Below, piece by piece: positions 1 through 64,000 of a stretch of 64,000 nucleotides of DNA (position 1 is the stretch's first letter; the number at the start of each line of letters is the position of its first letter). Below the pieces are notes generated by a model. That model made no database searches and was not told the origin of the DNA. It saw only the letters and a list, made by a program, of their open reading frames with translations. Position numbers and translations under genes: made by a program. This DNA is from Aphrocallistes beatrix (lineage: Eukaryota > Porifera > Hexactinellida > Sceptrulophora > Aphrocallistidae), in NCBI GenBank assembly GCA_963281255.1, contig OY725495.1, forward strand, positions 310,001-374,000, in the 5' to 3' direction.

Positions 1-26
1 GCATTGAGCCTATGAGCAAGCGTGTA

Positions 27-605
27 TCAGTGGGATTTGGCCTTGTGAGTGGAGTATCTCGAGTTGGATTGGCGGAACATGAGGAAGGGGATGACGAGTG
101 TAGGAAGGATCATGATGGCTAGAGCTAGCCAGTCCATGTAGTGAGCTTCGAACTTTCTCGAATATTCCGCATGCTCCATCACCTTCACAATGCCAGGAGA
201 ACTAGTCGGCGTTTCAATAAGCTCCTCAGCATCCTTCGATGTTTTGTACTGTAATATCGCAGAGGAGAAGTTGAGGTAGAAGAGGTTATCGATCGGCGGC
301 TTTAGGATGACGGTGTGTGTGATGTTAGATCCAGGGGGCAACTCCGGCCAGGCAGCGCTAGTTAGACCTGTCACAACCGTGATGGACATATCAGCGTAGG
401 TGTCGTCAGTCAGACGGATGTCGTAGGCTGTCTTCATTCCGATGTTGTAGATCCCGTAGAGCATGGTCACGTCTCGGCCTTCTGCGATTTGGGTGTTGAG
501 AATTAGTTTAGACGCGATTAGATATGCATCGTTTGGTGGATCCTCGACGCAATGAAGGAACTTCAAGCTTGTCAGGAGTATAACAGTGAGTGTGAAAAAG
601 CGCAT
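27..605 (-). CDS. SSR2: Translocon-associated protein subunit beta (TRAP-beta)
   Basis: Single-exon ORF of 192 residues. It is the beta subunit of the ER TRAP complex, which sits beside the Sec61 channel and assists translocation of nascent secretory proteins. Visible features are an N-terminal signal peptide (MRFFTLTVILLTSLKFLHC), a lumenal beta-sandwich part with family motifs such as ASKLILN, EGRDVT and YNIG, sequons NIT and NFS, one membrane segment (about 158-176, LALAIMILPTLVIPFLMF) and a short basic cytosolic tail. The length matches animal TRAP-beta (about 185). The start is the only upstream ATG and is followed directly by the signal peptide. LEO1 ends about 200 bp upstream on the same strand, so the promoter must be short. 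The assignment is by family resemblance over the whole length; I am confident. Confidence 0.93.
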   Translation of the reverse strand: MRFFTLTVILLTSLKFLHCVEDPPNDAYLIASKLILNTQIAEGRDVTMLYGIYNIGMKTAYDIRLTDDTYADMSITVVTGLTSAAWPELPPGSNITHTVILKPPIDNLFYLNFSSAILQYKTSKDAEELIETPTSSPGIVKVMEHAEYSRKFEAHYMDWLALAIMILPTLVIPFLMFRQSNSRYSTHKAKSH

Positions 606-805
606 TTTGTTATAAACAAACTAATTGGAACAAATATGCATTTATTATTTTAAGTTGTTTGTAAAGTTTTAATGAAGTAGAGAATTGTGAAATTAAAGTG
701 CCATGTTATCAGTGGACATGCACTCATAGTCGTGTGGGAAATTAATATTAACAAAATACATTTCATTCAGTTACATTTTGCAACGGAAATGAATCGCGGA
801 GGGTT

Positions 806-3107
806 TCAAGCAGAATCGTCCAAGCTGCTACCAGAGTCATCCAGCACTTTCTTCCGCTTCAACCCCTCGGCGTCCTCCCCATAGCTACTCGGTCTCTTCC
901 GTGTCCCGATATCTAAGCTGGCATCTGAGCTCGCTTCCTTCTCTTCGCTGGAAGAAGTCATCTCTTCCTCGCCGTTGCTATCACTCCCTTTCCAACTGAT
1001 CTTCTCGTCCGAATCGATAAAGTCATCCATTGAATCCCTCCGCTTTCTGTTCGCCACCTTTTTCGCTTGTTTGTACTTCCGCCTGACTGCATTGATGCTT
1101 GTGCCATCGTCGCTGAAGTCATCGTTCTCCTCTAAGAAGCGCCGCGACAACTTCTGACCACTCTGCAGCTTTTTGCGGTTTTTGTTACGCTGCTGCCTCA
1201 GCACTTCCTTCTCAGCTTTCACGCGCTTATCCTCTTCCCTCTGTAGCTCCGAGCGCCTCAATTCCGGGTCCCCTCCAGCTGGCATAATCCGCAGTTTCTG
1301 TGTCCGACTGACTCTCTCTGCAATGGAGAGTGTGATTTTTCGGTGCGTCTGGCTGTCAGTGGAGCAAGGCTTGATGTTGAGTTTCTTTGAGAAGATGGCT
1401 TGGGCCTGTAGCCCTGAGCTCTGCATCAGGTAGAGATGGTTGCATCGGTCTTCCATCTTCAACTGAGAGACATCGAATATCTCATTTCCTGTGCAAGAAA
1501 AAGGTAAAACTAACCCAGGAGATTTCCATTAATTCAAGTTTGTACGCTGTGTTATATGTAAGGGAAGATTACGTACCGAGATACAAGGACATGGCACCAT
1601 TCTTCCACTTGACAAGGCGCGCATTACTCTCTCTCACCTCCTCTCCATCCTCAGTCTTGCTGCGTCTCCATCTGATGGTGTTCTCTACTTTCAACTTCAA
1701 ACGCTTGCGCCCCTCCTCATCCATTATCTCCTCATCATCCCCCTCGTACTCGTAATAGTTAGGATCGAATGGTCTCGTATCAATACTACGCGAATTGTTC
1801 ATTCAATGGGTATGGTAGAAATAGTTCGCAAAAAAACGGAAATAGTTCGACTTTCCAAAAAAGGAAATAGTTCACATAAAAACCACCATTAATCCTAATG
1901 ATAAAAAGTCGAACTATTTCCTAAATCTGCAATCCGAACTACAGTCGACTCCGCTTAATAGGGTCACTGTTTAAATGGGTCAGCCGCTTAATCGGGCCAC
2001 TTTTGGCAGGACCGGAATAGCTCTGACACATAGAGGCTAATACAAAAATATTTTCGGTTAATAGAGTTCTCCGCTTAATCGGGTCAAAATATCCTCTAAC
2101 CGACGTGGTCCTATTAAGCGGAGTCGACTGTAATTCCTTTTTCTAAAAGTCGAACCATTTCCGCATTACCCATTCAATGGAGCTATTTTAATCTATTCAA
2201 ACTTGTGACATACCTTAAGAAGTTAGGGAGTTTCACATAGAACATGTCTTGGCCCATCTTGAGAGCACACTTCGGCATTTGGGCGGGTACAGACAGTACC
2301 TTGTCAAGTGGAGAGCCTCCCTCTGCCAGTTCATCATCATCCGCATCACTCAAGAACATGTCTGCCCCCTCCTGTGTCCCCTCTTGCCCCCCCTCAGCCC
2401 CCTCACCTCCCAACTCGTCTCCTGCTACCGAATCTAGGAACTCATCATCGTGATCATCTACAACATGTTCCTCCAGAATCTCCTGTTTCCTGACAGAGAT
2501 CTCGTCACCTGTCTCCACTCCCTCGCTATCCCCTGTCGAGCCCAGTCCTAACAAATCGCGATTTTTCACACCATGAGTCTCAGTCTGACTCTCGTTATTA
2601 CTGCTGACGTCATTATCCGAACTGGAAGAGGAGATTTCTTCTCCGAACAGAGCTTGGGAAGTGGAGTTGTGTGCAGTGCGAGAAGTTGCTTCGAAGTCGC
2701 TATACTGCGGAGACTCCACCACGCTATCTTCCTCTGAGAGAGAGTTGAAGAGCTGAGAACTGTGTTTACTCGAGTTAGCCGTCTTGCTCATATCTGCAGG
2801 GAGGTATAAATAACCTGAACAAGCATCAGTAGCATTCTATCAGTGAATAAGTACCAACAGGAGCTGCATCGGTGTCGTCTTCATCGGAGGAGAGGCCTAG
2901 CTCTATCATGAGGTTTCTGTTCTGAGAGCTGCTAGGCTCGGACTGGGACTGAACGGGTGTGGGAGGAGCAGCTGCTTCCGCTTCAGAACTCTCAGAGGAA
3001 GTGGAGAGGAAGGCGGTACGGTGGGGACCTGACTTCCGTTTGTGTCTGGGTGCTGCTACTTCTGCATCAGAGCCGCTGCCCAGGATGTTATCAGAACTTT
3101 CTGACAT
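806..3107 (-). CDS. LEO1: RNA polymerase-associated protein LEO1 (Paf1 complex)
   Basis: Four exons on the minus strand: 3107-2855, 2793-2214, 1785-1577 and 1488-806. They join in frame to 574 residues. LEO1 is a Paf1-complex subunit that travels with RNA polymerase II and promotes histone modification during elongation. The N-terminal 270 residues are acidic and Ser-rich low-complexity sequence. The conserved Leo1 domain begins near residue 272 ([18 protein letters not shown]) and continues through [39 protein letters not shown] and QKLRIMP. A basic then acidic tail follows. The splice joins restore the domain exactly: LPNFL|S across intron 2 and LG|NEIFDV across intron 3. Intron 2 (2213-1786) is enlarged by two nested transposon-like inverted-repeat elements. 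Tightly packed between SSR2 and a TRAF-like gene on the same strand. Confidence 0.92.
1809..2170. mobile_element. Outer MITE in LEO1 intron 2 (9-10 bp target duplication)
   Basis: The sequence is flanked by a direct repeat CATTCAATGG (1800-1809 and 2171-2180). Its ends are inverted: the left starts GGTATGGTAGAAATAGTTCG, and the reverse complement of the right starts GGTAATGCGGAAATGGTTCG. Subterminal copies of GAAATAGTTCGACTTT occur in both orientations. The 9-10 bp duplication is the length typical of Mutator-like elements, but the superfamily is not certain. It has no coding capacity. A second element (1942-2130) is inserted inside it, so this one is older. Confidence 0.65.
1942..2130. mobile_element. 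pogo/Tc1-like MITE, family A copy 1
   Basis: A 189-bp element with terminal inverted repeats beginning CAGTCGACTCCGCTTAATAG and flanking TA dinucleotides at both ends, the target preference of Tc1/mariner/pogo elements. A close relative lies at 32977-33147 inside an ACSBG intron; the middle segments match (CACTTTTGGCAGGAC, GGAATAGCTCT). This copy carries about 18 extra bp near its left end. It is non-coding and inserted into an older MITE. Confidence 0.8.
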
Positions 3108-3297
3108 GCTAAGTTGGAGTGAATGATTATATTATGGACTTGTTATATAGCCTGTAGTTAATATCAAAATAATAATATAGGAAGCATACTAAAAATGTAG
3201 TAATATGTAATGAGGCAAAAAAGAAGTAACATTTATAAATCAGAGGAATACAGTAAAAATCAGTTTCAAAACACGTTGGATTAGTAACTCTACATAA

Positions 3298-4605
3298 TTA
3301 AAGTAGCTTGAAAAATCGTACTGTAATATTAAGCTCCAAACTATCGGATTTGGTATAATCTTTAAGGTTGGTAGCCAAAGGAATTGAAGCAATCACATTC
3401 CCACGATTATTAGGTTGAATAAACTCCTCTCTGTATTGCTCTATTAATGGGCTAATGAACTTCAATAAATTGTTGGGGTTCCCCGGGGATAGAACTTGGG
3501 TTATGAAAACAGCTCTGAAGGGCCATGATGAGTTCGTTAGAGCAATTATAGATTTGAAACTAATAGAGAAATTTGTCTCATCAGTGGAGTGTCTGAAATT
3601 AAACTTATAACCATCAATATCATAAGCACGAGAATTACAAAGGAAAGTCATTTGGGGAGCTTTTCTAAACTTTTCTGAAATATCTCCAATAACCCATTTT
3701 AAGGTCTCTTCTTTTCGGAATGCGATGATGTTAAGAACATCTATTTCTTTCTGTAAAAATTCTAACTCTTTATTTTTGAATTTTAGTTCTTCAACAATAA
3801 AAGTATTCAAAGTTTGCAATTGTTTGCTGAGTATTTTAAAGTTGTTTTCCATAAAGTTTAACTTCAATGTTGTGTGTGCATCTTTATATTCTTCTAAATG
3901 ATGTTTCATTTCTCTTCTCTTAACGACTGATATACACTTGTACTCCACAAACGGGCACTTCACTAGTTCTTCTTCACACACTCTTCTTCGATGGTGTTCG
4001 AAATATTCGCGACGAACAATTGCGCCACAGCCTAATTCACATGTTAACGGCATCTTTCCGCATACACCCCAATGCTCATTCATCTCGCACACTTTATAAA
4101 GTGCCTCGCAGTAGTCACATGCCTGAGTTCGCTGTACACATTTATTCTGCATATGATTTACTAATGTAGCACGCGTTTCCACAGCCCCACACATCAGTTC
4201 ACACGACGTATACACATAAATGCAGATAATCAAGTGATTCTCAACACCCTCGATCGTACCCAACCACTCACAGCCTCGCTCGGATAAGGGGCAAACACAA
4301 TTCAATGATAAGATTGTTTTACGCACGAACGCATTCGGAATAGCTATCTCATAATCGCATTTACAACAAACACACAAAGGTTCTCCAACACTCGTAATAG
4401 ATGCTTCCTTCATAATACCATCACATCTGGGGCATTTTAACATCGTTAATTCCCTTGCAGAAATGTTTTCAGTCAGAATTTTAGCCGTGTATCCGCCTAA
4501 GTGATTCCCTTCTAGTTTAACTCTACACAACTCAGTATCCACCTCGGGCTTCAACGCCATAGTATGTGTGGTCATTCTGTTAAAATTTAGCTCCATCTGA
4601 AACAT
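3298..4605 (-). CDS. TRAF-like protein (degenerate RING, TRAF zinc fingers, coiled coil, MATH)
   Basis: Single-exon ORF of 435 residues. A CPRC...CVCCKC segment (about 58-83) looks like a degenerate RING. TRAF-type zinc fingers follow as Cys/His-rich repeats from about 103 to 250 (e.g. CPLSERGCEW, CGAIVRREYFEHH, CPFVEYKC). Then come a coiled coil (about 252-300) and a C-terminal MATH/TRAF-C region ending VRFFKLL. Family members bind receptor tails or signalling partners as trimers; no specific pathway can be assigned. The first ATG is at 4605. However, TTTCAG directly precedes a second ATG (4596), and a donor-like GTATTT lies at about 4765, so a 5'UTR intron with translation from residue 4 is quite possible. 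The zinc-ligand pattern of the RING is incomplete, so ubiquitin-ligase activity is doubtful. Confidence 0.8.
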   Translation of the reverse strand: MFQMELNFNRMTTHTMALKPEVDTELCRVKLEGNHLGGYTAKILTENISARELTMLKCPRCDGIMKEASITSVGEPLCVCCKCDYEIAIPNAFVRKTILSLNCVCPLSERGCEWLGTIEGVENHLIICIYVYTSCELMCGAVETRATLVNHMQNKCVQRTQACDYCEALYKVCEMNEHWGVCGKMPLTCELGCGAIVRREYFEHHRRRVCEEELVKCPFVEYKCISVVKRREMKHHLEEYKDAHTTLKLNFMENNFKILSKQLQTLNTFIVEELKFKNKELEFLQKEIDVLNIIAFRKEETLKWVIGDISEKFRKAPQMTFLCNSRAYDIDGYKFNFRHSTDETNFSISFKSIIALTNSSWPFRAVFITQVLSPGNPNNLLKFISPLIEQYREEFIQPNNRGNVIASIPLATNLKDYTKSDSLELNITVRFFKLL

Positions 4606-5053
4606 GAATCTATTAATTAAACGTATACATTGCCGAAATTAATACATTTATATAAACATTATTACACATATCCAGAGAAAGAAAGAAATCATGAAAAGTT
4701 CAAATATCGTACATATTGGGTTACAATCAGTACTAGTAACGTAAACAAAAAAAGAGAGTAAATACCTTCTCTTTGATAGAACAGGTGCGCACATACTTAG
4801 AAAACATTGGTTTCAGTTAATATGTAATTAGATAGGAATACGTGTGTACCAAATGTAGAAGTTGACTTTAAATAATGCGGATAAAAAAGAACTTCTCATA
4901 AATACAAATCGAAATTCTACAATATGACTTGAATTTCAGACATCTATGTATAATTGGCATGAATTCATACGGCAATATTGAAACTACCTGGATAAAATAT
5001 TATATATTGACAACTAAGACTGAGAACTTGAGTAGTTGAGTATAAAAGCAAGG
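4606..5053. other. Intergenic between TRAF-like gene and ACOX
   Basis: 448 bp of AT-rich sequence. It probably holds the 5'UTR exon and promoter of the TRAF-like gene (a possible splice donor at about 4765) and the 3'UTR of ACOX. No further ORF, RNA gene or repeat was recognised. Confidence 0.5.
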
Positions 5054-7036
5054 CTAGAGTTTAGCCTTGATAAGCTTGCTGGTGTACTTCCTGTAGACAG
5101 GGTGCACTCCTCCAGGATGCTTGTTACGCGGATTCAGCTGTGCCCAATCCCACATCGCCTGGTACACGTCTCCGTCCTTTCTACCCAGCACAGACCTGAG
5201 CACGAAATCAGAGAAATCGAACGCATCCACGAGAGAAACCGCTTCCGGTCTCACTTCCTGTAGGCGGGAGACGAACACGCGCCTTATATCTTCCAAATCA
5301 GAACCATAGATAACCCCGCTCTCAATAAAGGCGCCAGACTTCTCCATCATGAAGTGCAGAGAGAAAATGTCGGAAAGACATTTCAGGATGCGTTGATTCG
5401 CGCTGCTTAGATCCTTCACATCAGGTTTCTCCAAAGTCTCGATGAAAGACTTCACGATCACGTAATAGGTGTGAGCTTCCGCGCATTGGATTAATTGGAT
5501 AGCAGAAGCATTCCAAGCATCGAAATAGTCCAATCCTCTCTCCTCGCCCTCCCTCACTCTAGTCACTGCTCTCTCAACGCTAGCTCGCACCATCATTCTG
5601 TACAGATACAGCTGATCATGTGTGGAGAGGAAATCCAGAAATTGAGGTCTGGAAAACATTTCGTTTTTCTCAGAGAGATAGCTCACATTCTCAGGAGGTT
5701 TATAATTGGGAATTTCGTTCACTTCCTTTCTGATCTTGATCAGATAGCGAGCAGTTTGCAGCAACAAGACTGTGTTATCGCCTTCATACGTGGTAGCAGG
5801 AGTGAATGATCCGTAGATATAAGGGAACCCGCTAGACAACGAGTACCCGTGACCTCCACAAGCCACACGACACACCTCTATGCCATTAGATGCGATGGTA
5901 GTCGTGATGGCTTTAACACCAGATGACGATGCGTGTAGTTCAGGCAGTAAGTCGATGTTCTCACTTACCAATTGTGATTGTACTTCTCCATACAGGTTTA
6001 GAATGTACTGAGAGATGAAGTAGAAAGCATAAGCTGAGGCAAGCAGTGGAATCAGTTTGTATTGTTGGTTTGTATAGTCGAGTAGCTGTGTTTCAGGCTG
6101 GCCTGGCTTGTTCTGTGTCTGTCTACGTACAACACTGTAGCGTATAGCAATGGTGACAGCCCGCGCTAATGCAGTGAAGGAGAAACGAGCCAAAGCAGAG
6201 CGTATGAACACCATGGTCCCGTAGGACAGCTTGTCCGACTTAGGGCGGACATAAGTCCCATCTGGCTCCACCTGAGCATACCGCATTAGCATGTTCTCCC
6301 TGGGTATCCGTACGTGATCGAATTTTAAGAAGCCGTTATCCATCTCCTGGTAGCCGAACTTCGGTCCTATATCTCCGATAACCACACCCTTCATAGCACG
6401 GTGGTCCTTCAAACTCCTCAGTTGAACGATGAAGTTATGTATTCCTCTGTCGACACCTTTTGTTATGAGCCGTGCCACTACTATGCCATGTGTCGCATTC
6501 ACACCCATAGTCCCAGGCCACCATTTGATAGAGGTGAGGGTTGGACTATGGATATCGAACTCTTGTGTCTCAGGAAGGTATGTAGCAGTTGTCTCGAGTC
6601 CTCGTACATAGGTTCCATGTCCCATTTCTGTCTGTGCATAACAGCCTATTATCTTGAACTGGCTAGCCAAAGGCAGCCATTTCTCCATCTGTCTGTCTGT
6701 TCCCTGCCCGCTGATAGCAGGGATAAACATATCACTATTTAACGCGAGTGGATTTTCACCACCCACTGCATCCCTATACATGAAATTCTCCAACGTTCCG
6801 ACAATTTCTAGCTTCTCCTGATGCTTCGTGAGACCATACACACGCTTTCTCACTGCTTCGTCGAAGAGCTCTTCCCTTCCCATGTAATGGTAGTTCTTAA
6901 TGTCGAATTTGGGATTGTTTGCAACCCTCGTTTCAATCTCTCTCTTTCTCTTCAGCAATTCTTCTCCGTATATCAGACAGGACAGCTGCTCTACGTCGAG
7001 CTTAGAAGCTCTACGTTCAGCAGCAATTGTCTCCAT
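5054..7036 (-). CDS. ACOX1: Peroxisomal acyl-coenzyme A oxidase
   Basis: Intronless ORF of 660 residues, the same length as human ACOX1. The enzyme is a FAD-dependent oxidase that makes the first, H2O2-producing step of peroxisomal fatty-acid beta-oxidation (acyl-CoA to trans-2-enoyl-CoA). Family motifs are clear: AQTEMGHGT (about 132-140), IKWWPG, VGDIGPKFGY-like text, RIPRENMLM, NKPGQPETQLLDY, ACGGHGYS and TYEGDNTV. The last holds the predicted catalytic base, Glu418 (family Glu421). The C-terminus is AKL, a valid PTS1 peroxisome-import signal. A TATA box lies about 60 bp upstream. Choice between ACOX1 and another ACOX paralogue is less certain than the family. MAD1 ends 177 bp upstream on the same strand. 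Confidence 0.95.
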   Translation of the reverse strand: METIAAERRASKLDVEQLSCLIYGEELLKRKREIETRVANNPKFDIKNYHYMGREELFDEAVRKRVYGLTKHQEKLEIVGTLENFMYRDAVGGENPLALNSDMFIPAISGQGTDRQMEKWLPLASQFKIIGCYAQTEMGHGTYVRGLETTATYLPETQEFDIHSPTLTSIKWWPGTMGVNATHGIVVARLITKGVDRGIHNFIVQLRSLKDHRAMKGVVIGDIGPKFGYQEMDNGFLKFDHVRIPRENMLMRYAQVEPDGTYVRPKSDKLSYGTMVFIRSALARFSFTALARAVTIAIRYSVVRRQTQNKPGQPETQLLDYTNQQYKLIPLLASAYAFYFISQYILNLYGEVQSQLVSENIDLLPELHASSSGVKAITTTIASNGIEVCRVACGGHGYSLSSGFPYIYGSFTPATTYEGDNTVLLLQTARYLIKIRKEVNEIPNYKPPENVSYLSEKNEMFSRPQFLDFLSTHDQLYLYRMMVRASVERAVTRVREGEERGLDYFDAWNASAIQLIQCAEAHTYYVIVKSFIETLEKPDVKDLSSANQRILKCLSDIFSLHFMMEKSGAFIESGVIYGSDLEDIRRVFVSRLQEVRPEAVSLVDAFDFSDFVLRSVLGRKDGDVYQAMWDWAQLNPRNKHPGGVHPVYRKYTSKLIKAKL

Positions 7037-7094
7037 ACTAGTGTAATTAAACTAGAGAGAAATTAGTGGAAATAACTCCAATCACGAACAGACG

Positions 7095-7102
7095 TATTTA
7101 TA
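7095..7102 (-). promoter_or_regulatory. TATA box upstream of ACOX
   Basis: The minus strand reads TATAAATA, 59-66 bp before the ACOX ATG. This spacing allows a transcription start about 30 bp downstream and a short 5'UTR. Predicted by motif and position only. Confidence 0.5.
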
Positions 7103-7212
7103 CTCTGCAAAGTATATTGATTGAATAATTGAAGCGATCTGAAATATGAGAAATTGTAAACAAAAGAGAGAAAACAAGACTTGAGAAAAAAAAATGTCAG
7201 AAGAACCTAAGC

Positions 7213-10200
7213 TTAAGAGTCTAAAACCATTGTGTACTTTTTGAACAGTTCCATCGTGATATCGCTAATGAGACAAGGAAAGGAGGAGTGTTGTCCTAGA
7301 TACAGGTCCACTTTGGACTTGATTCGAGTGGAGTAGGAGGTGGGGTGCAGAGAGAGATTGCCCTGCGACATCGTGAATTCTAGAAAGTCATCAGCATTCT
7401 CCGCGTAGATGGAGCGTATCTTGTACTTACCGCCAGGCTGTGCGTCGATCCTGTACCCGGTGAGGATGTTACAGACCTGAGAGGGAATGAATTATAAGAA
7501 ATGACCAATATTTTCCAATGGCCCTCGAACAATCACTAATTTCTTTTGACCAATTTTGAGTTTTGCAGTAATTATTCACTCTTTCCATATATCTAATCGG
7601 TTATATGGTTTATTCATTGAAAAGTCTCACATCTGAGATATAATTTTTCATCAGGGGATGAAAATTAATAATCACCCCGGCTACTATTCGAGGATAAACA
7701 GTGTATATAAATAAGTTAAATATATTGATTACTTCTCTGAATTCCGTGATTCTCTTAGAAAACGATTCTTTCAGTCTATTCTCCATCACATCAGCATGCT
7801 TCAACTTCTCCTCCAATGTCTCCACCTCGCTCCTATGCACCATGTCTTCGGAAGCGAACTCTCCCTTCTCAATGGCTACTTTCAGATCTCTATTCTCAGT
7901 CCTGAGTTGCACTAGCTCTCCCGCCTTCGCTTCTCTAGCTCGAGAGAGTCTATTATCCTTGAAGTGCACCCATACGCGCTGAGTACTTGGTCCAGCTGTG
8001 TTCTTACTCTCCGAGGAAGGGACTTGTTTGAGCTCCTGCGTTTTGGCTGTGAGTTCAGATTCCAATCTTTGATTCTCTTGATTCAGGAGTCTGTTTTGCT
8101 GCTCCAGCCAATCTATCTGAATTGCTTTATAAATATTGAATTTTGGTCTAATAAAACAATGTATTCTAACCATCTGAATTTAACATTGAGTGTATTTAGC
8201 TGTGAGACATAGGAACATGACCATCTCCTACCTTATTATTGAGTCGAGCTATAGAGTTGGTTCTACTCTCCAAGTCCACAGTGAGAGCAGAGATCTGAGC
8301 GCTACACTCTGTCAGATCCATGGCTGTGCAGTTCCCTACAATCTGAATGTCCTCCAACTCATCCTCCAGCTCCTTAATCCGCTCCTGAGCTCTGGCTAGG
8401 TTCTGCTCGCTCCGCTCCACTTTGGCAGTGAGGAGAGTGTCACTGGAAGAACGGGAAAACCCAGTTTTATCATACGACTCGATCAGTTTAGGATAGCTGT
8501 CCCTGTCCATCTTAATGTAGACTAACTTCCTCTCAAGCCTTGAACATAATTTCCATAACTCACAATACACAAATCAAAACGTTTCTGAGTGAAAAGTTAC
8601 TTTTGGCATTGCTCTGTCTTAATTTTGAGGTTCGTCTTCTCTACAGCCAACTCCGACTTAACATCCACCAGCTCCCTGCTGACTGAGTCTAGCTTTATTT
8701 CAGCTCCACTCAGCATGGCCTGTAAGTATCCAGTCTTCTCAGTCAATAGCACTAGCTGCTGCTGCATATCACAGTACTTGCGTATCAGAGTGTCAGGGGA
8801 ACCTTAGCATAATAAATGAAAATGTGAATCAGAAACGTCAAATCGGACAAGATCTAGGGCACAGGGGTGTTTGCCCCCCTCCCCCCCTGCTTGGGATCTG
8901 AAAGCAACTTGCAATAGAGGAGTATCGCTATTGGAACAATTTTCACAAACAAATCGTAAATTTTATGCATGTGCATATCTCACCGAATCCCATATGTGTG
9001 ATTGCTGCAGAGTCGAATTTCTCCCACTTTTGCAGTGCTTGCTTCAAGTTAGCATTCTCATCTCTGAGCGGAGACAGCTCTTTCAGTCTAGCCTCGCTTC
9101 GGGTGTACTTAGCTTCGAAGTCGATCGCTTTCTCTCTCATCATCTCGAACTCTTTACACCGCTCCTTCAGAATCTCATTATCTCCCTGCACCTGTAGATA
9201 CTTCTTCTCGGCTTCTATTAGCTTGAGGAGTTTAGTTTTCGCGCAGTGGACAATCTTTGCATCATCTTCATTCATTTGAAGTTCTCTGGCCAGCTTCTTA
9301 CATTTCTCTTCGGAAGATTCTAGTTTGGACAGAGCTGGGATGAGTTCGTGCTCAATTCGGCCATTTGCCCTCTCTGCCAATTCCACTTGTTCCTCATATT
9401 TGTGTTCCAATTCTAAATCGTAGAAAGTGTTTATGTTCAATGATGCTAATATTTTATGTTAGTTCCTGAATTCAAAATTTAGTGTTGGTGGGAATTTATT
9501 TTGCAAAATCGACGTAGAAAATATGAGCTCAAATACTTAAAATGAATCAATCTGATCACTTCTGAGAGGATTTAAAATAATTAATTACAAATCACATAAT
9601 ATGTTAGTTAGCACACAGATGAGTCAAAATGTCCTATAATGAATATACGGCTGTAAGGAAACAATTCTATTTCTTTTTCTTTTTTATTTCAAACGAGTAG
9701 AAAGGCAGGAAAGACTCTAAGATTCCAAGGTCTTCGTGTAGGTTAGGCAGTAGCCAGAACTGCCATTTCCCCATCGACACAGCCCAAAACAGGTAGAACA
9801 GAATTAGCCTGAGAAAAACAAGCAGCAGCATAAACCCGAGAATCGCGCATAGCAACCAAGCGCTCATTCCCATACCAGACCGCATCCAGGTGGGCCAGAT
9901 AGGCGCCAAGTTGAACCCGATGAACCCTAGGACGAGGACACACCCCATGAGGAACTGGGAGGTGCTCGTGGGGTTGTATTTCCATGCGTAAATATAGTCG
10001 TCCAGGTCTGCGAATATCTGCTTCGCATGAAGTTCGAACTTGTACTTACGTACCACGACCTTCTTGCGCTTTGTGCTGTCTTCTGATTTCGGTGAGGCTG
10101 TCACGTCCTTTTTGCGATTCTTCCCAGAATCTTTACCTTTCGCTCCTTCTTTAGTTTTCTCGTTTTTCCCATCTAATTTTATCATATCACATCTCAGTAT

Positions 10201-11394
10201 TAAATTCTGCCTCAGAAGACGTATGCAGAAGTCTGTTGCTGAATCTCTCGAGTCGAAGTGCAGTCCTGTTGAATGCGTTTTTTTACTCCATTTCGAGTTG
10301 ACAAGAACGTCCACAGCATCAGCGCCAGTGAAGTAATACACTTTCTCTTTCTGTAGTTTGGCAGTCTTACATGGGACATTGAAACGCAAATACTTAGCTA
10401 CGTCTTTACACTGTGTCAATACGGATTCTTCCTGTCGAGAGCTTGTAGACATTTCTCTAATAGACTCGCTAAATTGCTCAAAATCCATCATTAAAATTCG
10501 ATAGAAATTACAGGTATTGGAAGTTTAATATATATAGCTTTGATAGGCATTTACCATTAAATTTTGTGTTCGGTCATGTGTATTGATTGCATTATATTAA
10601 TAAAACGGTCGTTGAGAAATATTTTAAATTCACATTATTCACCCAAATCACCTGAGTATTTCAATTCTTGTGAAGTAGTCTCGATTTCGCGTTGCTGCTT
10701 CAAGAAATCTGACTGGGAGTTAGCAGCCCTAGCTTCGTGTTTAGCTTCAGTTAGTTCACTCTGTAACTGCAACTTCTCTCGCTTCCATCCACTGCTATGC
10801 TGCTTCCAATCGTTCTCTATTGTTCTACGTGCTCTCTCTGTTTCTTCCATTTTATCTACAAATCGATTGATAATTTCATTTTAAAGTAAATTCCATATGC
10901 AGTATTACCTTTAGTTGTTTGGTATTTCTGCTTGAGCTCATCGAGTTCCAATTGAAGATTGACGGATTTAGGATAGTTAGTGATAAGCTCGAGTTCTTGT
11001 TCATATCTCGCTTTCTTACTCTCATTCTGTATGGACTGCAGTTCTGATTCTAACTGAATTATGCGAACCTGAGCTGCTAACTCTTCAGAAGATTTCACTG
11101 GAACAACATTAAGATGTTATAAATATAATCCATTGGAAAAAATTATATTATATCTGGAAATTAAAAATAAATTTAGGAAACTTTATCTAATTATAGTGCA
11201 CCTTGATATCTCTTGTTCTCAGACCCAATAAGGGGTGTCATACGACTGCCCACAGGTTTCTCTTCTTCTGACTTAGCATCGTCGTTGAGTTTTCGCTTCT
11301 TTCCTCCCACAAACGTATCGAGGTCTTCGAGGATATCAGTAACGAACGTACTATCCACTACTTTACCATCGGGATTACGCTCACTCCCTGACAT
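7213..11394 (-). CDS. MAD1L1: Mitotic spindle assembly checkpoint protein MAD1
   Basis: Eight exons on the minus strand: 11394-11202, 11097-10909, 10855-10652, 9412-8984, 8802-8601, 8538-8232, 8116-7733 and 7476-7213. They join to 723 residues (human 718). MAD1 recruits MAD2 to unattached kinetochores. The protein is almost all coiled coil. Recognisable blocks are LQKWEKFDSAAITHMGFGSP (human LQSWERLDQTMG), MDRDSYPKLIESYD (human RDGMRAILGSYD), RLKESFSKRITEFREVCN and the globular C-terminus LTGYRIDAQPGGKYKIRSIY...ISDITMELF. The Bub1-binding RLK (622-624) is present. The MAD2-interaction segment aligns as RVWVHFKDN (555-563) and lacks the usual closing proline. A 1.2-kb intron (9413-10651) contains an intronless SEC62 gene. 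The start ATG (11394) is only 102 bp after the KIFBP stop. Exon phases are all consistent. Confidence 0.9.
9667..10491 (-). CDS. SEC62: Translocation protein SEC62, nested in a MAD1 intron
   Basis: Intronless ORF of 274 residues inside MAD1 intron 3, on the same strand. SEC62 works with SEC63 and Sec61 in post-translational protein import into the ER. The N-terminal cytosolic domain carries family motifs (DVAKYLRFNVPCKTAKL, YYFTGADAVDVL). A charged Lys-rich linker (about 110-145) follows, then two membrane segments (about 177-197 and 207-230) separated by APIWPTWMRSGM, and the conserved FWLLPNLHEDLGILESFLPF. It ends SFEIKKKKK directly after this block. The acidic C-terminal extension of vertebrate SEC62 (399 residues), which contains the LC3-interacting region, is absent. 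The host assignment is firm because MAD1 exons on both sides splice in frame across it. Confidence 0.93.
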   Translation of the reverse strand: MMDFEQFSESIREMSTSSRQEESVLTQCKDVAKYLRFNVPCKTAKLQKEKVYYFTGADAVDVLVNSKWSKKTHSTGLHFDSRDSATDFCIRLLRQNLILRCDMIKLDGKNEKTKEGAKGKDSGKNRKKDVTASPKSEDSTKRKKVVVRKYKFELHAKQIFADLDDYIYAWKYNPTSTSQFLMGCVLVLGFIGFNLAPIWPTWMRSGMGMSAWLLCAILGFMLLLVFLRLILFYLFWAVSMGKWQFWLLPNLHEDLGILESFLPFYSFEIKKKKK

Positions 11395-11496
11395 TAACGA
11401 AATAATATCTAATTTGAGCACCAAACAATCATACATAAATAAATAAAATTGTACATACATTTTAACACTAAATTAATTGGATACAACATGATACAA

Positions 11497-13812
11497 TCAA
11501 GACATTGTTCTAAAAAATCTCTCTAACTGAAATGGAAGAAGTTCAGTCATTTGTTTCACCAAAGGATACTGCTGTTCGCATTTTTCTTTCGCATCTAGGT
11601 GACCGTCCAAATACTTCACAATCCATTTATATTCAGTCAACGCTTCGTTCATATACCGGAACTGCTCTCGCTCGTTGCATAGCAGATTAGATTTCGACTT
11701 GGCCATTCCCATTTTAGACAGGACAAGAGGTCTTACCAACTCCAGGTCGTATTCACCGTTTTTCTCAGGTTTTATGGAATCGTGGAATTTCTGGAAATAT
11801 TTGTGTGATAATTGATTCAGTTTGTTGTACTTCTGCTTTGCCTTCAGAGGCGCTCTTGAAATATGGCCTTTAAAGATGTCACACTTAAACCCGCCCATAT
11901 CCATGTATGTGTCAGCTAGAGAAGTGAACGCAAATAAACGGTATGGAAATTTTAAAAAAGTTCAAATAGATCTCTTATACTGTATGTATAACAGAAAAAA
12001 ACGTACCAATTTCGTACCACATCTGTCGACATATCATCAAGTAATGCTGCGGGTTCAGAGAGTTAGACGGCTCTTCTAGTAGGTCGATTCTTCGCTTCTG
12101 CATTCTACACTTCAACTCTTCATCGAGCTCGAATTTAGACAGCAGTTTGTAGAGATTTGACGCGTCTTGCAATACTTCGATATGATCAGTCACGTATCCA
12201 TTCAAAGGGAAAAATGCAAGCGCGATTGTAATCTGTTCCTGAGCAAACAAGAATACCTCTTTAGCCTCCTTGTAGGTAGAAGTAACTACAAATACTCTCG
12301 ACTCTATTTCTGATACGTCTATGTCCTCAAATAGATCTTCAGGGTTCACCTTTTCCGCGGTAGCTATCACACCTTTTGACATTTCAATTATTCGTTTGAT
12401 TTTTTCTAGATCTTCAGATGGTTGTGTACCATAGTCAACTAGAGCAATTGAAAGAATTTTTAAAGTATGTTACTTTCTGAGTATACTCTTAATCAATACT
12501 AACTTTTAGCTTGAAACAAACGAGAGGACTCTGTCAATATAAGTTTAGACAATTTAATCCAAAATCTAGCTATATCTGCCTTGTTCCTCTCAACTCGTTC
12601 TCTCTTAGCCTCACTCAATTCTTTCAGATTTACCTAAGCACAAATTCACAGCGATAAAAATTAGTAATAGCCGTCCACAACGTTATTGTACATACTTTGT
12701 CCAGATACTTGTAGAATATAACATGTGCGCATGCTATACAGTGTCTCGCCACTGCGAAACGTTGATTGGCGGAGTAGAAGTTAGAGAGGGTAGCAGCATT
12801 GAAGGACCATTCTATCGGGTCAAAAGAATCAGCTGGACTACACAGCTGTCGTACCAGAGTTCTCCTGCAGTAAACAGCCGCCTTGTTGTACTCTCCCAAG
12901 TTCCCGTATACCTAGGCATTGTTGGAGAGAGTTTTTATCAATTTGAAAGGCATTGACAGTGACACAATTGAAGGACCTACCTGTGCTAGATAGTAGAGGA
13001 TGTGAGTGTTAGTTCTCTCCCATGCGAATCTCCTCGCCTCTTCACTCTGCTCTGCGGACGCAGGGCAGAACAGCTCATTGACGTGGATAGGTGCGTACTC
13101 AGATTTGTAATCTTCGAACGCAGTCAGTCCGCAAGTTAGGTATTCCTTCGCCTTCTCATTGTCTCCTCTATTCGCCCAGACGAGACCTAACTCGGAGCAG
13201 ACGGAACAGTAGAGATTCGCCATATCTCCCAGGCTCACCAACTGCTTTAGAGACTCAAAACTCTTCATTAACATTTTCTCTGCATCTGAACGTTCCTCCA
13301 CCTGATTGTTAATCCTTCCTAGATAGAATCTCTTTAATAATTGAAAGGAAAAAATAAACTTTTAAGATGTTTGACTCACCAATTTGGAAATATAAGAAGT
13401 TACTTAGCATCCCAACACAGAACAGATCAATCTCCTTATATTCTATCTCGTATTTATCTCCAAAAATCTCTATCAGAGCGACTCCAGCTAGTTCGAGGCA
13501 AACTTCTAAGATGCCTCTCGCTTCATAAGCAAACTTATACGGTTCCTTCGCATCTTCATCTATTTTTTCGTGTGTATGGTACACTATCGCATACTGCTTG
13601 GCGAGTGGGATAATCTCATCAGTGAGCTGAGTTTTAACAGTGGGGCTGCAGTGCTGGTAGAATGGATGCGGTTCATATGATTCTTCTTCATCTTGAGTTT
13701 CTACATTTGCTAGGTTTGATGCGGTAGCCTCAGGAGATTCTTCCTTTATCACATCAACAATCTCTTCACTTGTCGTCTCCACTTTATCTTCAGTGCTTTG
13801 GTCATCACTCAT
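11497..13812 (-). CDS. KIFBP: KIF-binding protein (KBP family)
   Basis: Six exons on the minus strand: 13812-13380, 13318-12981, 12911-12696, 12633-12504, 12438-12007 and 11915-11497. They give 655 residues (human 621). KIFBP is a TPR-like helical protein that binds kinesin motor domains and blocks their microtubule attachment. Strong family text includes NTHILYYLAQVYGNLGEY, YCRRTLVRQL, IEWSFNAATLSNFY, ARFWIKL, GYVTDHIEVLQD, CRMQKRRIDLLE and the closing LLPFQLERFFRTM. The N-terminal 60 residues are acidic and not conserved. I chose ATG 13812 (MSDDQ) rather than an upstream in-frame ATG at 13905, because the upstream part is hydrophobic and unlike the family. Exon 2 uses the CTAG acceptor that gives FQIGRINNQVEERSD. 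The next gene, MAD1, begins 102 bp downstream. Confidence 0.92.
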
Positions 13813-14995
13813 ATTTATTTTAAATTTAATGCTAATAAATGTTAAAAAAATTAAAATAGAGTCCAGTAGAATATACGCTTGAAGGGAAGTTATTATGTGA
13901 ACCAATGTCTACGTACATTTGTGGAGAGAAAGTAAAATTTCGCACTTAATTAAATGCAATGCATGGCCATGTGATGTTAGTAGACAATGTATTATTAATA
14001 AATGTTATCTCAACATTTGAAAAATTAAACAAAAAATATGTGTCAATAAACATCAGTAAATTTAGTTATTCTAGTTGAGTTGAAATAAAATCTATGTTGA
14101 GTGGCTGGATATTTTTGCAATAACAAAAAACCTGGCAACACTTAAGGTTATTGCGGATGTGATTGAGCAATTAGTGCAACCCATGATTCAACTGTTGTGC
14201 AAGTTACCTTCATAAAGAAAAGGAATGGACACACGACTAATTCATGTTAGAATCTAGATGCTACACGTATTGGGCATAGGAATGAGCTCCTACGAATATC
14301 ACGAGATTCAAGATCTGAGGGTGGCAGTTATGGAGCAATTAAATTTTAACGGAAGTAAAGTCATTGCAAGTCTACGATTTGGAATTGTTATTGAGATATT
14401 TTAGATTCGTACCATCTACACCTAGCACCTAATTAATAATGTGAATGTGACTGTGAACTAAAGCCACCATTAAATTGCCAAGTTACATCCACGCCCTCAA
14501 AAGTATCATTTTATACGCACTCTAATAAGGACAAGTCAAAAAGGTCGTTCGAGCGCAATGCGTGTCACAAATCTTTGTAAAACGTCCCTAAAATAGTGGA
14601 TTAATTATAGACACAGGCGCAGAGTTAGCCCCCCTACTTTTCAAGATGTTGATAGATGTGAGGCTAGATCCACCAATTAAATTGAAGATGTCCTCAGCTA
14701 GAGGGGTACAATATAATTCTTTTAGAAGAATTTAGTACGTATTTAATTAGATTATTGTGACAGTACAAACTATCATTTAAATTATGTTGCTTTTAAGATT
14801 TATCGCTAGACTGATGGTGAGGCAGTGGGTCATTGAACCTCCCTACTTTTTTGAAAAAATATGAAAACTCTACGCCTATGAATATACATGTTGGGCTTAT
14901 AATTATAATTATGATAATCACTCGAATTCATGCTTATGTTCTGGCGGGCAGAGATTTGATGGATTTATTTAAAATTATGGAAGCGAGATGAGATA
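13813..14995. other. Gene-poor region upstream of KIFBP
   Basis: About 1.2 kb of AT-rich sequence containing the KIFBP 5' flank. No ORF with coding character was seen. Related phrases (cccccctacttttcaaga near 14631 and cctccctacttttttga near 14838) hint at an old, decayed duplicate or repeat. Confidence 0.4.
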
Positions 14996-15003
14996 CCCTA
15001 AAG

Positions 15004-15155
15004 CAGTGGTCATCAAACTCTTTCCAAGCGTTCCCCCCAGACTGTTTTTGAACTTTCTGTGAACTCCCAACAGTTAAGTTAACTCATGCTATTATTAATA
15101 ATATATTGAAATATAACATTTTGAGAGCCGACGTACCCCAGTTTGAATACTACTG
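15004..15155. mobile_element. hAT-like MITE with perfect 8-bp target duplication
   Basis: A 152-bp element flanked by the perfect 8-bp direct repeat CCCTAAAG (14996-15003 and 15156-15163). The ends are inverted: the left reads CAGTGGTCATCAAACT, and the reverse complement of the right reads CAGTAGTATTCAAACT. An 8-bp duplication with CAGTG ends is typical of hAT non-autonomous elements. A related element lies at 37763-37878. Non-coding. Confidence 0.8.
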
Positions 15156-15831
15156 CCCTAAAGTATGGCCTTACCAATGGAGCTGAAATGAACTTCGCAC
15201 CCCCCCAATGTATTTTGAAAATCGTAATCGTAAAAATCGTTCGTATTAATGGATGGCAATAGGGTATAACTATTAATTATATATCCAGGTGCATAATTAG
15301 TACAGGTACAAGGGGAACCATGCCTGGATATAGAAATAACACTGCTAATAATGATAATGATATTGATTTAGGAGGACAAGTAATACAATACGCAATTTCC
15401 AATTGCATACTACGAGTGTCTGCCTTGCTGCTGGATAATTATAACAACATTTAGAAATAAAACTTTGCAATACAACAATGCAGTGACAAGGGTAGCAGTT
15501 CAGATTATTTTAATTTTGAGCGAGAAAATTCATGAACAGCAACAGAAGTGATGGGATTACGCGGGTGTCTCTAGAAATCTTTTAAAACGTACTAATTAAC
15601 ATTATTAATACGCTGTAGTATATTTTATTAATATAAATCTTATATTTGAGTGATAGCAATAGCTATACACACGCACACTATTATTTTAACAGTGGGATAG
15701 TGTACAGGTGTTCACACTTGCAATTTCGTACACCAGGTGTCCATACACGCATTCCTTACTCTACTAGCATAGATAAGCACAGGTGTCCACGCCTGTGAAC
15801 GGAATAGTCCCATAACAGTCGATAGCCCGAA

Positions 15832-15867
15832 TATAAATACGAATGTAAATTGTAAATAGACATCAGT
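15832..15867 (+). promoter_or_regulatory. Candidate TATA/initiator core promoter
   Basis: TATAAATA (15832-15839) is followed 31 bp later by an initiator-like TCAGT (15863-15867), a normal spacing for an animal TATA promoter firing on the plus strand. The sequence downstream is C/T- and A-rich without a long ORF, then enters the hairpin-repeat array. It may drive a non-coding RNA or, after splicing, the secreted orphan that starts at 18251. Inference from motif spacing only. Confidence 0.35.
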
Positions 15868-16257
15868 AGCAGTTCAACCACTTCCACTTCGTCTACATCT
15901 CTCCCACATATCACTCACGTTGCAGATACTCTCACACCTCCTGAGCGCACACTCACATCCTGATACTCATACTTACCCCTTCCATTCCCATCGGTTGATG
16001 TAATAGCACACGAGGTTGGTATTTTTTATTCGATCGCACTCCTAATATAAATTCATTTATCGTCGCTACCATACATACAAACTATACATTAAGTGTACGA
16101 CATCGTTCAAATAAATCCGTCGTTAAACGTTACATTTAAATTAATTAATGACTGCACTTTTAACCTAATTTATTAAATACGTACTTAACATTACTCACCA
16201 TGTATACGTACATATATGATGGCATCCTAATACGTATGTTAAATTGTACACATGAGA

Positions 16258-16499
16258 GTGAATCAATTTGGGTTCACCTCCCTTCCATCCCATTGGGTTC
16301 AGTAGTCACCTCTCATTGTTCTGATAACTGGAAGGTCATGTCTTTTCCGCAATTTTCTTACTAGATTGGGGCATCTAGTCTGATTTTGTAGAATTGGCAA
16401 GACTGAAAGGTTATCGGATGACCCCTCTGAGAGTTAAGCTTCTGTACCTTCGTTAAGGCGTCATTAATGGCAACATAGAGTGAATCAATTCGGATTCAC
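16258..16499. repeat. Hairpin-bracketed unit 1
   Basis: Left hairpin 16258-16277 with arms GTGAAT/GTTCAC (the closing pair would be U-G in RNA). Right hairpin 16480-16499 with arms GTGAAT/ATTCAC. Contains the invariant core TTCAGTAGTCACCTCTCATT followed by GTTCTGATAACTGGAAGGTC. Confidence 0.75.
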
Positions 16500-16572
16500 C
16501 CCACTGTTCGTACCATTCGGACCATTTGTGTATATGTGTCCGACGTTAATTGTATTTAATTGTATGCACAAA

Positions 16573-16816
16573 GTGAATCAATTCGGGTTCACATCCCAAC
16601 CATCCCATTCGGTTCAGTAGTCACCTCTCATTGTTCTGATAACTGGAAGGTCATGTGTTTTCTGCAATTTTCTTGCTAGATTGCGTCGTCTAGTCTGATT
16701 ATTGTAGATAGGCATGGCGGGAAGGTTATCGGATGACGCCTTTGAGAGTTAAGCTTCTGTATCGTCGTTAAGGATTTGGTAATAGCAACGTAGAGAGTGA
16801 ATTAATTCGGATTCAC
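16573..16816. repeat. Hairpin-bracketed unit 2
   Basis: Left hairpin 16573-16592 (GTGAAT/GTTCAC, with a wobble-compatible pair). Right hairpin 16797-16816 (GTGAAT/ATTCAC). The invariant core is identical to unit 1 while the flanks differ. Units 1 and 2 are each followed by a short module with a CGGAC...GTCCG inverted repeat. Confidence 0.75.
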
Positions 16817-17174
16817 CTCACTGCTCGTTCCATTCGGACCATTTGTGTATATGTGTCCGACGTTAAGGGTTTATAGCACCATATAAAAGTGAATCGACCT
16901 AGTATCACACTTCTAATCACCCATACGCATCCATCACTCCATTTACAACTGTCGCTAATCGATTAAACTAAACAAACTTACTTAATTAGCTTACACGTAC
17001 TGATATATCAAACTAATCTATATAATCTGGTATTAACAGAGTGAATAAATTTGGATCGCAACACTGACAATTTACAATCGTCGCTAATCGCAACATGACA
17101 ATACAAACTATATTAAACAAGTACTTCCATTGTACCACCAACTCATAATATGATTGGCTTGCAGTATACTCAAA

Positions 17175-17420
17175 GTGAATTAATTCGGATTCACTTCCTA
17201 ACCATCCCATTCGGTTCAGTAGTCACCTCTCATTGTTCTGATAACTGGAAGGTCATCAATGTCTTCCTGCAATGTTCTTACTAGACTGGGTCGTTTAGTT
17301 TGATTGTTGTAGAGTAGCCAATGGCCAGAAGGTTATTGGATGCCCCCAGTGAGAGTTTAGCTTCTGTACCGCCGTTAAGGTTGAATTCCTATGATTAAAA
17401 GTGAATTAATTCGGATTCAC
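17175..17420. repeat. Hairpin-bracketed unit 3
   Basis: Both hairpins (17175-17194 and 17401-17420) have arms GTGAAT/ATTCAC around the loop TAATTCGG. It has the same invariant core, with short insertions just after it (GGTCATCAATGTC). Confidence 0.75.
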
Positions 17421-17702
17421 ACGCCTGGTTGTCTCCACACATTTGCCCACCCCATATGCAACCGTCGCTAAGCGTAGAATAATATCCTAAGCAACCATCA
17501 CGTTAACTACAACATTTACAATACATCATACTATATTAATGACGTACGAATAGTACCTCGATCATACAATCATATGTTACTTGACAATTTGCAATCGTCG
17601 CTAATCGCAACATGACAATACAAACTATATTAAAACAAACAAGTAAGTACTTCCATTGTACCATCAACTCATAATATGGTTGGCTTGTAGTATCCTCAGA
17701 GA

Positions 17703-17944
17703 GTGAATTAATTCGGATTCACCTCCTAACCATCCCATTCGGTTCAGTAGTCACCTCTCATTGTTCTGATAACTGGAAGGTCATGTCTTTCTACAATTAT
17801 CAATCTGGATTGGGTCGTTTGGTTTGATAGTTGTAGAGTGGCATGGCGGGAAAGCTATCGGATGCCCCCAGTGAGAGTTTAGCTCTGTACCGTCGTTAAT
17901 AATTTGAAAATAGCAACATAGAGAGTCAATTAATTCGGATTGAC
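17703..17944. repeat. Hairpin-bracketed unit 4 with a compensatory change
   Basis: Left hairpin 17703-17722 (GTGAAT/ATTCAC). In the right hairpin (17925-17944) both arms are changed together, to GTCAAT/ATTGAC, so the stem stays perfectly paired. The core is identical to the other units. Confidence 0.75.
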
Positions 17945-18250
17945 CTCAACATCCATTCACTGAGCCATACGGTCTACTACTCCATATACAACCGTCGCTA
18001 ATCGTAAAAGTAGGAACTATAATCTAATGAGAGAGTGAATCATAATGGATTCACCTCACAATCCATTAACTACCCAGTCCTGGATCCGCATCCATCTTGT
18101 AGGGCTGTCCATGTGCAACTAAAATAAGGTACAAATTTATCCCTCGATGCTATTACTTGTACATCAACCATGTCACAACATTGAGTCCGTTCAGGCTAGG
18201 TTTCATAATTCATTCCAAGTGGTTGAGTGCTACACCTTATATTATTCAAT

Positions 18251-18712
18251 ATGCGTATTACTGTGTATATCTTCATCATCACACTCATCCTGTTGGACTC
18301 TAGCCAGACGTACAGTAATTGGGCCGAGGTATGTTCATCTTATTTCATTCATTTATTTAAAATGTTGTATACATGTACACAGTAGACTGTCATTAATACA
18401 AACCACGAGTTTTATACCCATGGTATTCAGAAATTCGTTCAATTTCGATTTTATCCGCCGAAACGCTACATACAGCTACATACAGCCGCCGCAGCGAGTC
18501 AGACCAACAAACCGCCCCCCACTGAGCAGCGCCCATTCATCCCCATCCACACAGCGTCCTATTCAACCTCTTCTGCCCCCCACTCAGCAGTACAAACGCC
18601 TCCATCTAACCGCCGCTGTACGCTCGTCGACACATCCCTGTCTAGTACCATGGGTAGTATTAACGAGAGTCTACTGACATATTTTTACATCATAACTTAT
18701 ATAATACAGTGA
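18251..18712 (+). CDS. Predicted secreted orphan protein (two exons)
   Basis: Exon 1 is 18251-18328 and exon 2 is 18431-18712, giving 119 residues. Exon 1 encodes a convincing signal peptide (MRITVYIFIITLILLDSSQ) and ends GAG|GTATGT, a good donor. Exon 2 follows a TATTCAG acceptor in phase 0 and stays open for 94 codons. The mature part is Pro/Ser/Thr-rich (e.g. NKPPPTEQRPFIPIHTASYS), has a single Cys and ends in a hydrophobic stretch (LLTYFYIITYIIQ) that could be a GPI-type signal or a chance run. The stop codon (CAG TGA) is made by the first bases of a MITE. I recognise no family. An alternative frame over exon 2 is also open, so this needs transcript support. Confidence 0.35.
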
Positions 18713-18822
18713 GGTTCGACTATTAGTATTTCGATTTAGAATTCCAAACGCTTATAAAATTATCCCATTTTCCCAAGAGCAATTTCGAACAAATTATTAT
18801 TACTATTAAGCGAACCCCACTG
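18707..18822. mobile_element. pogo/Tc1-like MITE, family B
   Basis: A 116-bp element with ends CAGTGAGGTTCGACTATTAG and, inverted, CAGTGGGGTTCGCTTAATAG, flanked by TA on both sides (18705-18706 and 18823-18824). Non-coding. Its left end supplies the stop codon of the predicted secreted orphan. Confidence 0.75.
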
Positions 18823-19831
18823 TAGCCAATTTATTTACTTTATTCGGTGCGCGATCCAACTATTTTTGTAAATATTTTAATGTAAACAAACAGGGATCCA
18901 TTCAGGTTTCTTAAAATATCCTCAAACTTAACAGGCTACGGTGCTAAATTTGGACGTGTGTAACCATCATTTTAATGATGGGTATATATGTCCAAATTTA
19001 CCCTGGGCCACCTGCTGGAATCCTGGATGAGTCCCTCCTCTTTGTAACTTTTTTTGTTAAACCAGCGTTTCCCAGCCTAGCAATCAAACACAACTTCGTA
19101 TCGAGGTTGATGGGGATATATAAACTATCGACTATAAAGAGTCCATGAATGCTAGGTTGAGAAAAACTGTTATTAATTTAAGTCACTTTATTTGATATCG
19201 CTAGATTTCATCCATAAGTGCAGTGACTATCTGGAATTCTAGATAATATTTGAAGGAATATATCAATATCAAATAAAGTTACTTATTTCCCATAAATTAC
19301 TCCACTGATTCGCTATGCAGCAATTAAAATGGGACTTTCTAAATAGCAATATCAGTTTTATTCGGGGGTTTTTATTTGCTAATACCTAACAAGCTAGTTT
19401 GCTATTCAGAAAGCCCTTGTTTTAGTGTCTAATATTTATTTTGTGTGATTATTGTTAATTCTTTTAGGCGCTTCTTTCTTCTGTATTGGAATGATTTTCG
19501 CACTTTTAACCATAACTTTATTTGCACGATGCTGCTTTACGTTTTGCTGATCCCCACAGCATAACGTAGTAGCGATGTGAACAAATAAAGGGTCCCCAAT
19601 TTGAATATAAACAATTTATATTCTTTATACACTCTCACGCGCCTTATTGGTGAACTAAGGTTCCGACGGGAAGCGGTGTAAGCTAAATTTGGTGTCGTGG
19701 GGTGTGCCATTGACCTTCCTCATAGCACATCACGACATTGCACTTCGGCCTCTCTCTGTGCCCAACAGAGTGCCGTCGAAAGTCGTGGAGGAATCGTATT
19801 CTTTTGGATGCTATGTCGTATCACGGGAGGT
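18823..19831. other. Unassigned AT-rich stretch
   Basis: About 1 kb without a recognisable gene. A short ORF at 19697-19891 runs into the tandem repeat and shows no family features. Confidence 0.4.
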
Positions 19832-20047
19832 TACGTCGAAAGAAGTCTAAAGTCGATAGGACGAAACGTCGATAGGATGAAACGTCGATAGGATGAAACG
19901 TTGAAAGGATGAAACGTTGATAGGATGAAACGTTGATAGGATGAAACGTTGATAGGATGAAACGTTGATAGGATGAAACGTCGAAAGGATGAACGTCGAA
20001 AGAATTCTAACGTCGATAGGACCAAACGTTGAAAGGACCAAACGTCG
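19832..20047. repeat. 16-bp tandem repeat (AGGATGAAACGTTGAT)
   Basis: About 12 imperfect copies of a 16-bp unit, consensus AGGATGAAACGTTGAT with C/T and GATA/GAAA variants. AACGTT, a self-complementary hexamer, recurs in each unit. The unit length is not a multiple of three, so the open frames it produces on the minus strand are repeat artefacts. Confidence 0.85.
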
Positions 20048-20119
20048 TTATTATCCTCTTCTTCGCCTCGATTTTTCGCTCGCTATCGTAATTTCGTTCA
20101 GTATTCGCTCGTAAACGCT

Positions 20120-20362
20120 CGATAGTATTAAAATTCGCCGTATTCGTACGAGAGTAGTAAAATTCGCCGTATTCACAAGATAGTAGTAAAATTTACCGTA
20201 TTCACAAGATAGTAGTAAAATTTACCGTATTCACAAGATAGTAGTAAAATTTACCGTATTCACAAGATAGTAGTAAAATTTACCGTATTCACAAGATAGT
20301 AGTAAAATTCGCCGTATTCACACGATAGTATAGAAATTTGCTACGATAGTATAGAAATTTGC
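20120..20362. repeat. 29-bp tandem repeat
   Basis: About seven copies of a unit reading AGTAGTAAAATTTACCGTAT plus TCACAAGAT. The central copies are almost identical, and the outer copies vary (TTCGCC for TTTACC, CACGAT or CGTACGAG for CACAAG). It decays at both edges, as expected of a minisatellite expanding from the centre. Confidence 0.85.
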
Positions 20363-20449
20363 TAGTATTCACTTGTGTTAAGATCTTCGCATACTTTCGC
20401 TCTATAGCAACTTTAGAAAATATTAATTTAGATTGATTATAAACTTCGA

Positions 20450-21250
20450 ACTTATTTATAACTCAGAGCGCTTAAATCCGTTAAGCCATCGTTAAGGTCG
20501 CAGACCAATACTGAATAGGGTGGTCTTATCCTGAGTTGAAGTGTGGACTGCATGGAAACTGAGATGGATAGACCCACCTGCATGCGGTAGGCAGTGCTCG
20601 ACACTTTAAATCCCTGGGTGCCCCTCTGGGGAAAAGATTCCAGGACCCTACCCACCTAACTCAGTCCGTGGTTTCGATCGACTATAAATCTAGTTGTTGT
20701 TTTTTTAATCCATTCTACACACCCGATTTGAGTGTGTAGAATTTAGCAATGGGTGTGTTGAGATTTGTAAAAATTATCAATGCATCCCCCCGGAAATCGC
20801 AGAATCCATTGCCATTGGTATTGATATTACTATCCGTGCTGTGCCATTCTGCCTCTGAACTTTCCCAGCTTGTTTGATTATCCAATCGCTCCGCCGGGTA
20901 AGGAGCAGGATTGGGATCAGGCTTGCTGGGAAAGGGCGGGGGATACCCCAGGGTGACATGGCATTGATGGTAATCGCCCGTGGTTGTCAAAGGCTAGGTC
21001 TTGTTCCTCCATTCTATAGGTATACATGTAGAATGGTGGGACAACTTTTGGCACCCTCTGACTCGTGTTTTCTCGTCGCTCGCAGTTGGGGAAAGGTACT
21101 TGAGTGGGTCCCAAGTCCACTCACAGGTAGTCACCAAGTGACTAACTGAGCCCTGAGGGGTCAACTGCCATAATAACTACCTAACTCTCTCACTAATCTT
21201 CGCCACAGCTCTCATTATACTTGTATAGATAATTGAACAGCAGTTGAACA
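20450..21250. other. GC-richer block, probable decayed repeat
   Basis: This 0.8 kb differs from its surroundings by higher GC and several overlapping short open frames on both strands (e.g. 20715-20990 minus and 20874-21149 plus). None shows a conserved domain. Short inverted repeats (see 20712-20742, and CCATTCTA...TAGAATGG near 21010) suggest a remnant of a mobile element. The class is unknown. Confidence 0.3.
20712..20742. repeat. Perfect 11-bp inverted repeat
   Basis: ATTCTACACAC, a 9-nt spacer, then GTGTGTAGAAT. A perfect hairpin-forming palindrome near the left part of the GC-richer block. Function unknown; it could be an element end or chance in low-complexity DNA. Confidence 0.6.
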
Positions 21251-22023
21251 CACACACACAAGCAAACAAGCTCTACTACATAGAGACGGATGAGGAGCAC
21301 ACTATGCCCATCCTATCGCAGCTAGAGGGATGAGCACCTTACAGGAAATGAAGCTATGATGTGACGGTACTACTACTATAATCGGGCTGATGCGAGATAC
21401 ATGCATTCCTGACATGCCAGACCCTAGTTACATAACGAATCAGTTCTTAGTTTAATAACTGTACTGTATATGTATGCTATTTGCTTTTCTGGATATCATT
21501 TGTCAAATTATACTTATACTTACAACTAAGAGTATTTCATACATCTTTTAGATGTAAGGGGAGGGTGAAGGGGTATAGAGTGACTGGCCACTACTTAGAC
21601 ATAGGAGAAAGCATTACATAAGGCGGGGATATGTTACTTTATTAATTTTGCAATACGCAACGTTTTAACAGATTCATAGCTTGCATACCTTAAGGGAATA
21701 AACCTAGTTTCTCTAAGGAGACTATTGCAAATTCATATATTCTAAGACTTCGGGGTTACGGCGGGCCTGCTTCGTGCTATGATAAATTATCACTAACTTG
21801 AATGATTTTAAAATATTATATGGGTTTTAAACCGTTATACCTCACTGTTGCAATTCTTATAATAAAGCTGACCGTAAAAAATACTGAGCATGGAGGGTTT
21901 GGCTTAATATGAATTCAACCCAGAGGCTGACAGTCACAGTCGGTCGGTGTAGCCTCATTTACATCCCCCTGCACTGAATTGTACTGAATAATCGTTAATA
22001 CAAATTTAATATTAATTATGCAA
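21251..22023. other. Gap downstream of BOD1
   Basis: About 0.8 kb including the BOD1 3'UTR. No gene, RNA or clear repeat recognised. Confidence 0.4.
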
Positions 22024-22647
22024 TCAAGAGAGTGAGGAATTGGATTCAATTGCTACCTCTTTAACTGCCTCCAACTCAGAATCCAGAGATATATACAACT
22101 CTCCAGCTTCAACATCACTATCTTTATTGACATTATTCGTGTTTTTAGTAGTCGGGGTATCTTCTTTATCGCTATGATCATTATGTTCCTTTTCTTCGGC
22201 TACAACCTCCATTCCTTCCACTTGATGATTCTCATCGCTTTTAGATTCAATTTTTACTTTTAATTTGGAAGAACTTTCTCTATCTTTGGCGGTAAAAGAG
22301 TCAACAGCCTCTTTAACGATATCCTTCAGAGAAGACTCCTGGCTCTTAATGATGGAGTCAACTAAGGAGTCCATTTGAGACTTGAGTAGGCCGTTCAGCT
22401 GACTGTTCAGATGTGACCTCACTCCCTTTCTAACTTCGCTCTTGGGTTGAGAAGAAGTTGACCTGTTCTTTGTACTCTTCACAAAATGAATAACCTGGTC
22501 TTCAATTTGAGTATTTAACTGTTGGAATTGGGGCTCCTTCTCAATTTCGCCGAGACACCCGGACCTTAGTTTGTCAAAAGCACCCTCTGACTTGATATTC
22601 TTAATGCAAGCATCTTCTATGCTCTTCAACAGCTCAGGATTCATCAT
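22024..22647 (-). CDS. BOD1: BOD1 / COMPASS-Shg1 family protein
   Basis: Single-exon ORF of 207 residues. The N-terminal 115 residues match the Shg1/BOD1 domain: an amphipathic opening (PELLKSIEDACIKNIKSEGA), FDKLRSGCLGEIEKEPQFQQL (human BOD1 FDSFRRDCLADVDTKPAYQNL), then VRKGVRSHLNSQ and IVKEAVDSF. The rest is acidic and low-complexity. In vertebrates BOD1 protects chromosome bi-orientation by inhibiting PP2A-B56 at kinetochores, and BOD1L/Shg1 associate with SET1/COMPASS; which role applies here is not decidable. Two adjacent ATGs (22647, 22644) are possible starts. A TTTTTTCAG just upstream suggests a 5'UTR splice acceptor. It lies 321 bp after CKAP5 on the same strand. Confidence 0.75.
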   Translation of the reverse strand: MMNPELLKSIEDACIKNIKSEGAFDKLRSGCLGEIEKEPQFQQLNTQIEDQVIHFVKSTKNRSTSSQPKSEVRKGVRSHLNSQLNGLLKSQMDSLVDSIIKSQESSLKDIVKEAVDSFTAKDRESSSKLKVKIESKSDENHQVEGMEVVAEEKEHNDHSDKEDTPTTKNTNNVNKDSDVEAGELYISLDSELEAVKEVAIESNSSLS

Positions 22648-22968
22648 AGTGTAAACTGAAAAAATCGAGAATAATAAAATAAATTACCTTTTGACCTTGG
22701 TTCTCAATTATTTTTTTATCAAACTCTCCCCTGGCCCAAAACTTTGTATATTCGAAAATTTCCCAATTCCCCATGCCACTATAATACAGGAGATCAAATG
22801 CCTAATTTCATGAGTGAATTTGATAAAACAAGTTCAGAGAAAGAAAGAAGAGATACAAGGCAATAGACATAGACAATGTTATACAGGTAATAGTAGGAAG
22901 GAACCTTGTAATTAAGTTGAACTCAATGCACTCTAAACTAAACATTAGGGGATAGCCCTTATCATGCT
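22648..22968. other. Gap between CKAP5 and BOD1
   Basis: 321 bp that should hold the CKAP5 3' end and the BOD1 promoter or 5'UTR intron. Nothing else was recognised. Confidence 0.4.
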
Positions 22969-25900
22969 CTATGTATTCTGCTGGACCCGCGAGAGTCTAT
23001 CGCGTAGTTCAGTTATTTTATCAGATTGAGGGTTAGAAGCCGGTGTCCTAGAGGGGGCAGCAGCAGAAATAGTAGAGCTTGCCATCTCTAATCGCTTCTT
23101 AAGAGAAGATAAGTCCTTAGTGGCTGTCTTTTTCTGGGGCCCTGGTTGTGGTGACATGTGTGGAGACATTCTCCCTTGAGGTGTTAAGGGTTTCGCATTA
23201 GGATTGGCTTCGCTGTGAGGAGTGCTGACAGATGAGAATTTAGAAGTTTGGGCTGGAGACTTACGTGGGGGAGAACGGAGCTCAATATCCATCTCTTTCC
23301 GAGCTCTATCCTGTAATATTTTGTACGAGTTTCGAATTTCGATATCGTGACTTTTAAAGGATGGAGAAGTGGGTTTCGATTGGCTTCTTCGCTCCCGTCC
23401 AATTTCCTCCAAACCGCGTTCAATAAAACCTTGAAAAATGTTTGAAGTATTTCGCAAAAATAAACGTAAGTCAGTGTTAGGATAAGCCAACATAAAATCA
23501 TACAGATCTGCTAATCCCTGCTTACTACTATCGCGAGAACCAATACGTGTAAAAATTTCCGCAAGTCTAACATTTACCTCATGATTTCCGGCGAGTGTGA
23601 TTGGACCATCCGTTCCTTGGTTTAGCTGTGCTCGTAACCTACTTGCAGGTGTCATTTCCGTGTCGATACCATCCGTATCCATCTCGACCTTAGCATTCGA
23701 AACACTTAGATCATTATTATGATAGTTAGCATTCCCATCTTGTGATTTGTTCAATTTATCTAACGTTTTCCGAATTATGACAGAAACCTGTGAATGTTCT
23801 CGTTTCCATATCATATCGGTATAGTTCCAAATGTCTTGCCCAAGAATATTCGCCACGTGATAAACAATGGTTTTCGCGGTTTTAAACGGTTTATCATCAT
23901 TAGGAGATTTACTTAACTTTGCATAAGCAATAAAGTATTGATCCACGTCGAATAAAAGTTTGTTGATGTGAATGGAGTTGATATTATCGTTCAAGCTGCG
24001 AATTAATCTCCACAAACATTTCATGTATATGTCAGTGTACACAGTGGGTGTAGCGTTCGGTGAAAGAGATTGGAGCAAAAGTTCGAGGAGGACAGAGAAT
24101 AGTTCGTTCTGATCAACGGACTCCAGGAGTTTGGCGGTGAGGATATTCAGAGCACGAACTATCTGTACTCCTTCCTCGAAATCATTCAGACCTGTGTTTG
24201 AGATGAACACAGCCAAATTTTGGAAGAGATCATTTATGTTTTTACGTTTTATTCTTTGGCAGAGAATTTTTATACCAACGACAGAGATTAGACAGGATAG
24301 CATGCCCCTGAGGACACGTATTAGCTGTTCAGAAGTATCTCGTGCAGTCAGTTTAGGTATGAAGATAGCCATTTGTAGGAGGGAAGCTTTGATCAAGGTG
24401 TCGATGTATTCAACGAGTTTAAACGGTTGTAGCTTGATAATCTGCTCAAGCTTGCGGTTATTCTCATCTACTTTAGATAGATCAGTGGAAGCAAGGTTAT
24501 TAATGATTGATGGCAAATCTTCAGCATATTGTGTTCTCGCGCATAGAGCACTTGTTTGGTAATTAGTAGTGTTTGTAGGTTTGTTTAAAATGCCTTCATA
24601 TCCCGTCGGTCTTTTCAGCATAGACAGAGGTGTCGTAGGCTTGAGTTCATGCTTCTTGCATATCGCCTCCACATCTACACTGAACGGGCCTCCCGATGGC
24701 TTAGGGATCGACCGTTGAGGAACCCGTTGAGTGGGCAGAGTCGGGACTGTTTGGGTCTCAATTGGGGCTTGGATTAGCTGAGGAGGATTATCAGAAGGAA
24801 AATCATCTTCAACAGGTGATGCCCTAACTTCAGGATCTTCCTGATTTGGCAGTTTACTATCTACCATCTCGTTAAGATTCTCGCTTGGTGTATTTATGGC
24901 TTCTTGCTTGATTTCTTGAGTTTCCGAAGGTTGGCTTTCAGGCCTAGCAGGTGGTGGAGGTGATGACGGCACAGGGAGTTTACGGATTTTCTCTTGCAGA
25001 AGTTCCTTATCCTTCTGAGGGAGATTTCCCACGAACTTGAATAGAGTATCTCCAACATATCTGTACACGTATCCCATACAAGTTAGGGCTGCGTTTTTAG
25101 TTTTATGGTCAGAGTCCGAGATGGATTTTGCGATGGTCTCTATCGCCCTTTGTGGGGTGGGAGTGCACACACCGGTACCTTGATCGCGAATTAACTCACC
25201 TAACACTTCAATACAGTCCACTTTAAGTTTAGAATTTCGCGAAATAAGTCCTACACTTATCAAGGTATACATCTTGATTGGTGAATATATATGACAGAAA
25301 TTCTGTATGAGAAACCTGACTTCTTTGCGCAATGTTTCATTCGGGTTCCCCATCCTCTGAACGAGAAAGGGAATGATTGCGTTAGCTTCAAAATCAATCA
25401 TGACGTAATTCTTGTCGCTTAGCACTTCAAGAAGAACTTTCAAGAATTCTAATGCCGCTTTGAGGACCCTTACATTGTTCTTCTCTGTTAGTTTCATTGC
25501 AATGTATTTGAAGAAGAGGTCAACGCAAGTGATGATCTCCTTCTCAAAAGGTCCTTTCAAGCATGAGGGACTCACTATAAACTTCAACGCCTTATCTTGC
25601 TGCTGTATATCATTATCAAACAGTTTATCAATCAGACTGGGATCCATACATTTCTCAAAATGTGTTTTGAGATAGCGAATGTGGTCAGTACTTGGTTGAT
25701 CAAATTCCCACCTTGGGCTTCTCAGCGTACCATGCTTCTTCTCCTCAAATTCTCTATGCTCACGTGTCGGTCCCATTCTGAACGTTTTAATCTCCTCTGG
25801 TTCAGGAGGAGGAGGAGCAGGAGCAGGAGGAGCAGATGTTTGGCTTGAGATCTTCCTACTCGCACCATTTGGTTTCTCGTTGCTTTTTCCTCCCGACTGG

Positions 25901-28900
25901 GGTTCACTAACTTGATTCGTTTCTGTGGGTTTATCAATTTGAACGGCAACTTGTGGTGTTAATTTGCCTAAAATATTCTTTATTGCTTGTCCAGATGCCT
26001 TGCTGCTGGCTTTTGTGACTGCATCTTTGCCTAGGCAGTCGACTAGAGTCAACAGTAGAGCTTTGGATTTCTCTCGCACAGGGCCAGATCGGTCCTCAAG
26101 AAAGGGCCCGATTGGGACTACCAGAGCAAGTAGCTCTTGCTTTGGCAACTGTTTCGGTGGAACAACTTTAAGTTTCTCACTCACCCAGGCCATTAACTCT
26201 GCTTTCTGATTCGGGTTTTCTGCTTTTATACCTGCGAGCATCATTTCAAACTCAAAAAATGCAGAAAATTTAAGCTGTTCACACCAGTTGTTCAGTGTGG
26301 TAATTCCAGCCTCCCTCACGTTAGGTTTAGCATCGCTTAGCACTGAAAGGATCGGAGGGAGGAGTGTTCGTACTATCTTAGAGAGAAGTGAGCCTAGGCA
26401 GTTCGCTAGCGTACTGATGATATTCAGTGTTGTGATAACAAGGTTTTTGTTGGTATCGTTTAGTCTAGCTTTCAAGCCAGCGATCAAATCTCCTAGGTTG
26501 AGAGTTATTTTTGGATTTTGCTTGAGAATTGAGTGAATTTCTTGTAAAGCCTCGTTCCGTTGTTTCCACTCCTTCTTGTCAGCGAGATTCACCATTAACT
26601 CTCCTTTAAATCGGTCTCCGATGTCAACACGAGGTATTAGGTCTTCAACAGAGAATTGGTTCGCGTCATCATTTCCACCCTCATCAAGATCTCCATCAGT
26701 TTTGCCTGGTTTCAAGCTACGAGTGGGGACTGAAGGTGGATTTGCTGTGGAAGTTTCAATCTCTTTATCAATCTTACTTTCCAAATTTGAGTTAATGTCT
26801 CCTAGCATTGACTTAAACGCATCTTTTTGTGAGCCGAAAAAAACCGCGAATGCACCCAACAGTTTAATACTTGAAGTTTTAACTGTTTGATTTGTGCTGG
26901 ACAGTCCATTTTTGATGTGATTCAAATAGACAGGGAGTTTAACTTGAAGACCGAACGTCTCCAAAGCCACTACCATCCAATTCATACACTCTGATTGTAT
27001 TTTGGGACTTTTATGTGCACAGCATGCAGACATCACTTTATTCGCAACGAAATGGAGCGATTGAATTCTTTCCGAAATAAGGAATAGAGCTTCAGTAGCT
27101 GTTGCCTTCAGTTTCATTTCACCCAACTTCTCTGCTAGTGCACCGAGTACTATTTCAGTACATTTCTCGCCCCAATCTGGTGCGACCTTAACCAGATGGC
27201 AAATGATGGAGAATTTTACATTCATGACCTGGAGGTTGCCATCAGCTAAACCAGGTTTAATCATAATTATGTGGAGATATAGCTGTGCTTGGGTGTTTTC
27301 AGTTTCTAAAGTTTCTATCATTTCTTTCAAGTCGTTAGAAGCGTCCAGCCTATCTTTCCATTTGGGATCTGACAATCGTGTGAGGATGTCTTCCCTGATA
27401 GTTTCCTTAGCTTGAAGGTCTAGGTCATCCGAAGACGGAGAGGGTTCCGGGTCGAAATGAGGAGTGTAGTCTTCTCCTTTTTTAGCACCGTCCTTTTTCG
27501 CACCCTCTTTTTTAGCGCCTGTTTTGGTTCCAGTCGCTTTGGCAGTTTTGGTTGTAGTTTTAGTTGCGCCTGTCTGTTTAGGCGGATCAGCTCTTTTAGT
27601 TTCGGCTTTCTTAGTTTCAGCTTTCTTCACAGTTTTAGTCGGTGCAGTCTTCGCTTTGGTTGTCTCCTCTTTAGCTTTCGTCTTCTTTCCTTGAGGCACT
27701 TTTAATTCAGCTTTTTCACATGCTTCTTGTATTTTAGCCATTTTATTCTTTTCAATCTCTTCAAAAAAAGCTGCCAACGGTCTTTCGCCAAGTATTTTTA
27801 AGCATGTACCTAGAGCTGTCGAGGCGGCGTCCCTAACTTGTGCCGTCGTATCGTCAAGTCGCTTCTTCAGAGAAGGGACCAAGGCCTTCTGGAGGGGTTT
27901 AGTTAGAGTTGTAGGGTTACAGTAGCAGAGGCTACGAGCTGTGAAAAGACAGGTCTCTGCTTTAACGTTCGGATTTTTATTCTCCAAAGCCTCCAAGATT
28001 TCCTCGTGTAAGTTCTGGAGGGATGTAGTTTTGTATATCTCATCAGCACACTCACTGAGCACACTAACAACTGCAGCCTTTTTCTCCTTCATTTTCTCGA
28101 GCACAGATGTTAAAAACATCTTTGATTGTGGTTCAAATTGCCCCTTAAGACCTTTCGCAACTAAGCCAACAACTTTAGCCGCACTAATTACACAGTTAAT
28201 ATTGTTGTCTTTCGTGATTATTTTGTTCATAGCTGTGAGCAGCTCTCCATAATCGTTCGATTTCAGTTTAGGTATTTTCGACGCTTCTTCTATTAATTCG
28301 ACCAACGCATCTTTCCTTTCACTCCACTTGGCGCTTGTCAAGTTTTGGTAAAAGTTCTCTGGCAGTTTTGAGAGCAGATCAACCGGTTCTATCATTTCCA
28401 ATGGATCAAATGCCGGTGCGGCATCTACCGGTGTGGGTGTGCCATCATCTCCGCCGCCAGCTGCGTCATCTGATGGATCCGGGGCCGAGGCTTGGTCTTG
28501 CTGCTTAGAACGCAAGTAGCGAGTTGGTTTAGGGTTCTCTCCCACAACTTTCGCCCATTCCTCTTCAAGTTCCTTCAGTTGGACAGGTTTCAAGTCTTTA
28601 AGACAGATACGTAACACATCCGCTTTCAACCATTTGCACAACTCAATGGAGAGATTTCGTGCCTCGTTTCGAATGTTCTTATCATTATGCGCAAATGGCC
28701 CACCTAATCCTTTCAAAATAATTTTAACCGGCAAAACATGAGGACCGAAATTTGACACGATCAGCGTGGTAGCAGCAATGCAACCAATCACGATTTTGGG
28801 AGTTTTGTTAGAAAAACCTTTGATGAGCTCATCAACGACAGCTTCTTGCTGCTCGACCTCGACGCAGAGCAAACAGGTCTGTAGCCCAAGTTCTTTGGTT

Positions 28901-29223
28901 TTCGGTCGGGAATTGAAACATTTCGCAGTTATTCCCTGCATAATTTCGGCGACACATTTGCCAGAGGTGGCAACATTCGCGAATTCAAGAAAAGCGGCAG
29001 TGGCATCTAATCCCTTTTCTTGAGCGGGCGCATTAGTATCTGTGACGTATTTCTTAATGTCGTACGAGTACTGTGTGTATTCAGGACTGTCTTCTTCTAG
29101 TATGCGAAACTTTTTCGCGAGTTCTTCATATCCAGATGCACGAGCTTTCCAATTTTTGTGTGCAATTCGCTCTTCAATGGAAAGAGAGCTGAAATCCTCT
29201 TCAACTACAGGAGGACCATCCAT
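22969..29223 (-). CDS. CKAP5: XMAP215/ch-TOG microtubule polymerase
   Basis: Intronless ORF of 2,084 residues (human CKAP5 2,032). It adds tubulin at microtubule plus ends and acts at centrosomes and kinetochores. Five TOG domains can be followed: TOG1 (about 10-230, HKNWKARASGYEELAKKF), TOG2 (about 285-505, SKLPENFYQNLTSAKWSERK), TOG3 (about 600-830), TOG4 (about 860-1090, DLIPRVDIGDRFKGELM) and TOG5 (about 1175-1405). A very Lys-rich linker (about 508-590) joins TOG2 and TOG3 and probably contacts the microtubule lattice. The C-terminal helical domain is present (MKCLWRLIRSLNDNINSI about 1740, IFTRIGSRDSSKQGLADLYD about 1885), and the protein ends in a short helix (ITELRDRLSRVQ). A 6.3-kb coding region without introns is unusual for this gene in animals. 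The start lies before the conserved TOG1 motif with no better ATG upstream. Confidence 0.96.
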   Translation of the reverse strand: MDGPPVVEEDFSSLSIEERIAHKNWKARASGYEELAKKFRILEEDSPEYTQYSYDIKKYVTDTNAPAQEKGLDATAAFLEFANVATSGKCVAEIMQGITAKCFNSRPKTKELGLQTCLLCVEVEQQEAVVDELIKGFSNKTPKIVIGCIAATTLIVSNFGPHVLPVKIILKGLGGPFAHNDKNIRNEARNLSIELCKWLKADVLRICLKDLKPVQLKELEEEWAKVVGENPKPTRYLRSKQQDQASAPDPSDDAAGGGDDGTPTPVDAAPAFDPLEMIEPVDLLSKLPENFYQNLTSAKWSERKDALVELIEEASKIPKLKSNDYGELLTAMNKIITKDNNINCVISAAKVVGLVAKGLKGQFEPQSKMFLTSVLEKMKEKKAAVVSVLSECADEIYKTTSLQNLHEEILEALENKNPNVKAETCLFTARSLCYCNPTTLTKPLQKALVPSLKKRLDDTTAQVRDAASTALGTCLKILGERPLAAFFEEIEKNKMAKIQEACEKAELKVPQGKKTKAKEETTKAKTAPTKTVKKAETKKAETKRADPPKQTGATKTTTKTAKATGTKTGAKKEGAKKDGAKKGEDYTPHFDPEPSPSSDDLDLQAKETIREDILTRLSDPKWKDRLDASNDLKEMIETLETENTQAQLYLHIIMIKPGLADGNLQVMNVKFSIICHLVKVAPDWGEKCTEIVLGALAEKLGEMKLKATATEALFLISERIQSLHFVANKVMSACCAHKSPKIQSECMNWMVVALETFGLQVKLPVYLNHIKNGLSSTNQTVKTSSIKLLGAFAVFFGSQKDAFKSMLGDINSNLESKIDKEIETSTANPPSVPTRSLKPGKTDGDLDEGGNDDANQFSVEDLIPRVDIGDRFKGELMVNLADKKEWKQRNEALQEIHSILKQNPKITLNLGDLIAGLKARLNDTNKNLVITTLNIISTLANCLGSLLSKIVRTLLPPILSVLSDAKPNVREAGITTLNNWCEQLKFSAFFEFEMMLAGIKAENPNQKAELMAWVSEKLKVVPPKQLPKQELLALVVPIGPFLEDRSGPVREKSKALLLTLVDCLGKDAVTKASSKASGQAIKNILGKLTPQVAVQIDKPTETNQVSEPQSGGKSNEKPNGASRKISSQTSAPPAPAPPPPEPEEIKTFRMGPTREHREFEEKKHGTLRSPRWEFDQPSTDHIRYLKTHFEKCMDPSLIDKLFDNDIQQQDKALKFIVSPSCLKGPFEKEIITCVDLFFKYIAMKLTEKNNVRVLKAALEFLKVLLEVLSDKNYVMIDFEANAIIPFLVQRMGNPNETLRKEVRFLIQNFCHIYSPIKMYTLISVGLISRNSKLKVDCIEVLGELIRDQGTGVCTPTPQRAIETIAKSISDSDHKTKNAALTCMGYVYRYVGDTLFKFVGNLPQKDKELLQEKIRKLPVPSSPPPPARPESQPSETQEIKQEAINTPSENLNEMVDSKLPNQEDPEVRASPVEDDFPSDNPPQLIQAPIETQTVPTLPTQRVPQRSIPKPSGGPFSVDVEAICKKHELKPTTPLSMLKRPTGYEGILNKPTNTTNYQTSALCARTQYAEDLPSIINNLASTDLSKVDENNRKLEQIIKLQPFKLVEYIDTLIKASLLQMAIFIPKLTARDTSEQLIRVLRGMLSCLISVVGIKILCQRIKRKNINDLFQNLAVFISNTGLNDFEEGVQIVRALNILTAKLLESVDQNELFSVLLELLLQSLSPNATPTVYTDIYMKCLWRLIRSLNDNINSIHINKLLFDVDQYFIAYAKLSKSPNDDKPFKTAKTIVYHVANILGQDIWNYTDMIWKREHSQVSVIIRKTLDKLNKSQDGNANYHNNDLSVSNAKVEMDTDGIDTEMTPASRLRAQLNQGTDGPITLAGNHEVNVRLAEIFTRIGSRDSSKQGLADLYDFMLAYPNTDLRLFLRNTSNIFQGFIERGLEEIGRERRSQSKPTSPSFKSHDIEIRNSYKILQDRARKEMDIELRSPPRKSPAQTSKFSSVSTPHSEANPNAKPLTPQGRMSPHMSPQPGPQKKTATKDLSSLKKRLEMASSTISAAAPSRTPASNPQSDKITELRDRLSRVQQNT

Positions 29224-29742
29224 TGCGATTAATTGAATTCTATGGTCTAATTAGTCAAGAAATGAAGAAAATAATTAAATGGAAATACTATGCATAGGAA
29301 TAAGGCAGCAGTAGTAGCAAGTTTTATATTAGTCGATGATGTCAAAACCTCTAATCAAAAATTTGTAAGGTTTAAGATGTACTTTCAGACAGTTTTAATT
29401 CAAACAAACCATTTAACTCAGCTAGGTTAACAGGTTTGTTAGATGTATTCAAAATGCATGATTTTGTATTTATGTATAGACAGCCCAGTTTAGGAATTTA
29501 AATTTAAAGGAAGTACATAACTGTAATTCATGTTATAACCTAACGACGATACAGGAGATAATTAGATAAAATAAAGATTCAGACCTAGATAAATATCTCT
29601 AAGGTAAAATAAATCACGAATAAAACAATCACCTAAATATCTAACAAGTAATCACACCATTCACACTAACCTAACCGAACGAGGAATGTAGGAAAATAAT
29701 CTCTAGACTATTAGTTCTAAATTAACACGGGGTCTACAGTCG
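29224..29742. other. Gap between ACSBG and CKAP5
   Basis: 519 bp of AT-rich DNA upstream of CKAP5 and downstream of the ACSBG stop. It likely holds the CKAP5 promoter. No other feature seen. Confidence 0.4.
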
Positions 29743-32700
29743 TTATTGTGCTGCTGCTTCTGCATAGAAGGCATCGATAGTACCTTTGTATTTTTTCTCG
29801 ACAAAACCACGTTTTAGTTTCATTGTAGGGCCTAAAACAAAAGGTGTTAATTAGCTCAGATGTTGTAATAAAGAATTCAATAAAGTTTTGCGTGAGTTTA
29901 CCAAGTTCTCCGCCTGCGATGGAGAAGTCTGTATCCAGCAATGACCACTTCCCAATCTAACCAAGCAGAATTCAGTTAGATTTAGAGTATGCATATAGTT
30001 CACAGAAGGCAGAGCATAAATTTACACACGGTCAAGTCATTATCTACATCATTATTATTGATCTGGTACAGATAATTTGAATCAAGTAATAAGAATTAAA
30101 CTCACTCGCTGTGCGTTGGAAGTGGCCACAGCATTTGCTCGGTCGATTCCATCCTGAATAGCTTTAAACACCACGTCATGTTGTTTATTGTCATCGATTA
30201 TCTCTGAAACTGTTGCAGCGGTACATGAGAATGTTGCAAGGAGCTCGCAAGCAAGTGGTGACAATTGATCAGTCGGAAATCCAGTCGATTCGTCCATTAC
30301 CAACTGGAAGGAATTAAAACCAAATCATTGCTATTCTAATAATGTTTTCTAATAATGTACAATGGTAGGAGTTAGATTATATAGTAAAAAAGTGTCTTGT
30401 GAGTGCTTGCATCATATTAGTTATCAAAACAATGTATTTATTAAATTGGTTGTCAACGTTGCAAATTAGGAATATTAATTTAGTTCACGTAGAGCTCACT
30501 ACGGCATTTTTGTAGATGGGCGCAGGTCAAAACGACCACAAAAAAAGCAATCCTGTAGATATATGTATCATTTGGATATTTAAAACTATCTTACAAACCT
30601 GCATGGAAATGAGAGCACTTAAAAACTTCCTCCTATCTCCAATCACCATAATGTTGCTGATGAACGGCAACTCTGCCTTTACTGAGTTCTCAATCATAAC
30701 AGGAGGAATGTTTTCACCTCCAGCAGTGATTATCAGCTCTAAAATAATTCAAAAAAATTATAGCCATTCATTTCAGAAGTTGGCCACTATACATAGTATA
30801 GAGTCGGCAAACTAAAAAGAGCTAAACTGTCATAATAAAAGGTAATATATATCAAGGCAAATGATCAAATCCATAGTTCACCTTTGATACGTCCGGTAAC
30901 GTAAAAGAAGCCATCTCTGTCTCGTTTGCCAATATCTTCACTATGTAGCCAGCCGTCTTCATCAATCGCTTGTTTGGTCTTGTCCGCGAGTCCTAGGTAC
31001 CCCATAAACACGTGACGACCTCGTGTTATTATCTATAGAAAGCATCCCACACTAATACTACAGGTAATTGCAACATGTACGGAATTGTATCATTACACAA
31101 CTAACCTCTCCATTACCATCTGCATCTGGCTGATAAATCGCAACTTCAATGCCTTCATATGGTTTTCCAACAGAACCAGATTTCCAAAATGAGACCTGGG
31201 GGAGGTTTGTGACCTGGACTCCTGTGCTCTCACTCATTCCGTACAGTTCAAACAGCGCAAGGTCGATGGAGCAGAAAAATTCTAAAGTTTGAGGACTGAT
31301 GGGTGCAGCTCCTGTAAGCTGGAGACGACATCTTTCCAAGCCAAGTTTCGCTTTGACCTATCAAATCGTTGATGTTATCAATCAGTGGATGAAATCGAGC
31401 AAAATTAAGGGGTGTTGCTCACCTTCGAAAACACAAGTTTACTAGCCAAAAACCAACCCCAAGGGAGAGACTCATTTTTTTGTCTGTTCATGTTTCCGAC
31501 TACTCCCTTTTCCATACTCCAACTGGCCACCTTAGCTTTAAAACCAGTTGCCTTGGACAGTTCAGACTTTATTTTCTCTTCCATCTTCTCCCAAACTCTG
31601 ATCATAACATGAATTTAAAACAATTATAACCCAGAGACAGATAGGGCAGTACAATTCTAAATTTAGTAGAAAGACCTCACCTGGGTACCCCAAAGAAGAA
31701 AGTCGGTTTAACTTCATTCAGAGTGGTGGCTAGTCCGCCTTTCAGCGCGTCCTTCCCTGCAAACCATACAGTGGCCGCAGTTATAATGGGGATGTATATA
31801 TCAGCCAGTTGGGCTGCGATGTGACTGAGGGGGAGGTAGGAGATTGACTGTTCATCTCCCACAGTGAAGGTTATGTTAACGCGCTTCAATGCTTGAGTAG
31901 TGAAGGTTATCTGGAGAGAACAAAATTTTAGTGATAATTCATTAAGACAGTGCATTCCTTGTACAGCCTTGTGACCTGAAAGGAACTCGAGGAGAAATTC
32001 TTCGAACACATCATTAAAGGTTCACATCATCAACACATTTCTTAAAAACCGCAAATATTCAACTTCAAAAATTCTATTTTAAAAGTTCACCAACCATTTA
32101 CATGACACAATAAAACGAAATTTCTGGAGTTCTGCTGTTCAAGAGAGAAGCCTTGGGAGAATGAATGTGAAATTACCAAGTAATCAGCGAGTCAATAACC
32201 AATAATGTGCATTCCTCGATGAACGGAAATCTGGAAGACAACTTTTTCTGGTTATTAGAAGTTGACTAAATGTTGTTCCAGGGACTGAACATATCTAATA
32301 AATGGCTATGGAGGGAAACGCACTGAGTTCGTCTAATTGGAAGCTACAATTTACGAGAGATTCGTTGTCAATTGGAACGACAAAATCAACACATATACGT
32401 GTACTTGTTCGGGAACTTTTAGTTCCTTGTTAATAGCCGAACCGCAGTACTTAACTATTGGAGAAGTTTTTCTCTTTGACTCATGAATAAATAAAACAGT
32501 AGCAAATCAAGTAAGAGTTGTATTAGATATTTACTGATGCGGAGCTGTAATCGGGATGATGATAGGCCGTATATAATTAGAAGTTAATTAATGGAAAATC
32601 GCAAAAGTATTCAGTGTCAGTCCGATAAATGTTTCAGTCACAATTCCAAGTAAAGGTAGGCAGTATCCTTTGAACTTGTAGCTTATCAAATTATACAAAA

Positions 32701-34243
32701 GCGATATTGGAATGGTTGAACAATTTGCATGTGCCAGATGTGCAAGTAAAAGAAAATAGCATCGATATGCTAGAGCGAATCTGATGGTAAAATTGATGAG
32801 ATTATTGGCTCGCACATATTCCTACGAGCCATTGGCTAATCAAATAGTGAATTTCAATCCTAGATATCAAATTGATTGCAAGACTATCAGTTCACCTGTA
32901 GAAAGTGTGAGGCATCAACTAAAATCCAAGTTATTCAGACAGGTATCTCGTAAATCGACCAATGAAATATAAAGTTCAGTCGACTCCGCTTAATAAGGTC
33001 ATTGTTTAATCGGGCCACTTTTGGCAGGACTGGAATAGCTCTCACACATAGAAGCTAATACAAAACATTTTCGGTTAATAGGGTTCTCTGCTTAATCGGG
33101 GCAAAATGTCCTCTGACCGATGTGACCCTATTAAGTGGAGTCGACTGTATTTCAAAATTTGGTAGTGTGAACGTGTTATAGTATAAACTAACATTATCAT
33201 GACTCAGCATGACTCCCTTGGGGTTTCCAGTGGTGCCTGAAGTGTATATGAGCAGAGCACATCTATCGGGACGAATCTCCTTGATGATATCGTCCAGCTC
33301 TCGATCCAGTTCATCCTTCACTTTGGTGGTAGTTTTTGTGTTGGTGGAATCCTCCTCATTCTTTGCATCTAACATTCATCCGTTTAGATAACTGAACTGC
33401 TAATATATTTCATCAATAATTACCTGTTACTGGAGTTCCTTTGTCTAAGAATTGCTGCCAGGTCATTACGTCATCGTTACCCTGTTGAACTTCCCCCTTG
33501 AATTGAATGATTGCCTTCAAATCAGGCAGTTGGTCTTTAATCTAATCATAAATCCAATATAACAACTTCGAATAAAATATAGTATTTTACAACAAACAGT
33601 TTACCTGGAGTATTTTTTGCAATTGTTTGTCATCTTCAACAAAATACAGCTGCGCTTTACAATCCTTCGCAACGTAGGCACAAGCATCAGGACTGTTAGT
33701 AGTGTAGACACCAGCGCACATTCCACTGAAGGAGGGAATGAGAGAATTTTAATTTAGAATTCAAGTAACAATCGCCGAATTTTGTTTTGACGAAACTCAC
33801 CCTGCCATCATTGAAGCGAGACAAGTTACGAACCATTCGTGAGAATTGAATCCGATAACACAGACGGAACGATACACCTCGAAACCGAGCTAAATAAAAG
33901 AATTCCACATGAAAAAACTAAATCAATACTCTATTCACTATATGTATTAAACAGGTGTTACCTTTCGCAGTGAACGCGCAGCATTCCAACACATATCCCA
34001 ATACTGCTTGTATGTGAATCCAGTGTACAATTTCTGACCGTTCAACTTCTCACACATTGCAACTATGTTTGCGTGTTCGTTCGCGGTCTTTTTGAACATA
34101 TCTATAATGGTGATTGGTTCTATCGAACCGAGGCCAGTCTCTGTCATCAGAATGTCCACTCCTTCATGCGGATCAACGCTCCATATCTGATTGAAATAAT
34201 TAAACGTTATTGAATCGTGTGGATTGTTATATGATTTAGACAT
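29743..34243 (-). CDS. ACSBG: Bubblegum-type long-chain acyl-CoA synthetase
   Basis: Thirteen exons on the minus strand: 34243-33962, 33889-33801, 33725-33605, 33541-33424, 33368-33193, 31910-31681, 31597-31423, 31357-31106, 31032-30882, 30738-30599, 30303-30106, 29956-29902 and 29831-29743. They give 691 residues. It activates fatty acids to acyl-CoA through an acyl-AMP intermediate. Seen in order: the P-loop [18 protein letters not shown] (about 245-262), [78 protein letters not shown] and the closing [19 protein letters not shown]. The usual TGD of the hinge region is SED, keeping the Asp. The pattern and C-terminus match the ACSBG family rather than ACSL. Intron 5 (31911-33192, 1.28 kb) contains a pogo-like MITE. 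All phases agree. Confidence 0.92.
32977..33147. mobile_element. pogo/Tc1-like MITE, family A copy 2
   Basis: A 171-bp relative of the element at 1942-2130, with the same ends (CAGTCGACTCCGCTTAATAA; right end TTAAGTGGAGTCGACTG). The right flank is TA and the left is TT, probably a mutated TA. It lies in ACSBG intron 5, just downstream in the intron (transcript sense) of the exon 5 donor at 33192. Confidence 0.8.
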
Positions 34244-34806
34244 ACAACTTTACTAAGATCACCGATTCTAGTCAAGATTCACTCTTAATTCGAACGATGA
34301 AGCCAAGAGAAGAGAGAACCAAATTATGACTAAATTGGAATATTGTGGGATCTCTTTTTTTGAGAAAGTCAGAAAAGCTAAGTAGTATCTTTCAGATTCC
34401 TTTGGAAGAAGAATGACTTCAACACTAAGTTTAGTTTATCAGCTTTCGTTAGCAACAATTAGTAGACATGGATGAATAAGACAATCGACTCCACACAATC
34501 GATTTTTACAATCAATAGATAGAATCATATGCTTAATATTTTCCTTAACATTTTTACAGGAGAAGCTTTTAAATAATGTGAATAATGTACGAGTAAATAA
34601 TGTTAAAGTGATAACGAAATTTCTTGATTTTAAATCGACGGCAAGACCCTTAAACTCTACAATGTTAAAAACGGTGAGAGCGATTAGAAAATTAATAATT
34701 TAATTTAAGAGTATAAAATAGGCATTCAAAGTGAGAAAGTACATTTGCACTAAATAAAACAATCTTGAAGGCTTGTTGACAATCTATCACAAAAGAAAGC
34801 ATTCGA
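34244..34806. other. Gap upstream of ACSBG
   Basis: 563 bp between the ACSBG start and the NHL-gene stop. It should contain the ACSBG promoter and the NHL 3'UTR. No TATA box or repeat stood out. Confidence 0.4.
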
Positions 34807-35700
34807 TTAGTAAATCTTGATTCCCTGTGTCATGTCACCAACAATGAAACGGTCGTGTTTATCAATCGCCAATCCTTTCGGCAAATGGAAAATGATCAGC
34901 TGATTCCCCCAGCCGCGAAAATGTTTCACGAGCACCCCACTCGGTGTGTAAACAGCAATCGGGTACTCCCAGCTGTCGCTTATAATGACTGTCCCATGGC
35001 TGTCCAATACGAAATAGGATGGGAGGAAGATCTCTTGTTGATCGCCTCGTGTTGCGAATTCTCTAACTAACTCGCCGGACTCGCTGAAAATGTGCATACA
35101 CGGATTGTTCCAATCCAACACGTAGATGTGCCCTTTCGCCCCTATCTTCACATCACAAGGCTTGTACAACTTGTCGCCACCAATTGATCCAGTGTGATTA
35201 AACTCAGAATCAAATGTTTGTACAGAATTTGATGCGTCGTCAGTTACGTAGAGAGTTCCATCTTGTGAAACTGCGATGCCTTTCGGGTTCTTGAGTGGCC
35301 ATTCTATCGTGGATATGTGTTCACCTGTGAGTGTGAATATTTGGACATCATGCCGTGCGATATCTGACACATAAATCTGCTCTTTCCAAATAGCGATACC
35401 AAACGGTTCAATGAAATGTGGCTGACCGATTTCATTCGAAATAAAATTGTAAAGGAATTTTCCGTCTGGTGCGAAAACTACCACGCCCTTTGATGAGGTG
35501 TCAATAGCGTATATTACGCTGTTCTCGTCCACTGTGAGCGCTGATATCGATAAGAGTTTGTTAGGGGCGAATTGAGAAATTTCAATCACAGGCTTTTCAA
35601 TCAGTGTGAAATCCCGACCTGGTAAAGTCGTAGCGATACTTGGCCCTTGACTAGAGCGACGAAATCTTGTTGAGCCAACGCAATTCAGATTATTTCCCAT
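34807..35700 (-). CDS. NHL-repeat beta-propeller protein with N-terminal acylation motif
   Basis: Single-exon ORF of 297 residues made almost wholly of NHL-type blades. Repeating strands include NSVIYAIDTSSKGVVVFAPD, KEQIYVSDIARHDVQIFTLT, DGTLYVTDDASNSVQTFD, KGHIYVLDWNNPCMHIF and GLAIDKHDRFIVGDMT, enough for about six blades. Such propellers bind proteins or RNA; TRIM-NHL proteins share the fold, but here RING, B-box and coiled coil are absent. The N-terminus MGNNLNC has Gly2 and a nearby Cys7, the arrangement of N-myristoylated, palmitoylated membrane-anchored proteins (inference). A TATA box lies 78 bp upstream of the ATG. No closer orthologue recognised. Confidence 0.75.
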   Translation of the reverse strand: MGNNLNCVGSTRFRRSSQGPSIATTLPGRDFTLIEKPVIEISQFAPNKLLSISALTVDENSVIYAIDTSSKGVVVFAPDGKFLYNFISNEIGQPHFIEPFGIAIWKEQIYVSDIARHDVQIFTLTGEHISTIEWPLKNPKGIAVSQDGTLYVTDDASNSVQTFDSEFNHTGSIGGDKLYKPCDVKIGAKGHIYVLDWNNPCMHIFSESGELVREFATRGDQQEIFLPSYFVLDSHGTVIISDSWEYPIAVYTPSGVLVKHFRGWGNQLIIFHLPKGLAIDKHDRFIVGDMTQGIKIY

Positions 35701-35777
35701 CAGTATTCAATTATTAAACGTAATTTCTAGAGACGAATAATAAAGTGTTGTATTGAGACATATTAGGAGAGTACTTG

Positions 35778-35785
35778 TATTTATA
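35778..35785 (-). promoter_or_regulatory. TATA box upstream of NHL gene
   Basis: The minus strand reads TATAAATA, 78-85 bp before the ATG. Position and match suggest a core promoter with a roughly 50-nt 5'UTR. Confidence 0.4.
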
Positions 35786-37762
35786 CTTGGTGCATTATAT
35801 AAGTCTATGAGAGCCTTTTCAATAGGAATTGTCTTATCAGGCAGGAGGCTACGAGTTCAGTAACTAAGTATGAGTATCATAAAGGTTTCATCCAAATCGT
35901 CGATGCAAATCTAAAGAAATTGCAGATGAACTTGATGTGATCGAATTTGTCTAGATTTGGTATTTAATCAAAGACAAAAGACCACAAATTCACCTTCATT
36001 CAGCGATAATCGACGCGAAACTATTGGAGCGAATCTTCAGGAATTTTGATGGTCACGAGCGACTACGATCGATATGGTGGATGAATTTATTAAATACCTG
36101 AATTCTGCTCTGGTTTCATGTATTAACATTGCATTCAATTAATTATCTTCTCAAATATTTGATATTAAATTCTTACCATAGTTATACTCTACGTATTGAA
36201 TTTTGGTGCTTTATAAACCATAGCAGTGTGAACAGAAGAATTAAATTATAATTAAATATGGATTATTATGTAATTATCTCAATGAGGTCACAAGCAGCAG
36301 AAAAAAACAATGCAGCAAAACACGCTAGAATAAGGCAAAATGTGAGCTCATTCAAGAAACATGCACCATTATCTCTTTAGATTCAGTTTAGTACTACCAT
36401 ATGCTGCACTGAATCTATAGGATAATCAAATCGATTCCAATGAGATCATAATGTAATAAAGTAATGAGTCGAGTGGTAGACTTAGGTTTCTCCTGTTAAC
36501 CATCCGATAAAAGGGGTTAATAACTGAACTAGAATCCTTTAGGAATGCTGGTAGAGATTAATAGAGTTGGAAACCAGGTTAAATACTTCTTAATGGATTT
36601 TAAGAAAACAATTGCTATGAGGTGTAATTATAAGATGGTATGCGTGTGATCTATAAGCTGCATCGATAACTTAATTTACTGCTTCATTTGGGTCCACCAT
36701 CCACCTGCTACTAAAATACACATGTACCGTCTACAGAAATACATTTTCATTATTGGTCATGTGTAAGTGTCTTGCGTATGAATATAATATAAATTTTTAA
36801 AAATACCTTAGTAAATATAAGTGTGCATAAAATATGATCAGATTTGTAAGGGCAGACAGAAAGCTTTCTAGGCATACGTATTATAATTGGAACATGTAAA
36901 GGCACAAGTAATCTAGTTGATTTGATTTGTAGTACACGAAAAGCGCTCATACATATGATACCACTCACTTCAACTATCCAATCCTGATCTCATCGACCTC
37001 TAAACATCCCAGAATGAGTTACAAAGTATGCTATTATAAACACGCCTCTATAGTTATACGAGTCTCTGAGCTAGACAGTAACAATTGTATTGTCTCATAA
37101 TCGATGTTCTGTTGAAATTTAAGATTACATTGCTCAGGTAATGTATTGGAACACTGGGTGTAGGATGGACAAGAAATTGATTCGTAAAGCATGAATCATC
37201 ACTTAAATTGGTAAGGAATATACAGCGCATTCCTGTGCAAGTAGATTATGAGATTATAATATGGTGAATAACATTGTGTGGATATGTTTCCAGGAATCAA
37301 ACCAAGCAGAGTATCACCTGTGATTAGAGATTCGTACGGAAGAGGTTAGAATATCGTGTCGTTTTGTAGCAAGTGTGTGGTCATTTAACAATCACTGATT
37401 TCTAATAATGAAATTCCATAATGTGCAATTTTGAGGTTCTGTTGTGGATAAGAACAAGAGGATGCGGATGCGAGAAACGAGGAATATGAATATATCTACA
37501 TATCCTGGTGGTTAACTCGAAGTGCCACAGAATTAAATATCGATTGTTTCAGACAACTCTTAAAGAGTCAACCACAAAGCATGGAGCATTCAGATGAGGA
37601 CGCTTAGTTCAGCAAAATTCAGAGCTGACAGAGTAGTTTTCGGAGAATCATGTCGAACCTGAACTCCAACAGAGCGATATAATAAGAACGGAAAACATCA
37701 TTTTTTACCTCCCAAATCAAAATAAAATATTGAAGTAGAGTGAAGTCATACAAGCTGTAATG
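35786..37762. other. Gene-free AT-rich stretch
   Basis: About 2 kb with only short, non-coding-looking ORFs. No RNA gene or tandem repeat recognised. Confidence 0.4.
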
Positions 37763-37878
37763 CAGTGGTTTCCAAACTGGGATCCATGGACCCCTAAGTA
37801 GTTCACAGAAGATATCAGGGGGTCCACAGAATATAGGAAAATTGCTGTCCACAGCCAAAAAGAGGTTGAAAATCACTG
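37763..37878. mobile_element. hAT-like MITE, second copy type
   Basis: A 116-bp element with ends CAGTGGTTTCCAAACTGGGA and, inverted, CAGTGATTTTCAACCT. It is flanked by near-identical 8-bp repeats CTGTAATG (37755-37762) and CTTTAATG (37879-37886). Same general class as 15004-15155. Confidence 0.75.
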
Positions 37879-38510
37879 CTTTAATGGGTTTCCGGAATCG
37901 AACTCTAATTTGAAGTAATTACTGGTACAAATAAGATAGAAAAGGTTTTGAAACTTGAATTAGGAAAAAATAGATATATATAAACCTGCAAGCGAAAAAT
38001 GATATAATCACAACCATCTTAATAACCATAGCTTTAAAATGTTCATTTGTGTAAAAAAAACTGTTCTTAGAACATTGACTTTATCAGAAAGTCACATAAG
38101 TATTCTAGGTATTTCAATAATATTATTGTTGCTTAGATTATTTTAAACCTTACTCTGCGATTCGGTTGTATTCCATTCGGTATCCACGCCATTAGGGAAA
38201 TAATGATGTATATCAGAGACAAGAATATAGCTAGCCTAACTCTGCATAAAGGAATGCTTCCATCAAATTTTGTTTCATAAGAATTACAAAATATTGGATC
38301 ATAGATCCAATATAAAAACCTGGATCCAATTTTTTTCTGGTGACGCAAAACCCACAAACCCCCTCTACATTGAAAGCTAGCTTTTTGCGACTTGAAGAAG
38401 TGCCTCTCATTGCTTTTTTAAAAAAATGAAAAATTCATGTCAACAAGTCCAGAGGAGAATGCTCCAAGACAAAAGTTCCTGGATGGATCCAAACAGTGGT
38501 ATAAGACATG

Positions 38511-38671
38511 CAGTAGAACCTCATTAATACGAACACCCGGGAATGGGAGGAAATTGTTCGTATTATCCGGAATTCGTAGTAACCGAAGTGATTTACATGC
38601 ATTTTCTCCGTAGGGGATAAAATATATGTTCGTATTATAACCGTGTTCATATTAACGACGAGATTCTACTG
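38511..38671. mobile_element. pogo/Tc1-like MITE, family C
   Basis: A 161-bp element. The left end is CAGTAGAACCTCATTAATAC; the right end, inverted, is CAGTAGAATCTCGTCGTTAA. TA flanks the right end; the left flank is TG. Its right end overlaps the last coding exon of the small Pro/Glu-rich gene. Confidence 0.75.
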
Positions 38672-39609
38672 TATACAGAATAGCGCCACCATCCTGAAAC
38701 TATGGATTAGTAGTTATAATGACAATATAGGACCAGGACATATGTTATACAGATTACAGTACAATTATTGAATACAATAACGCAAACCTTTTGCCTAGGC
38801 AGGTACTTGACATTGGTCTGAGGCTTCTGTTTCACCTCTACCCCCGCATCAGCAGCAGCTACGGGCTCTGCTGGCTTCTCCGCTGGCTCCTCAGAGGGAA
38901 TATAATCTGCAACCGGGGGATCTGTTTTAGGCGCCGTTTCGATTTCTGAATCGGGTTTAGACTCTGGTACAGGATCTGAGACCGGTTTTGAGACCGGTTC
39001 TAAAGCAAGATTAAAAGAGGAGAATCAATCGTAGATAAAAGTAGTACCGTAAACTGGGGCGACTTTTGCCCTAAGAGGTTGCTTAGTCCCACAATAGCAA
39101 TTTTCATAAAATATACTCAGACTTATGAGTCAATGTAATCACTCACATTGATAATATGCTGAATGAAACTCTCAATATATCCGAAGGTATTTAAACCGCA
39201 ATATTTCTAAGTTTGAGTATATTTTATTAAAATTACTATTGTGGGTCAAAGCAACCTCTTAGGGCAAAAGTCGCCCCAGTTTACCGGGTATAGTGTTTTA
39301 GTATTGATATTATTTGTCATTACCTTCCTTTGGTGTAGGATCTGCTTCTGCTTCATCTGGAATATAAATTGGAAAGAGTAGGTGACAAAGTTATCAACAA
39401 AAATACTATATGCGTCGTAAATTATCTCGCCCAGTCACTGCACCATTGACATACCGTTGGCTCGGTATCTATGGTATGCGGACAAACGGGACAATCGTAT
39501 ATTATATCACCCAAAAGTCAAGAAATTATACGCGTGATTTGAATATATATATTTAATTAACTTCTCAATCTAATTGAGAATACAAACCTCTTTTTGGACT
39601 ATCTGACAT
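38652..39609 (-). CDS. Small Pro/Glu-rich orphan protein (four exons)
   Basis: Exons 39609-39588, 39356-39324, 38999-38788 and 38693-38652 join in consistent phase to 102 residues. The protein opens MSDSPKRDEAEADPTPKEEP and is disordered, rich in Pro, Glu, Lys and Ala, with VSKPVSDPVPESKPDSE and PSEEPAEKPAEPVAAADAG. It closes with a more ordered, Lys-rich KQKPQTNVKYLPRQKDGG. All three introns have GT/AG borders with clear acceptors. The final six residues (TVESRR) and the stop come from a pogo-like MITE end, so the C-terminus may be young. The second intron holds a foldback element (39047-39288). I recognise no family. The evidence is splice-site and frame coherence only. Confidence 0.5.
39047..39288. 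mobile_element. Long-TIR foldback MITE in intron of orphan gene
   Basis: A 242-bp near-complete inverted repeat. The left arm begins CCGTAAACTGGGGCGACTTT; the right arm, inverted, begins CCCGGTAAACTGGGGCGACT. Arms match through GCCCTAAGAGGTTGCTT and on into ATAAAATATACTCA, so most of the element could fold into one hairpin. TA flanks both ends. Confidence 0.8.
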
Positions 39610-40310
39610 TGTATTGGAATGTGTGCTTGTATGTGTATGGTATGTAAACAATTCTTTTCCCTCTAAAGCTAATATTTTACAGCATAAAATAAAAATACAA
39701 CAAAATTCGAAAAGTAATAGAAAACAAAGGAAAGAATTAAAACCGCTATTGGATTAGTGTTCTCTCTGAACAATGAATGTATATACGTTGTTTGTATGCC
39801 TCGGCAGATTGGTCATTCAGAAATTCTCCGAATCATGACTAAAGAACTGAACTTTGTATGATCAGGTGAAATAGTATTTAGGTTTCATGTTCTTAATCCT
39901 GAGGCATAATACTCAATTGTGCGGAATTTTCTGAGAAGTAAAAATATTGGTGAGATCTTTAAAATGGTCAAATAGCATTGCTTGCTTCAATTCATTCCTA
40001 TTTTCAAAATGCATATAAGTCCCTACAAAGATATCCGATTTCCAAACGATGGATGGAATTTGCTTTAATTAATTGCAATTAAACCTTAGCACAAAAACCT
40101 TAAATGATTGTAAACTAGAGAAATGAGAGCTGAGCTATCCACTTAACATGCACCTATCAAAGAGTGTGCTTCATGTTTGAACGAATTTTTAAAATTATAT
40201 TGTCGTGCTTTTAGAATTGTTACGTACTTTCCAAGTATGAGATGCGTACGCACAAATAAAAACTATATTTCGTAGTCGACTTTAAGAAAGACTCATTTGT
40301 TACAACCGTT
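39610..40310. other. Gap between orphan gene and plus-strand ORF
   Basis: 700 bp, AT-rich; presumably the promoter of the minus-strand orphan. No further feature recognised. Confidence 0.35.
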
Positions 40311-40547
40311 ATGAATCGCACAATATTCCGGAGAGTTGAAAAATACTATAACAATCTGTCGTTAATTCTTCTTTTGTTTTGTATTTGGGATATTTCAGGT
40401 ATTCCTTTACAATTTGAAGCCAAATTTTGGCCTCTTAAAAGACAAAATTTGCATTATTTAACAATATCCAAAGAGGGAATGCTTAGAATAACAAATATGC
40501 CTAAGAACGAACATGAACCATTCACGTTTAAAATGTACGTGACGTGA
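40311..40547 (+). CDS. Small secreted-looking ORF, possibly a first exon
   Basis: 78 codons. The N-terminus MNRTIFRRVEKYYNNLSLIL continues into LLFCIWDISG, a signal-peptide pattern with basic start and hydrophobic core. The remainder (KRQNLHYLTISKEGMLRITN then FTFKM) alternates like beta strands. A strong donor (GTACGTGA) lies four codons before the stop, so the true protein may continue in a later exon that I could not place with confidence. No family assigned. Confidence 0.25.
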   Translation: MNRTIFRRVEKYYNNLSLILLLFCIWDISGIPLQFEAKFWPLKRQNLHYLTISKEGMLRITNMPKNEHEPFTFKMYVT

Positions 40548-41038
40548 TATTTTGTGATACGAAAGGCGGAACTATATTGTCTAGAGAGTAATATTAAACT
40601 TACTAATTTCAAGTTAATCTGTGCAACATTGTTGGAGCTGAAATGGATACCTTTATTACACATTGTAAAGGGAGCAGTGCAATTCTACATAATCGTTACA
40701 CGTATTATGCATTTGCGTGCGTGTACATAGTTTAACTCCATAATGAGTCCTACACGTTAACAATTAAAATTTCACGTAAATTGATTGAAAATACTCGATT
40801 AGAATATTAATAACACACTGATAAAATTACTAATTAAAGCTGTCAACCAACAAGTACAATTTCCATGACTACTCCTATGTATATACAATACGTGTGAGGT
40901 AATTTGCATCGAGTGTTCTGAATTGCTATGTTACATTCACAAGTAGTTTCATGAGTGGGATACTATTAAGAAAGAAAAAACGCAATCACGCTAAGTTCAA
41001 ATGGTTCCAGACGTATATGTTTGATTATTGAACAATGT
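40548..41038. other. Gap between small ORF and ORP gene
   Basis: 491 bp. Open frames exist but none could be joined convincingly to the upstream ORF. Includes the 3'UTR of the oxysterol-binding protein gene. Confidence 0.3.
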
Positions 41039-42496
41039 CTAGTATATGTCAGGGACTTCCCCGTAATCCTGTTTTAATTTACACATCCAATAATCACCGT
41101 TGTAGCAATGAGAGGTAGTTTTTGTATCTGGGTCGAATTGAGGTGTGAACCAACGTGGGTTGTATTGAAGTTTGTGTGTTTCGCGAGTTTTCCTAGCCCT
41201 TCTCTGTTTCTCTTCAAGATGATACTTAGTATCGGAAGCATCATCTACATTTCCCTCCTCCAAAAGTCTCTGATCAGGTCTTAGCCTCGAGTCAGTAGGA
41301 CATATGAAACTATCCGGTTCAATCTCGTTCAGGCTCAGCGAAAGTTCGGTAAAACCGTACTGATTTAGCGCGTTGGGAATTGGTGGTTTGGCTGTCCATA
41401 GTTCATACCAATCTTGTTTGCCTGGTGCATCGGAATCTCCTACTTTGTAATAAGACATGCCTTGGTCCCATCGACCATTTAACTGGTATGCAACCTGTCC
41501 ATTTCGATCTCTAACCTGCCCATGCACCTCTTTGTAGAGATTTCCAACTTTTGAATGGGGTGTGAAAACAACAGTGCCAACTTCACCCGTCTGGTGGCAT
41601 CTGATCTCTATGGTGCCGTCATGATCTGACCAAAAGTTTCCTAGAATCAAGTTGTGGATTATGAGAGTCGGTTTAGACCATGAGTAGTGGAAGCCATCCA
41701 TTTTGGTGCGTAAATGCAAAACACCTTGCGGAATCACTCGACAGTATTGCCCACGGAATTTCAAGTCTAGCCTCACTTCGCCCCATAGCGTCCAATTACT
41801 TGAATCGACATGGAAAGAAGTCATGGGAGGATGGTGACTCGTTTGCTCAGTCAAACCTACAAGGTCTAAATCTTCACGGACAATTTCATATGTCTCGCCT
41901 AAAAGTGGATTGAACGGTTTACTATAACGACTCTGTGTAGTGACGTAACAAGAGGCAGCAAATCCAGCGATATAAGCCATTCTCAATGTACTGTCCTGGA
42001 TAGCGCCTGCCGTATGCAATTGCTGTACGTAATCAAGATCTTCACAGATGCGCTGAGTGAAAGATAATGGTTCATTGAACGTAATCGGCATCGGAACACG
42101 CGTAAGATCTTTGCCTAGGCAATGCTTCAAGAACGACCAGACACTGAATCCGACCTGATCCTTCATAACAGGAAGGGAATCACGGCGTTTTATTCGGCTA
42201 CTAAACTGCTGGATAATAAACTGCGGTGTTAGTTCGTTTGGTTTTATTATGCGAGCGGGGAGTGAAAAATCATCGCATGCATCTTTGAAATCGTCGGCAT
42301 CAGTGTCAGACAGCTCTGGATCTGACGTGTACACATCCTGGAGGTGGTTGCTCTCCTCGGGATAAGCTTCCAAAATTTCGTTGGAGCTAGAAGTCTCCTT
42401 TTCCCATTTTAGGCTGGGTTGTTTCGCGAATTCGAAATCTTGCGAAATGTCAGTGGAAGAGTTTCCATGAGAAGTTATACTTGATATCTCAGACAT
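41039..42496 (-). CDS. OSBPL: Oxysterol-binding protein-related protein, short type
   Basis: Single-exon ORF of 485 residues, close to ORP2 in length (480), without a PH domain. The lipid-exchange ORD domain occupies about 115-485, with the family signature EQTSHHPP (217-224) and supporting motifs NEPLSFTQRICEDL, SKPFNPLLGETYE, TDSRLRPDQRLLEEG and EEKQRRARK. ORPs move sterol or phosphoinositide between membranes at contact sites. An acidic tract followed by DFKDACD (69-75) fits the FFAT pattern that binds VAP proteins on the ER, except Lys at position 3. OSBP/ORP1/ORP2-like resemblance (C-terminal NGDYWMCKLKQDYGEVPDIY) favours that subfamily. A TATA box sits about 65 bp upstream. Confidence 0.92.
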   Translation of the reverse strand: MSEISSITSHGNSSTDISQDFEFAKQPSLKWEKETSSSNEILEAYPEESNHLQDVYTSDPELSDTDADDFKDACDDFSLPARIIKPNELTPQFIIQQFSSRIKRRDSLPVMKDQVGFSVWSFLKHCLGKDLTRVPMPITFNEPLSFTQRICEDLDYVQQLHTAGAIQDSTLRMAYIAGFAASCYVTTQSRYSKPFNPLLGETYEIVREDLDLVGLTEQTSHHPPMTSFHVDSSNWTLWGEVRLDLKFRGQYCRVIPQGVLHLRTKMDGFHYSWSKPTLIIHNLILGNFWSDHDGTIEIRCHQTGEVGTVVFTPHSKVGNLYKEVHGQVRDRNGQVAYQLNGRWDQGMSYYKVGDSDAPGKQDWYELWTAKPPIPNALNQYGFTELSLSLNEIEPDSFICPTDSRLRPDQRLLEEGNVDDASDTKYHLEEKQRRARKTRETHKLQYNPRWFTPQFDPDTKTTSHCYNGDYWMCKLKQDYGEVPDIY

Positions 42497-42560
42497 AACC
42501 TTGTTTTATGATCTCAATGAATTATACTCAAATTGTACCCAAATTATTAATCTTCAGCTG

Positions 42561-42568
42561 CTTATATA
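42561..42568 (-). promoter_or_regulatory. TATA box upstream of ORP gene
   Basis: The minus strand reads TATATAAG, 65-72 bp before the ATG. Motif and spacing only. Confidence 0.4.
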
Positions 42569-43262
42569 CTCAACTAGTTATGTTCAATGCCTATCTGAAG
42601 TATATATGGGAGCAAACTGTGTCCGAGATTTCTTCTGATAATATGTTATTTGATTTATAGGTGGACAGAAGAGAATAAAAAGAATCCAGAAAAATTGGCA
42701 ACTAGCTAAGATGGTGCTAAAAAATGTTTACAAAAAAATGATAATGTAGTGGCATATCACATAGTTCTTAGTGTAAAGCAGTACGTTACTACAGATAATT
42801 TTGGCCTGTACGAGTGTACGTATTTTGAAATCGGATCGTTGGAATTCCTGCAAGTTCGGAACATTCATAATCGCGGATTTTATTAGTTTCTCAAAAATTT
42901 TGATTGGCTTACTTATGTACATTTTTAGAAAGTGTTAGAATTGAACTTCAAATTAGCGCAGGAAGTTCAAAATAGGTGGATTGTGTACTAACCAAAAATT
43001 GGCAGAGTCATGGGATCAACTGTCTTTCAATTATTTAAGTGATGGGTGCTCCTTAATTGGATCAAAGGAGCAGAGTTTAGGTGAAGTAATTGCTTGTTAA
43101 GGATCGACACGATAGGTTTTCTAGATGTCAATGACTTAATCGCTAATTTTGAAGGCTTTTTAAGTTAGGTTCGAAAATTTGTAAGGATAAATTAGAACGT
43201 GATGTAAATGATATGGAATTGAAAAATAATGCTACGTATTGAAGAAATTGATTCGTTGCTTA
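42569..43262. other. Gap between ORP and EF-hand gene
   Basis: About 0.7 kb, AT-rich. No gene or repeat recognised. Confidence 0.4.
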
Positions 43263-43955
43263 TCAATTAAGCTCTAATTTGATGCCGTTTTCGAGTGCAT
43301 TTTTTGCATCCTCTTGAGCGAAATATTTGATAAAATCATCTTGATCGATCACTCCGGATGCTTTGGTGTCCATTACCCTGATGATCGTGTCAACTAATTC
43401 TTCTTTCTCATTATCCGCCATATCCTTGTTGACTAGAGAGACTAGCTTAGTGCATAATGATTTAGTAATCGGCTCTCCAGCGAAAATGATCTGAAAAAGC
43501 AATTCACTCTTTCCATGTCCGTGTGCATTTTTCCACTTTGCAAGGTATTGGGCATATGAAGGGAAATCTATTATATTAGGACTGCCATCTTTGTGTGCTA
43601 TTCGTTTAAAAATATTCTTACTAAAAGGATCGTTAAACTGAACGAGATTGGATTCTAATTCGTTATCAGCATTGAGCTGGTATTGAGAAAACTTTTGCCA
43701 TAAAAACCCAACCTCTTCTGCCGTCAAATTATTATTTTCACTTATCTCTTGAGTTACTTCCTGATTAAGAGAGAAAGCTTGGTTTGGTGTAGGTGGGCTT
43801 GGTTGAACAGGTGAACTGGGTGGACTGGATGGACTAGGTGAAGGAGATGGGCTTGGTGAAGGAGATGGACTTGGTGGATGAATAACATTAGTATTTTCAG
43901 TTGGATTCAATTGTTGACGCTGACGGTTTGCAATACGAGATTTTATCAAACCCAT
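43263..43955 (-). CDS. EF-hand-like (calcineurin-B-like) protein with Pro-Ser repeat
   Basis: Single-exon ORF of 230 residues. It begins MGLIKSR, a plausible N-myristoylation site. A Pro-Ser run (PSPSPSPSPSPSPSPS, about 28-45) follows, encoded by a hexamer-like repeat. The C-terminal 150 residues resemble a four-EF-hand calcineurin-B/CHP layout (LTAEEVGFLWQKFSQYQLNA, FKRIAHKDGSPNIIDF, VMDTKASGVIDQDDF). The calcium loops are degenerate: the last retains DTKASGVIDQDD, but the first two lack the normal acidic ligands. It may bind a partner without much calcium. Assigned by domain order and the last loop only. Confidence 0.55.
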   Translation of the reverse strand: MGLIKSRIANRQRQQLNPTENTNVIHPPSPSPSPSPSPSPSPSSPPSSPVQPSPPTPNQAFSLNQEVTQEISENNNLTAEEVGFLWQKFSQYQLNADNELESNLVQFNDPFSKNIFKRIAHKDGSPNIIDFPSYAQYLAKWKNAHGHGKSELLFQIIFAGEPITKSLCTKLVSLVNKDMADNEKEELVDTIIRVMDTKASGVIDQDDFIKYFAQEDAKNALENGIKLELN

Positions 43956-44237
43956 TATGCAAGAATCCTAAGACAAATATATGCAGATAATGAATTCAAG
44001 ATACATACGCTACAGGTGAGCAGATATTAAATATTATCGATTCCACAAAAAAATGAGATAAACAAATATTAGCATTTCTGAGATAACTTATACATTATTC
44101 ACCTTCAAATAAGCCAAACAATACAAATGCATTTACGACATACTCTACACATTCTAGCATAAATATTGAATACCCTTGAAACCAGAATTCATTGAATTTG
44201 GATACATAATGTATCAGGCACTGATGTGTATGTGATT

Positions 44238-47200
44238 TCAACCAAACAATTTAATGAAGCATGCATGGCAGTAAGGTTTATTCTGATGTTCTTTAAAAGT
44301 TCCCTTGTTAAGCTCTGTCATGCAAAAAGCACACTTAAAGTGATCAGGATGGTACTTCTTACCGAGCGCCGTTACACAGGCGCCTAGGACAGGTTTGAGA
44401 CAGCTAGCGCATAGCGTGCCTCTTGCAGCGTGGTAGTGCAGCTCGCAATAGGGCCTCCCATCTAGCTCGAATATGTTCCCGCCTTTGAACGGGACATGAC
44501 ACACCTAATAGAAACATGTATCAATCATCAAATTTACCATTTAACTACCATGCTTGTAACAATAAAATTTCAATTATTTAAGATAGCAGAATATTATCAT
44601 GGAAGATGATAATCCAGGTCATCAAATTTGGTTCAAAATCGCTATATCATGGTGTCCAACAGTCTACACGTCTCAACATTAAGGATATAACCTCATTAGT
44701 ATATATATATCGTCATTTAATCACAGGTGTGTTCATAATACTTCCATCAGAGCATGACGATGAAGGCAGTGACAATATGACTTAAGCAATGGAAGTTATT
44801 ATTATAAGCCAACTTAACAATGACGTTAATTATCAGAGATACGATACAAACCCCAATTATGCTTATTATATGGATCAATTAGTACTGTATGAGTGCTCAG
44901 ATATAATTCATGGTGAATGTATAATGGAAGGGTACATAATTTAGTGATACTTACTTTGCAAACGAAACATTCAGGATGCCATTGAGTCCCCATAGCACTG
45001 ATATAGCCCTCCATGATAGCAATACCGCATGCCTTACAGCGTGGAGCAAACATCTCATAGTAATCCTCTGTGCAGTACGGCTTTCCATTGTGCTCATGGA
45101 AACCGTCCTCTCCGAAGGATTTCCCGCATTGAGCACAGAAGAAATGTTCTGGGTGCCAAGTCTGGTTCAGGGCGGTTGTAACTTGCTATTGGATGAAATA
45201 ATTCAAAATCTAAACATTAAAAAAAGAATTTAAAAGTTATAACTTACGTCGAGAATGCTTCCGTTACAGTAAGCACATTTCGGTGAGAAGAGCTCTTGAT
45301 GGTCTTTTTCACAGTAGGGTAGGTCGTCGTGCTCGAAGAATGTGACATGTGCTAATGAAGTGTCACAGGCTGTACACACAAAGTGGTCTACATGCCATTG
45401 CCTGCTCATAGCTGTCAGCGCCTAGAGAAAGAGATTAATGGAAGATGAATGGCATTAGACACTACTGTAATAACTTGAAGGGGTGAGAAAGATAAAATCA
45501 AATCGAGACGAGTGGTTAGTAATCAGTAGAGAAAATAAGCTTTCTAAAGAACCCATAAGGAATACTAGTTGGAAGAAAATCTGGAGCTTGAATGGTAATT
45601 CTATACAAACTAACTGAACCTCGTCATAATACAATGTCAACTAAGACTAAGCCAAGTTCGAGTTCGAGTGCGGGACTGGGTGATATTGGTGATATTCTTA
45701 GCCATTTTTGGAAGGAATATTCAACAACCACCCCTCAAAAGCTAAAAATGATCGATGTCTACTTAGCATTCATTTTGTTAACAGGCATTTTCCAATTCGT
45801 TTATTGCCTAATTGTTGGTACTTTTCCCTTCAACTCATTCTTATCTGGGTTTATCTCCTGTGTGGGAGCGTTTATTCTTGCTGTCTGCCTACGAATACAG
45901 ATCAACCCTCGAAACACAGCGCAATTCAAACTGTCAGAAGAGAGAGCATTCGCAGATTTTATGTTTGCCAGTTTCGTACTTTATTTGGTTGTTTTCAATT
46001 TCTTAGGATAGATGATATAACTGAACATTTAGTACTTTGTGTATTAGGTTTATTCTTGTATTGCTTATAAATTTGTTGTGATTCCTAATGAATTAGCATG
46101 AATTCATTTCCGTTAATCGGGAGAATTAGTTTAATAACAAACGTGAGTTATTTGATCGATTAACTAATTATCAGTCACACATTAAACATGGGACAATTTA
46201 CATAGCTGTAATGGAATTCCATTGATTCGGTTTACCTTTCCTAATATGGGCACCTTACAAGCAGCACAGGTGCCCTGAGATTGGGTGTCCAAGCCCTGCT
46301 TGTTAGCATCTAACTGGAGTGTGCCTACCATGGTGTCAAGCTCCCCCAGTTCATCATCTGCCACCGTCATCAAACTGTCCCTGGCAGACAATGGAAGGGA
46401 CTCGTGGTGTGTTAAGTAGGGGGTCGGCTCGTCCACAGTGTTTGGGGGCTTGGACGGTTTGTTTGGAAGAGGATTGGGAAGTTTAGATGTCGGTCTGCTC
46501 ATAGCACTAGGCTGTGGAATTCAGAAAAAATGTAAATCTGATGGTTTGAGACTATTTAGAATAGTCGCATACACGCCAACTTGAGCAATGATAAAAGCGG
46601 GATGCGGCATTGAATTTCGCGGGACATGGCGGGACGCAATATAAAAGTATTATACATGAAATCCAAAAAGCGGGACATACATACTGGGGAAATTTCATGT
46701 AAAACGGGACACTCATCAACATTAGCTCAATCGAAGAGTGAAAACACGGGACTACTGGCATGTACAGTGGAGTTCGCTTATTAGCAACTCCCTTATTAGT
46801 AATATTGCTCTATTAGCAACCAATTTTCAGGTCCCAGGTGTAGATTTTGTACTAATTCCGTTCCCCTAATAGCAACTTCGCTTATTAGCAACCTTTTTGT
46901 GAGCAAAACTCGAGTTGCTAATAAGCGAATTCCACTGTAATGTGGCCCAATGAGAGCGAAACGAGGCCTTTTACAGTGGAATCCCCTTATTAGCAACTCG
47001 GGTTTTGCTCATAAAATGATTGCTAACACGCGAAGTTGCTAATAAGGGAACAGAATTAATACAAAATCTTCAATTAGAACCTGAAAATTGGTTGCTAATA
47101 GAGCAATATTACTAATAAAGGAGTTGCTAATAAGCGAATTCCACTGTATGTAGTTGTAATACCTTTATATCTTCAAGCGATGCCACCAAATCGTTCAGGC

Positions 47201-49423
47201 CCTGTAACCTGTCACTGGCCTTCTCATTCGGTTTGAAAGAAGGCCTTGGTGGCGCTTTGCCAGTTAACTTTGGTTTGGCAGAGGGTGACACTTCCACATA
47301 AGGTAACGGGTCATTCTTGATGGGTTTATGCATATTTCTACGATCTTGTGGGACTGGTTCATAAAAGTGCTCTGGAACATCTTTATGTGATGACGTCACT
47401 TCAGGATAAGAGTAGTTTAATTCTCCCTGAGAGGACTTGAATTTCTGAGTTTTGTTTGAAATCTCTGGATAATCATAATCAGGAATTGAGGTTTGCGCTG
47501 TGTCGCCCACTGTCTCGTATCTGTCCTCTGGAGTTTTGCTGAGGTGGTCGTATGAGAGTGACACTATCCCAACTAGATTGAAAAGGATTGAGATCAGTCG
47601 ATATTGGACAGTTAATAATAAGAATGAGACATCCATCTTAAATAAGAAATTTGGGGAAGTATTTTAAAAAAATATCCGATTATAAGTATCAGTGGAAAAC
47701 GAACTCGTAGGAGTATTGAGAACATTTATTTGCCGTGATTATTCCCATAGACACACAATCAGTTGTTTCAGAATTCCTATGTGATAAAAATCCACAAAGA
47801 TATGGAATTTTTTGGAAAAATGGAAGTGCTTTTTGATGAGTTTATAATAATGAATTCACTCTACCATAGCCGATATCGCAACCTTACGATAAACTAATTA
47901 AACCGCTCACAGTCTTTATTCTTATCAGCGTTGATATCATTTAGAGAATCCAGCAATTTATCAAGTTGAGACAAGTCACTGCGTTTAGCTGGATTGTTTC
48001 CCTCAGGTGCAGTTCCACGGACCATGGATGGGACCATTGTAGCCTCCAGATAGGCAGCTGGTTCTTGATTTGGCGGAAATTTTGGGAGTGTTGGCTTAGG
48101 GGAAGTGTTGGGTTTTCTCTGAGCCTATTCAGATTATAAAGAATCAATGATGTGCCGACATACGTGTATACCAGGCTTGGACCGGGTCACCGGGTCAACC
48201 GGGTCACTATTTTCAATAAATTTCCGGGTCAGAACCGGGTCACTGATTTTGACTTGACCCGGTTTAGTATACTTCTAATATTTATCTCCATTATTACTCA
48301 TAATTATCATTCATTCTTAGTGTTCACTTAAATATAGTAAATATCATATATCGAAATAACATTACTATATTCATGCGATATCAAATCGCATGAATATAGA
48401 AAATTAATGTTTCCTGGAAAACCGGGTCACCGGGTCAGGAAATCTTGACCCGGTCCAAGCCTGGTGTATACCATGTATGCCAACCTTTGCAAGGAAAAAA
48501 ACACCCCGGGACATAAGTAGTCTTTTAGGGACATCACACTGAAAAGTGGGACAATTCCACTTTTTGAAACGTTTTCGCGGGACATTACTTTCACATATGT
48601 CCGAAAAAAACGGGAGAGTTGGCGAGTATGGTATACTCTATCAATATGTTATTACTCACAACTGCAGGAGGAGTTTTTTTCTGTTTCATTTCGTAAGAAG
48701 GTTTGGAGTATAGCACGTTTGGGTTCGGCCGAGGCGCTCCTCGATCTTTGAGTGATTCCAAAGCTGCCATCTGCTGTTCCAACAGGTCTAAGGGATTCGG
48801 TTCCAAGTAGCCCTCCTTTCCAGGACTAAGAGGGGGAGGAGAGGGGAAATGGATGGGACCTGGCGGAGCCTCATATCCTGCTTCATTTTCAAAACTGCTC
48901 GAGTTCGAGCCTACTAATGGCGGGGCTGGAAGGGGTCTAGCGGTCAGAGGAGGAGAGGGTAGGGGCCGTTCTGAGGTGGGGACCATAGCCTGCAGATCCT
49001 TGAGAAGATCATCTATCAAACAAATTGATGTCATGCAAATACCAATTGTAAATGGAACATCACAGGTTTTTGTGTTTGTCTAAGTTAGAAAATAAAGTTT
49101 GGAGACATTTTAGAATATATTTTCATAAGAATAATCCCCTAAATAAATATTCGAGTCAGTTTCATCACTGTTGAGTGGTTTTGGTGTAAGAATGACTCAA
49201 ATATTTGTGTACATATTTAGGGAATGTATTCTTACGTCAACTGTTCATAAAATGCGTAGCAATAAATAGAAATATTGCACATCATTTTGGAAACATTTAT
49301 ACAGTAATACGTAGTTCACATGAAAGGTTTCTCCAAATGGCTCTGCTATAAATCATATCAAAATACTATTGTAGTATCATGCTTACCAAGCTCAGCTAGT
49401 GTTTGTGTACCAGAAGTCATCAT
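44238..49423 (-). CDS. PXN: Paxillin
   Basis: Eight exons on the minus strand: 49423-49387, 49012-48660, 48124-47911, 47572-47163, 46511-46236, 45421-45248, 45185-44955 and 44504-44238. They give 653 residues. Paxillin is the focal-adhesion scaffold linking integrins to FAK, vinculin and Arf-GAPs. LD motifs: [14 protein letters not shown] near the N-terminus, [14 protein letters not shown] (about 184), [14 protein letters not shown] (about 325) and [14 protein letters not shown] (about 395). The linkers are Pro-rich. Four LIM domains follow from about 418 to the end, with full Cys/His ligands (e.g. [51 protein letters not shown]), ending [10 protein letters not shown]. Intron 5 (45422-46235) contains DAD1 on the opposite strand; introns 4 and 2 contain MITEs. 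Phases agree throughout. Confidence 0.93.
45634..46011 (+). CDS. DAD1: Oligosaccharyltransferase subunit DAD1, antisense within paxillin intron
   Basis: Intronless ORF of 125 residues (human 113). DAD1 is a small membrane subunit of the ER oligosaccharyltransferase that transfers glycans to nascent proteins. The family text is strong: [59 protein letters not shown] and [20 protein letters not shown], giving three membrane segments. The N-terminus has a short Ser-rich extension. I chose ATG 45634 rather than the upstream frame start because the conserved protein begins just after it. It lies wholly within paxillin intron 5 on the opposite strand. Confidence 0.96.
46565..46760. mobile_element. 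GGGACA-rich repeat, family D copy 1
   Basis: Starts near CGCATACACGCCAAC and ends near GGGACTACTGGCATGTA, giving short imperfect inverted ends. The interior repeats GCGGGACAT-like words. A related stretch lies at 48471-48637. Borders are approximate and the class is unknown. Lies in paxillin intron 4. Confidence 0.4.
46765..46937. mobile_element. pogo/Tc1-like MITE, family E copy 1
   Basis: A 173-bp element with ends CAGTGGAGTTCGCTTATTAG and, inverted, CAGTGGAATTCGCTTATTAG, flanked by TA. Contains repeated TTAGCAAC / GTTGCTAA words. Paxillin intron 4. Confidence 0.85.
46974..47146. mobile_element. pogo/Tc1-like MITE, family E copy 2 (inverted)
   Basis: A second 173-bp copy in the opposite orientation, 36 bp from the first and flanked by TA. 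Its right end lies about 15 bp from the splice donor of paxillin exon 4 (47162). Confidence 0.85.
48171..48464. mobile_element. MITE with CCAGGCTTGGACCGGGTCA ends
   Basis: A 294-bp element with 19-bp perfect inverted ends and several internal ACCGGGTCA repeats near both ends. It is flanked by TGTATA on each side (48165-48170 and 48465-48470), an apparent 6-bp target duplication. Paxillin intron 2. Superfamily not assigned. Confidence 0.75.
48471..48637. mobile_element. GGGACA-rich repeat, family D copy 2
   Basis: Abuts the previous element. Left end ATACCATGTATGCCAAC; right end, inverted, ATACCATACTCGCCAAC. The interior has CGGGACAT words as in 46565-46760. Borders are approximate. Confidence 0.5.
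49126..49234. repeat. Imperfect foldback in paxillin intron 1
   Basis: The arms share TAAGAAT, CCCTAAATA and AATATT(T)GAGTCA in inverted order over 109 bp, with a roughly 40-nt centre. Probably a decayed MITE. Confidence 0.5.
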
Positions 49424-50278
49424 GCGTGTCTTGAAAATATGCTAATATACAAAATTTTAATTTGATCAAACTTTGAAGTTGATTATAGAATCGCATTTAC
49501 TACTAATTCAAAACTATGCTGTAATACTATGGAAACGCCCATCATAGTGAGTTGAATTGTAAAATAGTTTCACCATCAAAGATGTGCTATAAGGTTTAGA
49601 GGGTTGTTCCATATCACAAAATATTTGATTTATATGATCTCATCAATGTATGTACCCACAAATCATTCTAAGGACAAATGTAATGATCACATTAGAATTA
49701 TAAAATGGCCAATGAATGATTCCTCAGTTCAATGAGATATATTAATGGCCTATTATTACCATTTATAACATTTTAGTTCAACCAAGAATTGGATGCCATT
49801 ATGAGTGGTTCCACTCTTGTTGATTGGAATTGAACTTTCTGTACTTGTCCAAGGTTTCATCTACATTCCTATCGCACGAAAATATATCTAAGAATAGTAT
49901 GAATTCCTGGTTTGAATGCCTCATTTTCTTGAAGCTATCGCACACATACCAAACATTCTTGTACAATCAAAATTCAAGGTTTCTGTTTGTCCAATGTTTA
50001 AATAGTGGGGATAAGTATTCTTCAATCGTTAGTGTCATTGCATTTCAACATTTTATACACTCTTTTATTCGGTTACCAGGCTATTTCAGGATTATATATA
50101 TATATGTGTGTGTGTATAGTTCCTCCACAATTCTTGATGTAATAACCTTTGTCTATCTTGCTACATTCCTACCATTCTTTTCTACACTAATGTTAGCTGA
50201 ATATCTCAAATCGGAGAATATGTACAGATCTCTAGCTTTTATTCTTATAAATTGTATTGAGTTTAGCCATATAATAAT
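49424..50278. other. Divergent intergenic region, paxillin / TTC32
   Basis: 855 bp between two outward-facing genes; presumably a shared or back-to-back promoter region. Contains a TATATATATGTGTGTGTG microsatellite at about 50094-50115. A 157-codon ORF here lacks coding character. Confidence 0.4.
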
Positions 50279-50674
50279 ATGCTACAAAATACGTTGAACG
50301 CTGCCCTCGGCTACGACGACGAAATCTCTGAGAGGTTACACCAGCTGAAACAATCAATTTCTTCTCATGAAAAAGCAGATCGAACTGAAGTGATGAAGCT
50401 ATCACAGGTGTACAACGAACGCGGTTTTTCTCGCTATTTGATGGTGGATTTTTATCCTGCAATCGAGGATTATTCCGAATCCATTCTACTAAACCCCGAT
50501 AACCCTATTGCCTTCTACAATCGTGGTCTGGTTAGATATCGCCTTGGAATCTATCAAGAATCGAAACAAGATTTAGAAATGTGTGTTCAGCTTGATCCTG
50601 GGTTCGTCGAAGCTAAACACGCTCTGGACCAAGTTTCGAGTGATATAAAAGAGGGGCGGACATTCGGACAGTGA
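50279..50674 (+). CDS. TTC32: Tetratricopeptide repeat protein, TTC32-like
   Basis: Single-exon ORF of 131 residues with two clear TPRs and a helix cap. Text matches human TTC32: YNERGFSRYLMVDFYPAIED (human [20 protein letters not shown]), then FYNRGLVRYRLGIYQESKQD and QLDPGFVEAKHAL. It is a small scaffold protein of poorly known function. It sits on the plus strand 184 bp before the TAO kinase start and is divergent from paxillin. Confidence 0.8.
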   Translation: MLQNTLNAALGYDDEISERLHQLKQSISSHEKADRTEVMKLSQVYNERGFSRYLMVDFYPAIEDYSESILLNPDNPIAFYNRGLVRYRLGIYQESKQDLEMCVQLDPGFVEAKHALDQVSSDIKEGRTFGQ

Positions 50675-50858
50675 ATTTGTGAGAACATGTTGCCTTGTGG
50701 ATGTACTTTGTCTTGAGGCTAGATTGGCATATCTTGATATTTTAGCTCCTTGTGATTTTGCCTACCTAAATTTCTAATATTTCATTAGGCATTCACTGCA
50801 TTGTTAAGATTTTATATTTCCCATTTCTATTTCTGAATTAGCCAGCGAATTATTCAAG

Positions 50859-63781
<12,923 letters not shown>

Positions 63782-64000
63782 AAGACAAAATCTACTAAAA
63801 TGAAGTTTTTAGTGCATTATCACGCCCAATATTTAATTTCTTGTTCCTCCCGTTTAATTAATGATTGTAAGTATTAACATAATCTGTATGTTGTAATATT
63901 CTTTCTATGCACTGCTTCTCAGAATTTTCTTCTTACCCTTGTTGCATAGAGTTTTTATTTTATATCTCTCCTTGTCTCTAATGTTTTTTACTCACACCTA
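63782..64000. other. TAOK 3' flank
   Basis: 219 bp after the TAOK stop, T-rich; presumably 3'UTR. No clear AATAAA. The window ends here. Confidence 0.4.

Follow-up and report, generated by a model that had tools for sequence, protein, structure and literature searches.

A Candidate Long Non-Coding RNA Gene Family Built of Repeated Modules with Covarying Loop-Internal Loop Pairing

The window, a 64,000-nucleotide stretch of genomic DNA, holds on its + strand an array of four repeated units whose cores are predicted to fold into strong hairpins and whose paired positions change together. The most probable explanation is a new family of long non-coding RNA (lncRNA) genes with repeated self-clamping modules, likely serving as a ribonucleoprotein scaffold, to which we assign a probability of roughly 0.55. 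The first-pass annotation of this DNA had suggested a structured non-coding RNA; the structured part of that suggestion is borne out by folds and covariation, and the transcript remains predicted.

Results and Discussion

Architecture of the Array

Nine short hairpins of 20 nt each are found on the + strand at the places first reported for them, and eight of them bracket four units of 242-246 bp: unit 1 (16258-16499, hairpins at 16258-16277 and 16480-16499), unit 2 (16573-16816, hairpins at 16573-16592 and 16797-16816), unit 3 (17175-17420, hairpins at 17175-17194, which reaches 9 bp with its flanks, and 17401-17420) and unit 4 (17703-17944, hairpins at 17703-17722 and 17925-17944). The ninth is a solo hairpin at 18035-18054, with a 7-bp stem and a different loop, again as previously described. 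The array is irregular, since the start-to-start distances of the units differ (315, 602, and 528 bp). The short hairpins had been described as a 6-bp stem with an 8-nt loop; they are real, but are better read as a 7-bp stem with a 6-nt loop, the seventh pair being C-G or U-G. The stem variants pointed out earlier are also present: units 1 and 2 carry the GTTCAC version in their left hairpins, and the right hairpin of unit 4 is changed on both arms to GTCAAT/ATTGAC. This G/C-swapped stem recurs in all four relative loci described below.

A whole-genome search with the hairpin pattern, allowing up to 2 mismatches, gave 21 matches, and the reversed pattern used as a control gave 0. The 11 matches with 0-1 mismatch all fall in the window locus (7) or in the four relatives (4); the 10 with 2 mismatches comprise the hairpin at 16258 and nine sites elsewhere in the genome. 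Within the array, the longest stop-to-stop frames reach 66 aa (+) and 69 aa (-). The motif YCKNCGYTAR occurs 11 times at 16117-18001, in the array and just upstream of it, and is also present in stretch L022.

Upstream of the array, the TATA box of the earlier annotation (TATAAA, 15832-15837, +) is present, preceded by three CAGGTGT motifs (E-box CAGGTG) at 15704-15797 (+). These three are the only AGGTGTYCA sites on either strand of the window. Similar CAGGTGT clusters occur at L022 3842-4152 and L067 8496-8545, and the CAGGTGT-TATA cluster is found at three kinds of locus. On the downstream side, the secreted orphan protein that had been predicted is not supported: its ATG (18251) is GTG in all four relatives. 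An inverted-repeat element starts at 18380, where the unspliced frame of the orphan ends. This MITE-like element extends over 18380-18676 and has the inverted ends CAGTAGACT...TTAATAC.

The window has a GC content of 0.33-0.46 and many long single open frames. Among them are an XMAP215/ch-TOG homologue (22969-29250) in a single open frame of 2093 aa, which is unusual for an animal, and two adjacent NRF-6-like acyltransferase genes (53312-58510), each consisting of one long open frame. At least 19 homeodomain matches are present in the genome. Taken with the genome size of 100.5 Mb and set against two published studies (PMC10282587 and PMC10280926), the GC content, the long open frames and the homeodomain count suggest that the DNA is probably from a glass sponge.

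Relative Loci

Genome-wide DNA searches (100.5 Mb, 28 contigs), which could miss unit copies more diverged than those found, located only four further loci with diverged copies, at C7:4888.3 kb, C6:135.7 kb, C15:33.2 kb, and C4:6044.7 kb. Every one of them contains two intact units, termed types a and b, and one degenerate third unit, the copies being about 69-82% identical. The four relative loci are young copies, mutually about 90-96% identical over most of several kb; their left-side ORFs differ, as judged by eye, and no end points are shared within the 9.9 kb read at each. Between the window and the relatives, the alignable parts are the units, part of a second structured domain, and a few short stretches. 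All five loci lie less than 400 kb from a contig end, four of them at 33-326 kb and the fifth at 394 kb, and the four at 33-326 kb read away from the nearer end.

Divergence among these young copies (n = 4) is 1.9% for the type-a core and 2.2% for the type-b core, with 0 gap columns, and 4.4% for the degenerate unit. The flanking regions (n = 4) differ by 2.9-7.7%, with gap columns in all of them, and some flanking 100-column stretches go down to 1.5%.

Structured Cores of the Units

Between each pair of short hairpins lies a strongly structured core of 153-160 nt; the first-pass annotation had registered only the borders. Eleven of the 12 intact copies have one long imperfect hairpin as their minimum-energy fold, the exception being unit 3, whose fold is branched. 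All 12 intact units fold more stably on the + strand (-53 to -76 kcal/mol) than on the - strand, and their z scores against shuffled sequences range from -3.1 to -10.3 on + and from -0.3 to -4.2 on - (n = 12). For the + strand of the window, the minimum free energies are -53.0 for core 1 (16294-16462, z -3.1), -58.2 for core 2 (16609-16777, z -4.1), -58.5 for core 3 (17211-17384, z -4.0), and -63.7 for core 4 (17739-17905, z -6.1). The fold is lost in the degenerate third unit of each relative (4 of 4, z -0.5 to 0.1). When the window was scanned for folds, units 1 and 3 scored no better than z -1.9. The same scan contains strong inverted repeats at about 46841-47080 and 48321-48520, which are stable on both strands and outscore these two units.

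The single-hairpin folds share an asymmetric internal loop above stem H2, of about 3 by 8 nt when aligned by hand. Across unit 2 and types a and b, the basal stem H2 and the apical stem H6 are the most conserved, and conservation is about the same in the two halves of the hairpin (0.70 and 0.67). Among the four window units, a block on the 5' arm is 97-100% identical.

Covariation and Strand Evidence

Covariation, which the earlier annotation had proposed to test with R-scape, was assessed here within this one genome by alignment and shuffle tests instead and is positive. In a 12-row alignment, 97.3% of 551 pair cells are paired, compared with 36-42% when the partners are slid; the cells are not independent, because the relatives (the four window units and types a and b) all come from one genome. 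Cells changed on both sides number 34 against a shuffle mean of 14.9, and the covariation score is 0.275 against 0.179 in shuffles; neither value is reached in any of 500 shuffles, a result that kinship among sequences can produce without any structure. The number of pairs with a both-side change is a weak measure (9 vs 7.5, 23 of 500 shuffles), and pair types are not raised (420 of 500), so that overall two of the five measures are weak.

In the tests on six sequences, one sequence each (C6a and C7b) stood for the near-identical copies of types a and b. When these six distinct sequences are aligned by hand, 88% of cells are paired, against 32-43% when slid, and 11 pairs are changed on both sides, a number reached by none of 2000 shuffles (mean 5.3). 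On the + strand, one-sided changes exchange Watson-Crick and GU pairs at 16 sites and Watson-Crick and AC pairs, which would be G-U on -, at 3 (p = 0.004), a count somewhat favored by the fact that the structure had been inferred on +. These wobble changes suggest that the RNA is made from +. The four degenerate third units stand outside every alignment test and enter only the folding and the model search of stretches. Collectively, there are good grounds in the sequence comparisons to regard the RNA shape of the units as kept by selection, and the earlier claim of selection on RNA structure is supported by more evidence than the short hairpins alone.

Pairing between the Apical Loop and the Basal Internal Loop

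The apical loop of the hairpin is complementary to the 3' strand of the basal internal loop, and the two change together. The loop variants GGGTC, GCGTC, GAGGC, and GGGGC face the internal-loop partners GACCC, GACGC, GCCTC, and GCCCC, respectively. All five pairs can form in types a and b and in unit 2 (loop GCGTC, internal loop GACGC), and one pair is broken in each of units 1, 3, and 4 (4 of 5). Permuting the loops among the units gave 84 of 720, which is not significant, and a simulated mutation null and an exhaustive scan were added after this test. The simulated null, with the number of changes kept and type a as the start, yields 0.0008 for unit 2 and type b and 0.00017 for all sequences. 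Among the 9,421 scanned pairs of gap-free 5-column stretches, only the clamp helix has Watson-Crick cells at 95% or more together with two both-side changes; when the limit is lowered to 85%, again with two both-side changes, it is the sole match outside the helices, the thresholds having been chosen after the clamp helix was known.

Second Structured Domain and Cloverleaf Module

The fold scan of the window also flagged 20801-21001 as structured on +. The second domain (20790-21175, +), which is present both in the window and in relative loci, contains at 20790-21081 a rod-like hairpin about 180 nt long together with another stem-loop. The stretch 20790-21175 folds with -163.4 kcal/mol (z -6.1) on + and -127.2 (z -3.3) on -, and the corresponding domain of the C6 locus folds similarly (-169.1, z -3.1). 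When the window is compared with C6, 76 of 154 consensus pairs are the same, 25 are exchanged between Watson-Crick and GU and 2 between Watson-Crick and AC; the rest comprise 8 pairs changed on both sides, 23 with other changes, and 20 that run into a gap. Structural support for this domain is weaker than for the units, because the RNAalifold covariation term is unfavorable (+3.09). The approximately 2.7 kb between the array and the second domain hold the inverted-repeat element and minisatellites. The latter have periods of 16, 29, and 21 bp and lie at 19833-20364.

At the 3' end of the second domain stands a module of about 87 nt (21082-21168, +) that adopts a three-arm cloverleaf when folded alone and carries the invariant GGGGAAAGGTAC and CCCAAGT. 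Further copies are found at L067 9797-9890, in L074, and at L077 688-766. The three-arm form is obtained for three of the five sequence types folded alone (window, chromosome end, and dispersed); in the array-relative and C8-copy types, the GGGG stretch pairs elsewhere and hairpin 1 is not left intact. In longer folds, the closing stem gives way to pairing further upstream. Compared with shuffles, the cloverleaf is not clearly more stable, with z scores on + of -0.77 (C6 locus) and -2.15 (chromosome end) and on - of -0.31 and -1.65, respectively, the window piece in this test having been cut short. Judging by eye from complementarity, TTGGGG and TCCCAA of this module could form a pseudoknot. 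A twister- or HDV-like ribozyme was considered as well, and the helix order seems not to fit.

Chromosome Ends and Dispersed Copies

Searching the genome for the cloverleaf pattern with up to 3 mismatches returned 32 sites (control 0), namely 26 of a chromosome-end type, the 5 array loci, and one diverged copy on C8. Of the 26 chromosome-end-type sites, 12 are no more than 39 kb from a contig start and always on +, 13 have high coordinates and are always on -, and one is internal (C17:3938555). The distance to the end was established for five of the 13 high-coordinate sites only, and all five are within 26 kb of it (C4, C7, C9, C14, and C15). A looser pattern gave 46 sites (control 0): 25 of the chromosome-end type, the 5 array loci, the C8 copy, and 15 dispersed mid-chromosome copies, most of them nearly identical. 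The occurrence of these 15 copies suggests that part of the cloverleaf family is probably carried by a mobile element. One dispersed copy lies about 550 bp downstream of an ORF (L079 384-1040, C2:1467383-1468039) whose match to OTU protease is weak (E 3.2e-4; 21.6 bits, short of the 23.3 required).

Relatives of the stretch L067:8400-9180 stand upstream of all 26 chromosome-end-type modules, and further relatives occur at C9:13613 and C9:2257475. L067 8460-9180 resembles an RNA gene, with CAGGTGT motifs, a TATA box, a GAAGAAG...CTTCTTC stem, 24-bp repeats, and, by eye, apparent short introns. Stretch L075 (C9:2255600-2258300) contains a 74% relative of this chromosome-end upstream stretch, and zinc-knuckle and retropepsin-like coding sequence was recognized by eye about 1.4 kb downstream of that relative. 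Both contig ends read to the first base, those of C6 (L067 1-6663) and C15 (L068 1-4599), open with a 159-bp satellite that is about 82% alike between the two, and no short telomeric repeat array is listed in either. None of the three chromosome-end stretches searched yielded a hairpin module.

Database Searches

At the gathering cut-off, Rfam 15 has no match in the window, and no tRNA was found there. Lax Rfam searches, which in the window covered 15500-19500, gave four matches below the cut-off there, the sole one inside a unit having E 4; in L022 and L067 eight matches fell below the cut-off (best E 0.0075), none of them in units or cloverleaf, and L074 together with L068 8600-8900 gave none at E up to 5. 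Exact patterns of one unit and two cloverleaf sequences had no match in viral contigs, and a single cloverleaf pattern, the only one run against bacterial and archaeal genomes, had none there. In a literature search at title and abstract level, covering few subscription journals, no such RNA appeared among the matches listed.

Proposed Mechanism and Competing Explanations

In the preferred explanation, a non-coding RNA gene would read rightwards from about 15.85 kb, perhaps past 21.2 kb, and we infer a single continuous transcript. The RNA would carry four modules of about 155 nt, with the 7-bp hairpins as spacers, and perhaps also the 20.8-21.2 kb domain. The long imperfect hairpin of each module would bend halfway, such that the apical loop (GGGTC or its variants) meets the basal internal loop (GACCC or its variants); by pairing with the 3' strand of the internal loop near the base, the bent module would become a closed clamp. 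The most likely job of such an RNA would be that of a multivalent scaffold, each module binding the same protein, comparable to the roX stem-loops in fly dosage compensation.

The structures might instead be part of the RNA made by a mobile element, one that is non-autonomous and perhaps retrotransposed or telomere-linked, and would there serve packaging, reverse-transcriptase recognition, or processing. The several kb shared at about 90-96% identity by four young copies with different left-side ORFs would suit such an origin, as would the 15 dispersed cloverleaf copies, one of them downstream of the ORF with the weak OTU-protease match. However, no end point is shared by the copies over the 9.9 kb read at each, the hairpin modules were found at only five loci, no coding relative was seen carrying them, and the cores are less variable than the four flanking regions; we consider this origin possible, on the unlikely side. 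Tandem hairpins in a non-coding unit also resemble a miRNA cluster, and the near-identical 5' arm block of the window units could be expected of Drosha/Dicer precursors of miRNAs or hairpin siRNAs; miRNAs are reported from demosponges (PMC4752309). The unit stem, however, is about twice as long as the usual animal pri-miRNA stem, its conserved block contains the asymmetric internal loop, unlike a mature miRNA duplex free of large asymmetric loops, and its two halves are conserved to about the same degree. Outside the family, the one conserved 22-nt arm tried against the genome matches just one site with 3 mismatches allowed, about what chance would give (own estimate 0.5), and covariation between the apical and internal loops is not expected of such precursors. 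Altogether, small-RNA precursors appear unlikely here.

Repeated inverted repeats, nearly identical short hairpins, and other inverted repeats nearby are what a DNA-level fold-back satellite or MITE-type palindrome homogenized by gene conversion would present. Such a palindrome should be equal on both strands, whereas stability is strand-asymmetric and wobble changes prevail by 16:3 in the units and 25:2 in the second domain; a DNA palindrome would moreover have no need of loop-internal loop covariation. Taking these observations together, this origin is disfavored and very improbable. Little speaks for a structured 5' leader regulating a downstream secreted protein: the signal-peptide-like frame beginning at 18251 fits the idea, but the GTG at its start in the relatives and the inverted-repeat element from 18380 leave it barely credible.

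A bolder form of the lncRNA gene family reading would be a new class of animal RNA gene, in which self-clamping pseudoknotted modules and the cloverleaf form a chromosome-end-linked family that would take part in maintaining or silencing the ends; we regard this as speculative and doubtful. If true, such an RNA would act in an animal whose ends carry a 159-bp satellite in place of any visible short telomeric repeat. How ends of this kind are kept (two were read, neither with a listed short telomeric repeat) is a matter on which the chromosome-end link may bear. To our knowledge, few lncRNAs, above all outside model animals, have covariation-supported structures. In the present case, the diverged copies within a single genome are numerous enough to support a structure, including the loop-internal loop contact, and the locus offers a defined RNA family in a probable early-branching animal that is open to probing of structure, partner, and expression.

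Comparison with Known Systems

The roX1 and roX2 lncRNAs of Drosophila are likewise non-coding RNAs with repeated stem-loops sharing a motif, the transcript here being predicted; in contrast, the present modules are far longer, contain loop-internal loop pairing, and have no known link to dosage compensation. With TERRA-type subtelomeric transcripts, the family shares loci near contig ends, four of five reading away from them, and a related module with a relative of its upstream stretch near many chromosome ends; unlike TERRA, no telomeric repeat array is among the 12 tandem-repeat entries of the window. Clusters of miRNAs or hairpin siRNAs have in common with the array the tandem hairpins in a predicted non-coding unit, but differ from it in the longer stem, the asymmetric internal loop, and the covarying loop-internal loop pairing found here. 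Finally, in bent RNA domains of the P4-P6 type a long helix bends from tip to base, as is inferred for the present modules; no ribozyme was found in our case, and the contact would be made through Watson-Crick pairs and in repeated copies.
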